Origin: Oscillochloris sp.
GTDB taxonomy: Bacteria > Chloroflexota > Chloroflexia > Chloroflexales > Chloroflexaceae
Direction of reading: 5' to 3'
Length of the DNA: 64,000 nt
Assembly (NCBI GenBank): GCA_012032775.1
Contig: JAAUQO010000003.1
Location: 1-64,000, forward strand
Both the position numbers and the translations under genes were made by a program. Below are positions 1 through 64,000 of the stretch, piece after piece (within the stretch, counting starts at the first letter, position 1; every line of letters begins with the position of its first letter). Under the pieces are notes generated by a model that saw only the letters and a program-made list of their open reading frames with translations, did no database searches and was not told the DNA's origin.

Positions 1-924
1 CCCACTGCCGCCGGCGCCCTGCGCCCAACTTGCCTTGCGCCGGCAACCATGACCGCCGGCGACAGCCGGTTGCTCGCCTCGGGCCGACCGACGTTGATCG
101 CCGGGTTCCACGAACTGCGCGATTTCTTCCCGCCGCTGATCGCAGCCAATCTGCGGGCGCAAGGCTTTCATTCCGATGGCGTCTACCTGCAATTACCGCC
201 GGTCGAACGTACCCTCGATTTCAACACCATGGTTTTTGCGCGGCTCTTTGATCGGCCCGATTTTCGCGCGGCCGTCGGGCGTCAGTTACGCGAGTTGGTG
301 CGAACCGGCGGCTATGGGCGGATCGCACTGCCGGCCGTACTCGGTATCCGCAAGCCCCTTGCCGCACTCCACGATCTGCAGGAAGCAGCCGGGGCGCTGA
401 TCTTCGAAATCCCGACCTTGCCCGCGTCGGTGCCGGGGATCAGGCTCTACCAGATCCTGGCCGCCGCCTTTGAAGCCGCCGGCGGGCGCATTCAACTCGG
501 CTCGGTGGTGTTGCGCGCCGAGGCCGAAGGTTCAACCCTGAAGGCCGTGTATAGCGAGGCCGCCGCCCGCGAACAACGTCACCGCGCCGCACGCTTTGTG
601 CTCGCGACCGGTGGTGTGCTTGGCGGTGGCGTTCGCGCCGATCACGCCGGTACTTTGCGCGAGACGGCCCTGAATCTGCCGTTGCGTACGCCCAATGGCC
701 GCAGCGAGTGGTTCGCCCAGCGCTTTCTGGAAGCGGGCGGCCATCCTGTTTTCCGCAGCGGTAGCGCCGTCGATGATCGGCTCCGGCCGCTCGATGCCGC
801 CGGGCGCGTCGTTTACGACAATGTCGCTGTTGTGGGCGGCGCGCTTGTCGGCTTCGACCCGATTCACGAAGGATGTCTTGAAGGAGTCGCCATCGCAACC
901 GGCTGGCGGGCCGGGATGTTGTAA
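1..924 (+). CDS. glpB: Anaerobic glycerol-3-phosphate dehydrogenase subunit B, 5' truncated
   Basis: The reading frame is open from base 1, so the gene begins upstream; 307 C-terminal residues are present. The C-terminal motif GFDPIHEGCLEGVAIATG and the inner ATGGVLGGG dinucleotide-binding stretch match GlpB, the subunit of the GlpABC complex that oxidises sn-glycerol 3-phosphate to dihydroxyacetone phosphate and passes electrons to quinone. The next gene is glpC, which supports the call; glpA would lie upstream, outside the window. The gene is followed after 23 bases by a strong hairpin (948-989). The family assignment rests on the C-terminal half and on gene order. Confidence 0.85.
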   Translation, partial: PTAAGALRPTCLAPATMTAGDSRLLASGRPTLIAGFHELRDFFPPLIAANLRAQGFHSDGVYLQLPPVERTLDFNTMVFARLFDRPDFRAAVGRQLRELVRTGGYGRIALPAVLGIRKPLAALHDLQEAAGALIFEIPTLPASVPGIRLYQILAAAFEAAGGRIQLGSVVLRAEAEGSTLKAVYSEAAAREQRHRAARFVLATGGVLGGGVRADHAGTLRETALNLPLRTPNGRSEWFAQRFLEAGGHPVFRSGSAVDDRLRPLDAAGRVVYDNVAVVGGALVGFDPIHEGCLEGVAIATGWRAGML

Positions 925-947
925 CACCCCTCTTTACCGAGGATAGG

Positions 948-989
948 GTGGTTGTCCATGTGGCGGTGCGCCGCCATACGGACAACCAC
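948..989 (+). promoter_or_regulatory. Long hairpin between glpB and glpC
   Basis: GTGGTTGTCC (948-957) pairs with GGACAACCAC (980-989), and the stem continues inside through TGGCGG/CCGCCA with a TGCG loop and only one clear mismatch between. It sits 9 bases before the glpC start. No U-run follows, so an intercistronic stabiliser, processing site or attenuator is more likely than a simple terminator. Confidence 0.6.
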
Positions 990-998
990 AATACTACT

Positions 999-2225
999 AT
1001 GGATCATATCGAACTCTCGCTCGCTCAATCACTCGATCATTGTATCAAGTGCAACATTTGTACGTCGGCCTGCCCGGTTTCGGCTGTGACCGATAAGTTC
1101 CCCGGCCCGAAATATGTCGGCCCGCAGGCCCAGCGCTTCCGTGCGCCCGGCCAACCCGTGCCCGACGATTCGGTCGATTATTGCTCCGGCTGCCGGGTTT
1201 GCAATCAGGTTTGTCCGACCGGCGTGCGGATCGCCGAGTTGAACGCCCGCGCCCGCGCCGACATTGTGGCCGAGCGCGGCATTCCGCTGCGCAACCGCAT
1301 GATCGCTCGCGCCGGATTGGTTGGCCGGCTCAGCAGCGGCCCCCATGCGCCGCTGCTCAACTTCGGCCTCGGCTTCAAACCGGCTCGCTGGCTGGTGGAC
1401 AAAGTGATGAAGATCCACCAGGACGCGCCGCTGCCGAAATCCAGCACCTATACCTTCCGCAGTTGGTTCAAGGGCCACAGCAAAACCGCCGCCGACCGGC
1501 CGCGTACAAAGCAGGTGGTCTATTACCATGGTTGCAGCACCAACTACTACGAACCGCACGTCGGCAAGGCGGCGATCGCTGTGTTGGAGCGCAACGGCTT
1601 CGAGGTGATCATCCCGAAACAGGGCTGCTGTGGCCTGCCGCTGCTCTCGAACGGCGACTTCCGCACCGCCGAATCGTATCACCGCTATAATGTGCAACAA
1701 CTGTTGCCTTATGTGCGCCAGGGGATCCCGGTGGTAGGCACCAGCACCAGTTGTACGTTAACCCTTAAAGAAGAGGCGCCGGAGTTGCTGGGGCTGCACG
1801 ACGACGATGTGAAACTGGTGGCCGCCGGCACCTACGATATTTTCGAGTTCCTGCGCGATCTCGCCGATCGCGATGAGCTCGACACCAACTTCCGCCCAAT
1901 GGAACGGCATTTGCCCTACCATCCGCCCTGCCAGTTGCGTGCCCATCGGATCGGTCGGCCGGCGCTCGATCTGCTCGCGCTGATCCCCGGCTTGCAGATC
2001 ACCGAGAGCCATGCCGCCTGCTGTGGGATCGCCGGTACCTATGGCCTGAAGACCGAAAAATACCAGATTGCGATGGATGTCGGCGCCGATCTGTTTCAGT
2101 TCGTTCGCGATAGCAAGAGCGATCTGGCACTCTGCGACAGCGAAACATGTCGCTGGCAGATCACTCACGGCAGCGGCGTCGACTCGCGCCATCCGATCGA
2201 GATTCTGGCTGAAGCATACGCATAA
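999..2225 (+). CDS. glpC: Anaerobic glycerol-3-phosphate dehydrogenase subunit C
   Basis: This 408-residue iron-sulfur subunit anchors GlpAB to the membrane side and carries electrons to the quinone pool. Two ferredoxin-type clusters are visible near the N terminus (HCIKCNICTSACPV and YCSGCRVCNQVCPTG), followed by two CCG-domain cysteine motifs (GCCGLPLLSNGD and ACCGIAGTYGLK). The frame is open from 948, but that stretch is the hairpin and encodes no family sequence. I therefore start at ATG 999 (MDHIELSLAQ), which matches the usual GlpC N terminus. There is no clear Shine-Dalgarno; the start is preceded by ATACTACT, as in dhaM downstream. Confidence 0.9.
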   Translation: MDHIELSLAQSLDHCIKCNICTSACPVSAVTDKFPGPKYVGPQAQRFRAPGQPVPDDSVDYCSGCRVCNQVCPTGVRIAELNARARADIVAERGIPLRNRMIARAGLVGRLSSGPHAPLLNFGLGFKPARWLVDKVMKIHQDAPLPKSSTYTFRSWFKGHSKTAADRPRTKQVVYYHGCSTNYYEPHVGKAAIAVLERNGFEVIIPKQGCCGLPLLSNGDFRTAESYHRYNVQQLLPYVRQGIPVVGTSTSCTLTLKEEAPELLGLHDDDVKLVAAGTYDIFEFLRDLADRDELDTNFRPMERHLPYHPPCQLRAHRIGRPALDLLALIPGLQITESHAACCGIAGTYGLKTEKYQIAMDVGADLFQFVRDSKSDLALCDSETCRWQITHGSGVDSRHPIEILAEAYA

Positions 2226-2237
2226 GGAATGCTGTGG

Positions 2238-2276
2238 GTAAAAGGTAAAAAGGGCTGGTGAACTTTTACCTTTTAC
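2238..2276 (+). promoter_or_regulatory. Hairpin between glpC and dhaM
   Basis: A perfect 13-bp inverted repeat, GTAAAAGGTAAAA (2238-2250) with TTTTACCTTTTAC (2264-2276), encloses a 13-base loop. It lies 12 bases after the glpC stop and 22 bases before the dhaM start. The arms are A/T-rich and no U-run follows. It could be a weak terminator or an mRNA stability element. Confidence 0.5.
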
Positions 2277-2298
2277 TCTTTATCTTCAATATACTACT

Positions 2299-3030
2299 AT
2301 GATTGGCTTACTGATCATCTCCCATAGTGCCGAGATTGCCCGCGGCGTAAAAAGTTTGGCCGAACAGATGACCCGCGGGCAGGTGCGGATCGCTGCTGCC
2401 GGCGGCACCCTTGACGGCGAACTCGGCACATCCATTGATCGCATCACTGTTGCCCTCGGAGAGATGACCAATGTCTCGGAGGTGCTGGCCCTGGTTGATA
2501 TGGGCAGTGCCGTGATGAGTGCCGAGATGGCGTTGGAACTGAGTGGGTTGCCGCATCGGATCAGTGCCGCGCCGCTGGTCGAAGGTGCGTTGGTGGCGGC
2601 GGTTGAGTTAATGCGGCCTGATGCCTCGCTTGAAGCAGTTGCCGCCGCTGCTGAAAAAGCCCTCGACGCCAAGGGGATCGCGCCGATCGCTACGACCGCG
2701 CCGCCCGATCCGGCGCCGGTGAGCGCCGCGCCCGCGCCGCAAGAACCCGGCATCACGCTTGAACTTACCAACAAAGACGGATTGCATATGCGCCCGGCGA
2801 AAGAGTTTGTCGCGACTGCCGGGCGTTTTTCGGCCACTATTCGGGTGCGCAACCTGGATCGCAGCGGCCAGCCGGAAGCCAACGCCAAGAGCTTGATCGA
2901 TCTGCTCAAAATCGCCGCCCGCGCCGGGCATCGCGTTCACGTCCGGGCCGAAGGCGCCGACGCCGATTCCGCCCTCCAGGCCCTTAGTGACCTGATCGCT
3001 AACCGCTTCGGCGAACCGCCGGCAACCTAG
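2299..3030 (+). CDS. dhaM: Dihydroxyacetone kinase phosphotransferase subunit DhaM (EIIA-HPr)
   Basis: This 243-residue protein has two domains. Residues 1-125 are a mannose-type EIIA domain with the phosphorylatable His9 in LLIISHS. Residues 150-243 are an HPr domain with its active histidine at about 163 in DGLHMRPA. A Pro/Ala linker (about 133-150) joins them. DhaM takes phosphate from the PTS and keeps DhaL charged with ADP/ATP so that DhaK can phosphorylate dihydroxyacetone. The E. coli protein also carries an EI-like domain; that part is missing here, so a separate enzyme I must supply phosphate. DhaL is 4.7 kb downstream and no DhaK is in the window. No Shine-Dalgarno is apparent; TATACT lies just before the start. 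Confidence 0.88.
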   Translation: MIGLLIISHSAEIARGVKSLAEQMTRGQVRIAAAGGTLDGELGTSIDRITVALGEMTNVSEVLALVDMGSAVMSAEMALELSGLPHRISAAPLVEGALVAAVELMRPDASLEAVAAAAEKALDAKGIAPIATTAPPDPAPVSAAPAPQEPGITLELTNKDGLHMRPAKEFVATAGRFSATIRVRNLDRSGQPEANAKSLIDLLKIAARAGHRVHVRAEGADADSALQALSDLIANRFGEPPAT

Positions 3031-3049
3031 AGTCTGCCAAAAGGCAAAA

Positions 3050-3102
3050 GCGAAAGGCGAAGTTGCTGCATTGGAACCTCCTGCGGCAATTTCGCCTTTC
3101 GC
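3050..3102 (+). terminator. Hairpin after dhaM
   Basis: GCGAAAGGCGAA (3050-3061) pairs with TTCGCCTTTCGC (3091-3102), and TTGC/GCAA extends the stem inward across one G-U. The loop is about 19 bases. No strong U-run follows, so the terminator role is inferred from position 20 bases past the dhaM stop. Confidence 0.5.
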
Positions 3103-3173
3103 CGTTCATATGGCGCATTGCGGCCGTCCTCACTACTGCATATCGTAAAACTGTACGTGAGCGGTTATGAATT

Positions 3174-3182
3174 TGCTATAAT
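3174..3182 (+). promoter_or_regulatory. Extended -10 promoter of the kinase-WD40 gene
   Basis: TGCTATAAT is a perfect TATAAT with the extended TGn. No good -35 is seen 17 bases upstream. It predicts a leader of about 180 bases before the start at 3367; the rest of the 3103-3366 gap shows nothing else recognisable. Confidence 0.55.
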
Positions 3183-3366
3183 CAAGCCATACAATAGAGG
3201 TGTGGCACATTCGCTGGAATGTCGTATCGGCGAATGTGAAACCGCTCCACCATTTCGGCAGCACCCAAATAGATGCTGTCTTGGCCTGTGGTACTGGGCG
3301 ATTTCTTTTGTCGGCCTGCGCTTTCGGTTGCGTTGCCGCGATAATTGTCTCCAGAGAAAGTCTGCC

Positions 3367-5247
3367 ATGCTCGCGCCCGGCACTGTTATACAAGACCGCT
3401 ACCGTGTCATTGCCCAGATTGCGAAGGGCGGGATGGGCGCGGTTTATCAGGCGCGCGATTTGCGGCTGCGTACCGATGTTGCGATCAAAGAAACGCTATT
3501 CAGCGATGATGCGTATCGCCAGGCATTCGAGCGCGAAGCACAGGTGCTGGCCCGTTTACGGCATCAGGCGCTGCCCAGGGTGATCGATCATTTTATCGAG
3601 CGCAACGGCCAGTTTCTGGTGATGGAGTATATCGGCGGCGAGGATCTGGGCAATCAACTTACCCGCCTCGGCCGGCGCTTCGCCTCGCCTCAGGCGCTAC
3701 CGATCGTCTTGAAATGGGCCGAGCAGTTGCTTGATGTGCTGCATTACCTGCATTCACGCCCATCGCCGGTGATCCACCGCGATATCAAACCCAAGAATCT
3801 GAAACTCTCGGCCAGCCACGATATTATTTTGCTCGACTTCGGCCTTTCGCGTGGCGGCATGACGGTGGCGATCGATGTCACCGACGACGGAACCACGACG
3901 CCGGAATCACGCAAAGTGTATGGCTTTACGCCGCCCTACGCACCCTTCGAGCAGATGCGCGACGGTGATCCCGACCAGCGCAGCGATATCTATTCGCTCG
4001 GTGCCACGTTGTACCATATGCTCACCGGTACGCTGCCGCCCGATGCGATGGCGCGCATGGCGCGCTTGCTCAACAGCCAGCCCGACTCGCTGCGCCCGAT
4101 TCAAGATCTGGCCCCCCATGTGCCTGTGGCGGTGGCCGAAGTGATCGAGCATTCGCTGGCGGTATTGATCGATGATCGCTTTCGCTCGGCGCGTGAAATG
4201 CGCGATGCACTTTTGCAGGCCCGCGGTCAGCGCCGGCCGCGCATCCAGCCGATCACAAATCGCCATCCCGAGTACCAATCGGCGGCCCCGGCGGTCGAAA
4301 TTCCGCTGCCGACCCCTTCGGTTGTTGCCCCGCCGACCCCCTCGGTTGCCGCCGATAGTACGCCGATGGGAACCCTGATGCGGCGGATGATCACCGGTAG
4401 CCCGATTCGCGCGGTTGCATACGGCCCCGACGGCAAAAGCCTGGCCGCCGGCTATGATGATCATACGATCGGCCTGTGGCATCTGGAAGACGACACACCG
4501 ACAGCGACGTTGCGTGGCCATAGCAGTAGTGTTCGCGGCGTCTCGTTCAGTAGCCAGAGCGGCTTGCTTGCCACCGCCAGCGACGATGAAACGGTGCGGC
4601 TCTGGGAGGTGAAGAACGGCATCCAGCGGCGCATGGTGCGGCTGCCCGGCTGTCAGATCGAAAGTATCTGCTTCAGCCCCGACGGCAAGTATCTTGCGGC
4701 CGGTGGTTGGGGCAGCGCCGTGGTTCTGATGACGGTCGATGATGATCGGATCGAGCCGCTGGGATCGCTGCCGTGCCCGTTTGTGCATAGCTTAGCCTTC
4801 AGCCCCGACGGCGCTCTGCTCGCCGCCGGTGGTTTCGACGGCGCGATCTACCTCTGGCGGATCGACGACCTCGAACGCGAAGGCGTGATCAATGGCTTCA
4901 GCCACTTCATCTACAGCGTCGCCTTCAGCCCCGATGGCCGGTACCTCGCGGCCAGCAGCAATAATCGGGTGCGCGTCTGGCGCATGCCCGACCAACTCGC
5001 GATCGAGACTCTGGAGGGCCATAGCGGGCCGGTGCGCAGTGTCGCCTTTAGCCCCGACGGTCAGACTCTTGCATCGGGTAGCGAGGATCGTAGTGTGCGT
5101 TTCTGGCGCCTTAGCGACGGCGCCCTGATGCCGCTCAGCCTTGATCACAGCGCCGGTGTCGCCAGCATTGTCTACAGCCCCGACGGCCATACCCTCGCCG
5201 CCGGCACCCACGACGGCCGGATCTTCCTCTGGCGGGCCAAAGACTAA
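3367..5247 (+). CDS. Serine/threonine protein kinase with seven WD40 repeats
   Basis: The first 275 of 626 residues are a Hanks-type kinase: glycine loop GGMGAVYQA, lysine in VAIKE, catalytic HRDIKPKNLKL, metal-binding DFGLSRG and PYAPFEQ after the activation segment. A Pro-rich linker (about 280-325) leads to seven WD40 repeats (330-626), most with the FSPDG...LWR pattern, enough for one complete propeller. There is no transmembrane segment between kinase and propeller, so it is probably cytoplasmic. The frame is open from 3118, but MLAPGTVIQDRYRV at 3367 is the canonical start of the kinase domain. Substrates are unknown. A hairpin follows the stop. Confidence 0.9.
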   Translation: MLAPGTVIQDRYRVIAQIAKGGMGAVYQARDLRLRTDVAIKETLFSDDAYRQAFEREAQVLARLRHQALPRVIDHFIERNGQFLVMEYIGGEDLGNQLTRLGRRFASPQALPIVLKWAEQLLDVLHYLHSRPSPVIHRDIKPKNLKLSASHDIILLDFGLSRGGMTVAIDVTDDGTTTPESRKVYGFTPPYAPFEQMRDGDPDQRSDIYSLGATLYHMLTGTLPPDAMARMARLLNSQPDSLRPIQDLAPHVPVAVAEVIEHSLAVLIDDRFRSAREMRDALLQARGQRRPRIQPITNRHPEYQSAAPAVEIPLPTPSVVAPPTPSVAADSTPMGTLMRRMITGSPIRAVAYGPDGKSLAAGYDDHTIGLWHLEDDTPTATLRGHSSSVRGVSFSSQSGLLATASDDETVRLWEVKNGIQRRMVRLPGCQIESICFSPDGKYLAAGGWGSAVVLMTVDDDRIEPLGSLPCPFVHSLAFSPDGALLAAGGFDGAIYLWRIDDLEREGVINGFSHFIYSVAFSPDGRYLAASSNNRVRVWRMPDQLAIETLEGHSGPVRSVAFSPDGQTLASGSEDRSVRFWRLSDGALMPLSLDHSAGVASIVYSPDGHTLAAGTHDGRIFLWRAKD

Positions 5248-5269
5248 CCAGACTGCGCTTGGTTGCCCT

Positions 5270-5305
5270 GAGCACTTGTCGTGACATCCGTCACGACAAG
5301 TGCTC
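5270..5305 (+). terminator. 16-bp hairpin between kinase gene and ligase gene
   Basis: GAGCACTTGTCGTGAC (5270-5285) and GTCACGACAAGTGCTC (5290-5305) form a perfect 16-bp stem with a four-base loop. It follows the kinase stop by 22 bases and ends 4 bases before a TATAAT (5310-5315), so the same sequence occupies the -35 zone of the next promoter. It may terminate the kinase transcript, act as an operator, or both. Confidence 0.55.
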
Positions 5306-5309
5306 GGTG

Positions 5310-5315
5310 TATAAT
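5310..5315 (+). promoter_or_regulatory. Candidate -10 box of the carboxylate-amine ligase gene
   Basis: A perfect TATAAT 52 bases before the GTG start. No separate -35 can be assigned because the upstream hairpin fills that position. Confidence 0.45.
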
Positions 5316-5367
5316 ACGCAGTATTCCCCCGAAGGAACAGCGGTTAGCATAACTAAGGGAGCCGGAC

Positions 5368-6507
<1,140 letters not shown>

Positions 6508-6528
6508 CGGCGGTGCGCCATCGGCCTA

Positions 6529-6537
6529 TGTTATACT
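6529..6537 (+). promoter_or_regulatory. Extended -10 promoter before acyl-CoA dehydrogenase
   Basis: TGTTATACT (TGn plus TATACT), 40 bases before the start at 6578. No clear -35. Confidence 0.45.
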
Positions 6538-6577
6538 TAATTATTCAACAGCGATGAACAGGCTCACGGAGGCGATG

Positions 6578-7723
6578 ATGCACTTTGAGCTCAGCGAAGA
6601 ACAGGAATTAATTCGGCGCAGTGTGCGCGAGTTCGCCGAGAAGGAGATCGCGCCGCAGGCGCGTCACGTCGATGAGACGGGCGCGTTTCCCGCCGATACC
6701 TTCCGTGCAATGGGCCGGCTTGGCCTGATGGGCTTGCCGTTCCCCGAAGTGTACGGCGGCGCCGATGCCGATACGATCAGCACAGCCCTGGCGATTGAAG
6801 AAGTTTCACGGGCTTGCGGCAGCACCGGCCTGGCCTATGCCGCCCATTTGGGCCTGGGTTCGGCGCCGATCGCGATGTTCGGCAGCGAGGAGCAGAAACA
6901 ACGCTTTCTTGCTCCGGCCGCCCGCGGCGAGTATCTGGCGGCGTTCGGCCTTACCGAGCCCCACGCCGGCTCCGATGCCGGCGCGACGCGCACCAGCGCG
7001 GTGCTTGAAGGCAACGAGTGGGTGATCAACGGCCAGAAGATGTGGATCACCAATGCGCCGATGGCCGGGCACCTGATCGTTACCGCCATGACCGATAAGG
7101 ACAAGGGTAAGAAGGGCATCAGCGCGCTGATTGTTCCCGCCGGCATTCCCGGCCTGAGCTTCGGCAAGCACGAGGCGAAAATGGGACTGCGCGGCTCGGT
7201 CAGCACGGCGGTGATGCTTGAAGATGTGCGCGTGCCGAAGGAGAATCTGCTCGGCGAGCGCGGCAAGGGCTTTATTCAGTTCCTCAAAGTGCTCGACGGC
7301 GGCCGGATCGGGATCGGCGCGATGTCGGTGGGCCTGGCCCAGGGCGCCTACGAAGTTGCCGTGCAGTACGCCCGTGAGCGTGAAGCCTTCGGCAAGCCGA
7401 TCGGCGGACATCAGTCGGTGGCGAATATGATCGCCGATATGGCCGTGGCGATCGAAACCGCGCGCCTGATGGTGCTGAAGGCGGCCTGGCTCAAAGATCA
7501 GGGTCGGCCATTCACCCAGGAGGCCGCGATCGCCAAACTGTATGCATCGGAAACCTCTGAAAAGGTTTGCCGCGATGCGATCCAGGTGCTCGGCGGCTAT
7601 GGGTACAGCGCCGAGTTCCCGGTTGAGCGGATGTATCGCGATACACGCCTGTTGACGATCGGTGAAGGTACGTCGGAGATTCTGCGCGCTGTGATCGCCC
7701 ACGGAGTACTGGGCTTGCGTTGA
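6578..7723 (+). CDS. Acyl-CoA dehydrogenase
   Basis: A 381-residue FAD flavoprotein of the acyl-CoA dehydrogenase family, which makes the alpha-beta double bond in acyl-CoA. It has the usual order: helical N domain (MHFELSEEQELIRR), middle domain (AAFGLTEPHAGSDAGATRTSA, WITNAPMAGH) and C domain ending YRDTRLLTIGEGTSEILR, with the likely catalytic glutamate in EGTSEI. GGAGG at 6568-6572 best fits ATG 6578; ATG 6575 is three bases earlier and 6554 is unlikely. Chain-length preference is not visible. The next gene, dhaL, starts 10 bases after the stop, so the two are probably cotranscribed. Confidence 0.9.
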   Translation: MHFELSEEQELIRRSVREFAEKEIAPQARHVDETGAFPADTFRAMGRLGLMGLPFPEVYGGADADTISTALAIEEVSRACGSTGLAYAAHLGLGSAPIAMFGSEEQKQRFLAPAARGEYLAAFGLTEPHAGSDAGATRTSAVLEGNEWVINGQKMWITNAPMAGHLIVTAMTDKDKGKKGISALIVPAGIPGLSFGKHEAKMGLRGSVSTAVMLEDVRVPKENLLGERGKGFIQFLKVLDGGRIGIGAMSVGLAQGAYEVAVQYAREREAFGKPIGGHQSVANMIADMAVAIETARLMVLKAAWLKDQGRPFTQEAAIAKLYASETSEKVCRDAIQVLGGYGYSAEFPVERMYRDTRLLTIGEGTSEILRAVIAHGVLGLR

Positions 7724-7733
7724 TTCTTACCAT

Positions 7734-8375
7734 ATGAATATCACCACAACAACCCTGCGGCAGTGGCTGCGGCGCTCAGCGGAACTGATTCAGGCCGAAC
7801 GCGAACGGCTGACTGATCTGGACGCCGCAATCGGTGATGCCGACCATGGCGTGAATCTTAACCGCGGATTTGTAGCTGTGGTTGAGGCGCTGCCGACGAT
7901 GCACGATCTCGATGCCGGAGCGATGCTGAAGGCGACCGGTATGCGTTTGATCGCAACCGTCGGCGGAGCCAGCGGCCCGCTTTACGGCACGGCATTTCGC
8001 CGGATGGGGCGGCAACTCGAAGGTATGAACAGCCTGGATGCGGCCACGTTGGTTGGTGCGTTACACGCATTCGTCGAAGGCGTTCAGACGATTGGCAAGG
8101 CCACGATCGGCGATAAAACCATGGTCGATGCGTTGAGTCCGGCAGTGGCGACGCTCGATACGGCAGTTGCCACCGGCGCCTTGTTGCCGCAGGCCATGCG
8201 CGAGGCAGCCGAGTGCGCAAAGGCAAGTGCCGAGGGAACCATTCCGCTGCTGGCCCGCCGGGGCCGGGCTTCGTACCTCGGCGAGCGATCGATCGGGCAC
8301 CAGGATCCCGGCGCAACTTCAGCCGCATTGCTGATCCAGGCTCTGGCCGATGTTGTCGCTCAGGAAGCGAAATAA
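7734..8375 (+). CDS. dhaL: Dihydroxyacetone kinase ADP-binding subunit DhaL
   Basis: 213 residues of the DhaL helical-barrel family, which binds nucleotide through Mg-coordinating aspartates; AAIGDADHGVNLNRGF near residue 25-40 is the metal-site signature (IGDGDHG in most members). Other matches are TVGGASGPLYGTAF, GDKTMVDALSPA and GERSIGHQDPGATSA. It works with DhaM, encoded 4.7 kb upstream, and a DhaK not in the window. It follows the acyl-CoA dehydrogenase by 10 bases with no visible Shine-Dalgarno, so translation may depend on coupling. Confidence 0.88.
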   Translation: MNITTTTLRQWLRRSAELIQAERERLTDLDAAIGDADHGVNLNRGFVAVVEALPTMHDLDAGAMLKATGMRLIATVGGASGPLYGTAFRRMGRQLEGMNSLDAATLVGALHAFVEGVQTIGKATIGDKTMVDALSPAVATLDTAVATGALLPQAMREAAECAKASAEGTIPLLARRGRASYLGERSIGHQDPGATSAALLIQALADVVAQEAK

Positions 8376-8442
8376 GCGCCTGGCGATAGATTGGTATAGG
8401 CGCAGCAAGATTCGCAATCTTCCTGCGCGTCGGAGGTAAATG

Positions 8443-8451
8443 TGCTACAAT
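8443..8451 (+). promoter_or_regulatory. Extended -10 promoter of the sigma factor gene
   Basis: TGCTACAAT, 159 bases upstream of the sigma factor start, implying a long leader. No matching -35. Confidence 0.45.
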
Positions 8452-8610
8452 ATGCGCCAAATGCTACATACATGCTGCGGCGCTCTCAGCGATTATCGCC
8501 GTTGATGTAACGCAGTTGCCGTTACTCTCCAACCTGTGCAAACGGCCCCACCGGCAATGCCTCCTGTGTTCGGATCTCACGGGATCACCTGGTAATTCGA
8601 GGAATCACGT

Positions 8611-9785
8611 ATGTCGCAACCGCAACCCGATACCGCGCGTGCCCCTACGACAGTCGCCGCCAATGAGCTTCAGGCGCTGATTGCTCAGGGTCGCCAGAGG
8701 GGTTACGTCACTTTTGATGAGATCCAGGGGCTGGTACCAAACCCCGATGAGTCGGTCGAGGCGATCGACTCGGTGTATGCAGCCCTGGCTGATGCGAATA
8801 TTCCGGTTCGCGATCGGCCGAGGATGATACAACCCAGACGACGATCGATCTTGATGAAGGTCTTTCCGATGCGCTGCTTGGCGATAGTGTGCGGCTCTAC
8901 CTGCGCGAGATCGGCCAGGTGCCGCTGCTGACCGCCGATCAGGAGAAGCGGCTCGCTCAGGCGATCGAGCGCGGTCAGAAGGCTGAACAGAAGCTCGCCT
9001 CGGGTGAGTATGGTCCGTCTGAGAAGCGCGTTCTGATGGCCCAGAAGGCCGCCGGCGATGATGCCCGCCAGCAGATGGCGGCCGCGAATTTGCGCCTGGT
9101 GGTGAGTATCGCTAAACGCTATCGCGACCGGGGCTTGCCGTTGCTCGATCTTATCCAGGAAGGTTCGCTCGGTCTGTTGCGGGCGATCGAAAAGTTCGAC
9201 CACGATAAGGGCTTTAAGTTCAGTACCTATGCGACCTGGTGGATTAAGCAGGCGCTCTCGCGCGCCCTCGCCGATCAGTCGCGCCTGGTGCGCCTGCCGG
9301 TACATCTCGGCGAGACGTTGAACCGTATTCAGGCCGCCCGGCGCCAACTTACGCAGTCGCTCGGCCGTGAGCCGAACGATAGTGAACTCGCGCAGTTTAT
9401 CAGTATGAGCGAGGAGAAGTTGCGCGAATTGCGGCGAACCGCGCAGGATCCGGTCTCGCTGGCTACACCGGTCGGCGAAGAGGCCGATAGTACCTTGGCC
9501 GATTTTATCCCCGACCCACACGCACTCGATGCCGACGATGCCGCAGCCAGCGGGATGCTGCGCCAGCAGATCGCTACGGCGCTCGACCAGCTTACCGAAC
9601 GCGAACGACGTGTGCTTGAGTTGCGCTACGGACTCACCGACGGCCAACCACGTACCCTCGAAGAGGTCGGTAAGGCGTTCGGTGTCACCCGCGAACGCGT
9701 CCGTCAGATCGAGGTCAAGGCGCTGCGGAAACTGCGCCATCCCCGGCTTGGCAAATTGCTCAAGGATTACCTCGACCAGATTTGA
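8611..9785 (+). CDS. rpoD: RNA polymerase sigma factor, primary (RpoD/SigA) type, frameshifted
   Basis: Two frames together give one sigma-70 of about 391 residues. The first (from 8611) carries a region 1.1-like segment, ELQALIAQGRQRGYVTFDEI. It is lost after VRDRP near 8818. The second frame continues EDDTTQTTIDLDEG and then SVRLYLREIGQVPLLT (region 1.2), the region 2 core with YATWWIKQALSRAL, region 3, and region 4 ending GVTRERVRQIEVKALRKLRHP. Adding one base at 8818-8820 restores a continuous protein. Presence of region 1.1 suggests the primary rather than an alternative factor. I treat the break as a probable sequencing error because the gene would be essential. Confidence 0.85.
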
Positions 9786-9791
9786 GGGGCA

Positions 9792-9831
9792 GGATACAGG
9801 ATCTGTATCCTGTATCCTGTATCCTGTATCC
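9792..9831 (+). repeat. TGTATCC tandem repeat (four copies) plus one inverted copy
   Basis: TGTATCC occurs four times head to tail at 9804-9831, preceded by its reverse complement GGATACA at 9792-9798. The last copy ends one base before ATG 9833. It fills nearly the whole gap between the sigma factor stop and the next gene. A related GGATACA arm occurs in the terminator at 28930. Confidence 0.8.
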
Positions 9832-9832
9832 T

Positions 9833-11026
9833 ATGTTCTCACTTAGCTCGCGCCAACAACGCTTTGTTGCCGTTGCCGACGAACTCGCCGCGCAGTTGGC
9901 GGTGCATGCCGCTGCACATGATGCCGCCGGCAGCTTTCCGCAAGCGAGTTATGACTTGTTGCGCCGCGCCGGTTATCCGCGCCTGATTGTGCCGCAGGAA
10001 TACGGTGGTGAGGGCGCCGATCTGCTTGAGATGGTGCTGGCGCAAGAATATCTGGCCCGTGGCGATGGCGCAACCGCGATGGCGGTCGATATGACGGTTC
10101 ATCTGATCGGCCGGCTCGCCGAGACCCGCCAATGGCCTGAACCAATCTTCGCCCAGGTCTGTCGCGAGATTGCGAACGAGGGCGCACTGATTAATGCCGC
10201 CGCCAGTGAACCTGAACTCGGCAGTCCTTCACGTGGCGGCGCTCCTTCCACCCGCGCCGTGCGTGACGGCGATCTCTGGCGGGTGAACGGCCATAAACAG
10301 TTTGTGAGTATGGCGCCGGCCTTGCGTTTCTTTGTGGTGAGTGTCGCGCTTCCCGCCGACGAACACATGCCTGAAGGCGGTGTCGCAAACGCGATTGTGC
10401 GCGCCGGTACCGCAGGTGTGCGCTACGAGAATACCTGGGGCGATGCACTCAGCCTGCGCAGCAGCGGCAGCTATGATCTCTGGCTGGAAGATGTGGTTGT
10501 GCCCGATGCATGGGTGGTCGATCGCAAGCCGCTCGGCGCTCCGGCGGGCAAATCCAATGCCGCCGCTGCATGGTTTGGTCTGACCCTGGCCGCCGTCTAT
10601 CTTGGTATTGGTCAGGCGGCTTCGGACGCCGTTTGCGCCTACGCCAACCAGCGCACGCCGACGGCCCTCGGTAAGCCGATTGCGACGTTGCCCAATATCC
10701 AACGCCGGGTCGGCGAGTTACAGGTGCAGCTTGATGCAGCCCGGGCGCATCTCTATGCCGTCGCCGGCGCGTATGCCGCCGACCAATCACAACGCGCCGA
10801 ACTTGGGCCGGCGGTCGCCGCAGCCAAGTACCTTTGTACCAATGCCGCCGTCGCCGCCACCGATCAAGCCCTGCGCATCGCCGGTGGCTTTGGCCTTACC
10901 AGGCGGCTGCCGCTTGAACGCTACTTCCGCGATGTGCGCGCCGGCCTCACCCACCCGCCGAGCGACGACCAGGCGCTTGAACTTGTCGGGCGCGATGCTT
11001 TGGAGCGGGCTGAACGCCGCCCGTAA
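9833..11026 (+). CDS. Acyl-CoA dehydrogenase family protein
   Basis: A 397-residue member of the acyl-CoA dehydrogenase superfamily, more divergent than the one at 6578. Recognisable parts are the N domain (SLSSRQQRFVAVADELA), the middle domain with WRVNGHKQFVSMAP, and C-terminal ALRIAGGFGLTRRLPLERYFRDVRAGL. The usual EGTSEI near the end is replaced by a stretch reading HPPSDDQALELVG, so the catalytic base may lie elsewhere or the protein may act on another substrate. I start at ATG 9833 because the open frame upstream is repeat sequence. No Shine-Dalgarno is present between the repeats and the start. Confidence 0.82.
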   Translation: MFSLSSRQQRFVAVADELAAQLAVHAAAHDAAGSFPQASYDLLRRAGYPRLIVPQEYGGEGADLLEMVLAQEYLARGDGATAMAVDMTVHLIGRLAETRQWPEPIFAQVCREIANEGALINAAASEPELGSPSRGGAPSTRAVRDGDLWRVNGHKQFVSMAPALRFFVVSVALPADEHMPEGGVANAIVRAGTAGVRYENTWGDALSLRSSGSYDLWLEDVVVPDAWVVDRKPLGAPAGKSNAAAAWFGLTLAAVYLGIGQAASDAVCAYANQRTPTALGKPIATLPNIQRRVGELQVQLDAARAHLYAVAGAYAADQSQRAELGPAVAAAKYLCTNAAVAATDQALRIAGGFGLTRRLPLERYFRDVRAGLTHPPSDDQALELVGRDALERAERRP

Positions 11027-11076
11027 CGTATGTTCAGTATGTCCACGCCCCTCGTCTGCTGGAACCTGTGGTAAGC

Positions 11077-11082
11077 TATACT
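11077..11082 (+). promoter_or_regulatory. Candidate -10 box before the secreted propeller gene
   Basis: TATACT 71 bases before the start codon at 11154; no convincing -35. Confidence 0.35.
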
Positions 11083-11153
11083 ATGTCCTGTGCAAATGGT
11101 GCGCAGCCGATGGACACGCAATACAGGCGTTGTCAAAAGGAGAACTGCAACCT

Positions 11154-12098
11154 ATGCGATCTACTACCACATCTTCACTTCTTATGCTGGTTTCGGTACT
11201 TGGCTTGAGCTTGATCGGTGTACTGACTCCCACTGCGTTTGCTCAGGAACCGCAGAAGATCATCCAACTTCCGAATGCCTGGTTGCCGGAAGGCGTCGTG
11301 ACGGGGAACGGCCCGGTGATCTACTCCGGATCACGGGCTGATGGTGCGGTGTATGCGGCCGATCTGATCAGCGGCGAAGGCCGGATTCTGGTGCCCGGCC
11401 GCGAAGGCCGCATCGCTGTGGGGCTGGCGTACGATGCCCGCAGCAACCTGATCTTTGTGGCCGGTGGTCCCGGCGGCGCCGGATATGTCTACAACGCCGG
11501 CGACGGTTCGGAGGCGGGGGGATTTCAGTTTGTCAACGATGGCGGCGGCACCTTTGTCAACGACGTAATTGTGACCGCCGACGGCGCATTCTTCACCGAC
11601 TCGCAGCGCGCCGTGCTCTACCGCATTCCGCTCGGTTCTTCCGGCGAACTGCCCGATGCTGCGGCGGTTGAGACGATCCAGTTGGGCGGTGAGTATCGCC
11701 AGATCCAGGGGTTTAACGCCAATGGTATCGAGGCGACGCCGGACGGCGAGGCGTTGATTATCGTTCACTCGTCGCTCGGCTTGCTCTACCGGGTTGATCC
11801 GCAAACCGGCGCCGCAACCGAGATCGATATCGGCGGGCCGAGTGTGGCCGCCGGCGACGGGATTTTATTGCAGGGTAATACGCTCTATGTTGTGCGCAAT
11901 CGGCGCAACCTGATCACCAAAATCAACCTTGCCCCCGATGCGAGCAGCGGACGCGTGATCGGCTTGATCAGCGATCCGGCCTTCGATGTCCCGACCACGG
12001 TCGCAGCCTACGGCGACTATCTCTATGCGGTGAATGCGCGCTTCGGCACGCCAAATACCCCTGAAACCACCTATTCGATTGTCCGCGTGGCGAAGTAA
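11154..12098 (+). CDS. Secreted SMP-30/NHL-like beta-propeller protein
   Basis: 314 residues with a clear signal peptide (hydrophobic 9-24, cleavage after TAFA near residue 28). The mature part has repeated strands such as GPVIYSGSRADGAVYAADL, RIAVGLAYDARSNLIFVAGG, NGIEATPDGEALIIVHS and LYRVDPQTGAATEIDIGGPSV split over several blades, typical of SMP-30/gluconolactonase-type six-bladed propellers. ATG 11154 is preceded by AAAGGAG about 11 bases upstream; the frame open before it belongs to the preceding gene's shadow. No substrate can be assigned. Confidence 0.72.
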   Translation: MRSTTTSSLLMLVSVLGLSLIGVLTPTAFAQEPQKIIQLPNAWLPEGVVTGNGPVIYSGSRADGAVYAADLISGEGRILVPGREGRIAVGLAYDARSNLIFVAGGPGGAGYVYNAGDGSEAGGFQFVNDGGGTFVNDVIVTADGAFFTDSQRAVLYRIPLGSSGELPDAAAVETIQLGGEYRQIQGFNANGIEATPDGEALIIVHSSLGLLYRVDPQTGAATEIDIGGPSVAAGDGILLQGNTLYVVRNRRNLITKINLAPDASSGRVIGLISDPAFDVPTTVAAYGDYLYAVNARFGTPNTPETTYSIVRVAK

Positions 12099-12114
12099 AT
12101 ATGTGACGGCGGAC

Positions 12115-12150
12115 GCCGATAGAGGCAGCGCATATGCTGCCTTTATCGGC
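12115..12150. terminator. Bidirectional terminator hairpin between convergent genes
   Basis: GCCGATAGAGGCAGC and GCTGCCTTTATCGGC pair with one mismatch around a GCATAT loop. It lies 17 bases past the propeller stop and just before the stop of the opposing small gene, so it can serve both. Confidence 0.6.
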
Positions 12151-12161
12151 GCCTCATCCAC

Positions 12162-12308
12162 TCAGCGGCCGGGTTGGCGTGGCGGGCGCCGTTCGATCGG
12201 CGCGCTCTTTGGTAGCGGGCGGTTGTTTGGCCGGCGATCGTCGCGTTTGTCGTTGCGGTTGTCGGGCGTATTGGTGCGTTCGATCCGGATTAACGGTTTC
12301 TTCGCCAT
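12162..12308 (-). CDS. Small basic, proline/arginine-rich protein (48 aa)
   Basis: A short gene starting MAKKPLIRIERTN at 12308 with a textbook AGGAGG six bases upstream. The remaining residues are rich in Arg, Pro, Asn and Asp and look disordered; no family is recognised. The strong ribosome-binding site and terminators on both sides argue that it is real. It could bind nucleic acid given its charge, but that is only a guess. Confidence 0.5.
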   Translation of the reverse strand: MAKKPLIRIERTNTPDNRNDKRDDRRPNNRPLPKSAPIERRPPRQPGR

Positions 12309-12384
12309 GGGGAACCTCCTATTCATGCCAACTGATTCTGCACGATACCGGAGTTGCGCTGGGCGCAGGCCCGACGGCGAATGC

Positions 12385-12417
12385 AAAAACGCCGTGGGCA
12401 TGTGCCTGCCCACGGCG
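12385..12417 (-). terminator. Rho-independent terminator, minus strand
   Basis: CGCCGTGGGCA and TGCCCACGGCG form an 11-bp stem with a six-base loop; on the minus strand it is followed by TTTTTGC. It ends the transcript carrying thiamine pyrophosphokinase and the tiny ORF at 12444-12545. Confidence 0.8.
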
Positions 12418-12443
12418 GAGGGTGCGCTGATTGCAAACGGAGA

Positions 12444-12545
12444 CTAGCGGCGCGACCCCTCTGTCGAGGGCGGGATGTGGTGAACCGACACGCTGATGTG
12501 AACATCGCGGCGGAACAACAGCATCTTGTCACGCAGATCGGTCAT
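12444..12545 (-). CDS. Possible 33-residue small protein
   Basis: An ATG frame of 33 residues beginning MTDLRDKMLLFRRD, with GGAG about ten bases upstream, placed between thiamine pyrophosphokinase and the terminator at 12385-12417. No family recognised; it could be chance coding in a 3' UTR. Confidence 0.22.
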   Translation of the reverse strand: MTDLRDKMLLFRRDVHISVSVHHIPPSTEGSRR

Positions 12546-12603
12546 TGGTCGATCACTCCGTTACTATCGCTTGCCTTAACTATAGACGCCGGCCGGATAC
12601 ATG

Positions 12604-13278
12604 TCAACCGGTCGGGCTTCCGCCTTTCGACCGAACCTCGGCGCCCGACCATTGACGGATGACGAGCAGCATCCCTTCGCGCAGACTCACTTCCGCCGGT
12701 ACACCGGTGATCACATTGCTGACCCCACGCGTGCGTTCGAAGCTGAGGCTCGCATTGGTTAGCGCATATTGCAGCCCGACCGTGGTGATACCATGGGCCG
12801 CGCCACCGATCGGCAGGAGTGAGACAGTGTCGCCGGGGGTGCCGATGATCGTCAGATGGACACGCACCAGGAATGCTTCCTGATCGACATCGAGCAGCCG
12901 CACCCGGCACGACTGAAGTTCGGGGAGTGCGAGCAGCGCCACATTGGCTAAACTCTGATCCCAGCGGCCGCCGATCGCGCCGAGAATATCGATATGATCT
13001 GCGCCACACTGAACTGCGTGCAGCAACGCCAACTCCAAATCGATCTCGTCTTTCTCGGGCGGATGTCGGATGATCGCCGCGCCGGCCGCAACGGCAAATG
13101 CCTCGGCTGCCGGCGTGAGTGAGTCGAGATCGCCGATGACAACGTGCGGCGCCACATTGATTGCGTGCAAGGCATTCCCACCGCCGTCGGCCGCGATCAC
13201 CAGATCGGCGCGGGCGAGTAAATCCCGAAAGGGCGTAGCATCGAATTGGGGCGCATTGGCGACAATTACAACTTGCAT
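12604..13278 (-). CDS. thiN: Thiamine diphosphokinase
   Basis: 224 residues that transfer pyrophosphate from ATP to thiamine, forming thiamine diphosphate in the cytoplasm. The N-terminal catalytic half shows AADGGGNAL, the acidic GDLDSL and DEIDLELALLHA, and GGRWDQSLANV; the C-terminal beta half (from about 145) carries the thiamine-binding region with SLLPIGG. Length fits the family. It is the first gene of a minus-strand transcript ending at the terminator at 12385. No riboswitch was seen in the short gap upstream. Confidence 0.88.
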   Translation of the reverse strand: MQVVIVANAPQFDATPFRDLLARADLVIAADGGGNALHAINVAPHVVIGDLDSLTPAAEAFAVAAGAAIIRHPPEKDEIDLELALLHAVQCGADHIDILGAIGGRWDQSLANVALLALPELQSCRVRLLDVDQEAFLVRVHLTIIGTPGDTVSLLPIGGAAHGITTVGLQYALTNASLSFERTRGVSNVITGVPAEVSLREGMLLVIRQWSGAEVRSKGGSPTG

Positions 13279-13341
13279 AATACTTTAGAGTACCGCAGAT
13301 CATATGGCAATGCAAAATATCGAATCATAGCGGCATTCGTA

Positions 13342-13821
13342 TCACCGAATTGCGCGCCCGGCCAACCCCGCACCCCAGATATCGTCGGGGGGTGATTGCG
13401 GCGGGTGGAAAAGTTCGCGCACGTCGCTGGCCCGCCGTAAACAACCGAATGTCGTGCAAATAAACGTCACCCGCCGAAGACGTGCGGCGGGAACCGGCAG
13501 ATCGAGCGACGCCAACGGGCCGATCGCAATCCGGTAGTACGGCGCATCGGCCTGTGGGTGATCGGGTTCGTCGGGCAACATTTCGCGCCGTGTGAGCAAT
13601 TGGTAGCGCAAGATCGGCGCATAGTAGCGCACTTGCCAGCGTTCGGCGCCGAATGCGCCGGTCTGGTAGAACGCCAGCCATTCGGCGGCCAATCGCGCCG
13701 GTGCATGGCGGGCGGGCAGGCGATACCAACCCTGCTCACGGGCGATCGTCAGATCATGGGGGTTACGCAGGATCGCCACCAGCACGGCGGCATCGTCGTC
13801 GGGAGTAGGAAAGAGCTCCAT
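13342..13821 (-). CDS. Conserved hypothetical protein, possible PUA/EVE-like fold
   Basis: 159 residues starting MELFPTPDDDAAVLVAILR at 13821, with GAGG four bases upstream. The frame is open to 13872 but without a start signal. The pattern EQGWYRLPAR, LAFYQTGAFGAERW, VRYYAPILRYQL, DEPDHP and FICTTFGCLRRA resembles small PUA/EVE-like domains, sometimes found with nucleases, but I recognise this only loosely. No catalytic residues are apparent. It stands alone between thiN and a decayed gene. Confidence 0.5.
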   Translation of the reverse strand: MELFPTPDDDAAVLVAILRNPHDLTIAREQGWYRLPARHAPARLAAEWLAFYQTGAFGAERWQVRYYAPILRYQLLTRREMLPDEPDHPQADAPYYRIAIGPLASLDLPVPAARLRRVTFICTTFGCLRRASDVRELFHPPQSPPDDIWGAGLAGRAIR

Positions 13822-13895
13822 GAAACCTCGGCTTTGCTTTTGCCTACCATATACACCGTTTGGGGCGGGCAAAAGATATGCCGCTGCCGGAACAG

Positions 13896-14408
13896 TTAAT
13901 GCGAGCCGGACGAAGCGATAAGTCGGCGATAAAATTGGGTTCGACCACGAAATTGGCGGCGCAGCAGTGGATCGTCGATTGCGTTTGCCCGCCGCTCAAC
14001 GCTTGTTTCAGCCAGTTGCAACAGCCGGCCGGCACGTTGATCGGACAGCGCATGCAAAAGGTGATAGCAACTCCAGATCACCCGCAGCGGATCGTCGGAT
14101 CCGCCAAGATCGTCGGCTAATACCTGGTCGATAACCGGCTCGATCCAGGCATATGCCGCAGCCTGATTACCTTGATCGATGCTGAGGATCGCCAGGCCGG
14201 ACTGCGGCTCGGCTGCAAGATGCATCTGATTGAGTTGGCGGCGCAGTGCAAGTGCGCTCCGATAGGCTTTTTCGGCCTTGTCCGGCTCGCCGAGTGCAGC
14301 AAAAGTGTGGCCAAGACATGTTTGCGCGGCCGCCTCATAGCTGGGTGAACTAACCTGCCGAAAGATCTCGTTTGCCGTGGTAAGTTCCATTGATCGGTCG
14401 TGCGCAGA
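13896..14408 (-). pseudogene. 3' remnant of a TPR-containing regulatory ATPase
   Basis: About 170 residues with TPR-like helices (CLGHTFAALGEPDKAEKAYRSALALR broken over two helices) and an ending, SVERRANAIDDPLLRRQFRG, typical of the C termini of large AAA/TPR transcriptional activators. Nothing of the ATPase or DNA-binding domains is left. The frame closes at about 14409, exactly where the opposite-strand remnant begins. ATG 14390 gives a 164-residue product, but without a Shine-Dalgarno. I read it as a gene whose 5' part was deleted. Confidence 0.6.
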
Positions 14409-14629
14409 TCAACGGCCTGGCGGCGCGTAGTTCAACCCCGGCGACGGTGAATTGGACAACGCCGCCGGGCGCGGGAACGTACATGATTTACGCCGTGATC
14501 GAGACCGGCGCAGCCCAGGTGGCGCAGGTACGGAGCGACAACGATGCCGCTTACTCGCCATTGATGATCGGCGTCGGGAGTGGCTCGCCGGGAGCGAACC
14601 AGTTGTATTTGCCGCAGTTGTTTCGGTGA
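14384..14629 (+). pseudogene. 3' remnant of a secreted protein
   Basis: The open frame has no proper start (stop at 14381, TTG at 14390). It encodes about 80 residues with VNWTTPPGAGTYMIYAV and SDNDAAYSPLMIGV, like the last strands of a CARDB-type extracellular domain, and ends NQLYLPQLFR. This ending resembles NRLFLPQLMES of the secreted protein at 63091. Its 5' boundary coincides with that of the divergent TPR remnant. Confidence 0.55.
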
Positions 14630-14656
14630 CACGAGTGTGGAAGGATCGCCTTTTTT

Positions 14657-14691
14657 GTGGCGTTTGCGCAGCGAAACTGCACAAACGCCAC
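14657..14691 (+). terminator. Hairpin after the secreted-protein remnant
   Basis: GTGGCGTTTG (14657-14666) pairs with CAAACGCCAC (14682-14691), with GCAG/CTGC inside after one mismatch and a five-base loop. A T6 run lies on the upstream side, not downstream. Confidence 0.45.
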
Positions 14692-14735
14692 GTAATGATC
14701 GTCTGCACCGCGTTGCCGCAGGCGAGCAACGCCTG

Positions 14736-14744
14736 TGGTACGAT
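14736..14744 (+). promoter_or_regulatory. Extended -10 of a possibly leaderless promoter
   Basis: TGGTACGAT ends 6 bases before ATG 14751. With normal -10 to +1 spacing transcription would begin at or next to the start codon. No Shine-Dalgarno is present. Confidence 0.4.
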
Positions 14745-14750
14745 GAAGCT

Positions 14751-15885
14751 ATGTACCGACGTGTCATCTTGCTCCTTGCACTCGTGTTGCTCGCTGCCTG
14801 TGCGCCCGCTCAGCCGACGATCCAGGCCGGGATCGACGCGGTTGCGGCGGTGAATAGTTCCGAAGACGCCGGGTTCGCCCGCGTGACCGAGCCGCGCCCG
14901 TTTGTGTTTCCGCAGGATCACGGCCCGCATCCTGAGTACGCGATCGAGTGGTGGTATTACACCGGCAATCTGTTTACGGCCGAGGGCCGGCGTTTTCGGC
15001 TTTCAGCTGACGTTTTTTCGCACCGGCATAACGCCAAATCCCGTTGCGCGCAGCTCCGATTGGGCGGCTTCGGCGGTGTACATGGCCCACTTCGCACTGA
15101 GCGACATCGCAAACGAGCAGTTCTACGCCAGCGAGCAATTCAGTCGCGATGCAGCCGGATTGGCCGGCGCAACCGGCGACCCGTTTCGCGTGTTCCTGAA
15201 CGATTGGTCGGTGAGCGGTAGCGGCCCCGAAGGTATGACGATGCTGTTGCGCGCGGCGAGCGACGAGGTCGCGATCGATCTGACCGCCGTCAGTACCAAA
15301 CCGCCGGCCCTGCAGGGCGATCGCGGTTACAGCCGCAAGGGCGAAGAAGTCGGCAATGCCTCGTACTACTACTCACTTACCCGCATGGAGACCAGCGGCA
15401 CCCTGCGGGTTGGCGGCGAGGAGTTCGCCGTAGCGGGGCTAACCTGGATGGATCACGAGTTCGGCACCAGCGCCCTTGAAGGCGATGCCGAGGGTTGGGA
15501 TTGGTTCAGCCTGCAACTCGCCGATGGCCACGAGGTGATGTACGCCCAGGTGCGAACACCGCAGGGGATCGGCTATAGTTTCGGCAGCCTGATTGCGCCT
15601 GACGGCACCCTGATCCAACTCGACAGCGTACAGGTGGAAAATCTTGCCACCTGGCGCAGCCCTCGTAGCGGCGCCGTTTATCCCATCCGCTGGCGTATGC
15701 GCGATCCGACGATCGGGCTTGATCTGACGATCAACGCCGCGCTGCCCGATCAGGAATTGCCGCTGACGGTGTTGTACTGGGAGGGCGCCGTCGATGTGGA
15801 AGGTCGCATGGCCGCTAACCCGGTTCGCGGCAGCGGGTATGTGGAATTGACCGGCTATGCCGGGCGAGGGGAGTCGATCCGATGA
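14751..15885 (+). CDS. CrtC/AttH-like lipocalin-domain lipoprotein, frameshifted
   Basis: Joined across one frameshift, this is about 377 residues. The N terminus is a lipoprotein signal (hydrophobic run ending LLAAC, Cys about 17), so the protein should be anchored outside the membrane. The motif EWWYYTGNLFTAEG and the later AGLTWMDHEFGTS and WDWFSLQLADGHEVM are typical of the carotenoid 1,2-hydratase (CrtC)/AttH superfamily, several members of which act on polyenes or terpenoids. The frame changes in CGTTTTCGGC (T-run 14993-14996): removing one T gives RRFGFQLTFFRTGI. It overlaps the next gene by four bases (ATGA) and may be translated from a leaderless mRNA. Its substrate is not known. Confidence 0.75.
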
Positions 15886-16831
15886 GTCCGCCATTGACGA
15901 TTGTGACCGGCTTTCTGGGCAGCGGCAAGACGACATTGCTGCGTTCGGTGTTGGCGAGCGGGGCGGGCGGGCGGCGGCTGGGCTTGATCGTGAATGAGAT
16001 CGGCGCGGTCGGATTTGATGGCCCCGCCCTGGAGCAAGCCGGCCAACTGCCATTGGTTGAGTTGACCGCCGGATGCATCTGCTGTGTGGCCGGGAGTGAT
16101 TTTCTGCTGGCGGTTGAGCAGTTGATCGACTATGCCGATCCCGACGTGATTGTGATCGAGACAACTGGTTTGGCGGAGCCGGGCGGCATGATCCGGCAGG
16201 CTCGCGCCGCCGAACTCGACCTCGATGCGGTGATTGCGCTGGCCGGCGCAACTGATCTGGAAGCGGCGTTGGCCGCATCTGCGGTGGCCGAATGGCAACT
16301 GCGCGCCGCCGATATTGTGGCCCTGAGCAAAATCGATCTGAGCGCCGACAAAGGGCGAGCGGCGCTGGCCCGCATTCATGCGATCAACCCCCGCGCCGCC
16401 ATTATCCCCGCCGATCAACTGGCCCACACGCCGGATCTGATCTTCGGCCCGCGTTTCGGCGTCGATCCGCCGGTTGATCCGCTGCATCGCGAACACGACC
16501 ATTTCGCAAGTATGGTTTGGGAACTTGATGTACCATTGCGTCGCGAGGCATTGGTGCGCGCCCTTGATAGCTTGCCGGCGGCGGTCTATCGGGCCAAGGG
16601 CCGGGTGGCGTGCAGTGATGCGCCCTGGCCTGACGATCTGCAATTCGTGGCCGGGCGGCATCAGTTTCGTGCCGAGCGTCCACGCGGCGCCCGGCGCCGC
16701 TCAATCAGGTGGTGCTGATCGGCCCACATATCGCCAACTATGCTGCCGCGATCAGCGACGCTTTGGATGCATGTGCCGACACGCCGGAGCGAGTGGCGGC
16801 CTGGCTGGAACGGCAGCGCGAGGTCTGGTAG
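15882..16831 (+). CDS. CobW/G3E-family GTPase, frameshifted near the C terminus
   Basis: A P-loop GTPase of the COG0523 group used in metal delivery. Visible are GFLGSGKTTLLR (Walker A), ELTAGCICC with the CxCC metal motif at about 66-68, IETTGLAEP (switch) and ALSKIDLS (the NKxD position, here SKID). The frame starting at 15882 ends at 16718 in an Arg-rich artificial tail. A shift by one base near 16680-16700 gives a normal C-terminal domain (APLNQVVLIGPHIANYAAAI) ending at TAG 16829-16831. The start overlaps the CrtC-like stop, so the two are translationally coupled. Confidence 0.8.
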
Positions 16832-16855
16832 GGGCGATGCTTCGACCGCACACAA

Positions 16856-17800
16856 CTATACCGCCAGGAGCGCTTCCAGCGCGATCGCCGTCGTCAGGGC
16901 GGGGCTGCCGTCGAGGTGAGGCGGATAACCGGAGTAACTTGCGGCTCCCGGCCAGGCGCCATCGGGTGATTGGCAGGACAGTAAGGCCTTCAGATACGGT
17001 TTTGCGGCCTTGTGTTCGCCGGCCAGGCCCAGGGTAGCGGCAAGGCATGCCAGCCGAAACGGTTCGTGTTCCTGTGGCGGGGTGAGCAGATCCGCGACGG
17101 CTGCCGGCAGCGCTGCGCCAAGTGGTGCGAGTCCTGGTGCTCCGGCGGCGTAGGCACGCGCGGCGCAAAACAGCAGCAAGTGGGGTGTCAGGCAGTAATC
17201 ACTGGCTGCATCCCAACGATCTGTTTCAGCCATTGCACACAGCCATTGGGCCGATCCGGCCAATGGAATCCCGGCCAGGCCCGAGAACAGCAGCAGATTC
17301 GCCTGAACAAGCGCATCAACCTGGCGGGCCAGCAAATGCTCGCCGCTATTCACGCCGATCCAGGTGTAGTACGGCCCGCCCGGCGCCGCCTCATTCTCCC
17401 AGAGCAGGCGAAACAATTCCGGCCCAACCGGCTCGCCGCAACTAAGTAATGCCGCCGCCGCACAGGCCGTATCATCCAGATCGGCTGGAACCCGTGTTGT
17501 GGCCCGGCCTTCGTACGACCAGCTTCCATCGCTGTTGCGTTCGCTGAGCAGAAATGCGGCGGCACGCCGGCGAATAGCCGCCGCGATCCGGTGCTCGGCA
17601 AGTTGACGTAATGCATATACCACAAACGTGGTTGTGTAGATCGAGGTAGGATAGGCTTGCGGATCGGAGAAATCGAGCCGGCGAGCGCTGAAGGTCGGGA
17701 ACTCGCCGGTTGGCTGTTGCAAGCCCGCAAGTGCGCTGAGTGCCGACTCGATAACCTGATGGTAGTGGTCGTGCATAGATCTTTGCGCAGTTTCAAGCAT
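16856..17800 (-). CDS. Class II terpene cyclase-like protein (squalene-hopene cyclase repeat family)
   Basis: 314 residues built of alpha/alpha-barrel repeats of the prenyltransferase/squalene cyclase superfamily. QW-like segments occur at both ends (RNSDGSWSYEG about 89-98 and SCQSPDGAWPG near 280), and ADLDDTACAAA (107-110 = DLDD) matches the DxDD acid motif with which class II cyclases protonate an isoprenoid. The protein is about half the length of squalene-hopene cyclase, so it has one barrel at most and may not be a conventional cyclase. Its ATG follows the phosphatase stop directly (TAAATG), which implies coupling. It converges on the CobW gene with a 24-base gap. A non-catalytic binding role is possible. 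Confidence 0.62.
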   Translation of the reverse strand: MLETAQRSMHDHYHQVIESALSALAGLQQPTGEFPTFSARRLDFSDPQAYPTSIYTTTFVVYALRQLAEHRIAAAIRRRAAAFLLSERNSDGSWSYEGRATTRVPADLDDTACAAAALLSCGEPVGPELFRLLWENEAAPGGPYYTWIGVNSGEHLLARQVDALVQANLLLFSGLAGIPLAGSAQWLCAMAETDRWDAASDYCLTPHLLLFCAARAYAAGAPGLAPLGAALPAAVADLLTPPQEHEPFRLACLAATLGLAGEHKAAKPYLKALLSCQSPDGAWPGAASYSGYPPHLDGSPALTTAIALEALLAV

Positions 17801-19210
17801 TTAGCGGGCGATGGATGCAGGCTGCTCGGGGGTATGGCCGATTGGCGCCGCTGAAGCAACCTGGATTACCACCACGGTAATGTCATCGCTTTGCTCGGAG
17901 TCGCCGCGAAACATACGTACCGCATCCCAAATACGTGCCAACATCTGATGCGGATCGTGGCCGACCGTGCTGGAGATCGTATCGATCAAGCGGTCGAAGC
18001 CGAACAGTTCGCGCTGCGGGTTCTGCTCTTCGATCACACCGTCGCTCAGCAGCACCAGTTGATCGCCCGGTTCCAACTGAATAGTATGTTCGGTATAGAT
18101 CGCATCGGCGCGGGCGCTGAGCGGCAAGCCACAAACTTCAATCTCGTGCAATGCACCATTGCGCCGCAGCATCGGGAATGGATGGCCGGCATTCGAGAAC
18201 GTCAGCGTCAGGTTCTGAGTGTCAAGGACGCCGTAAAACGCCGTGATCATCTGGCGCACCGAGCGATCACGGCAGAGCGTTTCATTTGCGGCCGTCAACA
18301 CCGCCGCCGGACTTAAGGCGCGCGTCGATTCGGAGCGGATCGCCCCACGCGCCATTGCCATCACAAGTGCGGCAGCGATACTCTTGCCGGTTACATCGGC
18401 GACCACAATCCCCAGCCGATCGTCGGGCAGATCGATAAAATCATAAAAATCGCCGCTGGTTTCGCGGGCCGGTTCCGAGCGCGAGGCGATTACCAGATTG
18501 GCGTTGGTCAGCGGCGGCGGCGGATAAAGGCGCTGCTGCAACTCACGGGCGATCGCCAGATCGCGCCGCAGCAACTCGTCGTGCATAATGCGCCGGCGGG
18601 CCATTTCAATCCGTTGTTCAGCCGCAGCCAGTGCGCGTTGAAAAAGCCACGAGATCAGTGCGACAATCAGCAACAGACCAATAACCGGCACGCTTGTGGC
18701 CAGTGCGCTTGAGAATGCGCTGCGATCGGTAACCGGCTCGACCACGCGAAAATAGTACTCCAACATGGCCAAGATCAGCAGCGAGTCGCCGATCGCGAAG
18801 ATCCAGGCCGCGCGCACATTGATCAAGATGCCGGCCAGCAAGACGCTCATCGACAACACCGCCGCGAAGATCATCCCAACGATCAGATTCTGCTCGGACA
18901 GCAGATTCAGCCCACTAAGCAGAATAATGCCCAGGTTGATCCAATTGGCGAAGAGGTTGGCGGCGGCGGCGGTATAGCCGGCGCGATCAAGCCAGACGAC
19001 CAGCAGATTAAAGGCTGCGCTGCCGATCACGATCGCATATGAGATCAGATTGGGCGTGCCGTTGAAGAACATAATCAGCAGGCCGAGGAGGGTCAGAACA
19101 AGCAAGCCGCGGTTAATTGGGCGCAAGACACCCGAACGCCGAGCGCGCGTCGTCTCGGGCGCCAATTGCGCGATCAGTTGTTCCATATCGTCGATCTGCT
19201 CGTCCGACAT
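17801..19210 (-). CDS. Membrane SpoIIE/PP2C-type serine phosphatase
   Basis: About 469 residues from MSDEQIDDMEQ at 19210. Six hydrophobic segments (residues about 30-220) precede a coiled linker and a PPM/SpoIIE phosphatase domain: RELQQRLYPPPP, ETSGDFYDF, GIVVADVTGKSIAAAL (metal-binding Asp), FSNAGHPFPML and SDGVIEEQN, ending with SDDITVVVIQV. Such proteins dephosphorylate Ser/Thr residues, often on anti-sigma-factor antagonists. The frame is open to 19288, but the region upstream of 19210 is a hairpin, so the later start is preferred; no good Shine-Dalgarno is visible at any candidate. It is followed without a gap by the cyclase-like gene. Confidence 0.8.
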   Translation of the reverse strand: MSDEQIDDMEQLIAQLAPETTRARRSGVLRPINRGLLVLTLLGLLIMFFNGTPNLISYAIVIGSAAFNLLVVWLDRAGYTAAAANLFANWINLGIILLSGLNLLSEQNLIVGMIFAAVLSMSVLLAGILINVRAAWIFAIGDSLLILAMLEYYFRVVEPVTDRSAFSSALATSVPVIGLLLIVALISWLFQRALAAAEQRIEMARRRIMHDELLRRDLAIARELQQRLYPPPPLTNANLVIASRSEPARETSGDFYDFIDLPDDRLGIVVADVTGKSIAAALVMAMARGAIRSESTRALSPAAVLTAANETLCRDRSVRQMITAFYGVLDTQNLTLTFSNAGHPFPMLRRNGALHEIEVCGLPLSARADAIYTEHTIQLEPGDQLVLLSDGVIEEQNPQRELFGFDRLIDTISSTVGHDPHQMLARIWDAVRMFRGDSEQSDDITVVVIQVASAAPIGHTPEQPASIAR

Positions 19211-19252
19211 AATACATTCAACGCGGGCCTGTGAGCCTGCGGCCCATACAAT

Positions 19253-19299
19253 TCGGCGGTTCGATGTGGTCATGCTGCGACCCTGCATCGAACCGCCGA
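19253..19299 (-). promoter_or_regulatory. Stem-loop between the leader-like peptide gene and the phosphatase gene
   Basis: A perfect 14-bp inverted repeat, TCGGCGGTTCGATG (19253-19266) with CATCGAACCGCCGA (19286-19299), encloses a 19-base loop. It lies between the peptide stop (19315) and the phosphatase start (19210). No U-run follows, so partial termination or 3' end protection of the peptide mRNA is suggested. Confidence 0.65.
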
Positions 19300-19314
19300 G
19301 ATCATGGCGATAGA

Positions 19315-19533
19315 CTAACTCCAGACGCTCCCACGCATTGCATCGAGTTCGGCCCCGATCTTCTGCTTGCGGTTCTGTTTTGCGGCGTCTTTCACCGCAT
19401 CTTTGATCGCCTTTTCCTCGTCTTTGGTCAGGTTGAAGCCCTTCATTGCTTGCTCGGGATTCTTGAACAACTCATCGCGAAACGCCGGATCGGTAACGGC
19501 CTGACCGATCAGTTTCTTCATCTCGTCGCTCAC
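19315..19533 (-). CDS. NHLP/Nif11-like leader peptide, Os1348-type RiPP precursor candidate
   Basis: 72 residues starting at GTG 19533, with GAGGAGG five bases upstream; the longer ATG frame at 19557 would run through that ribosome-binding site. The body DEMKKLIGQAVTDPAFRDEL, FKNPEQAMKGFNLTKDEEK resembles the nitrile-hydratase-alpha/Nif11 leader fold used by many ribosomally made peptide precursors, and I associate it with the Os1348 family first named in Oscillochloris. After the charged helix (KDAVKDAAKQNRK) a short tail ends LDAMRGSVWS; no Gly-Gly cleavage site is obvious. The gene has its own promoter and a hairpin after the stop. Flanking genes are a class I isoprenoid-synthase-like protein, a phosphatase and a DxDD cyclase-like protein. 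Whether it is modified, or acts as a small helical partner protein, is unknown. Confidence 0.72.
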   Translation of the reverse strand: MSDEMKKLIGQAVTDPAFRDELFKNPEQAMKGFNLTKDEEKAIKDAVKDAAKQNRKQKIGAELDAMRGSVWS

Positions 19534-19564
19534 GAATGCCTCCTCAATACGATCCAATACGCCA

Positions 19565-19593
19565 CGCTAAACGATCACGCGCCGGGTGTCAAG
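19565..19593 (-). promoter_or_regulatory. Promoter of the leader-like peptide gene
   Basis: On the minus strand a perfect TTGACA (19593-19588) is followed after exactly 17 bases by TAGCGT (19570-19565). Transcription would start near 19558, giving a 25-base leader that contains the GAGGAGG ribosome-binding site. The -10 is weak (three of six). Confidence 0.6.
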
Positions 19594-19636
19594 CATCTAC
19601 AATGCACCACGCTGCGGCTCGATCGAACAAACGCCG

Positions 19637-20620
19637 TCATCGGTCGGGATTAGACTGCGTCGGCGGCGCGGACAGATTGAATAAGCTGCGAATGAAACCA
19701 CGATGCCGGCGTAACTCATGCCATGCTCGTTCGTCGCTGGCCTGTTGGTACGCGATCAAATCGGCCAGTCGGCATGGGGCGTATGGCGCCAGCAGGGCGG
19801 TGGCGGCCGTGCAGTGGCCGGCATGCTCTTGTTCCAATCCATGCCAAACGTCGTCGGCGGCAACCTGATGGCCGGCGAGCCATTCCAGGCTCAGCGCTGC
19901 GCGAGCATGGGGCGAGGCCTGCAACAAGTGGCGGATCAAGCGGGCTGAGGCATAATTCAGATGGCCGCGACGCAGATCGGCGACCCAGTCGGAAGCATCA
20001 TCGGCGATCTGGCGGGCAGCCGTGAGGTGGCGAATCGCGGCGGGCAGCGCATCGGCCAGGCCGGCCGGAAGATCCGCAGGCGTCAGTGTGAGCTGTGCGA
20101 TCACCACAAAACCGAACGGCGCCGATCGATCCATCAACAGATCCGGCGTGAATACCGCCAGATTCGCCTCAGTGAGGGCCGGAAGTTCCGATGGGCGCGC
20201 CTGCAACTCGGCGGCATAAGCGGCAGCGCTCGTGAGGGCTTGCTGTTGCAACACCGCCCAGGCCGGTGTTTCGGCTAAACCCAAACGACGGTAGCCCTCA
20301 AGGGCGTTGAGCAAGGCCTGTTGCGCGGCCGGCAACACCGCCGGTGAACCGCCGTCGAGCGTATCGTCGAAGGCCGAGGCATACCACCAGAGCCAGAGCC
20401 CGGCGCGGCCAAGGGCGTGTTGCTGTTCAACCGAGATAGGGATGAGGTCGGAAAGCCAGGCCGGCAGCAGGGCGGCCAGTTGGCTGAATTCGCTCCTGAG
20501 CAGGCGATCGAGATCGGGGGCAAGCAGAGTTTGTAGCAGCGGGGGATAGTCAGCCGTCACCGCCTGAAGATCGGCAGTGATTGCAGCATAGCGTTGCGTA
20601 TCGGCCGGATCGAGCTGCAT
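19637..20620 (-). CDS. Class I isoprenoid synthase-like protein
   Basis: 327 residues from MQLDPADTQRY at 20620. The helical sequence has two Asp-rich motifs at the spacing of class I isoprenoid synthases: FDDTLDGG (85-89, a DDxxD) and ADDASDWVADLRRGHLNY (207-215). These coordinate Mg-diphosphate in prenyl transferases, terpene synthases and phytoene/squalene synthases. No basic diphosphate-binding motif typical of a defined subfamily is evident, so the product cannot be named. The frame is open to 20782, but the promoter at 20645-20653 lies inside it, and that part has no family sequence. It is the first gene of the minus-strand locus, 103 bases before the peptide gene. Confidence 0.68.
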   Translation of the reverse strand: MQLDPADTQRYAAITADLQAVTADYPPLLQTLLAPDLDRLLRSEFSQLAALLPAWLSDLIPISVEQQHALGRAGLWLWWYASAFDDTLDGGSPAVLPAAQQALLNALEGYRRLGLAETPAWAVLQQQALTSAAAYAAELQARPSELPALTEANLAVFTPDLLMDRSAPFGFVVIAQLTLTPADLPAGLADALPAAIRHLTAARQIADDASDWVADLRRGHLNYASARLIRHLLQASPHARAALSLEWLAGHQVAADDVWHGLEQEHAGHCTAATALLAPYAPCRLADLIAYQQASDERAWHELRRHRGFIRSLFNLSAPPTQSNPDR

Positions 20621-20644
20621 GGATGCCCCGCGAATGATTGTCTT

Positions 20645-20653
20645 ATCATACCA
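20645..20653 (-). promoter_or_regulatory. Extended -10 promoter of the isoprenoid synthase-like gene
   Basis: TGGTATGAT on the minus strand, 24 bases before the ATG at 20620. The -35 is not evident. The divergent gap (20654-20967) also holds a 7-bp hairpin AGCGCGG/CCGCGCT at 20691-20711 and nothing else I can identify. Confidence 0.45.
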
Positions 20654-20967
20654 CTCGTCGCCAATTCTGAACAGACTGTCATCCGTAATTAGCGCGGATT
20701 TGAACCGCGCTTCATCAATTCTTAATAAAAGATCGGCGATAATAGGCCCGACGTACGAGGAAGGGGAGCCTGGTACGAGCAATGGGAGAGTCGCGCGAGA
20801 TGAAAGGAGTCCGTTCGAGCCACATTTCCACCACTGGCCTGCGTCTCACTCCAGCTTTCCATCAACAACCCGGCGCTGCCCGGCCCTGACGCCCGGACAC
20901 CAACCCATTACGGCGTAGGTGTGTTTCGTGTTGCAAGTGATTTCTTCAACCAGGGGAGTGCGAAAGC

Positions 20968-23900
20968 ATGCATTCAAGTTCACGGATACTCAATCCGATT
21001 CTGACCGTGCTTATGGTGGTTGGACTGGTCGGTGGTATGTTCGCGCCGCAGGCGGCGCAGGCGGCCAGCACGGGGCTTGTGATCAGCCAGGTGTACGGCG
21101 GCGGCGGCAATAGTGGCGCTACCTTCACTCACGACTTTATTGAAATCTTTAACTTAGGCTCTAGCCCGGTGAGTCTGGGCGGTTTGTCTCTGCAGTATAC
21201 TAGCGCAACCGGCACCGGTAGTTTTGGTGCAAGTTCAACGCAGCTTACAGAGTTGCCCAATACTGATTTGCAGCCTGGCCAGTATTTCCTGGTGCAGCAG
21301 GCCCAGGGCAGCGGCGGCACCACAGCTCTGCCGACGCCTGATCTAATCGATCCGACACCAATTGCCATGAGCGGCACTGCTGGCAAAGTTGCGCTGGTAA
21401 CCGGCGCCACCGGGCTTGGCTGTAACGGTAGCTCGACACCCTGCTCAGCCGAACAACTGGCACGGATCGTCGATCTGATTGGCTACGGCAGCGCTAACTT
21501 TTTTGAGGGCTCCGGTGCTGCGCCGACTCTTACCAACTCCACGGCGGCACTGCGTGCGGGCGATGGCTGCACCGACAGTGACAACAACAGCACCGATTTC
21601 AGCGCCGATTCACCCAATCCGCGCAATAGCCTCAGCCCGTTGAATATCTGTAGCGGCGGCACGGTTGAACCGGTGATCAATGAGTTCGTCGTCAATCACA
21701 TCAGCACCGACACCAACGAGTATGTCGAAGTCTTCGGCATGCCGAACACCGACTACGCGAACCTCAGCTTGATCCAGATCGAGGGCGACTCACCCAACGC
21801 GGGCACCATCAAATCGGTGACGCCTGTCGGCAGCACCGACGCCAACGGCTTCTGGACGACCGGTTTCCTCAACAACGCCTTTGAGAACGGCACGATCACG
21901 CTGCTACTCGTCGATGGATTCACCGGTGCGCTGGGCACCGACCTTGATACGAACGACGACGGTACGCCCGACAGCGCGCCCTGGACGGCGATCGTCGATA
22001 GTGTGGCGGTAAGCGACGGTGGATCAAGCGATCTGACCTACGCCACGCCGGTGCTGTCCGGCGGCTTCGATGGTGTCAGCTTCGTACCGGGTGGCGCCTC
22101 GCGCATTCCCAATGGGGTTGATACGGACTCTGTGAGCGACTGGCTGCGCAACGACTTCGATCTGGCGGGGATCTCCGGCTTCCCGGGCACGCCGGTCGCC
22201 GGTGAGGCGTTGAACACGCCCGGCGTGACGAATGTAGCGGTTACGCCTGCGTCAGCGCCGCTCGTCGGCATTGTCGCCAGCGACGATGCCGCCGCTGAGA
22301 GCGGTTCAGACGCCGGTACATTCACCGTCAGCCGCACCGGCGATACCGCCGCTGCGCTGAGTGTTAGCTACACTGTCGGCGGCACGGCCACCAACGGCAG
22401 CGACTATACGCCGAACCTGAGCGGCTCGGTTGAGATCCCGGCCGGTGCGGCTTCCGCCGACATCACCATCATCCCGGTGGACGACGCCGATATCGAGGGC
22501 AATGAGACCGTCATGCTCACCCTTGTTGACGGCAGCGACTACGATCTCGGCACGCCGAGCAGCGCCACCGTGACGATCGCCGACAACGACGTGGTTCCGC
22601 CCGTCGCCTGTTCGGCCGGCGACACGCCGATCGGTGAGGTGCAGGGCAGCGGATCTGCCAGTCCGCTGCAAGGCCAGACTGTGACGGTGCAGGGTGTGAT
22701 CGTTGGCGATTTCGAGGGGGCGACCCCCGGCTTCCGCGGCTTCTTCCTGCAGAACACGCCTGATAACGACGACGACGACCCACTTACATCCGACGGTATC
22801 TTTGTCTTCGTGTCGAATAACAGCACTGATCGCATGGTCGGCCAGGTGGTGCAAGTTACGGGCACAGCCGGTGAGTTCAGCGGACAGACCCAGATCAGTG
22901 TGAGCAATCCGGCCGTCCAGATCGAGGACTGCGGCGACACAGGCAGTATCACGCCGACCGACATCACGCTCCCGCTGAGCGAAGCCGAGCGCGAGCGCTA
23001 TGAGGGTATGCTGATCAACTTGCCGCAGGCGCTGGTGATCAGCGAGTACTTCAACTACGACCGATTCGGTGAGATCGTGATCTCGCTGCCGCTAGACAAC
23101 CTGGATCGGCCCTTCACCCCGACCAGTTACGTCGAACCCGGCGCTGCGGCGCAGGCTCTTGCCGAGCAGATTGCGTTGCGCCGGATCACCCTCGATGACG
23201 GTCTGGGCAACCAGAACCCGGATGTGCTGCGTCACCCCAACGGCCAGCCCTTCAGCCAGAGCAACTTCTTCCGCGGCGGCGACACGGTGCAAAATACGGT
23301 CGGCGTGCTCGACTACCGCTTTGGCCTTTTCCGCATTCAGCCCACCGCTCCGGCCGAGTACACTGCCGTCAACCTACGTCCGGCCGCCCCCGAGCCGGTC
23401 GGCGGCAGCCTCAAGGTCGCCAGTTTCAACGTCCTGAACTACTTCCTGACGCTAGATGACGGCACCAATGACATCTGCGGCCCGTTGCAGAACCAGGAAT
23501 GCCGCGGAGCGGATGACGCCACCGAGTTCGAGCGCCAGGAGGCCAAGATCGTCGCGGCCATCCTCGGCATCGATGCCGACATCATCGGCCTGATCGAAAT
23601 GGAGAACACCCCCGGCGTCGAGCCGGCGGAGCGGTTGGCAGAGCAGTTGAATGCCGCCCAGTTGACCGATACCTACGCCTTTATCGATACGGGCACAATT
23701 GGCGGCGACGCTATCCGGGTCGGCTTCATCTACAAGTCGAACACCGTCACTCCGGTCGGTGATTTCGCCGTCCTCGACAGCAATGTCGATCCGCGCTTCA
23801 TCGACACCAAAAACCGCCCGGCGCTGGCTCAGACCTTCCGGGAGAATGCGACCGGCGGCGTGTTCACCGCGTCGATCAACCACTTCAAGTCGAAGGGTTC

Positions 23901-24960
23901 GGCCTGTAACGACGTGGGTGATCCTGATCTGGGCGATGGCGCAGGGAACTGCAATATCACCCGCACCCAGGCCGCACTGGCCCTGGCCGACTGGCTGGCG
24001 ACCGATCCGACCAACAGCGGCGATCCCGACGTAATGATCCTCGGCGACTTGAACTCGTATGACGAGGAAGACCCGATCGACGCACTCAAGCTCGCCGGCT
24101 ACACCGACCTGAACGAGTTCTTCGGCGGTGAGTTCGCTTACTCCTATGTCTTCGACGGCCAGTTCGGCTACCTTGACTACGCTCTGGCCAACCCCTCGCT
24201 CACGGCGCAGGTAACCGGTGCGACCGAATGGCATATCAACGCCGATGAGTCGGACGCCTTTGACTACGACACCTCGTTCAAGCCCGACCCGATCGACGCT
24301 CTCTACGAGCCAAACCCCTTCCGTTCATCTGATCACGACCCGGTGCTGGTGGGGCTGAACCTTGATGCGCCCCTGGCCTGCACGGTGATCGACGACTTCA
24401 ACCGCAACGACGGCCCGTTGGGCAACCGTTGGGCCGGCGAGGATGGACTGGGCGGCTATGCCATCCGCAATAGCATGGTTGAGGTGTTCGGCGGCGGCCC
24501 GATCTTCTGGAAGGGCGCAAACCAGAACCTCGGCGTCGATCAGTACGCCTGTGTCACCCTGAACGACCTCGACGAGGATGGGCTGCATCAGTCGTTGTTG
24601 CTGAAGGTCCAGGGCGGCAACGGCCTTGATATTGCCCGCCGCTCGATGATCGCGGTCGGCTACGATGCGGCCAACAGCCGGATCGTGGTTGAAACCTACC
24701 GCCACAACACTCAGACCTGGACCACGATCGCCGACTTTGCCTATGGGTTGAGCGACGGTGATGTGTTCGGCGCCGCCGCCCGCAGCGACGGCAGTGTGAC
24801 GGTGTATGTCAACGGTAATAAGATCGGCGTTGTTGCCCCGAGCGACCCCGGCGCCGCGAGCCTGAGTTTCTTCCAGAACCGCCGCGGCCGCGTCGGTTTG
24901 TGGTTCATCGATGCCGCCGGCGCGCGCTTCGATGATTTCGCCGCAGGTAATCTGGAGTAA
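20968..24960 (+). CDS. Extracellular ExeM/NucH-type nuclease with lamin-tail and Calx-beta domains
   Basis: A 1330-residue secreted protein. Order: signal peptide (cleavage after AAQA, about 33); lamin-tail domain (LVISQVYGGGGNSG); a second lamin-tail-like part (INEFVVNHISTDTNEYVEV, about 230-410); Calx-beta domain (FTVSRTGDTAAALSVSYTVG, 430-535); an OB-like region (IGEVQGSGSASPLQGQTVTV); an endonuclease/exonuclease/phosphatase domain (about 800-1130) with ASFNVLNYF, GLIEMEN, MILGDLNSYD and SSDHDPVLVGL carrying the metal and catalytic residues; and a C-terminal laminin-G-like domain. It should degrade extracellular DNA for phosphate or nutrients, or reshape biofilm. GGGGAG lies about seven bases before ATG. 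A terminator follows. Confidence 0.9.
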   Translation: MHSSSRILNPILTVLMVVGLVGGMFAPQAAQAASTGLVISQVYGGGGNSGATFTHDFIEIFNLGSSPVSLGGLSLQYTSATGTGSFGASSTQLTELPNTDLQPGQYFLVQQAQGSGGTTALPTPDLIDPTPIAMSGTAGKVALVTGATGLGCNGSSTPCSAEQLARIVDLIGYGSANFFEGSGAAPTLTNSTAALRAGDGCTDSDNNSTDFSADSPNPRNSLSPLNICSGGTVEPVINEFVVNHISTDTNEYVEVFGMPNTDYANLSLIQIEGDSPNAGTIKSVTPVGSTDANGFWTTGFLNNAFENGTITLLLVDGFTGALGTDLDTNDDGTPDSAPWTAIVDSVAVSDGGSSDLTYATPVLSGGFDGVSFVPGGASRIPNGVDTDSVSDWLRNDFDLAGISGFPGTPVAGEALNTPGVTNVAVTPASAPLVGIVASDDAAAESGSDAGTFTVSRTGDTAAALSVSYTVGGTATNGSDYTPNLSGSVEIPAGAASADITIIPVDDADIEGNETVMLTLVDGSDYDLGTPSSATVTIADNDVVPPVACSAGDTPIGEVQGSGSASPLQGQTVTVQGVIVGDFEGATPGFRGFFLQNTPDNDDDDPLTSDGIFVFVSNNSTDRMVGQVVQVTGTAGEFSGQTQISVSNPAVQIEDCGDTGSITPTDITLPLSEAERERYEGMLINLPQALVISEYFNYDRFGEIVISLPLDNLDRPFTPTSYVEPGAAAQALAEQIALRRITLDDGLGNQNPDVLRHPNGQPFSQSNFFRGGDTVQNTVGVLDYRFGLFRIQPTAPAEYTAVNLRPAAPEPVGGSLKVASFNVLNYFLTLDDGTNDICGPLQNQECRGADDATEFERQEAKIVAAILGIDADIIGLIEMENTPGVEPAERLAEQLNAAQLTDTYAFIDTGTIGGDAIRVGFIYKSNTVTPVGDFAVLDSNVDPRFIDTKNRPALAQTFRENATGGVFTASINHFKSKGSACNDVGDPDLGDGAGNCNITRTQAALALADWLATDPTNSGDPDVMILGDLNSYDEEDPIDALKLAGYTDLNEFFGGEFAYSYVFDGQFGYLDYALANPSLTAQVTGATEWHINADESDAFDYDTSFKPDPIDALYEPNPFRSSDHDPVLVGLNLDAPLACTVIDDFNRNDGPLGNRWAGEDGLGGYAIRNSMVEVFGGGPIFWKGANQNLGVDQYACVTLNDLDEDGLHQSLLLKVQGGNGLDIARRSMIAVGYDAANSRIVVETYRHNTQTWTTIADFAYGLSDGDVFGAAARSDGSVTVYVNGNKIGVVAPSDPGAASLSFFQNRRGRVGLWFIDAAGARFDDFAAGNLE

Positions 24961-25000
24961 TCACTACTTCAGGTAGTTTTAGCGTTGGGATACCGACATT

Positions 25001-25037
25001 TAGGGGCGGGCTTCGGAATTTTCGAAGCCCGCCCCTA
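25001..25037 (+). terminator. Terminator after the extracellular nuclease gene
   Basis: TAGGGGCGGGCTTCG (25001-25015) pairs perfectly with CGAAGCCCGCCCCTA (25023-25037), a 15-bp stem with a seven-base loop containing TTTT. Confidence 0.75.
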
Positions 25038-25048
25038 GATATTGTGGT

Positions 25049-25080
25049 TTGTCCACAAACTATCCCCAAAATGTGGATAA
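25049..25080. promoter_or_regulatory. Two DnaA-box-like sites upstream of ruvB
   Basis: TTGTCCACA (25049-25057, plus) and TGTGGATAA (25072-25080, the reverse of the perfect box TTATCCACA), with a looser CTATCCCCA between. The first is also half of an inverted repeat TTGTGG-N5-CCACAA. Two or three boxes are too few for a replication origin; DnaA control of the ruvB promoter is possible. Confidence 0.4.
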
Positions 25081-25222
25081 GTCGTACGACAAGGCTCCTA
25101 AATGTAGTCGAATGTGAAGTCCGTGTGAAGCCGATTCTGTGTTGATCATAAACACTTAATCTCGGTAGGCTCAGGCAATGCTCTGGAAGCATGGAGCCAC
25201 CCGAAACAGCCCGATCGCTCTA

Positions 25223-25231
25223 TGCTATAAT
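25223..25231 (+). promoter_or_regulatory. Extended -10 promoter of ruvB
   Basis: TGCTATAAT, identical to the kinase promoter at 3174, 37 bases before the ruvB start. Confidence 0.55.
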
Positions 25232-25268
25232 GCGGTTCAGGAAGCCGCACGGGTGTGCGAGGGAGCCG

Positions 25269-26321
25269 ATGAGCGACGAGCGACTAGTCAATCCGAGCGA
25301 AGGTGGCGACGATCAGCAGGCCGAGAAGAGTCTGCGTCCACGTACCCTGCGTGAGTTCATCGGCCAGGAGAAGACAGTCGAGCAGTTGCAGATCGCAATT
25401 ACGGCCGCCAAGGGCCGCAGCGAACCACTCGATCACACCCTGTTCTACGGGCCGCCCGGCCTGGGCAAAACCTCGCTCTCGAATGTGATCGCCAATGAGA
25501 TGGAAGTCAAGATCAAGGTGACAAGCGGGCCGGCGATCGAGCGGGCCGGCGATCTGGCTGCGATCCTGACCAACCTGCAAAAGAATGATGTGCTCTTCAT
25601 CGACGAGGTGCATCGCCTGAATCGCGCGGTAGAGGAGGTGCTCTACCCGGCGATGGAGGATTTCGCGCTCGATCTGATCGTCGGCAAGGGGCCGAGCGCC
25701 CGCAACCTGCGCTTGAAACTGCCGCGCTTCACCGTGATCGGTGCGACGACGCGCCTGGCGCTTCTTACCTCGCCCCTGCGTGATCGCTTTGTCTCAGTCC
25801 ACCGCTTGGTCTTCTACTCCGACGAGGCCATGAATGAGATCGTCAGTCGTTCGGCACGGATCTTGAACATGCCGATCACTGATGAGGGCGCCCAGGAGAT
25901 CGGCCGGCGCGCCCGCGGCACGCCCCGCATTGCGAACCGCTTGCTGCGCCGGGTGCGCGATTATGCGCAGGTGGTTGCCGATGGGGTGATTACGTTGGAC
26001 GTAGCCCGCATCGCCCTGGCCCAACTCGAAGTGGACGAACTGGGCCTGGATGAGAGCGACCGGCGCTTGTTACGGGCGATTATCGAACTGTTCAATGGCG
26101 GGCCGGTTGGGCTCTCAACCCTGGCTGCCGCCCTGGCCGAAGAGGTCGATGCAGTTGAGGATGTGTACGAGCCGTTTCTGCTGCAACTCGGCTTTCTGCA
26201 ACGCACGCCGCGAGGCCGCATCGCCACTCGCCGGGCCTACGAACACCTCGGTGTCCCCTTTATCGAGCGCGGCACACCGGGTGACGATCCGAATAGCCCT
26301 CATCAAGGCCGCCTCTTCTGA
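25269..26321 (+). CDS. ruvB: Holliday junction branch migration ATPase RuvB
   Basis: 350 residues, the usual RuvB length. The AAA+ motor shows [30 protein letters not shown] (Walker A), [18 protein letters not shown] (Walker B, DEVH), [19 protein letters not shown] (sensor 1 and arginine finger), and [19 protein letters not shown] (sensor 2). The C-terminal winged-helix DNA-binding part has [13 protein letters not shown]. With RuvA it drives branch migration of recombination intermediates; ruvA and ruvC are not adjacent. ATG 25269 is preferred over the longer frame because of GGGAG just upstream and the normal N terminus. A terminator hairpin follows. Confidence 0.96.
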
Positions 26322-26341
26322 TTGCGTTCCATGTTGTTCGC

Positions 26342-26377
26342 TTCGTCGCGGCGGTTCTACCCCCGCCGCGAATCGAA
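26342..26377 (+). terminator. Terminator hairpin after ruvB
   Basis: CGCGGCGG (26347-26354) pairs with CCGCCGCG (26363-26370), flanked by CTTCG/CGAAG that can extend the stem. Confidence 0.55.
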
Positions 26378-26480
26378 GTAATCGTCGGTACTGAGCTGTC
26401 GCAGGCGAAACAAAAGTTGACGCTGCCAAATATTGCAGGTATGCTCAACACACATTCGCACAATGTCGGGATGGAACAAT

Positions 26481-27005
26481 ATGAGCAGTGAAGCTTTACG
26501 ATTGATCGTCTGCACATTCGACGCGGCCGCGCATCCACAAGAGGCCCATGAAGCGGTGGGTACGTTGCGGCGCCATTTTCACGCCGACAATACCGTTCGG
26601 ATCGCCGTTGTTCAACGTGATCGCGACGGCCGGATTCATTTTGAGGAACCGGGCGATCCGCGTGAGGCGCTGAGTGATCTCGCCGCGACCTTCGCCGGTG
26701 GGATCGCCTGGTTTGTCGGCGCATTTGCCGGGATGCTCGGCCCACAGAGCGCTGCCGCCGCCGAACGACTGACCGATGTCGCCGTCCACCGGGTTGTACG
26801 TGACGCCGGATTCCCCGATTCGGCACTGTATACGATCGGCCAGGCCTTGCATACGGGTGGTACGGCACTGGTGGCACTGGTGCCAGCCGACCAGGTGTCG
26901 GTGATTGCTGCCGAGCTTGAGCGGCTTGGCGGCGAACGTCACGAACACGATCTGCCGCCACAGGTTGTTGCACAACTCCGGGCCGGTGCGCCGGAGGATT
27001 CATAG
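26481..27005 (+). CDS. DUF1269-like protein
   Basis: 174 residues from MSSEALRLIVCTFD. The alternation of a small alpha/beta domain (LIVCTFDAAAHPQEA, TVRIAVVQRDRDGRIH), a glycine-rich hydrophobic segment (AATFAGGIAWFVGAFAGMLG, about 75-94) and a second alpha/beta part (TIGQALHTGGTALVALVP) resembles the DUF1269 family of unknown function. The hydrophobic segment may insert in or touch the membrane. The start at 26481 rather than 26433 keeps the family N terminus. Confidence 0.65.
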   Translation: MSSEALRLIVCTFDAAAHPQEAHEAVGTLRRHFHADNTVRIAVVQRDRDGRIHFEEPGDPREALSDLAATFAGGIAWFVGAFAGMLGPQSAAAAERLTDVAVHRVVRDAGFPDSALYTIGQALHTGGTALVALVPADQVSVIAAELERLGGERHEHDLPPQVVAQLRAGAPEDS

Positions 27006-27102
27006 CGACGTACGATCGTGCGTTTCTACGCGGGGAGCTGTGGCGTTGAGGTGTGGGACGTGATGTGGGGATGGTTCATTGAGCTAAGGGAGTGTAGCTG
27101 AT

Positions 27103-28296
27103 ATGGATAGTGCCTCGAAGATGCCCATTCGACCAAGAAGCGGCCTGCTGACGGTGGTTCTGATTGCGCTGTTCGTGCTGAGCGGCTGTGGCTTGTTCGG
27201 CGGTGGCGATGAGTCGCCGACAACACCGGCGAACGGCGATTCGTCGGCCCAGGTAACCGGAGCAAACGGTGCTGGACAGCGGATTACCCTGGTAGCGCCG
27301 CCGCCAAACAGCAGTGTCGGCGAGGCGTTCAGCGTGCGCGGCGCCGCCGCTCGGCCGCCGCGCGATAGTAATCTCACCTATCGTGTGCTCGATGCCGACG
27401 GCAATGTGATCGGCGAAGGCCAGATCGGCGCCATCGGCCAACCCGGCAGCGCCGCACCGTTCGAGGCCCAGATTATCTTTACGCCACCAGCACCCGGCAG
27501 CCTGATAACCTTTCAACTTTTTGAGCGCGATGGCGCCACCGGCGCCGAGATCGCGCCGCTGAGTATGCCGCTGACCTACACGTCCGATCCCGGCGCTGTC
27601 GCACAGCCCGGCGGTGCCGAGCAGGGCGCTCAAAATCAGGGCGATAACCAGATTGTTATTGAGACGCCGCCGCCCGGTACGCAGGTCGGCAGCCCGGTGG
27701 TGATCACCGGCCGTACGACCTTTGACCCGTTTGAAGGCAATCTCACTTATCGCGTACTTGATGCCGCCGGGGCGGAGATCGGCAGCGGTGCGTTCACGGC
27801 GAATACTGAGGCTGATCCCGGCGCGACGTTTAACGCCTCGCTGAACTTTAACGAGCCGCCACAGGCCGGGCCGATCCGGCTGGAAGTGGTGGCACCGAAT
27901 GCGGCCGGCGGCGCGCCGATCGCGCAAACGAGCATTGATTTGACGGTTGCCGGCAGCGGTGGTTTGCAGCCGATCACTCCGACGCCCGATGTGCCGGCGC
28001 CGCAGCAGATTGTGATCGCGAGCCCGCCGCCCGGCACGCAGGTTGGTAGCCCGCTGGTGATCACCGGCCGTACTGCCCGGTTGCCGTTCGAGCGCAACCT
28101 CGGCTATCGCGTGCTGACGCAATCCGGTGAAGAACTTGGGGTGGGCGGCATTACGGTGAATGATGACGGTAGTTTCGTGGCCGAAATTACTTTCAACCCG
28201 CCCGCCGGAGCCACGCCGCTGTTGATTGAGTTGACCGACCGTGATGCGGCGAGCGGCGCGATCCTGGCTGCTACGACCATCCAGCTGCGCTATTAA
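27103..28296 (+). CDS. Lipoprotein with three Gmad2-like immunoglobulin-type domains
   Basis: 397 residues. A lipoprotein signal peptide ends VLSGC (Cys about 29), so the protein is predicted to be anchored on the outer face of the membrane. Three similar domains follow (about 60-170, 180-285, 300-397), each starting with a PPPxxxxVGxxxxxxG motif such as TPPPGTQVGSPVVITGR and containing NLTYRVLD or NLGYRVLT. This is the pattern of Gmad2, the Ig-like domain of spore germination and other surface proteins. Domains 2 and 3 are very alike at DNA level over about 65 bases, evidence of recent duplication. The linkers are rich in Gln, Gly and Pro. Function unknown; a binding or scaffold role is likely. 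Confidence 0.75.
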   Translation: MDSASKMPIRPRSGLLTVVLIALFVLSGCGLFGGGDESPTTPANGDSSAQVTGANGAGQRITLVAPPPNSSVGEAFSVRGAAARPPRDSNLTYRVLDADGNVIGEGQIGAIGQPGSAAPFEAQIIFTPPAPGSLITFQLFERDGATGAEIAPLSMPLTYTSDPGAVAQPGGAEQGAQNQGDNQIVIETPPPGTQVGSPVVITGRTTFDPFEGNLTYRVLDAAGAEIGSGAFTANTEADPGATFNASLNFNEPPQAGPIRLEVVAPNAAGGAPIAQTSIDLTVAGSGGLQPITPTPDVPAPQQIVIASPPPGTQVGSPLVITGRTARLPFERNLGYRVLTQSGEELGVGGITVNDDGSFVAEITFNPPAGATPLLIELTDRDAASGAILAATTIQLRY

Positions 28297-28359
28297 GGTG
28301 TCGGGTGTTTTGGCTCGCTTAGGGGCCGAAACACCTGACAAAAGCTTCATTTTCGCGCT

Positions 28360-28388
28360 TTGACGCCCGTGAAGCGGGCTGTTATAAT
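28360..28388 (+). promoter_or_regulatory. Strong sigma-70 promoter of the small membrane protein gene
   Basis: TTGACG (28360-28365), exactly 17 bases, then TATAAT (28383-28388). It is the best two-box promoter in the window, about 59 bases before ATG 28447. Confidence 0.7.
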
Positions 28389-28446
28389 CGCGCGGATGGT
28401 GTAGCAAATTCTCCTTTTAGTACCTCACTGGAGGCTCTGTCGATTT

Positions 28447-28916
28447 ATGGGCTTTTTCACATACCTGACAACGTCAAGTCCGCAGCTTGGCACTCTCGGC
28501 TGGCTCTTTTTCATCGGCCAGGTACTCATTGCGGCTGCCGGAGCCTATCTGGCCTTTGCCCATAGTGAGCGCAACATGGCCCGGCCGCATTTATGCGTCA
28601 GCTGGGGATTGCACTGTTGATTGTAGGCGGTGTTGGTGTAGCCCTTGGTGTCCTGCGGATGCTGAATGTGCCGGTGCTGAATCAACATCTCTGGTTTTAT
28701 GTGCAATTGCTGATCGAGCTTGGCGTTGCCGGGTATGTGTTCTATTACATGCGCTCGGTGTTGCCCGGCCTGGAACGTGCCGCCGTCGGCCGGCGCCCTG
28801 CCCCGCGTGGTAATCGCTCCATCAGCGATGTGCAGACGACTCCTGCTGCGCCGCGGCCACCGGCAACCACCAGTCGCCGGGATGCCCGCCGGGATCGCAA
28901 GCGCCGTAAGGGCTAG
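28447..28916 (+). CDS. Small four-helix membrane protein, frameshifted
   Basis: The ATG frame at 28447 encodes MGFFTYLTTSSPQLG and two hydrophobic helices but runs into a stop at 28620. A second frame takes over at MRQLGIALLIVGGVG (28593), with two more helices (VALGVLRMLNV, LIELGVAGYVFYYMR) and a basic, disordered tail ending RRDRKRRKG. Shifting one base in 28575-28592 joins them into one protein of about 156 residues with four helices. The strong promoter lies before the first part only, which supports one gene. Two overlapping genes remain possible. Not a family I recognise. Confidence 0.55.
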
Positions 28917-28929
28917 GTTCAGGGTACAG

Positions 28930-28970
28930 GATACAGGGAAGCGCCGGTATTGCCGGCGCTTCCCTGTATC
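28930..28970. terminator. Bidirectional terminator, 18-bp stem
   Basis: GATACAGGGAAGCGCCGG (28930-28947) and CCGGCGCTTCCCTGTATC (28953-28970) are perfect complements around a five-base loop. It sits between convergent genes. Confidence 0.8.
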
Positions 28971-28997
28971 GGCGGATAATGCTCAGATGTTGGGTGC

Positions 28998-29153
28998 TCA
29001 GATGGTACGGCGTGGTGCAGGTTGCGGTTGTTCTTGTACCTGTTTCAGCGGGCTACGGCCGTACGCGGCACGAGTCTCGGCCGCGATCCGCACTAATGCG
29101 AAGATCATCCAGCCCAACACCAGCGCAAGAATCAGTTGCAGCAATACCAACAT
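28998..29153 (-). CDS. Small single-pass membrane protein (51 aa)
   Basis: From ATG 29153 with GGAG six bases upstream, the product is one hydrophobic helix (LVLLQLILALVLGWMIFALV) and a basic, Gln/Pro-rich tail (EQPQPAPRRTI). The longer frame from 29204 begins inside the bchH terminator and is less likely. It lies directly downstream of bchH on the same strand, but beyond a terminator. Not recognised. Confidence 0.55.
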   Translation of the reverse strand: MLVLLQLILALVLGWMIFALVRIAAETRAAYGRSPLKQVQEQPQPAPRRTI

Positions 29154-29207
29154 GAGCGGCTCCACCGTAGCTGTCGGCTCTGAAATTCGTGAAACGAAGA
29201 ACATATA

Positions 29208-29243
29208 AACGCCCTGAGTTAGTATATGCTAACCCAGGGCGTT
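29208..29243 (-). terminator. Terminator downstream of bchH
   Basis: AACGCCCTGAGTTAG (29208-29222) pairs with CTAACCCAGGGCGTT (29229-29243) with one mismatch and a six-base loop, 33 bases past the bchH stop. Confidence 0.65.
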
Positions 29244-29276
29244 CGTCAATGGATATGTGCTGTGGGACGATCGGGA

Positions 29277-32200
29277 TTATCCGACCCCTTCCAACTGATC
29301 TTCGAGGTCGGCATGCAATTCCCGCAATCGCTCCAGGGTATCTTCGTCGGCCTGCCAGAGCCCACGGCTGCTCGCTTCCAGCAATCGCCCGATCGCGTTG
29401 CGCGTGGCTTCGGGATTGGCTTCCTCCAGGCGCCGGCGCATGTGCTCGTCCAGCACAAATGTGGCCGCCGCCTGGTCGTACACCCAGTTGTCTACCGCAT
29501 TGGTGGTGGCGCTCCAGCCGAGCATATAGGTGAAGCGGTTGCCGATTTCGGCCGCGCCGGTGTGTCCATGCTTGAGCATCCCTTCATACCATTTGGGATT
29601 GAGCAACTTGGTGCGGTACTCGACGCGCAGGGTTTGCTCCAGGCTCTGCACCTTTGTCTCGGCGGTGTAGGTTTCGATAAAGCTAAGCGGTACACTGCGC
29701 CCGCCGGCCCGCTCGGCGGCGGCCTTGAGCGCGCCGGAGTAGCCGTAATAGTGCTGCATGTCGGTAAGCCCGTATTCGACGCTGTCGATCTCCTGGGCCA
29801 CCCGCTCGACGGTGCCGAGCAGCGACTTCAGCACTTCAGGCCGGGCCAACCCGTTATGCTTGCCGCCGAAGGCATAACTGTTGCGCTTCACAAAAAGATC
29901 TTCCAACTCCTGGCGATCTTCCCATGCGCCGCCTTCGATCGCCTCGTCTACGTCGGTGCCGTAGGTGCCGGCGGCCTGCGTAAAAATGCGGGCCGTTGCG
30001 GCTTCCGGCGGGGTGCCTTCGGCGATCACGGCACATACATGCTTGCGAATAAAATTCAGATGCTCGGGTTCGTCGGCCTCGGCGGCTTCGCGCACCAGCC
30101 GGTCGAGCATATCGATCGTGCCGGCAAATGTGTCGCGGAAAATGCCCGAGGCGGTCATCAGTACGTCGATGCGTGGGCGGCCCAACTCGGCGAGTGGAAT
30201 CAGGCTGTAACGCCCGATCTTGCCCTGGCCGTCTTTCACCGGGCGGGCGCCGATCAGCCCCAACACAACCCCGATCGCTTCGCCGCGGGTCTTGATTGCG
30301 TCGAGACCCCAGAGCACCTGGGCGATCGTCTCGGGATAGCCGTCGCCGTGTTCGGCGTGGTGTGCCGCAAGCAACGATTCGGCCACCTGCACCCCGCGCG
30401 CAAAGGCGCTGTCGCTGGGGATGCGCCAGGGATCGAGCGAGTGGATGTTGCGGCCGGTGGGCAGTACGGCGCTGCCGTCGCGAATAATGTCGCCGCCGGG
30501 CCCGGCCTGAATGTAGCCGCCGTTCAAGCCCTGCAACAGGAAGTCGAGTTCCTGGGTGTTGTCACGAAGTGCGGCCAACATATTCCGACCTTCACGGGCC
30601 AGATTGCTGAAAAGATCACCATGATGATGCTGGGCGAGGGCGGTTGTTACCCGATCGACCGATTCGCCATTGAATACCGCCCGTTGAACAAATGCAATAC
30701 AGGCGGCATCAACCTGTTCGCGCAAGGCCAGGGCGGTTGGATCACCATGGCGGGCGGCAGCCAACAATTCGGCATAACCTGCCGGTTGTTGCCCTTCCGT
30801 ATGCGGCACTCTGTATGCTGCATAGAAGAGATCGCCAAGCCCCGGTTGCCCATTCCGCGGCGGCTTCAGCGTCTCCGTCACCAGCGTGAGTTGCTGCTCG
30901 ATCGGCGCGGCGCTGCCGAGCACATGCAAGCTGTCGGTGATCATGGTCTGCTCAAGCTCACGTAGATAGGCGTAGGCACGGGCGGCGAAATCGGCGAATC
31001 GTTCGCCCTCGCGCCGCTTGAGTTCGGCGTCCATGTTCAGCAGCGCGAGCTTCTGTTGCATGGCCTCGGCGACCGGCGACTCGGCGGCATCGGGCGACGC
31101 ATCTGCCGGGGCCGCTGTATGGGTGGTACGTAGCTCTTCCAGCAGATCCTTGAGCGCTTGCAGCTCTTTGTAGAGCCCGGCGCGGCCATAGGGCGGGATG
31201 GCGTGGCCGACGATCGTGGCATAGCCGCGGCGCTTGGCGATATTGGCTTCGGCCGGGTTGTTGATCGGGTAGACATAGAAGTTCGGCAGTTCGCCCAGCA
31301 ACACATCGGGCCAGCACTCGTCGGTCATACCGAGTTGCACGCCGGGCATCCACTCGGAGGTGCCGTGCATGCCCATATGGATGATCGCGTGGGCGCCGAA
31401 GGATCGGCTGATCCACTTGTAGAAAAGCGCATACTGGTGGTGCGGCGTGTTGGCCTTGTCGAAAAGCAGCCGCATTGGATCGCCGGGCATGCCGATCATC
31501 GGCTGCACGCCGATGTAGACATTGCCGAGTTGCAACCCGCCCAGCCGCACCCGATCGCGCCCAGTGGTGCGATATCGCCGGGGAATGCGCCCCAGCGGTC
31601 GGTGATCCGTTCCTGATCACCGGGCCGCACCCAGGTATAGAAGGCGTTGCGATCGACATTGGGCAGGTTGATCGGCGGGTGACCGGGCGGTAGAGATGCA
31701 AGATTCTGTGTCTCTAGCGCCTCGGCCTTGATACTACCGCTGATGCAACGGGCCAACGTGGCCGGATCGCGGGGATACTCGCCGACGTTGTAGCCGGCGG
31801 CTTTGAGCTTGTCGAGCAGGGCGATCAAACTGGCCGGCACGTCGAGCAGGGCGGCGGTAGCGGTGTTGCCCTGGCCGGGCGGATAATCGTAGACCACAAT
31901 CGCCAGTTTTTTGGCCTGATTGGGCGTACGGCGCAATGTTACAAAATGCTCGGCGATGCTGGCCAGGCGCTTGATCCGGTCGGGAACGGTGACAATATCG
32001 CCGCCTTGCATGCCGCCGAGTACCACCGGGGCCACTGCGCCGTCCATCTCCGGCAAACTATACAAAATCGTGCTTTGCAACGGCCCGACGCCGTTTTCAC
32101 GCCAGTGTTCCACATCCTGCACGAACAACGGTTGCGCAACAATATACGGCACATCGAGCTTGCCGAGCAGATCACGGGCGACATTGGTGGTAAGGCCGGC

Positions 32201-33157
32201 TTTGGTGCTGCCGGCAGGCCCGCCGACAAGCGGAAAGCCCATCGTATTGATCACCAGATCCACAGCCATGTGGCTCAGCCACTCACGCACGACCACATGG
32301 CTCTCGATGCCCATCACAAAGATCGGCAACACCCGCAGGTTGGCCGCTTCCAAGGCCCGTACCACGTCGTTGTGATAGGTTGTTCCGCTGAGAATGTGTG
32401 AGCGGAACGAGAGCACCGCCACCGTACCGAGATAGGACTTGCCGTTTTTGGAAACCTTTCCAGCAGCTTTCGCCTGTTGTTTCTCCCATTTCTCATACTC
32501 GTCGGGCCTGGCGAACAACTTCGGCGAATTGGGATGGGCGAAGCCCATTGTCGGCATCTCGACCGGCGGATCGACGTGCAACTTTTTATGGCCGCCGTAT
32601 TCCCGCAGCATCAGCTTGAACATATTGGCGGCATTGGCGACACTGCGGTGGTTCCAATAACTACTCAGATTCGTCCAGTTGCGGAAATCGTTCAGGCGCT
32701 TCCCCGGCAGGAAATTGATCAATTTGCCGGTGATCTTCTGGAGTTTGACATAGCCGTAGAATGCGTCTTCCTCGCGGCCACCGACCAGCAGCCGGGCCAC
32801 ATTTTGCACCGGCTTGGGCATGCCGCTGCCCTTAAAGCCGTAGCCGCCGAGCTTCGTCAGCCGCATCATCTCAGGCAACCCCTCGTATGAAAGCACAACC
32901 TGCGGTTGGTGGCGCTCGACCATCGGCACCAGGAGTTCAGCGGTTTCGGCAAGTGTGATCAACGATGTGATCACCGCGTCGGCTTCGGCAATCGCCGCAT
33001 CTACCTCGGTGGTTCGGGTCTGAACATCGGCGTCCTCGAAAATGCGCAGGCGGAAATTGGGCAACTCCTTGCGCACTTCGGCTTCGGCCTGAGCGAAGAA
33101 ACTCTGGCTGTAGCGCTGCAAGCCCAACAGCATGACATAATTGATGGTACGCGCCAT
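29277..33157 (-). CDS. bchH: Magnesium chelatase subunit H, frameshifted
   Basis: BchH binds protoporphyrin IX and, with BchI and BchD, inserts Mg2+, the first committed step of bacteriochlorophyll synthesis. The start is ATG 33157 (MARTINYVMLLGLQ) with GAGGA upstream. The N-terminal frame runs through ISYSL-type segments such as LSYEGLPEMMRL, GTVAVLSFRSHIL and PPGHPPINLPNVD to FPGDIAPLG and then goes wrong. The second frame continues LGGLQLGNVYIGVQPMIG, GDPMRLLFDKANTPHHQY, HMGMHGTSEWMPG and so on to 29277. One missing base near 31558-31561 explains the break: adding it gives LGRDRVRLGG. The corrected product is about 1293 residues, normal for BchH. No bchI or bchD is nearby. BchH paralogues (BchS, BchT) occur in green bacteria, so the exact paralogue is not certain. 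Confidence 0.9.
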
Positions 33158-33274
33158 ACAATCCTCGTGGAATGATCTAATCGGCGAAGGGCGGGACGAA
33201 TGCTCCGATTGAGCCAGATCAGGCCTATTAGCATGTGGTGACAAGATGTGCATAATATTATCGTTCTTTTCCGA

Positions 33275-33297
33275 ATTATATGCAATGTGTGCATATA
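33275..33297 (-). promoter_or_regulatory. bchH promoter with overlapping palindromic operator
   Basis: On the minus strand a perfect TATAAT (33280-33275) lies about 118 bases before the bchH ATG. A perfect inverted repeat TATATGCA-N5-TGCATATA (33277-33297) covers the -10 and the spacer, where a bound repressor would block polymerase. The rest of the 33158-33458 gap is A/T-rich and holds the upstream gene's terminator. Confidence 0.5.
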
Positions 33298-33327
33298 TGA
33301 AATAAAGGCTGTGCAGCAGCATAAAAT

Positions 33328-33365
33328 AACGCCGTATTCCGCATCGCCATGCAGAATTCGGCGTT
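33328..33365 (-). terminator. Terminator of the Cache-STAS gene
   Basis: AACGCCGTATTCCGCAT and ATGCAGAATTCGGCGTT pair at 15 of 17 positions around CGCC. On the minus strand ATTTTAT follows. It separates the sensor operon from bchH. Confidence 0.65.
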
Positions 33366-33458
33366 GATTGGCTGCTCGCTTGATGTCTATGAACCGGAAG
33401 TTACAGGAGTACCATCAGGTTGATGGGGCGGCTGATCAGTGCAAAACCCAACAGAACG

Positions 33459-35102
33459 TCAGTTGCGTTGCAACGCATAGCGCAGCGCACTTTGCAGATC
33501 CGCCATTGATTGCAGATCGCTGAGATCGACCCCGAGTCCGACGATCGTCTGCGCGAGTTCAGGGCGAATACCGACCAGAATCGGTTGTGCGCCGAGCAGA
33601 CGACTGGCATCAGCGGCCTGGATGAGTAACCTGGCGGTCTGGGTATCAATAACCGGTACGCCGGTAACATCGAGGATGATCATGCGGGCGCGATTGCGTT
33701 CGATCGCTTCTAGCAATGTTGTCACAAGATCCGATGCCCGCTGGCTGTCGATCACACCGATCAGCGGCATCACGAGGACATTGTCGGCCACCGGCAAGAC
33801 CGGGCTGGAAAGCTCGCGAATGGTTGCCGAAAGGGCATCACGCTCTTGCAGCGAGGCATGCAACGCGGCAAGCACCCGTTCCTGTTCCTGGTTAACCTGT
33901 TCGAGGGCTCGGGTTCGGTCGGCTACGCGCTGTTCAAGGCCGCTGAGCGTCTCTTGCAATTGCGTAGCCATGCGGTTAAATGTGGTTGTCAGAAGACGTA
34001 TTTCGCTGCTGCCGCGGCCCTCAGCGGTACGTTGTGAAAAATCGCCATTGGTGATCTGAAGTGCAGTTGCCGTAAGCCTGCTTAATGGGTCGGCGATCCG
34101 GGTAGCGACAAAGAACCCGAAGCCGACGGCGCCGGCCGCTGCGAGCAATGCCACCAGGCCAATCAACTGGATTGTTGCTGCGAAGCGTTGTGCGATCTCG
34201 GCTTGATCGATCTCGGCCAGAAACACCGCCTGTAGTTCCGGCACCCAGCGATAGACCCCGATCACCGGCACGGGTGGATCGCGGTAATCGCCATACACAC
34301 CGGATCCATTCTGCTGTTGCAGCCCAAGATCGATCCCCTGACTGCGGTAACTGCGATTGATCGGATAGCCTGCAAAGCGACTTGGCGTAAGCAAGTAGTT
34401 GTTTTCCGCGCTTACCAGATACGTTTCGCCCGAAAGACCTAACCCGGATCGCTCAAGCATGAAGTTGCCAAGGGTGTTCAAATTCAACTGTCCGGCCAGC
34501 ACACCATTCAACGAACCATCCAGGCTGCGGATCGGTCGCGTCACGAGCATAGTCAGTTCGCCGCTGCCAACAGCATAGTATGGCGCTTGCGTAAAAGGTT
34601 GATCCAGACTGGCCGCGAAATAGGGCTGGCGCTGAACAATCTTCCCAATCTGGCTGGGATCGGACGCTGCGATCACATTGCCTGCGCGATCATAAATGAA
34701 CAACTGGCTGAAAAGGCCTTCTGACGCCGTATTATCCTGGGTAATCAGTTGTTGAAGTAACCGGTTGATCCCTTCGCGCTGGGTCTCATCCTCGATCGTT
34801 GTGAGGATCGGATCGATCTGTGCCACCACGGGATTGCTCAATGTAATCGACAGCAAGGCGTGGCTATCGCCGATCCAGCGGGTGATCTGAGCGATCTTGA
34901 GATCAGTGATCGATCCGAGTTGATCGATCGCCTGAGCGGTTACCTGGGTTCGAACCTGATTAAAGGTAAGCGGAACAACAACCGCAATCGGCAGGATCGT
35001 CAGGCTTACAAATGCGATCACAAGCCACCAGCGTAACTGATTCCAGGGCGCTGTTCTGGCTGTGCGCTGATCGGCGTGCGACACGCTTGTTGGCCTATCC
35101 AT
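33459..35102 (-). CDS. Membrane sensor: dCache-HAMP-coiled coil-STAS
   Basis: 547 residues. TM1 (about 25-46) and TM2 (about 300-325) flank an extracytoplasmic double Cache domain (FIYDRAGNVIAASDPSQIG, VTRPIRSLDGSLNGVLAGQL, GETYLVSAENNYLL). Then come HAMP (RIADPLSRLTATALQITNGD), a coiled coil (about 370-425), and a STAS domain (VLVMPLIGVIDSQRASDL, IILDVTGVPVIDTQTARLL) like that of RsbR stressosome proteins, with the phosphoacceptor-like TGVPVIDT. No kinase or methyl-accepting domain is present. Its ATG shares the A of the upstream stop (TGATG), so it is translated with the solute-binding lipoprotein and probably senses that protein's ligand. Confidence 0.82.
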   Translation of the reverse strand: MDRPTSVSHADQRTARTAPWNQLRWWLVIAFVSLTILPIAVVVPLTFNQVRTQVTAQAIDQLGSITDLKIAQITRWIGDSHALLSITLSNPVVAQIDPILTTIEDETQREGINRLLQQLITQDNTASEGLFSQLFIYDRAGNVIAASDPSQIGKIVQRQPYFAASLDQPFTQAPYYAVGSGELTMLVTRPIRSLDGSLNGVLAGQLNLNTLGNFMLERSGLGLSGETYLVSAENNYLLTPSRFAGYPINRSYRSQGIDLGLQQQNGSGVYGDYRDPPVPVIGVYRWVPELQAVFLAEIDQAEIAQRFAATIQLIGLVALLAAAGAVGFGFFVATRIADPLSRLTATALQITNGDFSQRTAEGRGSSEIRLLTTTFNRMATQLQETLSGLEQRVADRTRALEQVNQEQERVLAALHASLQERDALSATIRELSSPVLPVADNVLVMPLIGVIDSQRASDLVTTLLEAIERNRARMIILDVTGVPVIDTQTARLLIQAADASRLLGAQPILVGIRPELAQTIVGLGVDLSDLQSMADLQSALRYALQRN

Positions 35103-36136
35103 CACTCAGTTTCCTCGGCGGAGACAAATGCTTTCGTAAAGGCCCGTTCCAGATCGATCGGTGCGTCAATCCGATCGCCTTCCAGCAGGAGTTGTTGGGT
35201 CAGTTCCCAAATTTCTATGTCGAAAGTGCCGATTTGCGTGTTGGCCGGGCGAATAAGCGGCAGGCTGGCCGCCAGTCGTTGTAATTGGCCTGCCTGGTCG
35301 AGATCCGGGTTGAACTCCAGCGTGTAGCTAATCGCTTGCTCGGGGTTGGCGATAACATCGGCGATGCCGTGGTTGAGCGCGCGCATAAAGCGCTCGATCT
35401 GCTCGGGGCGTTCCTGAAGGGCCTGTTCACTGGTAAATATCACAAAGTCGTATGTGTCGATTCCGTAGTCACTCATCAGCATGATATTCGGTTCGCGGCC
35501 GGCTTCACGTACTTGTACGCCCTCGTTGATAATCCAGGCGACAATCGCATCGGCCTCGCCGTTGAGTAACGGATCGACGCCGAAACTTGTTCGCGGCAAA
35601 ATCGTGATTGTGTCGGGATCGATCTGTTGGATCTTGAGCATCGCCAGCAGACTGTCGTTGGCTCCGTCTTGCGCAACAAGCACTGTGCGGCCAACCAGAT
35701 CTTGGGGCCGCAGGATGTTTTGTTCGGCAAGGCTGATAATCGCCAGCGGGCTGCGCTGAAAGATATTGCCGATTCCAATCACCGGCTTGCCGGCGGCGCG
35801 GGCCGCGATCAGCGAGGAACTGCTGGTCATACCGATATCGGCGTTGCCGTCGAGCACCTGGCTAATTGGATCGATGTATCCCGCGCTGTTGAAACCGCCC
35901 TCTTCAAAGCGCACCTGAAGCCCTTCAGCGGCAAAATGCCCGTTTTTAGCGGCGGCGTAAAAGGGCGATGAGGAGTATTCATGCACCCACGAGAGCTGTA
36001 CGCCGAGTTCAGTCGGCGCGGGTTGCGCGGATGGGGTTGCCGGCGGCGCGGAACATGCGCTTGCCAATGTGATCATACACAGAAGTGTCACGAGTGCGAT
36101 TGCTCGCCCCAGGGGGCTGGTTGCATGGAGTGCCAT
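35102..36136 (-). CDS. NMT1/THI5-like solute-binding lipoprotein
   Basis: 344 residues. The signal peptide ends LASAC (Cys about 28), so the protein is membrane-anchored outside. The periplasmic-binding fold of the NMT1/THI5/SsuA family is seen in LGVQLSWVHEYSSSPFYAA, GLQVRFEEGG, ADIGMTSSSSLIAARAAGKPV split in two strands, and EADAIVAWIINEG. Such proteins bind thiamine precursors, alkanesulfonates, nitrate-like or riboflavin-type ligands. No ABC permease or ATPase gene is adjacent; instead the coupled gene is a Cache-STAS sensor. A sensing rather than transport role is inferred. Start at 36136 (MALHATSPLG). Confidence 0.82.
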   Translation of the reverse strand: MALHATSPLGRAIALVTLLCMITLASACSAPPATPSAQPAPTELGVQLSWVHEYSSSPFYAAAKNGHFAAEGLQVRFEEGGFNSAGYIDPISQVLDGNADIGMTSSSSLIAARAAGKPVIGIGNIFQRSPLAIISLAEQNILRPQDLVGRTVLVAQDGANDSLLAMLKIQQIDPDTITILPRTSFGVDPLLNGEADAIVAWIINEGVQVREAGREPNIMLMSDYGIDTYDFVIFTSEQALQERPEQIERFMRALNHGIADVIANPEQAISYTLEFNPDLDQAGQLQRLAASLPLIRPANTQIGTFDIEIWELTQQLLLEGDRIDAPIDLERAFTKAFVSAEETE

Positions 36137-36351
36137 AGTAACCCCGTTTGTTGTTGTTGTGAAGCGGTTAATACAATATGGTTATCAACTTCATTCTAGT
36201 GGTATTGTGTTTCCAGAGATGAACCATGTAATACTACCGGTGCTGGGTTACGCAGGCGCGAGGATAAAAAATGCGCCGCTTTGGGCGCAAGTCGGACGAA
36301 GGGTAGAAGGGGCGCAATCTGCTGCGTCAACTGCCGGGATACTGCAGTCGA

Positions 36352-36855
36352 TCATTTGCCCCAATCGCGGAGATTACGGCTCCACGAGTTCATCAAGTCG
36401 GTGAGCGAGTGCATGGCGCGGCTGGCCGGGTCGGCGGAGATAGGTGGCGAGCCATGATCAGGGGGTTGAACCGCGTTGACGATCCGCGGGTCGATCCGGG
36501 CGCCTTTGCCGCGTGTTTCATCCAGATAATGCAGCGCGGCGTGTTCATCGCCGAACATGCCCATGCCACTAACTAGATGGACCAGCGGCGCAAACATGAG
36601 CAAGTGTTGCTCGGCAACCACAAAGGCGATCCGACCAAGGTGGGGATGATGCATAATCTGCTCGGTGCGCCGGCGGGCCTGCTGATCGGCGCTGTGAATC
36701 TGCCGGCCATCGACCAGCAGATCGGTCGGTGCAAGGCTGTTATCGAGCATGCCCCACATTTCCTTGTAGTAATGCTCGGCGTGATCCAGGCTCATGCGCC
36801 CATGAACCTTCACCCAGATCAAGTATTCGCTGTGGCGCGTGATTTCGTAGCTCAT
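36352..36855 (-). CDS. STAS/SpoIIAA-like small protein
   Basis: 167 residues from MSYEITRHSEYLIWVKVHGRM with GGAAGGA seven bases upstream; the frame from 36897 begins beside the 38-bp palindrome and is less likely. The beta-alpha order (EYLIWVKVHGRM, YYKEMWGML, DLLVDGRQI, RIAFVVAEQHLLMF) resembles SpoIIAA-like domains. The tail after about 125 is Pro/Ser-rich. It is divergent from the reductase gene at 37099 and shares the intervening palindrome. Role unknown. The 36137-36351 gap upstream of the solute-binding gene shows no clear feature. Confidence 0.55.
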   Translation of the reverse strand: MSYEITRHSEYLIWVKVHGRMSLDHAEHYYKEMWGMLDNSLAPTDLLVDGRQIHSADQQARRRTEQIMHHPHLGRIAFVVAEQHLLMFAPLVHLVSGMGMFGDEHAALHYLDETRGKGARIDPRIVNAVQPPDHGSPPISADPASRAMHSLTDLMNSWSRNLRDWGK

Positions 36856-36901
36856 CGCCGCGTCCTTCCCGCAGGTGGTGAATTTCATTGTTATCATACA
36901 G

Positions 36902-36939
36902 TTTTATTGCCTATATGTCTAGACATATAGGCAATAAAA
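36902..36939. promoter_or_regulatory. 38-bp perfect palindrome between divergent genes
   Basis: TTTTATTGCCTATATGTCT (36902-36920) is followed without a spacer by its exact reverse complement (36921-36939), centred on TCTAGA. The arms are A/T-rich in a G/C-rich genome. It lies 46 bases upstream of one start (36855) and about 35 bases before the -10 of the other gene, consistent with a shared operator or a cruciform. Confidence 0.75.
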
Positions 36940-36970
36940 TACTTCTTCTGGGTAAATATTTCGCCGTTTG

Positions 36971-36988
36971 TGGTATACTGCGCAGTAT
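36971..36988 (+). promoter_or_regulatory. Extended -10 with a 14-bp palindrome
   Basis: TGGTATACT (36971-36979), and over it ATACTGCGCAGTAT (36975-36988), a perfect palindrome. This would be the promoter of the reductase gene at 37099, and the overlap suggests repression. Confidence 0.5.
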
Positions 36989-37098
36989 CTCGCGGAATTA
37001 TCTGGAAGGTGGGCTTGCTCTGGTGTCGGCAACGCCGATCCTGGAGCAAGCCGAGTTTTGTGGGAACAGGCGTTATGCCCAGGCGAGGAGGCAGGGCC

Positions 37099-38013
37099 AT
37101 GATCTTTATTGTTGGCGGCACAGGGACGCTTGGTCAGACATTGGTGCGCATGCTGCGTGAACAGGGCCGGCAGGTGCGTGTATTGGTGCGGCCCGGTTCT
37201 GTAGCGAAGGCTGAGCCGCTACGGGCGCTCGGTGCCGAGTTGATCGGCGGTGATTTGCGTGATCAGGCCAGCCTGGAGCTCGGGTGCAAGGGTGCGCAGG
37301 TGGTGATCTCGGCAACCAGCGCCGGCGAAGATCGCCGGCCTCAGTCTCGGCGCCTGGCCGAGTATCAAGGCCCGCTGAATCTGCTGAAAGCCGCCAAAGC
37401 CGCCGGAGTAGAGCAGTATATCTTTACTTCGACCCTTTTCCCGCGCAACCCGGTCGGCTATAAATTCGTCTGGGCGAAATTGATGGCCGAAGAGGCGATC
37501 CAGCAGAGCGGCGTACCCTACACGATCTTTCGACCGTGCGGCCTGTTCTATGAAATTGTGCAGCGCGGCGAGCCGATCGTCGAGAAGTTCGGCTTCTTCC
37601 CGGTGGTGGGCAGCGGCCACAAACGTACTCAGATGCTGGCCATGGTCGATGTGGCGCGGGCCTTTGTCAATGCGATCGGCAATCCCGAGGCGATCAATCG
37701 CACCTTTGAGCTCGGCGGCCCGGAACATACTACCTTTGAAGCCATGATCGCGACCTGGTCGCGGATTCGTGGTCGTCCGATCCGGGTGTTGCACCTGCCG
37801 GCGCCATTGATGAATGCGATCGGCTGGGCGCTCTATCCCTTCAATCCTTCGGCTCCGGGGATTATGGAATTGCTCGAATTCAGCTACGATGCGATGTCGT
37901 GCGATATGACGGAGACGAGCCGCATCCTCAACCTCGGCCGGATGCAGACCCTTGAGGAGTACTGCCGCGCATATTATGCCGCCAAAGGCACGGTTGTGCC
38001 GACGCCGGCGTAG
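37099..38013 (+). CDS. NmrA-like atypical short-chain dehydrogenase/reductase
   Basis: 304 residues with an N-terminal Rossmann fold: MIFIVGGTGTLGQTLVRML (GxGxxG-type NAD(P) loop) and an Arg after beta-2 (VLVRPGS) that favours NADP. Further matches are YIFTSTLFP and FVWAKLMAEEAIQQSG with a lysine at the catalytic position, and TIFRPCGLF. Related proteins include the N-type 8-vinyl reductase (BciA) of chlorophyll synthesis, quinone-oxidoreductase-associated NDUFA9-like proteins and NmrA sensors; sequence alone does not choose between them. ATG 37099 has GGAGG eight bases upstream. Confidence 0.72.
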   Translation: MIFIVGGTGTLGQTLVRMLREQGRQVRVLVRPGSVAKAEPLRALGAELIGGDLRDQASLELGCKGAQVVISATSAGEDRRPQSRRLAEYQGPLNLLKAAKAAGVEQYIFTSTLFPRNPVGYKFVWAKLMAEEAIQQSGVPYTIFRPCGLFYEIVQRGEPIVEKFGFFPVVGSGHKRTQMLAMVDVARAFVNAIGNPEAINRTFELGGPEHTTFEAMIATWSRIRGRPIRVLHLPAPLMNAIGWALYPFNPSAPGIMELLEFSYDAMSCDMTETSRILNLGRMQTLEEYCRAYYAAKGTVVPTPA

Positions 38014-38022
38014 GTGTGGCAT

Positions 38023-38059
38023 GGGGTGTTCGTCTGTGCGAAGCGCGAACGAACACCCC
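38023..38059. terminator. Hairpin between convergent genes
   Basis: GGGGTGTTCG (38023-38032) pairs with CGAACACCCC (38050-38059), 10 bases after the reductase stop. Confidence 0.55.
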
Positions 38060-38183
38060 GCACAGCACCTTATAACCGCTTTTTGTTTCCCCGTAGCATC
38101 AAGGCGTTGGCGAAGCATGCGCTTGTAATTGCGGCGATGATACGGCTTTCGGCGGCGCATGCTTCACCGATGCTCAATTTTCG

Positions 38184-39650
38184 CTATGGCCAGCGATAGC
38201 GAATCGTGCCGTCGTTGAGTGCGATGGTGTAGAGTTCGTCGGCGGAGAGAAAGAGCGACTCGCGAGTCCAGACTGCGCCGCGGATCAGGGCAGTTGCGTT
38301 CTCGGTTGGCAGCGTTTTTTCCATGAGCAGGTCGCTGGTGGCCGGATCAAGTAAGCGGTAATATAGCTGTTCCGGCTCTTCCTGGGTTTCCACCACGGCT
38401 ACGCCACCATCAACGATCGCCGCCGCCCAATCACCGCTGGTGTCGGCGTTCACGCGCGTATCGGCTTGAAACGGTATCGCGCCGCGCCGCTCGCCGGAAA
38501 CCGGATCGACCAGCCAGAGTTCACTGCGGCTCGATCCACGGGTGCGGCGCGCCTCGACAAGCAGCACGTCATTTGAAGCGCTGATCGGCGTAAGCTCGTA
38601 ATCTTCGTCGGCCAGGATTGTGCGGACGGTGCCGTCGGCAGTTATGGCCAGGATTTCCGATTCTCCGCCGATAAACAGCGCTCCGGCAGCAAAAAGAAAA
38701 TCCTCGTCATCGATGTAGCGATCCTCCGGCAAGCCGGCCCAGATCGTAACTTCACGTTCGCCGGGAGCGAGGCGAACCAGACAACGGGCGCTATCCAGGT
38801 ACCAGTAGAGCATGCCGTCGGGGCCGGGCATAACCTGATCGAAGTAGTGCGGTCGATCTTCCCAGCCGGTGTCGGGCCTGACGCACAACGGCGCGATCTC
38901 GCCGGCCGGGGTGCCGTCTTCCGGCTCGAAGAGGTAGAGTGCTGCGGCTCCAGACTCATCCGGCAGACTATCGGGAATCCCAATCAGATCGTCGAAGCGC
39001 ACCAGTTGTCGCGCCGCCACGCGCATACGCCGGCTCCAGAGCGGTGTCCCGTCGGCGCCGGCAAAGACTTGCAGCACGCCGTCCTGGCTGTACGCAGCAA
39101 TGGTTCCATTCAGCGCCAACAGGCAATCCCGGCAGATCGAGGTTTGAATGCTATCGCTGAGCTGGGCATCCCAGAGCAGGCTTCCGTCGGCCCGGCTCAG
39201 TGCCAGTAGTCGCAACTCGGTGGCGACGAACACACGCTCGTCGTCGTAGGCGACCCTCCAACTTGAGCCATTTTCATCGATCGGCGCGCTCTCCCAGATC
39301 ACCTGGCGCTGGTCGGGGCTGAAGCGCAGGATGGTGTCGCTGTTGCGATCGTGGTTGCGGCTGATCAGCAGGAGTTCCGGTTCGCGGGTGTCGCTATCGA
39401 GCGGGATCGCTGCGTCCCACACCAGGCGCCGGCCCGCTGAGGCGCCGCTGATCGCGCTCAGGGGCGTCGGAACGGCGGTTGCGGCCACCAGCGCCGGGGC
39501 ATTGCCGCGTACGCGATCGAGTAAGTACTGGCTGTCCAATCCTGTCAGGCCGAGGGTGGCGCTGATGCCCACACACAGCCCGACCAGCATCCCAAACCCA
39601 AGCCCGAACAGACATCCTCCGCGATTGGTTCCCCGGTGTTGCGTGGCCAT
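38184..39650 (-). CDS. Membrane-anchored PQQ-like beta-propeller protein
   Basis: 488 residues from MATQHRGTNRGG with AGAGG upstream; the extra frame to 39809 has no support. A single N-terminal helix (GLGFGMLVGLCVGISATLGL, about 15-35) anchors an outside domain of repeated PQQ-like strands: LLALSRADGSLLWDAQL, VLQVFAGADGTPLWSRRM, LWLVDPVSGERRGAIPF, LYTIALNDGTIRYRWP. There is no evident cofactor site, so a structural or binding role is more likely than an enzyme. Transcribed alone, convergent with the reductase gene. Confidence 0.7.
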   Translation of the reverse strand: MATQHRGTNRGGCLFGLGFGMLVGLCVGISATLGLTGLDSQYLLDRVRGNAPALVAATAVPTPLSAISGASAGRRLVWDAAIPLDSDTREPELLLISRNHDRNSDTILRFSPDQRQVIWESAPIDENGSSWRVAYDDERVFVATELRLLALSRADGSLLWDAQLSDSIQTSICRDCLLALNGTIAAYSQDGVLQVFAGADGTPLWSRRMRVAARQLVRFDDLIGIPDSLPDESGAAALYLFEPEDGTPAGEIAPLCVRPDTGWEDRPHYFDQVMPGPDGMLYWYLDSARCLVRLAPGEREVTIWAGLPEDRYIDDEDFLFAAGALFIGGESEILAITADGTVRTILADEDYELTPISASNDVLLVEARRTRGSSRSELWLVDPVSGERRGAIPFQADTRVNADTSGDWAAAIVDGGVAVVETQEEPEQLYYRLLDPATSDLLMEKTLPTENATALIRGAVWTRESLFLSADELYTIALNDGTIRYRWP

Positions 39651-39915
39651 CGGAGCCTCTTCAGATTGACAGGAGTTACGCGGTCGTCTGGTGCTGCGGC
39701 AGCTCGCCCTGAGTGTGTTGAAGGGGCAAAAACGCCGACTGCGTATGTCCTGTGGATTGACGCGAGTTCTGCTCAATGCGATAATACCGCTTTGAGTCGC
39801 AAGATACAAGCTTACGATAGCTGTATTTGCTGAAACTGCTGGAATGCCTGAGGGTAGTAAATGAGCCGCGTACTGGGGCGCTCAGGTATCGGGCATTACG
39901 CATCTTGAGAAGATT

Positions 39916-42063
39916 ATGACTGATCTGATTGGCGCTTCAATTGCACGTCCTGACGCGTTGGCGAAAGTAACCGGCGCCGCCCGGTATCCCGCCGACAGTA
40001 TCCGCCCCGGTTCGCTGCACCTGAAAGTAGTTTTCGCCGATCGCCCACATGCCCGCATCATTGCGATCGATCCGTCGCAAGCGCTGGCCTTGCCAGGCGT
40101 GGTGGCGGTTTTTACCGCCGCCGATGTGCCGCATAACGCTTATGGCCTTGTCCAGGCCGATCAACCGGTGCTTTGCGGCGATGTGGTGCGCTTTATCGGT
40201 GATCGGGTTGCTCTGGTGGCGGCCGAGACTCGGGCGGCTGCGGTTGCCGCCGCGCGCCTGGTGCAGGTAACCTATGCGGATCTGCCGGTGGTGAGCGATC
40301 CGCGTGCTGCGCTTGATCCGGCAGCAGCGCTGATTCATCCCGCCCACGGCAGCAATGTCGTTTCGCGCTGCCCAATCCGCAAGGGCGATGCCGCCGCTGC
40401 CCTGGCGGAAGCCGATCTGGTGCTTGAAGGCACGTTCAGCACCGGCTGGCAAGAGCATGCCTATTTGCAGCCGGAAGCCGGTAGCGCCTACCTTGATGAA
40501 CAGGGTCGGGTGGTGGTGGAGACCGCCGGTCAGTGGCTACATGAGGATCGCCGTCAGATCGCCGAGATCCTGCAACTGCCCGTAGATCAGGTGATTGTGC
40601 GATACGCGGCGATCGGTGGTGCGTTCGGCGGGCGAGAAGATCTGTCGGTGCAGCACCTGGTTGCGCTGGCGGCCTGGAAATTGCGCCGGCCGGTGACGAT
40701 TCGCTGGAGCCGCGAAGAAAGTATGATCAGCCACCACAAGCGCCATCCGGTTCAGATTCGGTGCCGTTGGGGCGCCCGGCGCGATGGGCGGATCATCGCC
40801 GTTCAGTCCGAAGTGATCGCCGACGGCGGCGCCTACGAATCGACCAGCGCCGAAGTGCTGAAATGCCTGGCGCTTTTTGCGACCGGCTGTTACGAAGTGC
40901 CGCATATCCATGTCGATGCGACGGCGGTGTATACCAACAATCTGCCCTCCGGCGCCTTTCGCGGTTTCGGCTCGCCACAGGCCCAATTCGCCAGCGAGGT
41001 GATGGTGACGCGCCTGGCCCACGCCTTAGGGATCGATCCGATTGAGATGCGGCGGATCAACCTGTATCGCGAGGGTAGCATCGAACCCACCCAGATGCCG
41101 CTCCCGCCCGGCGTGAGTGTGCGTGCGTGCCTTGAGGCATGTGTGGATGCGATAAGAGTGGAGCATGCCCCACCCTTATCGCCCCGCCGCCGGGCCTGGG
41201 GGATCGCCTGCGGGATCAAAAATCTCGGCTATTCCTTCGGCTTCCCCGAACAGGCCACGGCAACCGTCGAATTGTTCGGCGCCGCCGCAATCGAGCATGC
41301 CCACATTCGGGTCGGCGCCGCAGATGTCGGCCAGGGTGTGCAGTTGATTCTGCGCCAGATTGCGGCAACGGCGCTGAATATCCCACTTGCACAGACAACC
41401 ATTATTGCCGACGACAGCGCCGAGGCGCCGAACGCCGGTTCGGCATCGGCTTCGCGGCTGACCCTTATGGCCGGGCGGGCTGTTCACGATGCGGCGCAGG
41501 CAGCTTTGCGCGAGTGGATGAACGAGGAGCGCCCGGCCCGCGCGACGGTTCAGTATCGCCCGCCGGCCACCACATCCCTCGATCCGCAGACAACTGCCGG
41601 GCAGCCGAACTATGCCTATGGCTACGCAGCCCAGGCGGTTGAGGTAGAGGTTGACGTAACGACGGGTATGGTGCAGGTGCTCCAGGTGATCAGCGCCCAC
41701 GATGTCGGCCGGGCGATCAATCGTCAGCAAGTCGAAGGCCAGATCGAGGGCGGGATTGCGCAGGCGCTCGGCTACAGCTTGCTGGAGCATTTTCAAATGC
41801 GCGACGGGCGAGTGCTGACACCGCACTTCAGCAACTATCTGCTGCCCACGGCCCTGGATGCGCCGCTCACAATCACGCCGATCATCCTTGAACTGGCCGA
41901 TCCCGAAGGTCCCTACGGCGCTCGCGGTGTGGCCGAACTGCCGCTTGTGCCGTTCGCCCCGGCGGTTGCCACCGCCATCCACGCCGCTACCGGCGCCTGG
42001 GTGAGCGACCTGCCGTTCACACCGGAGCGAGTGTTGCGGGCGATCCGCGACGCGGGGATGTAG
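39916..42063 (+). CDS. Xanthine dehydrogenase family, molybdopterin-binding subunit
   Basis: 715 residues of the large subunit of a molybdenum hydroxylase. Matches include the N-terminal RPDALAKVTGAARYPAD, the molybdopterin motifs GAFGGREDLSVQ and GAFRGFGSPQAQF, VGAADVGQGVQ, and the C-terminal GPYGARGVAELPLVPF, whose Glu is the expected catalytic base. Such enzymes hydroxylate purines, aldehydes or CO-like substrates; the substrate is not predicted. The FAD/iron-sulfur partner is encoded on the opposite strand at 45304-46722. The usual XDH operon order is therefore broken by two other genes. The start at 39916 lacks a strong Shine-Dalgarno. Confidence 0.87.
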   Translation: MTDLIGASIARPDALAKVTGAARYPADSIRPGSLHLKVVFADRPHARIIAIDPSQALALPGVVAVFTAADVPHNAYGLVQADQPVLCGDVVRFIGDRVALVAAETRAAAVAAARLVQVTYADLPVVSDPRAALDPAAALIHPAHGSNVVSRCPIRKGDAAAALAEADLVLEGTFSTGWQEHAYLQPEAGSAYLDEQGRVVVETAGQWLHEDRRQIAEILQLPVDQVIVRYAAIGGAFGGREDLSVQHLVALAAWKLRRPVTIRWSREESMISHHKRHPVQIRCRWGARRDGRIIAVQSEVIADGGAYESTSAEVLKCLALFATGCYEVPHIHVDATAVYTNNLPSGAFRGFGSPQAQFASEVMVTRLAHALGIDPIEMRRINLYREGSIEPTQMPLPPGVSVRACLEACVDAIRVEHAPPLSPRRRAWGIACGIKNLGYSFGFPEQATATVELFGAAAIEHAHIRVGAADVGQGVQLILRQIAATALNIPLAQTTIIADDSAEAPNAGSASASRLTLMAGRAVHDAAQAALREWMNEERPARATVQYRPPATTSLDPQTTAGQPNYAYGYAAQAVEVEVDVTTGMVQVLQVISAHDVGRAINRQQVEGQIEGGIAQALGYSLLEHFQMRDGRVLTPHFSNYLLPTALDAPLTITPIILELADPEGPYGARGVAELPLVPFAPAVATAIHAATGAWVSDLPFTPERVLRAIRDAGM

Positions 42064-42090
42064 GCGCATGCAAAACATGCATGTGCCTAC
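42060..42090. terminator. Hairpin at the junction of convergent genes
   Basis: TAGGCGCATG (42061-42070) pairs with CATGTGCCTA (42080-42089) with one G-U. It overlaps the stop codons of both neighbouring genes. Confidence 0.5.
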
Positions 42091-44396
42091 ACCCGCCACA
42101 TGCGCACCGTGCCATCGCCGCCGCCGCTGATCAAGGTGCCGTCGGTCGGGAGGAAACACAGGTGTGTGACGTGCCCGGCATGGCCGACGATGCTCAGCGA
42201 TGGGCCATTACTGCGTCGGCGAGCGCCGGCTGTCAGTCGCCAGATTGCGATCCGGCCGCGGCCATCGCCGGCGGCCAGGCTCAGGCCGTCGGGGCTGAAG
42301 GCTAAGCTATAGATCTCGCCGATCGCGCCGGGCAAGCGGATCGGTGCGCCGTCGGTGAGCCGCCAGATCTGGGCGCCGCCCTGAACTCCGCCCGCTGCAA
42401 CCAGCATCCCGTCGGGGCTGAAGGTGAGCGCCCGGATGCGCCCGATATCGCTGCTAAGTTCAAGATCGGGTGTATCGCGGGACGAACGGGCCGTAAAGCG
42501 CCAGACGGCAATGCGCTGATTCTCGCATGCGACTGCCAGCGCTGCGGCCTTTGGCGCGAACAACAGCAGTTGCGGGCGGCTGTTTAAGCCGCGAAGCACG
42601 CGCAAGAATGTGCCGCCCGGCGCCTCGTGTTCCTGCGAGAGCCGCCAGAGTTGCACCGTCTGCTCGCCGTCGCTGTTGGCCAGCAGTTGTCCGTCGGGCG
42701 AGAGCGCGCTGGCCTGGAATGCGCCATGCACTTGCAGCAGGATCGCGCTTTCGTCCTGATCCATCTTGCAGGCCCGCACGGTGCGATCGGCGGCGGTGCT
42801 GATCAGACGGTTGCCTGTGGCGAAGGCGAGCGTTTGCACGGCTCCGCGATGATCTTCGTAACGGGTTTGCGGCGGCGCCTCGCTCTCCGGCCCATACACG
42901 GCAGTTGCGCCGTCGGCGGCGCCGATCGCAAGTTTACCGCCGTCGTCGCTGAGTGCCATTGCCGTGACGCGGCCACTGAATGGCCGTAGCATACTGATCC
43001 GCGCCCCGTCGGCGCAATTCCAGACGATCAAGCGCTCATCTTCGGCCACACTCGCGATCTGGGCGCTGTCGGGCGAGAAACTCAGGCCGGTGATCGGACC
43101 GCTGTGACCACTGAGGCTCTGCAACATTGCGCCATCGGCTGCGCGCCAGAGGAAGATCATCTGGTCGGTTGCGCCACTGGCCAGGCTGGCGCCGTCGGGG
43201 CTGAAGGCGACCCGCTCGACTGCGCCGTTATGCCGATCCAGCGTGTGGCGCAACACCCAGTGGCGGGTATCGAACAGGCGCGCACTGCGATCACGGGCGC
43301 CGGTCGCCAGCAGGGTTCCGTCGGGGCTGAAGGCCAGGCTCTCGACGCTGCCGCCGTGATTGCTGAGTGTTCGCACCAGTGAACGGTCGAGTGAACGCCA
43401 GATCCGCACGCTGCGGTCGGCGCTGCCGGTGGCGATCAGGCTGCCGTCGGGATGCAATGCGAGGCTGGTGATGGCGTCGTTATGCGCGGCGAATGCCGCC
43501 AATGCTACGCCGGTCGGCGTTGCGTCGGGATTGACCCGCCACAGCCGCAGCGTGCCGTCGCGCCCGGTCGAGAACAGGGTCAATTCATTGCTGCTGAAGG
43601 CCAGGCCGCTCACCGGCCCATCATGCCCGACACATTGGGCAAGCATGTGGCCGTCGCTCAAATCCCAAACCGTGATACGGTCGAGATCGGCGAGCGCCAA
43701 CAAGCGTTGATCCCGGCTCAAGGCGCTGCGATACGTCGGACAGTCGATCGTCCAGATCGGGGCATTGTCGCGCATGTCGAGCAGCGTCGCGCCGCCGCCC
43801 GCTACGATCAGGAGCCGGCGTGAATCAAGGAGCGCTACCGCTCGGGGTACACCACGGCCAAGCCGCCTGATGAAGCCGTGGCGCACATGTTCGGGCGGCC
43901 CGAATCGTCCGCGCAAACTCAGGGCCGGCGGCAGTGGTGGCGCCGGCGGCGGTTGCTCAGGTGCGGCGACGGCCCGAGCGCGACCGGCGCGTTCGCGCAG
44001 GAGCCGGATCAACTGTTCGTAGCCGCTGTAACCGAAGAGTTCGACCGTATCGACTTCACCAAGTGCTGCCGGCGTTGCGCAACGCGCCAGTTTCAGCACA
44101 ACCAGCGGGCGGCGTTGCGGCATCAGGGTGATCACATCGATCAGGCGGCCGATGTCGCCGATCGGTGCTCCTTCGGTATCCGACGAACGGCGCGACAGCG
44201 CGATCAGCACGACGGCGACATCACGCAGTGCGGCCCGTAATGAATGCGGCAGTGCGCGCTGATTCTCGGGCAGATCGCCCAGAAGGCGTACCGCCATACC
44301 ATCGATCCGTAGGCGCTGACTTAGCCCGCGCACGGCCGGCATATCTTCCGGTGCGCAGGCAATAAGAACGGCGGGCGGCCCCGCTCCGTGACTCAT
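42087..44396 (-). CDS. TIR-like domain protein with about twelve WD40 repeats
   Basis: 769 residues from MSHGAGPPAVLIAC at 44396, with GGAG five bases upstream; the frame further 5' is a shadow of the methyltransferase gene. Residues 8-130 have the alpha/beta pattern of a TIR-like domain (AVLIACAPEDMPAVRGL, VAVVLIALSRRSSD, RRPLVVLKLAR). A Pro-rich linker (about 150-165) leads to about twelve WD40 repeats, many with LAFSPDG and LWR, enough for two propellers. Bacterial TIR-WD40 proteins are candidates for NAD-consuming defence or for scaffolding. The conserved NADase glutamate cannot be placed with confidence. Confidence 0.75.
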   Translation of the reverse strand: MSHGAGPPAVLIACAPEDMPAVRGLSQRLRIDGMAVRLLGDLPENQRALPHSLRAALRDVAVVLIALSRRSSDTEGAPIGDIGRLIDVITLMPQRRPLVVLKLARCATPAALGEVDTVELFGYSGYEQLIRLLRERAGRARAVAAPEQPPPAPPLPPALSLRGRFGPPEHVRHGFIRRLGRGVPRAVALLDSRRLLIVAGGGATLLDMRDNAPIWTIDCPTYRSALSRDQRLLALADLDRITVWDLSDGHMLAQCVGHDGPVSGLAFSSNELTLFSTGRDGTLRLWRVNPDATPTGVALAAFAAHNDAITSLALHPDGSLIATGSADRSVRIWRSLDRSLVRTLSNHGGSVESLAFSPDGTLLATGARDRSARLFDTRHWVLRHTLDRHNGAVERVAFSPDGASLASGATDQMIFLWRAADGAMLQSLSGHSGPITGLSFSPDSAQIASVAEDERLIVWNCADGARISMLRPFSGRVTAMALSDDGGKLAIGAADGATAVYGPESEAPPQTRYEDHRGAVQTLAFATGNRLISTAADRTVRACKMDQDESAILLQVHGAFQASALSPDGQLLANSDGEQTVQLWRLSQEHEAPGGTFLRVLRGLNSRPQLLLFAPKAAALAVACENQRIAVWRFTARSSRDTPDLELSSDIGRIRALTFSPDGMLVAAGGVQGGAQIWRLTDGAPIRLPGAIGEIYSLAFSPDGLSLAAGDGRGRIAIWRLTAGARRRSNGPSLSIVGHAGHVTHLCFLPTDGTLISGGGDGTVRMWRV

Positions 44397-44461
44397 AACG
44401 TCTCCGTGAGCTTGTTGGTGTAGAGGAAGTATACCACGCCGTGAGCTGTGCGGCGCGATAA

Positions 44462-45307
44462 CTATGGTTTGCGCGCACTCAGCAATGCATAGCGCCAGAG
44501 GCCCTGCCGTAGGGTACGATACTGGTTGATACAACCGCGAATTCCGGCGATCTGCACCGCCGATTGCAGCCCGCCTGCGTAAAGGCCCAATGCCGCCGGC
44601 AAACTTATTGCCGCCAACAGGCCCAGGTAGCGCAGCGAGGGCCAGGCCGCGCCGGTCGCATCTTCGACGCTCACAGCCGTAAAGCCCTCTGCATGGGCCA
44701 GGCTCGCGAACTGCTGCGCGCTCACCAGATCCGGCATCGCCCAGGGTGTGAGCCAGCTTCGCAGTGCATCGCGTTCCGCCGGGGTTGGCGTGTCGGCGGC
44801 GGCGAAACGATCGGCGACCACCAGATGGCCGCCGTTGTGACCACGGCATGCCTCGGCCAGAAACGCCGGCTTGTCGGGCCCATGGCAAATGCTCTCAATC
44901 GCCCAGACCACGTCGCACGATCGGGCGGGTAGCGGCGCACGGGTATAGTCGGCGCACAGGAACCCGGCCTTGCCGTTGGAAAGGTTTCCGGCGGCGGCGT
45001 TTGCGCGGGCGGCCTGACGCGGTACCAGCGTCAGGCCAATCACCTGTACGCCATACACTTCGGCAAGGTGTAACGCACTGCTGCCCGCGCCGCAACCGGC
45101 GTCGAGGATGCGTTGGCCGGGCCGCACCCCGACCCGCTCCGCCAATGTGGTGTCGAGCCGGTGCAGGGCGGCCCGATGTGTCGCTACGCCCCGCCAGAGT
45201 CCGGCGTGCATCGCGGGTGAACCGCGCAGCAGGCCCATTGTCCGGAACATCCAATCGGTTTCGTCGTAGAAAGCGACGATACGCCGATGTAGATCCGGCG
45301 CACTCAT
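44462..45307 (-). CDS. Class I SAM-dependent methyltransferase
   Basis: 281 residues. Motif I is clear (RILDAGCGAGSSALHLAE, about 71-88); motif II-like LCADYTRAPLPARSCDVVWAIESICHG, split, and a C-terminal alpha part follow. The N-terminal RRIVAFYDETDWMFRTMG resembles the tocopherol/sarcosine-type small-molecule methyltransferases. Its ATG overlaps the stop of the XDH FAD/iron-sulfur gene (ATGA), so the two are cotranslated and may act in one pathway on the same substrate. The 65-base gap to the TIR-WD40 gene has no clear terminator. Confidence 0.8.
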   Translation of the reverse strand: MSAPDLHRRIVAFYDETDWMFRTMGLLRGSPAMHAGLWRGVATHRAALHRLDTTLAERVGVRPGQRILDAGCGAGSSALHLAEVYGVQVIGLTLVPRQAARANAAAGNLSNGKAGFLCADYTRAPLPARSCDVVWAIESICHGPDKPAFLAEACRGHNGGHLVVADRFAAADTPTPAERDALRSWLTPWAMPDLVSAQQFASLAHAEGFTAVSVEDATGAAWPSLRYLGLLAAISLPAALGLYAGGLQSAVQIAGIRGCINQYRTLRQGLWRYALLSARKP

Positions 45308-46722
45308 TCTTGGGGTGTCGATGATGACTGCTGCGCGGCGGCAAGGACGGCGTCGAAGATCTTGCGATAGCCGGTGCAGCGGCAGATATTCCCGCCCAAT
45401 GCGGCCCGCACTTGATCCAGATCCGGCTGGGGATGTTCGGCCAGCAGTTGGGCGCCCGCCATCAGCATGCCGGGGATGCAGTAGCCGCATTGCACCGCTC
45501 CATTGGCGATAAATGCGGCCTGGAGCGGGTGCAGCCCCGCCTCGGTTGTATCTTGCGCCGCCAATCCCTCGATCGTGGTGATCTGCGCACCGGCGGCCTG
45601 ACCGGCCGGCACCAGGCATGCCATCACCGCCTTGCCATCCATCCAGACTGTACATGCGCCGCACTCGCCCTCGGCGCAACCCTCTTTCGTGCCGGTCAAT
45701 CCGGCATCTTCGCGCAGTGCGTCGAGCAGTGTGTGCTGCGTATGAAATCTGACGGTTTCGCCATTCACAACCGCGCCGACGGTCGGCAACGCCTGGTCGG
45801 AACCCTGGGGCGGTTCCGCTGTGTGCGCCGTTTCCAGCAACACCGGGTGCTGCGGCCAAGCGGCGCGTTCGCTGCCGGCAGCCAGCCGGTTCAGGGCGTC
45901 GGACACAATCGCGGCAACGGCAGCGCGGCGATATGCAGCCGAGCCGCGCACGTCGTCGATCGGGCTGACGGCCGCCGCCGCGAGTCGTCCGGCCTCGGCG
46001 CAATTGTCGCTGGTAAGCGTACGGCCGGCGAGGAACTGTTCGGCCTCAGCGGCGCGAATAATCGTCGGCGCCACGCAACCGAGGGTGATCCGCACATCGC
46101 GCAATCTGTCGTCGGCGTTGGTCGTGATCACAACGGCGGTATTCACAACCGCGATCGCTTGCGCCCGCCGCAGGCCGAGCTTGCAGAAGATCCCGCGCTG
46201 GCCGGTTTCAAGCAGCGGCAGCCGGATCTCGCGCAGCAATTCACCCGGTTGCAACGCCGTGCGACGCACGCCAAGGTAAAACTCGCGCAGCGGCAAACGG
46301 CGCTCGCCGCCGGCCGCGACCAACACCAGTTCGGCGTCGAGCGCCAGCAGCGGCGTGATTGTGTCGTTGGCCGGGGAAGCGGTGATCAGATTGCCGGCCA
46401 GAGTGGCGCGGGTGCGAATCGGCGGTGCGCCGATCTCCAGGCATGCCTGGGCCAGCGGGAACGCAGCGGCGACGCAATCGGCCGACGCGATCAGATCATT
46501 ATGGGTGGCCAATGCGCCGATCGCCAGGCTTGCACCCTCGCGCCGGACATACCGTAGCTCGTGCAAGGCCGACAGATCGATCAATATATCGGTCGGACGA
46601 ACGCCGCGCTCCTGTTCAACCACCAGATCGGTGCCGCCGGCCAGCGGGCGAGCGGTTGGATGGGCCTGCAAAAGATCCAGCGCTGCGGCCAGGGTTATTG
46701 GTCGGTAGAAATGTTGCCACAT
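45304..46722 (-). CDS. Xanthine dehydrogenase family, fused FAD-binding and [2Fe-2S] subunit
   Basis: 472 residues. Residues 1-280 are the FAD-binding domain (RPLAGGTDLVVEQE, IGAPPIRTRATLAGNLITASP split). After a short linker (about 285-305) the [2Fe-2S] unit follows, with EGCAEGECGACTVWM for the plant-type cluster and QCGYCIPGM and GNICRCTGYRKI for the second cluster. Eukaryotic XDH has these domains in the opposite order, so this is an independent fusion. The partner is the molybdopterin subunit at 39916. ATG 46722 is preferred to the TTG at 46740. It overlaps the methyltransferase gene by four bases. Confidence 0.85.
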   Translation of the reverse strand: MWQHFYRPITLAAALDLLQAHPTARPLAGGTDLVVEQERGVRPTDILIDLSALHELRYVRREGASLAIGALATHNDLIASADCVAAAFPLAQACLEIGAPPIRTRATLAGNLITASPANDTITPLLALDAELVLVAAGGERRLPLREFYLGVRRTALQPGELLREIRLPLLETGQRGIFCKLGLRRAQAIAVVNTAVVITTNADDRLRDVRITLGCVAPTIIRAAEAEQFLAGRTLTSDNCAEAGRLAAAAVSPIDDVRGSAAYRRAAVAAIVSDALNRLAAGSERAAWPQHPVLLETAHTAEPPQGSDQALPTVGAVVNGETVRFHTQHTLLDALREDAGLTGTKEGCAEGECGACTVWMDGKAVMACLVPAGQAAGAQITTIEGLAAQDTTEAGLHPLQAAFIANGAVQCGYCIPGMLMAGAQLLAEHPQPDLDQVRAALGGNICRCTGYRKIFDAVLAAAQQSSSTPQE

Positions 46723-46794
46723 AGGAATGTAAGGATACAAAAGGAAAAACCCGATAACGAGTGCCGGTTTAGCGCGCCCAACCTGCTTGTGCGA

Positions 46795-47391
46795 CTACGC
46801 CTTGATCCCGGCAAGCGCCGCATCGACCACCCGTTCGGGCCAATCGGCGCTGAAAGGCATGCCGGAGAGATACTGCGCGTAGTAGGCGCCGACCAGCATG
46901 TTCGCGCTTAATTCCAGATCGACGCCGGCCCTGAGTTCACCCCGGGCCTGGGCGCGTTCCAGAATACCGGCGATCGCATGCCGGCGCGGAAAGACCAGGT
47001 ATTCGCGAAAGTTCGCCAACAACTCCGGTGTCTCATGTTCCTCAGCCAGCATTGTCCCCAACATCGACATGCCGTGAGGTCGGCCGAGTGCCTGCTGCAA
47101 CTGGCGCATCTGTGCGATCAGATCATCACACGTATCGCCGCTATAGACGGGCGGATTCTTGTCGCAGAATGCCACAATCGCGGCGAGTGCCAGGCGGTTT
47201 TTGTTCGGGTAGCGCCGGTAGATCGTCGGCTTGGTAACGCCCGCTTCCGTAGCTACCTGATCCATCGACATGCGCACATACCCACCTTGCGCCATCAGAT
47301 GCAAGGCGGCATCAAGAATGCGCTGATCGATCTCTGGTTCACGCGGGCGACCGGGACCGCGCTCGGTAGCTGTTTCCGCCTCGCTGTTCAT
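46795..47391 (-). CDS. TetR/AcrR-family transcriptional regulator
   Basis: 198 residues. The N-terminal helix-turn-helix is typical (ILDAALHLMAQGGYVRMSMD, VATEAGVTKPTIYRRYPNK), after a Pro/Arg-rich arm (ERGPGRPREPEI). The C-terminal helical part binds an unknown ligand. GGAG precedes the ATG. It lies upstream of, and reads towards, the XDH/methyltransferase pair, 72 bases away. An inverted repeat just upstream of its own start is a likely binding site. Confidence 0.88.
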   Translation of the reverse strand: MNSEAETATERGPGRPREPEIDQRILDAALHLMAQGGYVRMSMDQVATEAGVTKPTIYRRYPNKNRLALAAIVAFCDKNPPVYSGDTCDDLIAQMRQLQQALGRPHGMSMLGTMLAEEHETPELLANFREYLVFPRRHAIAGILERAQARGELRAGVDLELSANMLVGAYYAQYLSGMPFSADWPERVVDAALAGIKA

Positions 47392-47407
47392 GTCACTCCT
47401 TGAACAA

Positions 47408-47426
47408 GTATGCGGCTACAGCATAC
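47408..47426. promoter_or_regulatory. Candidate TetR operator
   Basis: GTATGC-N7-GCATAC, a 19-bp inverted repeat that begins 17 bases upstream of the tetR ATG, where autorepression would act. Confidence 0.5.
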
Positions 47427-47429
47427 ACG

Positions 47430-47614
47430 ATACCGCGCCCACAAGCAAAATCTAAAAATCGCAACCCAACCACTATTGCTGAGGGGCCTGGGCGGCACTG
47501 CTACGGCCCGCCTGGTGATTGCGGCGCTTGGGATCTGAGTTTTGTTCGCGCGAACTCGAATATCGAGCAAGTTGAGTGCGGAACCGCTTTTCCAATCTGG
47601 AAAGGCGGTTTTTG
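47430..47614 (+). ncRNA. Possible small RNA ended by a strong terminator
   Basis: On the plus strand, between tetR and the hybrid kinase gene, lies a region without coding potential. It contains a GGCGG/CCGCC pairing, a small CTCGA-ATA-TCGAG hairpin and, at 47582-47610, a fully paired 12-bp terminator stem followed by TTTTTG. A TTGAAC at 47400-47405 could be its -35. The terminator lies before the kinase promoter and so must end another transcript. No known RNA family recognised. Confidence 0.35.
47582..47614 (+). terminator. Rho-independent terminator upstream of the hybrid kinase gene
   Basis: AACCGCTTTTCC (47582-47593) pairs with GGAAAGGCGGTT (47599-47610), one G-U, five-base loop, then a T-run. 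Confidence 0.8.
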
Positions 47615-47625
47615 TATGCATGCCC

Positions 47626-47634
47626 TGTTACAAT
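47626..47634 (+). promoter_or_regulatory. Extended -10 promoter of the hybrid kinase gene
   Basis: TGTTACAAT, 72 bases before ATG 47707; no clear -35. Confidence 0.45.
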
Positions 47635-47706
47635 ACACGGGCGATTTTTGCCTTCTGTGGGAAAGCTGAGCATGTAGTAACTTCAGTATGGTTGTAGGCG
47701 TCGGGC

Positions 47707-50700
47707 ATGCTTGATTTGTTCGTCCAATCCAATGATCCGCCACCGGCGGCCTTAGTGCAATGGCGCGAGGCGGCATTGCAACGCCTGTTACAGTATGCGG
47801 CGCTGATGCTTATTCCGGTTGCCGTTGCCCTTGTACTCGGTGAGTTCACGCTTGATCCGGTGGTACAGTTTGCGCCGCTGTTCGTTTTACTCGGCCTTTT
47901 TCAGTTGTTTGCGGGCATCCGTCGCACCGATTTGAATCTGCGTGTCGGGCTTCTGGTTGCCTTCGGCAGTCTGTTCGCCGCCGTCTATCTGCTGTTTGAA
48001 GGCTTTACACCACCTGGGGTGACGGCCTGGATGGCTACGCTGGTAATTGCGGCGACATTCCTCTCGGCAGCGGCGGCGCTGCGGATCTGGGTAGCCGGTT
48101 CGCTGCTGCTGCTGCTGCTTGGGATCGCGCTGCGCAACCACTGGCTGATCCTGAACTGGAGTGCCCAATCATCGCTCAGCAATGTGCTGATCCTCATCCT
48201 TGCCGGCGGTTTCTGTACACTGCTCGTGTCGTCGCTTGTCGATCGTCTGGCCGAGAGTTTGTCGGCCGCCGAGCAGAGCAGTAACGCCCTTGAGCAGATC
48301 GTGGCAACTCGTACCGCCGAGTTGCGCGCGGCGCTGAGCGAGCACCACAGGTTGCAGGAAGCCGTCGGCGCGATGCCGGTCGGTCTGGCGTTGATCGGCT
48401 CTGCGGCGCCGGACTATCCGTTGCACTATGCCAATAATGCATTTGAGCAGTTGTTTGGTTCTGCGCAGGGGCTTGCTTTTGGAACGGCGAGCCATGAACT
48501 TCTTGCCCAGGGTGTGCCGGCGCTTGCCAGCCCAATCGCGGCTGCGTTGGCGGACGAGCGCCCATTTGCGGCCACTTTTCGGCTGGATTCGGCGGCGGAG
48601 CCGCCGGCCTGGCGGCGCCTGACCCTTGCGCCGGTCGGCTCGGCAGGCGAGCCGTTCAGCGGCTTTGTGATAATTTTGAGCGATGTCAGCGAGTCGCTGC
48701 ATGCGCAGGCGGCCCTGGCTAATCGCGAGGCGATGCTACGTGCGATCGGCGATAACTTGCCCGGCGGGATGCTGTATCAGTATCTGGAGCCGCCCGAGCG
48801 CGCCGAGTGGCGGTTTTCGTATGTGAGCAGCGGGGTTCGCCGCCGCTTCGCGGTCGATCCCAGCGATGTGTATCGGGATCCGGAAACTTTGCTCACGATT
48901 ATTCTGCCTGAAGATCGAGTCGCGCTGCGTAAGGCTGCGGCGCTGGCCCGCAAACAGGGAAGCGAACTGAATATCGAGTTGCGGCGCATCCAACCCGATG
49001 GCACGATCGGCTGGTCAACCCTGCGCGCTTCGGCGATCCCACATGCCGCCGGCGGGCTGATCTGGCACGGGATTGAGTTTGATATTACCAGTCGTAAGCA
49101 GGCCGAGGAAGATCTGGCGCGCCAGTTTCATTATGCCGAGGTGCTGGCACAGTGCTCGCGGGCGTTGTTGGTTGCCGACGCTGAGGGCGATCGTTGGTCC
49201 GCCGCCACTGTCGCACTTGAGCAGTTACGCCGTAGCCTGGCGGGCGACCGGCTGTATGTTTACTGCAATCTGCACGATCCGGTGCATGGGTTCGGCTCGA
49301 AGCTGGTTGCCGAAACCCGCGGTTCGGATGTGCCGGTGTTCCCGCACCGCAACTGGTTGTCCTGGTCGCCAACACCCGAGCGCTTGCTGCAAACCCTGGA
49401 ACAGGGCGTGCATATCGGCGGGCCGGTGGGACAGCTTTGCCCCGATGCACCGGCCTATCAGGAATTGCTCGCCAACGCCGGGATCCGCTCGTTGCTGCTG
49501 ATGCCTATCCATGTCGATGGTCGTTGGTGGGGCTACATCGGAGTCAGTGATTTGCAGCAATCTCGGCTGTGGGACGAAGCCTGCATCAGGCTCATGCGAA
49601 CCGTGGCTGAGATGATCAGCGCCTTTGTCGCCGTCGGCGATCGCACATATGCCTTGCGCGAGAGCGAGCGGCGCTATCGGGTGATTGCCGAGCATTTGCC
49701 CGATACGGTTTTGCTGATGTTCGACCGCGATTTGCAGATCAAGTTGCTGGCCGGCGATCATCGGCACAGCACGCCGCAGTTCGGCTTATCCGCCGAGGGC
49801 CGGCCACTCGCCGATCTGTATCCCGGCGATATCGCCGCTCTGCTGACGCCGCACTATCGAGCCGGGCTGAGTGGTGCGCCGCAACGCTTCGAGTACCGAT
49901 CACTCGGGCGTACAATCGCCCAGCAGGTGATCCCGTTGCAGCGCAGCGATGGAGCGATCGAGGGGATTATGGTGGTTTCGCGTGATGTGACCGCCGAACG
50001 CGAGATCGAGGCGATGTTACGGCGCGGCAAAGAGGCGGCCGAGTCCGCCGACCGGGCCAAGTCGCTCTTTTTGGCCCATATGAGCCACGAGATCCGCACG
50101 CCGCTCAATGCAGTGACCGGCATGGCCGGCTTGCTCCTTGATACGAATCTGAATCCTGAGCAACGGGCCTTTGTCGAGACGATCCAGACCGGGGGGCGCA
50201 GTTTGTTGGCGCTGGTAAACAACATCCTCGACCTCTCGAAGATCAGTGCCGGCGAGTTGACGCTGATTCAGGAACCGTTCGATCTGCTGGCTTGCATCGA
50301 GGATGCGATCGATCTGCTGGCCTATGACGCGCTCGCTCGCGGGATCGATCTCCGCTATACGATCGAACCCGATACGCCGCGTATGCTGATCGGTGATGTC
50401 GATCGGCTGCGCCAGATTATTTTGAACTTGCTTGGCAATGCGCTGAAATTTACCGAGCGCGGCTGGGTGGCGCTGCACCTTGGTTGCGCCGATCAGGCGA
50501 GTGCGTTGGAAACGCCGCAGATGCGCCTGATCACGATCGCGGTCTCGGACAGCGGAATTGGCATCGGGGCTACGGCGCTTGAGCAGATTTTCGAGCCGTT
50601 TGTGCAAGCCGATCAGTCCAACACACGGCGCTACAGCGGCACCGGCCTGGGGTTGCCGATCAGCCGGCAGATTGTGCAGCGGATGGGCGGTTCGCTGGAA

Positions 50701-51939
50701 GCACTCAGCGAGCCAGGGGTCGGATCGACATTCACGTTGAAGGTGCGGCTGCCGGTATCTCACGCTAGCCCTCCGGACGAACTGTCGCTGGCCGGCCGGC
50801 GGCTCTTGTTGGTAAGTGATGAAGCATTGAACCGCAGCCGTACTGCGGTGATCCTCGCTCGCTTCGGGATCGAGTTGGCGGTTTGTACCGATGTTGCGTC
50901 GGCATGTACGTGGCTCGCCTCGGGCCAACAGGCCGATGTGGCATTGCTCGATATTCGGCCGCAGCAGCCGCACGTCTTCGCCCAGGTGCGCAAACTGCGT
51001 GAAATGGCCCCAGGTATGCCGCTACTCAGGTTGGCCGGGGCGCACGCGCCGCTGAATGTGGAAGATCGCGGGCTTTTTGTGGCGACAATCGGGCGTCCGA
51101 TCCGCCGCTCGCAACTGGCGGTAGTATTGCACTCGGTCTTACAGAATGCCGATGCCGGTCACGCGCAACCGCCCGATCTTATGGCGCTCAAGGTGCTGTG
51201 TGTCGAGGATAATCTGATCAACCAGCAGGTGATGCAGCGCTTGCTGCGCCGGATGGGTTACCAGGCCGACTTAGTCGCTGATGGTGTAGCGGCGCTGGCT
51301 GCCGTGAAGCAGGTTGACTACGATATTGTGCTGATGGATGTACAAATGCCGCTTATGGACGGTGAAGAGGCGACGCGGCACATTCGCGCCCTTGGCACGG
51401 CGATCCGGCAACCCTACATTATCGCGATAACCGCTTCGGCCCTGGTCGGCGACCGTGAGCGCTACCTGGAAGCGGGCATGGATGCCTATCTTACCAAGCC
51501 GCTGGTGTTCGATGATCTGCAACAGATGATGAGCCGGCATGATCAGTTGTCACAAGCAGTCCGGCCTGCACCGGCGAGCATCGATTGGCGGGTGCTCGCT
51601 GACCTGACCACCGGCTTCGGCCCTGAATATGTCGAAATGCTGGCGCTACTGGTGCAGGTGTTTGCCGAGGAGATGCCGTTGCGCGTGGCCGATCTTGCCG
51701 ATGCCGTCGAACAGGATAACCATGTGCGCCGCCGGGAGATCGCCCATAAGATCCGTGGCGGCGCGCTGCAACTTGGTGCGGTGACGGTGGCGCAACTGGC
51801 GCAACAACTCGAATCCGATCAAGCTACCCGCCCATACAATGCATTGATCGCCGAGTTGCGGCTTGCCTGCCAGGTTGCGGTGCGTGAACTTCAGGCCGGC
51901 TACCGTTCCTTGGGGGGCGCCTTAACCGAGCGTTCATGA
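47707..51939 (+). CDS. Hybrid sensor histidine kinase with PAS, GAF, two receiver domains and Hpt
   Basis: 1410 residues. Order: six membrane helices (about 20-180); PAS (about 215-335); PAS_3 (about 340-460); GAF (465-640); PAS (about 655-770); HisKA with the phosphorylated His in [16 protein letters not shown]; HATPase_c with [20 protein letters not shown] and [10 protein letters not shown]; a degenerate receiver ([22 protein letters not shown]); a full receiver ([30 protein letters not shown]); and Hpt with [13 protein letters not shown]. Such a protein runs a phosphorelay inside one chain. Its neighbour on the opposite strand is a diguanylate cyclase response regulator, a likely output partner. 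The kinase at 57491 has nearly the same plan. Confidence 0.9.
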
Positions 51940-52841
51940 GTGCGATTGAGCGCCACGCGGTTGCGCCCGGCGCTTTTCGCACTATAGAGCGCACTGTCGG
52001 CCCGCGCAAAGATGCTTTCATTGTGGCTGAACGGCAGCGCCTCGGCAACCCCGGCGCTCATGGTGAGCTGAATCGTCTCGTCGTCGGTGTGCTGCAGCGG
52101 CTGGTCGCAGATGCACCGGCAGATCCGTTGGGCGATAATCTCGGCCTCCTCAATCTGGGTGTCGGGCAGCAGAAGCAAAAACTCCTCGCCGCCCCAGCGC
52201 CCGATTATATCGTAGGCCCGCAGATTCTCCTGAAATACCTGCGCCACATGCCTCAGCACCTGGTCGCCGGTCAGGTGCCCATAGCGGTCATTGATGAGCT
52301 TGAAATGATCGATGTCGAAGATGGCCATACAGAGCGGGCTGCCGGTGCGTTTGCGGCGATCTAATTCCAGGGTTGTCCGTTCGATCAGCGCACTGCGGTT
52401 CGGCAAGCCGGTCAATCCGTCGTGGGTGGCCTGGTATTGCAGCCGGGCGTTGGCTTCACGCAGTTGTTGTTCCAGGCCGATGATACGGGTGCCGATCTGC
52501 ATACGCGCCCGCAATTCATCGCGACTAACCGGCTTGACCAGGTAGTCGTCGGCGCCGCTGTCGAGGCCGGCGATTCGATCCTGTATTGCTTCACGGGCGG
52601 TGAGTAAAATGCAGTAGACATAGCCGGGCATTGTGCTCGCACGCACCTGGCGGATCAAATCCACGCCACTTAGTTGCGGCATCTGCCAATCGCTCACCAG
52701 CAGCGGGTGGAAATCTTGCTGGATCAACTCCCAGGCGCGTACTCCATCGGCAACCTCCGAAACCTGGTACCCCAGGCTGCGTAAAGCGCGACCAATGGTT
52801 AGGCGCGTAATTGGATCATCATCCGCCAGTAACACACGCAT
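51900..52841 (-). CDS. Response regulator with diguanylate cyclase (GGEEF) output
   Basis: 313 residues: receiver (MRVLLADDDPITRLT, phosphoacceptor Asp in LLVSDWQMPQLSG, Lys in DYLVKPV), a short coiled linker, and a GGDEF domain with the active signature GRWGGEEF. An RAYD sequence five residues before GGEEF fits the inhibitory c-di-GMP site (RxxD), so the enzyme is probably active and feedback-inhibited. GGAGG lies nine bases before ATG. Its 3' end overlaps the hybrid kinase gene by 40 bases, tail to tail. The following 220-base gap has no recognised feature. Confidence 0.92.
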   Translation of the reverse strand: MRVLLADDDPITRLTIGRALRSLGYQVSEVADGVRAWELIQQDFHPLLVSDWQMPQLSGVDLIRQVRASTMPGYVYCILLTAREAIQDRIAGLDSGADDYLVKPVSRDELRARMQIGTRIIGLEQQLREANARLQYQATHDGLTGLPNRSALIERTTLELDRRKRTGSPLCMAIFDIDHFKLINDRYGHLTGDQVLRHVAQVFQENLRAYDIIGRWGGEEFLLLLPDTQIEEAEIIAQRICRCICDQPLQHTDDETIQLTMSAGVAEALPFSHNESIFARADSALYSAKSAGRNRVALNRTHERSVKAPPKER

Positions 52842-53061
52842 GGGATGGTTCCTCCGACAAGCGTTCGCTTAATATTCAGGGGCGGTGAACCTTGTCGTTG
52901 AAGCCCTATCATACAATGTGGTCGCTACCGCAGTGTAGCAGGGCGCGGAAGCGGCAGCGTTTGCCCAACATTCCGCGCCGTTGCGCATCTTTGCGGTCGG
53001 AATTACTGCGATGGTTGATGTTGCTCAAGCCCTGAGGGCGTAGCGGTCGAAATCGACATTG

Positions 53062-54078
53062 CTACCGCCAGGCCTGATAGCGCGGTGCAACGTGTTCATC
53101 GGCGGCGACTTCACGGTAGTTGACGATCGCCAACATTCCGCGCTGATCAAGATACTCTACATACGCGCCGATTTTTTGCAGGGCCAAAAGCTGATCGTAG
53201 CCCTGTGCCCGCGGATACAGTGCCGCTGCCAACTCGGCCAATGTCTGGGCCTGGGTGCATGCGTTGTGGAGCCGGGCGATACGCCGCTGCTGCTGCTGTT
53301 CGATCTGCGCGATCGCCGCCGCAATAGTATGTACCGGCGCACCATGCCCGCCCAGCGATACTTGCAGATCGGGGATCTGCGCCGCTTTGCGCAGGGATTG
53401 CAGAAAATGTTCGAGGCCGGTTGAGGCCGTCAGGCTTTCGGGAGCCAGAAACAGCGCCACGTCGGGCAAAATATGATCGGCGCTCAGCAAAATGTTGTCG
53501 AGTTGCAGGCAGATCTGGCCGGGACAATGGCCAGGCACATGGTAAATGCGAAACCGTTCATCCAGCAGATCGCCGTCCTGGACGCTGTCTTGCACCGGCA
53601 ATGATTGAAAGACGCCTTTGCTTTGATTGTAGAGCGCCAGCAATTGTGTACGCTGATCAGAATCCAGACCGGCCTGCTGCAAGAACTGGCTGATCCGAAC
53701 CCGCGTGAGTGCCAGCCGCTCTTCATAATGCACCAGCACCCGCCGATCAAGGATGTGAACGGCGATCGGCGCATCACTAAGTGTCCGAATGGCATTGAGC
53801 CCGCCGTGGTGATCGATATGGGCGTGGGTGATCACGATCCGATCGAGATCATCCCAGCCGACCGGCTCGCCCCATAGCACCGCCAGCCGATCGAATGCCG
53901 CGCACAAGTCGGCGTGGCTGTCGCCAAGGCCGCTCCCGACATCAACCAGCGCGACATACCCTTCGCTAATCACCAGGTGCGCAAAGGCGATCAGGCTGGG
54001 GAAGACCCGCATCGGTAAGCGGTAGATCCGTGCTCCCGCATGGGTAATATGGCGTGTGATCAAGTTGTCCATGATCAT
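53062..54078 (-). CDS. Metallo-beta-lactamase fold hydrolase
   Basis: About 338 residues. The zinc-binding THAHIDHHGG is present, with later metal ligands in VPGHCPGQICLQ and SADHILPDV. The N-terminal ARIYRLPMRVFPSL and VALVDVGSGLGDS match MBL enzymes of the glyoxalase II/RNase Z-like general group; no RNase or sulfur-dioxygenase signature is seen. The C-terminal part (about 250-338) is a winged-helix-like helical region common in MBL proteins that act on acyl thioesters. Two ATG codons six bases apart (54078, 54072) are both possible. The true substrate is unknown. Confidence 0.78.
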   Translation of the reverse strand: MIMDNLITRHITHAGARIYRLPMRVFPSLIAFAHLVISEGYVALVDVGSGLGDSHADLCAAFDRLAVLWGEPVGWDDLDRIVITHAHIDHHGGLNAIRTLSDAPIAVHILDRRVLVHYEERLALTRVRISQFLQQAGLDSDQRTQLLALYNQSKGVFQSLPVQDSVQDGDLLDERFRIYHVPGHCPGQICLQLDNILLSADHILPDVALFLAPESLTASTGLEHFLQSLRKAAQIPDLQVSLGGHGAPVHTIAAAIAQIEQQQQRRIARLHNACTQAQTLAELAAALYPRAQGYDQLLALQKIGAYVEYLDQRGMLAIVNYREVAADEHVAPRYQAWR

Positions 54079-54167
54079 GCTGTTTTTTGTTTCGGGTTGC
54101 CGCCAAACCGAAGCACGAGAACCATTCCGCCCACGCTGATACAGGCGGGCCGGCTGCGTACGGATTA

Positions 54168-55805
54168 TCACTCAGTGTCGATGATGCCGCGCGCTCGTAG
54201 CGTAGCCTCAATCTGCTCAAGATGTAAGCCGTGGGCAAGCGCAATATCGGCGGCGTAACTTCGTCCGTCGGGCAGACCTGCGGTTACTTGGTAGGTGCGA
54301 ATGGCGTGATCGGGATTGTCGGCACTGGCGCCGGCCACAAGCGTAGTGATTGTACTCGGCCCGGTAACGCGCCGGTTCAGTTCTGCGGCATTATAGGCCA
54401 GTTCATGGACGTGGGTTACCAGAATCGCGCGGGCGCCGATCATGCGCAGGCCGCAAAGGACATCTCCGGCGATCGTGGTTGCTTCGCGCGGGCTGGTGCT
54501 GCCGAGCGGTTCATTCAGCAACACCAGGGCTTCGGCGTCGGCTTGCTGCACAATCGTCGCCAGTTGCGCCGCTTCTTCATCCAGGCGGCCTTTGCCGATT
54601 TCGGCCCGTTCAGCGGCCGGAAAAAGGGTGAAGATCGCACGTACCGGGCTGATAGTGGCACTGCTCGCCGGTAATGGTAAGCCCGCCTGGGCCAGCACCA
54701 CCGCCTGGCCGATCGCCCGCATGTAGGTGGTTTTTCCGCCGCGATTCGGGCCGGTCAGGATAAAGATCCGGCCGGCTGTATCATCAAAGGCGATGTCGTT
54801 CGGCACGGCGGTTGCCGGCAGATCGACGCCGGGCGGCGCATGGCGCAGGCGCAATGCTAATTCCAGATTGTACAAGCCCTCGGCCACGATCAGCCGGGCC
54901 TCGGGCGGCGCGAGGCTTGGTCGGGTCAAAATCAGCCCGGCCTCCTGCCGACTCTGTACAAAGCGGGCCGCGCCCAACAAAAACGCCAACTCCGCCTCCA
55001 GCCGGGCCAGGGGCGCACCATGTAAGCGCGCATAGCGCGTCAGCGCTTCGGCGATCGGTGTTGTTACATTCTCCAACAGCGCCGCCAGATCGAGGAATAA
55101 GCGCCGGTCGGGGCCGAATGCCTGGCGCTCGTCGGCGCTACGCAGCGGGCTCAGGCCGCTCTGTCCGTCGAGGTCGCCGCCGAAGATCCGGCCAAACAGC
55201 GAACGAGGGCCATTGAAGCGGCTGGGATTGATACTGATCAACGTGGCGCTTTGCGGGCGCAACTGCGGATCGAGGTTGATGCCCAGAGTGACACTTGCGG
55301 CGCGGTCGAGCTGTGCGCGCAACTGCGGCAACTCCGCTTCCAGGGCGCGAAAGCTCGGCTCAGCGGCCAATCCGGCCAGTTCTTGCTGCAACTGGCGCCA
55401 GCCGGCCGCCGTTAATCCCGGCGCAGCCGCATCGAGCGCGGCGCCGGCCGCCTTGATCGCGCCGATATAGCTTTCCAGTTCACGCAACCGCCCGGCGATC
55501 TGAAAGATCGCATCTTCGTCGGCCCAGCGAGCGGTGCCGGCCAGGGCGGCGGCGGCCAGATCCGGCAACACTGCTTCGAGTTGTGCCGCCAACTCCGGCG
55601 CAGCCAGCAAGTCCGCCAGCAACTCCTGTCGGGCTGTGATCGTCGGCAGATCGCGGCACAGATCGCTCAGCACCGCCCTGGTGGCACCGGCATAGCGGGC
55701 ATTCAGGCTCAGTGCCTGTATAATAGACTCAAGGGTCAGATCGGTAACCCAGGGAGCTGGTGGAGCGGCGGGAGGGGTGCCGTATGGCCAGAGCAGGCTG
55801 ATCAC
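54168..55805 (-). CDS. MutS-family ATPase lacking the mismatch-recognition domain
   Basis: 545 residues from GTG 55805 (AAGGA upstream; TTG 55808 also possible). It keeps the helical lever/clamp part and the MutS ATPase: Walker A GPNRGGKTTYMRA, Walker B region LVLLNEPLGSTSPREA with Asn-Glu where MutS has Asp-Glu, and LVTHVHELAYNA. The N-terminal mismatch-binding domain of MutS and the Smr nuclease domain of MutS2 are both missing. Its place is therefore among the MutS-like ATPases of unknown target. It is divergent from mscL with a 44-base gap. Confidence 0.8.
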   Translation of the reverse strand: MISLLWPYGTPPAAPPAPWVTDLTLESIIQALSLNARYAGATRAVLSDLCRDLPTITARQELLADLLAAPELAAQLEAVLPDLAAAALAGTARWADEDAIFQIAGRLRELESYIGAIKAAGAALDAAAPGLTAAGWRQLQQELAGLAAEPSFRALEAELPQLRAQLDRAASVTLGINLDPQLRPQSATLISINPSRFNGPRSLFGRIFGGDLDGQSGLSPLRSADERQAFGPDRRLFLDLAALLENVTTPIAEALTRYARLHGAPLARLEAELAFLLGAARFVQSRQEAGLILTRPSLAPPEARLIVAEGLYNLELALRLRHAPPGVDLPATAVPNDIAFDDTAGRIFILTGPNRGGKTTYMRAIGQAVVLAQAGLPLPASSATISPVRAIFTLFPAAERAEIGKGRLDEEAAQLATIVQQADAEALVLLNEPLGSTSPREATTIAGDVLCGLRMIGARAILVTHVHELAYNAAELNRRVTGPSTITTLVAGASADNPDHAIRTYQVTAGLPDGRSYAADIALAHGLHLEQIEATLRARGIIDTE

Positions 55806-55849
55806 CAATATATCCTTACATGTTAGGCTATATCAGGAGGACGCGGGTG

Positions 55850-56248
55850 ATGTTCAAGGGGTTTCGTGACTTTATTTTGCGCGGCAATGTACTCGATCTA
55901 GCGGTGGGTGTGATAATCGGCGCTGCATTTGGCGCCATTGTGAGTTCATTGACCGCCGATATCCTGACACCGCTGATCGGTGCCTTGTTCGGCCAACCCG
56001 ACTTCTCTCAGGTGCAGCTTGGGCCGCTGATGATCGGCAATTTCATCAATGCGATCATCAACTTCCTGCTCACGGCGGCGGCGCTGTATTTTCTTGTGGT
56101 TGCGCCGGTAAATGCGCTTGCCGCGCGCAACGCGCCCGAACCGCCGCCGCCGCCCGCTACCAGGCTCTGCCCTGAGTGCCTGAGCAGCGTACCGGCTCAG
56201 GCCCGGCGCTGCGCCTTCTGTACCAGCGAGTTAGCGTTGGAAGCCTAA
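55850..56248 (+). CDS. mscL: Large-conductance mechanosensitive channel with C-terminal zinc ribbon
   Basis: 132 residues. MFKGFRDFILRGNVLDLAVGVIIGAAFG, given in parts as the amphipathic start and TM1, and a second helix (FINAIINFLLTAAALYFLVVAPVNAL) are diagnostic for MscL, which opens on hypo-osmotic shock. After a Pro-rich linker the usual C-terminal helix is replaced by CPECLSSVPAQARRCAFC, a four-cysteine zinc-ribbon-like motif. AGGAGG lies nine bases before ATG 55850. Confidence 0.92.
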   Translation: MFKGFRDFILRGNVLDLAVGVIIGAAFGAIVSSLTADILTPLIGALFGQPDFSQVQLGPLMIGNFINAIINFLLTAAALYFLVVAPVNALAARNAPEPPPPPATRLCPECLSSVPAQARRCAFCTSELALEA

Positions 56249-56261
56249 CGGCCCGTATGGC

Positions 56262-56289
56262 GTAGGGACGCAGCCGGTTGCGTCCCTAC
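56262..56289. terminator. Shared terminator hairpin of mscL and the Fur-family gene
   Basis: GTAGGGACGCA (56262-56272) pairs perfectly with TGCGTCCCTAC (56279-56289), between two convergent genes. Confidence 0.7.
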
Positions 56290-56292
56290 CCC

Positions 56293-56742
56293 TTATCGAC
56301 AACGCTCGCAGCGCCCATACAACTGCAACAGGTGGCCCTCAATCGCGAAGCTCGTCTGGCGGGCGAGTTCATCCACCAGCGCATCGACGACACAACCCTC
56401 GAAGATCACAACTGCGCCGCAATTGGTACATACCAGGTGGTGCATATGGCCGGGATAACTCGCTACATAGCCATCTTCACCGCCCTGAGCGTGGATCCGG
56501 GCGACCCAGCCGGTTGTGTGAAGTTGTTCCAGGGTGCGATACACCGTCGCCCGGCCGGTTTCCGGCAATTCAGCATACAATTGTTCGGCGGAAAAAGGGG
56601 TGCGAAAGCGAACGATTGCCGCTAACACCCGCTCACGCGGTTCGGTGATCCGTAGCCCCGCCGACTGCCATGCCCGGCGTACTGCTGCGGTCCAGACATC
56701 GGGGCGTACAGCAACTGGCTGCGACTGTGCGGATTCATTCAT
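56293..56742 (-). CDS. Fur-family transcriptional regulator
   Basis: 149 residues. A winged helix (LRITEPRERVLAAIVRF, ATVYRTLEQLHTTG) is followed by the dimerisation part with metal ligands HMHHLVCTNCGAVV, and a final CERC that forms the structural zinc site with CxxC. Fur, Zur and PerR types cannot be told apart from this. It lies downstream of rpsR on the same strand. If it is Zur-like, the neighbouring ribosomal protein and CobW-type gene could be targets, but no binding site was identified. Confidence 0.88.
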   Translation of the reverse strand: MNESAQSQPVAVRPDVWTAAVRRAWQSAGLRITEPRERVLAAIVRFRTPFSAEQLYAELPETGRATVYRTLEQLHTTGWVARIHAQGGEDGYVASYPGHMHHLVCTNCGAVVIFEGCVVDALVDELARQTSFAIEGHLLQLYGRCERCR

Positions 56743-56822
56743 GGCTGATCAATGCGCGATGCCTGGACAGCCCAGCACCAGAGGTGCGGCAGCCAGGCAT
56801 CAGACGAGGCGATGCTACGGAA

Positions 56823-57071
56823 TTACGAGCGGACGTGCGACGGTGCGGCCGGAAGCAACGACAGATGCCGGGCGCGCTTGATCGCCACCGAGAGGCGGCG
56901 CTGCATTTTGGCCGTGACACCGGTGCGGCGGCGCGGCAGGATCTTGCCCTGGGCCGTCACATACTTCTGCAGCCGCTTGATGTCTTTGTAATCGGGCAAA
57001 ATACCAAGCTTGGTAAATTCACACTCACGACGGCGCCCACGGGGCCGTCCGCCAATTCTCGGTCGGCGCAT
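56823..57071 (-). CDS. rpsR: Ribosomal protein bS18
   Basis: 82 residues: basic N terminus with one cysteine ([11 protein letters not shown]), then [22 protein letters not shown] (split over two helices) and [25 protein letters not shown], the standard bS18 sequence. GGAGAGG precedes the ATG. The CxxC-type zinc motif seen in some bS18 proteins is missing, so this is the Cys-minus form. The usual neighbours rpsF, ssb and rplI are not adjacent. Confidence 0.95.
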
Positions 57072-57127
57072 ATGTTCCTCTCCAATAGGACTTTGTGTCC
57101 ATCACAATCACTAGCAAACCGGCGTCC

Positions 57128-57136
57128 AGTATACCA
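57128..57136 (-). promoter_or_regulatory. Extended -10 promoter of rpsR
   Basis: TGGTATACT on the minus strand, 57 bases before the rpsR start, identical to the -10 at 36971. The rest of the 57137-57490 gap shows no gene or clear structure. Confidence 0.5.
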
Positions 57137-57490
57137 CAGGTTGCAAGGCACTGTTGAGCGGTCGATAATATGGCGCACTGCGGCAGGGACGTTTTGGCTG
57201 GATGCTGACCCTGGCGGCACTGCTGAATACCGGCCTGATGACGCCTAAGATGCAGCCGTTTGATCTGCGGCCTGCCTGAGCGATGCGCTGCATCTGCTAT
57301 AGCAAGCTGCCTGATGCGTGATGCCTGAGCGCGCTGCCGCGCGGCTCGCCAGTCGGGTATGCGCTCCGCGATCAGGCTCAAGCGTTGTGCTCCGCGATTA
57401 TAAGCCACCATGCCGCATAATCGCGTGGGCAATTGCGCCGCGAAGTTTATCGCCTGCGTGGCGGTTGTTTCGCATTAGGCTCCAGAACTA

Positions 57491-60400
57491 TCAAGCCGGA
57501 GATTCGGTGTTGGGCGCGGGGCGAAGCGAGATATGATGCGGAATGGGTGCAGCGGCGGCATCCTCGGCATCGATCATTTCCTGCACCTCGTAGCGTTTCT
57601 TGAGCAGCGTTAGCGCTTCGCCAAAATGCACGCGAATATCGCTCACCATGGCGCGGATTTGCTCGGCCGAGGCGCCGGCGACGCGAGCCTCCAAGGCACC
57701 GCATGCTTCACTCAAGCACTCCGCCCCTACCTGGCTGCTCCCGCCGCGTAACATATGGGCGATGTGGCTAACGGCATCGCGATCGAGCCGATCGCTTGCC
57801 GCTTCCAGTTCATCTAATTGCTGGGGGAAGACAGCGGCAAACAGGCCGATCAGGCGGCGCAGTTGTACATGGCCGCTGGCGCCGGCATGTTGCGCCAGGG
57901 TATCGAGGTGCGCCCAGTTGATCGTTGCGGTCTGCGGCGCGACATTCAGCACGCTGCGCAGTTGATCGATGCGGATCGGTTTACTGAGGTAATCGTCGAG
58001 GCCGGCTTCGAGGTAGCGATCACGATCACCGGCGATCGCCGAAGCTGTCAGGGCGATAATATGCGGTTGCACAATCTGATCGCCGCGGGCGCGTATCGCA
58101 CGGGTTGTTTCCACGCCGCTTATCCCCGGCAGTTGAATGTCCATCAGGATGGCATCGTAGGTTTTCTGCTCCAGGGCGGCAAGGGCTGCCTCGCCGCTCG
58201 CCACAATGTCGGCCGGGCATGCGAGTTGTTCAAGCATGCTGCGGATCACCATCTGGTTGATCGGATTGTCTTCAACCACCAGCAGGTTGCGCGGGCTGCG
58301 GAAACGCGCCGCCGGAGCGCTGGTACGGATCGGCGCCTGACCGACCGTAATCGGCAGGTGCAAACTGAAGGTCGAGCCGAAGCCGGGTGTACTAACCACC
58401 GCCAATCGGCCGCCCATCAATGTTGCAAGTTGGCGACTGATACTCAAACCCAAGCCTGTGCCGCCCTGGCGCTGACGGGCCTGGCCTTCATCCTGTACAA
58501 TGGTGCGAAAATCGCCTCAAGCTGATCACTGGCGATGCCGATCCCGCTATCACTGACCAGAATGCTCATCTCGCCGGTATCAGCCTGATAGCGAGCTTCG
58601 ATCGCCACATAGCCGCCGGGCGTAAACTTGATCGCATTCGCCAACAGATTCACCAGAATCTGCCGCAGACGCATGGCATCGCCGAGCACATAGTGCGGTA
58701 ACGCCGGTGCGATCGTGATCCGCAGATCCAGCCCCTTCTCCTCGGCTTTCTGGCGTATCAACAGCGCCGATGATTCAATCGCGCCGCGGATATCGAACGG
58801 TTTGCGATCGATATCCAGATGCCCGGCCTCGATACGGGCCAGATCCAGGATATCGTTCACCAGGCCCAACAATGTTTCACCGCCGATCATAATTGTCTCA
58901 AGGGCGGCCTGAGTTTCAGCAGGTAACGAGGATTCGCGCAGTAATTCCGCCATCCCAATCACCGCGTTGAGCGGCGTGCGGATCTCGTGACTCATATGGG
59001 CTAAAAAGGCTGATTTGGCGCGATCGGCGGCAGCGGCCACAGTGGCGGCATGCCGCAGTTGTTCGGCAACGCGTTCGCGCTCCGTTACATCGCGAATCAC
59101 AACCAGCACCTCGGTTGCGTTGATCGGTGCTAATCGGGCTTCGTAGATCGCCTGATCGGCCGGACTACCGGCATGCAATTCGCATTGCTGAACGGCGTTG
59201 GAGCGGCAGGCTGCGGTTGCTGCCTGGCGCAAAATTTGAACCGAAGTATCTGCGATCAGGTGATCGATGCTCAGGATCTCGTGTCGTTCCGCCTCGGCTA
59301 CGAGCCGGCTGTCGGGCGTCAGATGCAGATCGCTGAGCCGGCCATCGGCGTGGAGGGTGAAAAGTGGATCGGGCATTGCGTCGCGCACAGCTCGCAAATG
59401 CGACTCACGTTGTTGTAAGGCTTCCAGTGTTTCCAGGCGGCGGACAAACGACGCGATCATCTCGGCGGCGGTGTTCAAAAACTGCACCAGCGGCGAATCC
59501 CATTCGCATGGCTCGCGGCGTTCGCTGACGCCGATATGCCCCCAGAGCCGTTCACCAAGGAAGATCGGCACCGCAAGCCACGACAGGATCATGTTCCGGT
59601 CGAACATCGCCTGAAACTGTGGATAGTCGCGGTAGCGTCCGGCTGTCGGCCCGCCGAAGGCCCGCCGCGCATGGAGTGCGGCGATCAATTCCGGCGGCGC
59701 TTCGCCCCAGGTTACCGGAACCAGCAGCGGTTCCGGATCGTGGGGCGCCACTGTTGCCGCCAGACAACTCATCTGCGCATTGGCTTCAAGCGAGCTGTAC
59801 TGATAGACCACCACCCGGCTTACGTCCAGGGCGCTGCGCAATTCGGCGATAGCGTCCGTCACATTCGCCGCCAGATCTTCGGCGGCGGTGCTGCTGGCCA
59901 GCAACACCTGTGAACAACGGGCCAGCGCTTCGGCATAGCGCAATTGGCGCGCCAGATTGGCTTCATTGGCCTTGCGCCGGCTGATGTCGCGGGCCAGACC
60001 CACCAACCCGATCAGCTTGCTGTTGTCGTCGTACACCGGCGTGCGGCTGCTGTCGAACCAATATTGTTGCCCATCGGGGCCGCTAATCAGGCGCTCGGCA
60101 TAATAGTTCTGCCCATACTCGAATACATGTTTGTCGCCGGCGGTAATAAAATCGGCCAGGTTGGCCGGATAAAGTTCGGTCGCCGTACGCCCGATCATGG
60201 CATCGCTGCTGAGGCCATGAAATTGCGCCAACGCTTCGCTTACCAGCAGGTAGCGCCCGGCGCAATCTTTTAGCCAGAACTGTTCGGGAATCGTGCGCAA
60301 AATCAATTTAATCTGGCGTTCCAGGATTTGCAGCCGTTCCTCATCGGCCCGGCGGGCGCTGATATCCTGGTACAGGCTGATCATCCCCACAAAGTTACCG

Positions 60401-61101
60401 TTCGGCATATAGACCGGCGCCAGGGCAATATCGCTCCAAAATGATCTGCCGTCGCCACCTTGCAGACAAAGCACCGCCTGGGTTGCACGGCGTTCATGCA
60501 GCGCCGCCTGTAAGCGCTTCACCGCCGTCGGATCGCTGTCGGGGCCAAAAAGCATACGAAAATCGTATCCGATCAGTGCTTCAGGTGGGTAGCCGCTGAT
60601 CGCGCCGAAGGCCGGGTTTGCATAGCGTACGGTGAATTGTGCATCGTCCGGGCTGGAAAACGTCATCCCGATCGGCATCGTCATCACGGCCGCCAGCATC
60701 GCCTGTTTCTCGCTCTGGGCACGCTCCAACTCGGCTTCGCCGGCTGCCACGCGCTGCCGCAATTGGTTGCGCTGTTGCCAGAGTAGCCCGGCCAGGCCGA
60801 GACTCAAAAGGTACATCGCGATCCACTCGAACCACGCCGGTTCGGCCACGCCCAGGCTCAAGAGTCCATAAAACAACCCTGCTGCGATCGCGATCCCGAT
60901 GTTCGCCCCCAGCGAGCAATACAGCGCTCCCAGCAGCACAGCCGCCACCGGGATCAAGGGCATGCCGAAAGCCGTGCCGGAAAGCAGTACTGCCGCCGCA
61001 GTCAATGCAACCCAGGGCGCAAAGCGCACAAAGATACGGCGTAAACCGTTGTGGCGTGATTCGATCGGTGGTTGTGGAGAGGCTCCGGTTAAACTGCTCA
61101 T
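57491..61101 (-). CDS. Hybrid sensor histidine kinase with Cys-less LOV-like PAS, receiver and Hpt; frameshifted
   Basis: Joined across one missing base, about 1203 residues. Order: four membrane helices (about 28-108); a LOV-like PAS (about 140-250); PAS (about 260-380); GAF (385-560); a third PAS; HisKA ([16 protein letters not shown]); HATPase (LLANAIKFTPGG, SDSGIGIA); receiver (LLVVEDNPINQMV, DAILMDIQLPGISG, SKPI); and Hpt (HIAHMLRGGSSQVGA). The first frame ends in an artificial APLYRMKARP tail. Adding one T in the TT at 58500 restores APFVQDEGQARQRQGGTGLGLSI. In the LOV-like domain GRNCRFL is GYDFRML, so the flavin-adduct cysteine is Phe at about 181. It is a paralogue of the kinase at 47707. 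Confidence 0.87.
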
Positions 61102-61611
61102 GTCTCAGGCTTGTGATAGCGCCGACGATGTTATGCCGGCCAGGCTAAGTGTAGCAGAGCACATGCAATAGCTTGCAACCGACCCTGGAAGTGTTCCAGT
61201 GCTGCATCATCGCAATGAGAAGTTGGAGTGGTGGTTGATGCAGTTATCGGCGGGGTTGCCGGTGTACCTATATGGATGATATGGCAAAACCGGGTTTTTG
61301 GGAAATGATTTGCATCATAACACAATCTTGCGCGGCACTTGTTGCCTAAGCGCCAAGTATGACGGCCCCTACACAGGCCGCGCCGCCACACACCTGGGTC
61401 TGCGGCATTGACAAGCGCACGATCGGGTGTGTAATTTTCATAATATAGATTTACTTTTCACGATATGGAAAACTATGCAACCGCCATCGGCGCTGAACGG
61501 CCTGTTCATCCCTTAAACCCGGCTGAGGGAGACCCGGCGCGCAACTGTGGCCGGCGAAACCTTGTTGGGTTATGCAACGCCGCAAGCACATTCCTTTGTT
61601 AGCCGGTGTCG
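61102..61611. other. Intergenic region without recognised gene
   Basis: The 510 bases between the GT-C-like gene end and the hybrid kinase start hold only short, unsupported frames. It should include the hybrid kinase promoter, but no convincing box was found. No repeat or RNA gene was seen. Confidence 0.5.
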
Positions 61612-62827
61612 CTATCGGGTGTGCTGGGATGAACCAATAGTTGCGCGTTGAATCCATCGGATCAGGGCGACCATCCCAACACCCGCATACAGAATCAGAA
61701 TGAACTGGAGTGGCCAGCGAAACCGTCCTAATCCAAAAAAAGGGAGGTAACTGCACAGATTATAGGCAAACAACATCCAGAGGATAAGTAATCGCGGTTG
61801 GTGGCGGGTCATCAGCGATCTACTCCCGACACCGGCGGCTCCCAATACCATCCAGTAATAGCTGTTGGTTGTCCAAGAAATGATCCGCTCAAACGGAAGC
61901 ACCGGTGACGCGGTCGTGCTCGCAAAAATCCAGGTCTGCCATTCTTCCCAGCGCATCAAATACCAGAGTTTCGCCGGCACTAATTGAAGGGCGCGCATTG
62001 GATGCTCCCGGATCCAGGCCATGGCTGCCTCGCGGGCTAGGGCATCATTCTGCGCATCTAAGTAGGCATGCGGGGGATAGACATAAAACCCGTCGGCGCG
62101 GGGGTTATTCCCAATCCACAAATTCAGTCCGCTGTTGCGGGCAATCGGCACGAACTCACCGACCGCGAGACTCGTCGCAAGCACCCACGGTGTAATCAGC
62201 AGGATCGCCAGCCCTTGGCTCAGGATCAATGGCCCGAAGCGCATGGCCCGAAGCGCATGGCCCGAAGCGCGCCTGGGCGGGAGCAAGTGCGTGGTGCATA
62301 ATCCAGAGGAGGCACGGCAAGAGCAGCCAAAAGGGTCGCATCAGGCTGATCAATGCGGTTAACACACTGATTTGAACCACATGCGCCACCCTCCACCGTG
62401 GCTGGATCGCAACGATCACACTCCAGATGAGCAAAAATTGCAGCCAGACCTCATACATCAACAGAGTATTCACGAGAATATAGGAGGGCATCCCCGCGAT
62501 AAGCCACATACTCGCCCAGGCAATGTGGGGATCAAATAATCGATACGCGATCCACCCGATCAGCCCGATGGTGAGGCATGAGATGAGCGTATTAAACACG
62601 AGACCAACGACGACTTGACTGCCAAAGACGGTATATAGGACACTGAGCGTGAACGGCCATCCCGGTGGCCATAACAAATCACGGTAGGTTCCTGATTGAA
62701 CCAAAGTGACGGCGATCTGATGATAATGGAGTTCATCGACAAAAGGTTGGTGCGGATGCACCAAGAACCAGCCGATGCGCAGCAGCGCGCCGACCAGAAT
62801 GGGCCATCCATAGACAAGGGGGCGCAT
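61612..62827 (-). pseudogene. GT-C-like polytopic membrane protein, frameshifted by a 14-bp triplication
   Basis: The first frame (start ATG 62827, or TTG 62875) has membrane helices and the loop FVDELHYHQIAVTL followed by DLLWPPGWPFTLSVLY, the pattern of GT-C glycosyltransferases of the ArnT/PMT kind, where the acidic DE lies in the first outside loop. It goes out of frame at three tandem copies of a 14-base unit (62229-62273). The second frame continues LILSQGLAILLITPWVLA to 61612. Removing two copies gives ARFGPLILSQGLA and a continuous protein of 395 residues from ATG 62827 (411 from TTG 62875). The function is inferred from the fold pattern only. Confidence 0.6.
62230..62271. repeat. 14-bp tandem repeat, three copies
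   Basis: ATGGCCCGAAGCGC is repeated three times without interruption. Fourteen is not a multiple of three, so each change in copy number shifts the reading frame of the membrane protein gene. One or four copies give an open frame; the three seen here close it. Confidence 0.9.
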
Positions 62828-63024
62828 AGCGATGACCGCCTGAACAAGAGCAACACGACGCTCAAGGGGAAACAATAGCGAAACCGGCGCTGCTTGTCAA
62901 ACCGCGTGTAGCGCGATGCCGCTGGCGCGGCCCTGACCTGGGCGCGAGTCTGCCAGGTTATGCTTGCCGGATCGTCGTTCCGTTCTAGCGGTGTTGCCTG
63001 CGGCGCGGCTAAAGCGGGATGTTG

Positions 63025-63077
63025 GGATGCCTGCCATGCAGTGTCTGGCGACGACGTGTACAGTCCGGCAGGCATCC
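63025..63077 (-). terminator. Hairpin downstream of the secreted protein gene
   Basis: GGATGCCTGCC (63025-63035) pairs perfectly with GGCAGGCATCC (63067-63077) around a long loop, 14 bases past the stop at 63091. The adjacent 62828-63024 holds nothing else recognised. Confidence 0.4.
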
Positions 63078-63090
63078 GCTACGTTTGGGG

Positions 63091-63843
63091 CTACGATTCC
63101 ATCAATTGCGGCAAGAACAACCGATTCGGAGCCTGGCGAACCTGTACCTGGGTGTTGACGGTAAAGCGATTGTTGTCGGCGCGCAGATCGACCTGATTAT
63201 CACCAAGGCTCACATCCCAGGTGTACTGGAAGGCTTCGGTAAAGCCGGGATTGAGCTGAGCGCGGATCAGAAAGCCCTGTGGCACACCGGCATTGAGCGT
63301 CAAGATCGTACAGGTAAGCTGCGGCAGATCACGGGTATTGCAGTTCGGATTGTTGCTGCTCAGAAACTTGATCGCGGGCGGCAATGTGGTCGTCAACACC
63401 ACCTGGCGGGCCGTCGCATTGGCTATGTTCCGCAGTTCGACGTTATAGGTGAGAAACCCGGCCGGCTCCACCGGAAATGGCTCGGCGAAGATGTTGTAGA
63501 TCTCAACATCGGTATTATCGCCATTGGTAACGAGCACATAGAAACTGCCCTGCACCTGCTGATCGCCTGCGCCGGCCGTACAATCGACGCGGGTTGCGCC
63601 CGGCTCAAAGACCGCACCGCTCTCGGGCATGCAGGCAACAAAGGTATCGGCCGGGGTGACCCCAATATTGTAGTCGTAATTGACACTGGTGGGGCCAACT
63701 GATTGCACAACCACGTTCTCATCGCTGAACGAGAGCGTGATTGGTTCCTGCGCGACGGCGCGCTGGTTCAGGGCTGAGAGCAGTACAAGCAGCAGGACGG
63801 TAACGCTACTGAAACGGATAACCGACATCCATCGCGTGTCCAT
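63091..63843 (-). CDS. Secreted protein with HYR/DUF11-like domains
   Basis: 250 residues from MDTRWMSVIRFSS, with AGGAG seven bases upstream. A signal peptide (hydrophobic 9-26, cleavage after AVA) precedes a domain with TRVDCTAGAGDQQVQGSFYVLV, like HYR modules, and a DUF11-type strand set (FLTYNVELRNIANATARQVVL, TLPPAIKFLSSNN). The chain ends NRLFLPQLMES, close to the ending of the remnant at 14629. Surface adhesion or cell-wall association is plausible, not shown. Its short leader carries an 8-bp hairpin. Confidence 0.62.
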   Translation of the reverse strand: MDTRWMSVIRFSSVTVLLLVLLSALNQRAVAQEPITLSFSDENVVVQSVGPTSVNYDYNIGVTPADTFVACMPESGAVFEPGATRVDCTAGAGDQQVQGSFYVLVTNGDNTDVEIYNIFAEPFPVEPAGFLTYNVELRNIANATARQVVLTTTLPPAIKFLSSNNPNCNTRDLPQLTCTILTLNAGVPQGFLIRAQLNPGFTEAFQYTWDVSLGDNQVDLRADNNRFTVNTQVQVRQAPNRLFLPQLMES

Positions 63844-63866
63844 GGGGTTCTCCTGAGACGGCAAGG

Positions 63867-63889
63867 AGGGCCGTCCGCGAAACGGCCCT
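63867..63889 (-). promoter_or_regulatory. Leader hairpin upstream of the secreted protein gene
   Basis: AGGGCCGT (63867-63874) pairs with ACGGCCCT (63882-63889), seven-base loop, about 13 bases upstream of the ribosome-binding site. The remaining sequence to 64000 has no recognised feature. Confidence 0.4.
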
Positions 63890-64000
63890 GCTTTTGGGAT
63901 TTGCGCTTCTGCGCTTTGGAAGGGTAAGGCTACGTTACGCAGATGATCAGGAGATGAATCGTGACTGCGGGTGAAGATGGCAATCTTTTCACCTTAGTCT

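Follow-up and report, generated by a model that had tools for sequence, protein, structure and literature searches.

The window analyzed here, i.e., the whole 64,000-nucleotide stretch at the start of the Oscillochloris sp. contig, contains on its minus strand a gene of roughly 400 codons, coding for a predicted GT-C-like membrane protein, whose reading frame is divided in two by a short tandem array lying inside it. On one side this gene is adjoined by a gene for a DUF11 protein (63091–63864) and on the other by one for a hybrid histidine kinase. The features on which the analysis draws are as follows:

62271–62827, minus strand: N-terminal half of the GT-C-like gene, opening at an ATG at 62827 (MRPLVYGW...) and carrying the FVDE loop motif
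62229–62270, minus strand: 14-bp array of three perfect copies (coding strand GCGCTTCGGGCCAT), 28 bases more than one copy would give, frame broken
62242–62244, minus strand: ATG at a copy–copy junction, in frame with the C-terminal half (MRFGPLILSQ...), no clear Shine–Dalgarno sequence upstream
62156–62228, minus strand: out-of-frame tail obtained by translating the N-half frame past the array, ending in ...IDPEPRAGDPADYTVGACDESRGR and a stop
61612–62228, minus strand: C-terminal half of the same gene (LILSQGLAILL... NLWIGNN ... to the stop), 39–42% identical to open reading frames (ORFs) of relatives
57491–61101, minus strand: hybrid histidine kinase (PAS, GAF, HisKA, HATPase, receiver, Hpt) present as two ORFs, with a break near 58495

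The array and the reading frames of the split gene

A preliminary description of this DNA had reported a triplicated 14-bp unit at this position. We confirmed that the forward-strand word ATGGCCCGAAGCGC is present three times, perfectly and head-to-tail, at 62229–62270; the end of the array had previously been placed at 62275, five bases too far. With a TRF score of 84 it outranks every other tandem array in the 64-kb window, its period-14 run of 28 successive matches is far beyond chance, and the word is absent elsewhere from the assembly (6.27 Mb, 374 contigs), in which its only three sites are those of the array. Secondary structure was considered as a cause of slippage and rejected, as the array strand folds worse than its shuffles (z = +1.70). 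No RNA elements were found in a search around the GT-C-like gene, and no tRNAs in the 64-kb window.

Since 28 added bases do not make up whole codons, translation shifts out of frame at the array and runs for 24 further codons to a stop at 62156; with this premature stop, no full-length enzyme is expected to be made. Upon computing the frame for zero to seven copies, we determined that the two halves join only at one, four or seven copies, and not at zero, two, three, five or six, in agreement with the earlier proposal that a continuous protein would be restored by a single copy and also by four. Apart from the break caused by the array, neither half contains a stop.

The ATG that the triplication itself provides at 62244 could be taken to open the C-terminal half, so that two separate proteins would be made and would assemble into a split enzyme. 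Such a start would lie in a loop, just ahead of a transmembrane helix (helices from the homologue model described below), but it is not preceded by a clear ribosome-binding site, the homologues are single chains, and the N-terminal half would keep its out-of-frame tail; we consider this arrangement very improbable.

Continuous orthologues and the GT-C fold

The N-terminal half is 45% identical to uninterrupted ORFs in three genomes of the same family (G009 C7, G014 C86 and G025 C98), and the C-terminal half, when searched separately, matches these same three ORFs at 39–42% identity. None of the three contains an internal stop, and the claim that the array splits what is a single gene is therefore upheld. 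In G002, a stop occurs in the match to the C-terminal half only at its very end, and in L016, a contig labelled Caldilineaceae, the ORF is unbroken across the junction up to the contig end. Thus, the orthologues in all five relatives are continuous at the junction and lack the array. The spacing between the RPxW and WIGN motifs is 56, 58, 58, 68 and 58 residues in G009, G014, G025, G002 and L016, respectively, the longest being that of G002; the window gene would have 59 residues at one copy and 73 at four. Since one copy yields a spacing within the 56–68 residues of the relatives, the comparison of sequences shows one copy to be the ancestral length.

As neither half matched a Pfam or NCBIfam model, the GT-C assignment, which had been made as a guess, was tested by fold instead. 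The predicted structure of a homologue, L019 (mean pLDDT 74, pTM 0.82), finds its best fold matches in AglB, oligosaccharyltransferase (OST) subunits, ArnT, PglB, ALG3 and Pmt, all of which are GT-C enzymes. The fold is well supported by this model, and for the window gene it is predicted by homology from L019; at this level the guess holds. Furthermore, the acidic motif of the first extracytoplasmic loop is present in the window gene (FVDELHYH) as it is in relatives (VWDEVDYH, IYDEMDYH, VSDEIAYH). While the predicted homologue fold and this motif are thus shared with GT-C enzymes of the PMT_2, ArnT and oligosaccharyltransferase type, no curated family model scored above its cut-off for the window gene or its relatives, the best being PMT_2 on a relative (E = 0.018), and a search of the PDB by sequence returned no relevant match.

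Frameshifts and tandem repeats across the assembly

In 1.09 Mb of this assembly, taken as separate stretches, a coding-frame HMM identified 85–88 candidate frameshifts (78–81, i.e., about 80, per Mb), as against 12–20 per Mb in the closed relatives G029 and G033, 26 in draft G014, and 116, from a small sample, in draft G009, all of these counts being of candidates rather than confirmed events. A second, independent test gave a concordant result: control proteins aligned to this assembly revealed four split places in 40 kb, and the reverse comparison none in 44 kb. The kinase gene adjoining the GT-C-like gene is itself split, its HATPase_c domain being divided between the two ORFs, and here one T appears to have been lost from a short T run near 58495. 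These observations lend weight to the possibility, which we nevertheless regard as rather unlikely, that the contig wrongly holds three copies where the gene of the cell has one.

Several points count against such an error. Four breaks tested against homologues all look, when read by eye against the homologue, like one-base losses in runs of G or C; these and the break in the kinase gene have the appearance of one-base losses in short runs, and a perfect triplication covering 42 bases is another kind of event. A typical read exceeds the 42 bases of the array, and assemblers more often collapse than expand arrays of this kind. Moreover, a non-triplet tandem repeat was found near only four of the 88 candidate frameshifts, the 14-bp array included, which is not above the level at random sites: the other three are 4–5 bp doublets only, and random positions have such repeats at least as often (7%). 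Beyond these three doublets, no similar frame-changing array was found in any other gene among the 88 candidates (1.1-Mb sample). Most frameshifts of the assembly are most probably consensus errors; a real mutational process, or a true burden of broken genes, may also lie behind them. Examples in this assembly (G000), where the overall density is about 80–100 per Mb, are L098:10249, L153:493, L111:7607 and L111:8064. In an assembly this rich in frameshifts any single one deserves less trust, that of the 14-bp array included.

This genome also contains many perfect period-7 arrays of at least three copies: 29 were counted in 1.1 Mb, and 0.4 Mb from the two closed relatives contained none. Their units differ (CTGTATC, GATGCCT, GAGAACC, CTCAGCC), the doubled CTGTATC alone giving 41 matches spread over many contigs, and they resemble the heptamer repeats of cyanobacteria. 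One array, at 9803–9832 of the window, is flanked by the genes for a sigma factor and an acyl-CoA dehydrogenase, and others lie at L140:1782–1835, L146:4187–4217 and L155:11225–11252. Several unrelated tandem arrays with periods of 9, 11 and 15 are found together in a contig-end region (L122:10756–12289). Our literature search for heptanucleotide repeats in Chloroflexus found none.

Work linking heptamer arrays to polymerase slippage (Mrazek et al. 2007) is described in PMC4679880. With the long simple sequence repeats treated there this genome shares its richness in perfect 7-bp arrays; it differs from what is described there in that its heptamers are mostly intergenic, often at contig ends, and in that the 14-mer bears no sequence relationship to them. 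A genome rich in heptamer arrays makes slippage a plausible origin of the 14-bp array, but the 14-mer does not consist of one heptamer repeated twice, and only its length (14 = 2 × 7) ties it to them.

Slippage, loss of the enzyme and its possible return

The perfect copies, the unit length not divisible by three and the otherwise intact gene would all be expected if frequent slippage switched the enzyme on at one, four or seven copies and off at two, three, five or six, thereby varying a surface glycan. The loop position may tolerate extra residues, as G002 has 68 there, and the GT-C fold of the homologue model and the abundance of heptamer arrays fit this proposal too. In simple sequence repeat (SSR) contingency loci such as those of Neisseria, Haemophilus and Campylobacter (PMC11868660, PMC6321876), a gene, often that of a glycosyltransferase, likewise contains a perfect tandem array whose unit length is no multiple of three, and the window gene shares with SSR contingency genes an intragenic array whose unit shifts the frame. 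However, in contrast to those loci, we have here one short array of only three copies with a long unit, and none in the orthologues; nor does the genome sample contain a group of such genes, as none of the other candidate frameshifts in its 1.1 Mb is accompanied by a comparable array.

The surroundings of the gene bear on the same question. Although the orthologue directly follows a family-1 glycosyltransferase gene in G014 and directly precedes a family-2 glycosyltransferase gene in G025, the window gene lies outside any glycan cluster; flanked by the DUF11 protein and the kinase, it has no neighbour that indicates a role in surface glycans. The preliminary description had also called for a comparison with related strains; among the relatives compared here, all from outside the genus, the five orthologues lacked the array and no variant copy number was seen. 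With a short array, absent from orthologues, in a gene outside a glycan cluster and in a frameshift-rich assembly, the on/off switching suggested earlier is not borne out, and we consider it improbable. As matters stand, we do not class the gene among contingency loci, whose defining feature is a variable copy number: neither an array in the orthologues nor similar arrays in other genes, both of them supportive features, turned up in the sequences examined. A literature search joining phase variation and tandem repeats with Chloroflexota found no report.

The alternative that the preliminary description had itself allowed, a fixed mutation, fits better. In our best reading, which we hold to be probable, if only just, the GT-C-like gene was knocked out by a recent duplication through slippage and could still revert; assembly error and true phase variation rank behind it. 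Within the part of the gene that encodes a loop, a 14-bp unit would have gone from one copy to three, most likely by replication slippage; the 28 added bases would have cost the frame, leading to a stop 24 codons on and to the loss of the full-length enzyme. With the gene otherwise free of visible lesions, we infer that the event was recent. The loss of two copies, or the gain of one, could in principle reverse it, but nothing points to a useful or selected rate of reversion.

Slippage and loss of function are what we infer from the array with its frame arithmetic, the match of both halves to one uninterrupted ORF in relatives, the spacing that fits one copy, the GT-C fold of the homologue and the richness of the genome in heptamers. 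Against this knock-out stand the frameshift-rich assembly, a 14-mer that is not a doubled heptamer, and an array known from one assembly only. Frameshift indels and "scars" in Mycobacterium tuberculosis (PMC8339072) similarly silence a gene in a way that a later indel could undo; there, this was shown across thousands of isolates, whereas here a single assembly is at hand.

If the array does not vary, the GT-C-like gene would be one more broken gene and a caution against mining this assembly, unless its reads are at hand, for frameshift-based regulation. Still less probable than switching in itself is a live phase-variable GT-C gene in Chloroflexota that depends on 14-bp slippage and on replication favouring units of seven and their multiples. 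Nonetheless, if the array does vary among cells, it would represent repeat-driven phase variation in a phylum without an example in the literature searched, and would point to slippage of the heptamer type acting inside genes.
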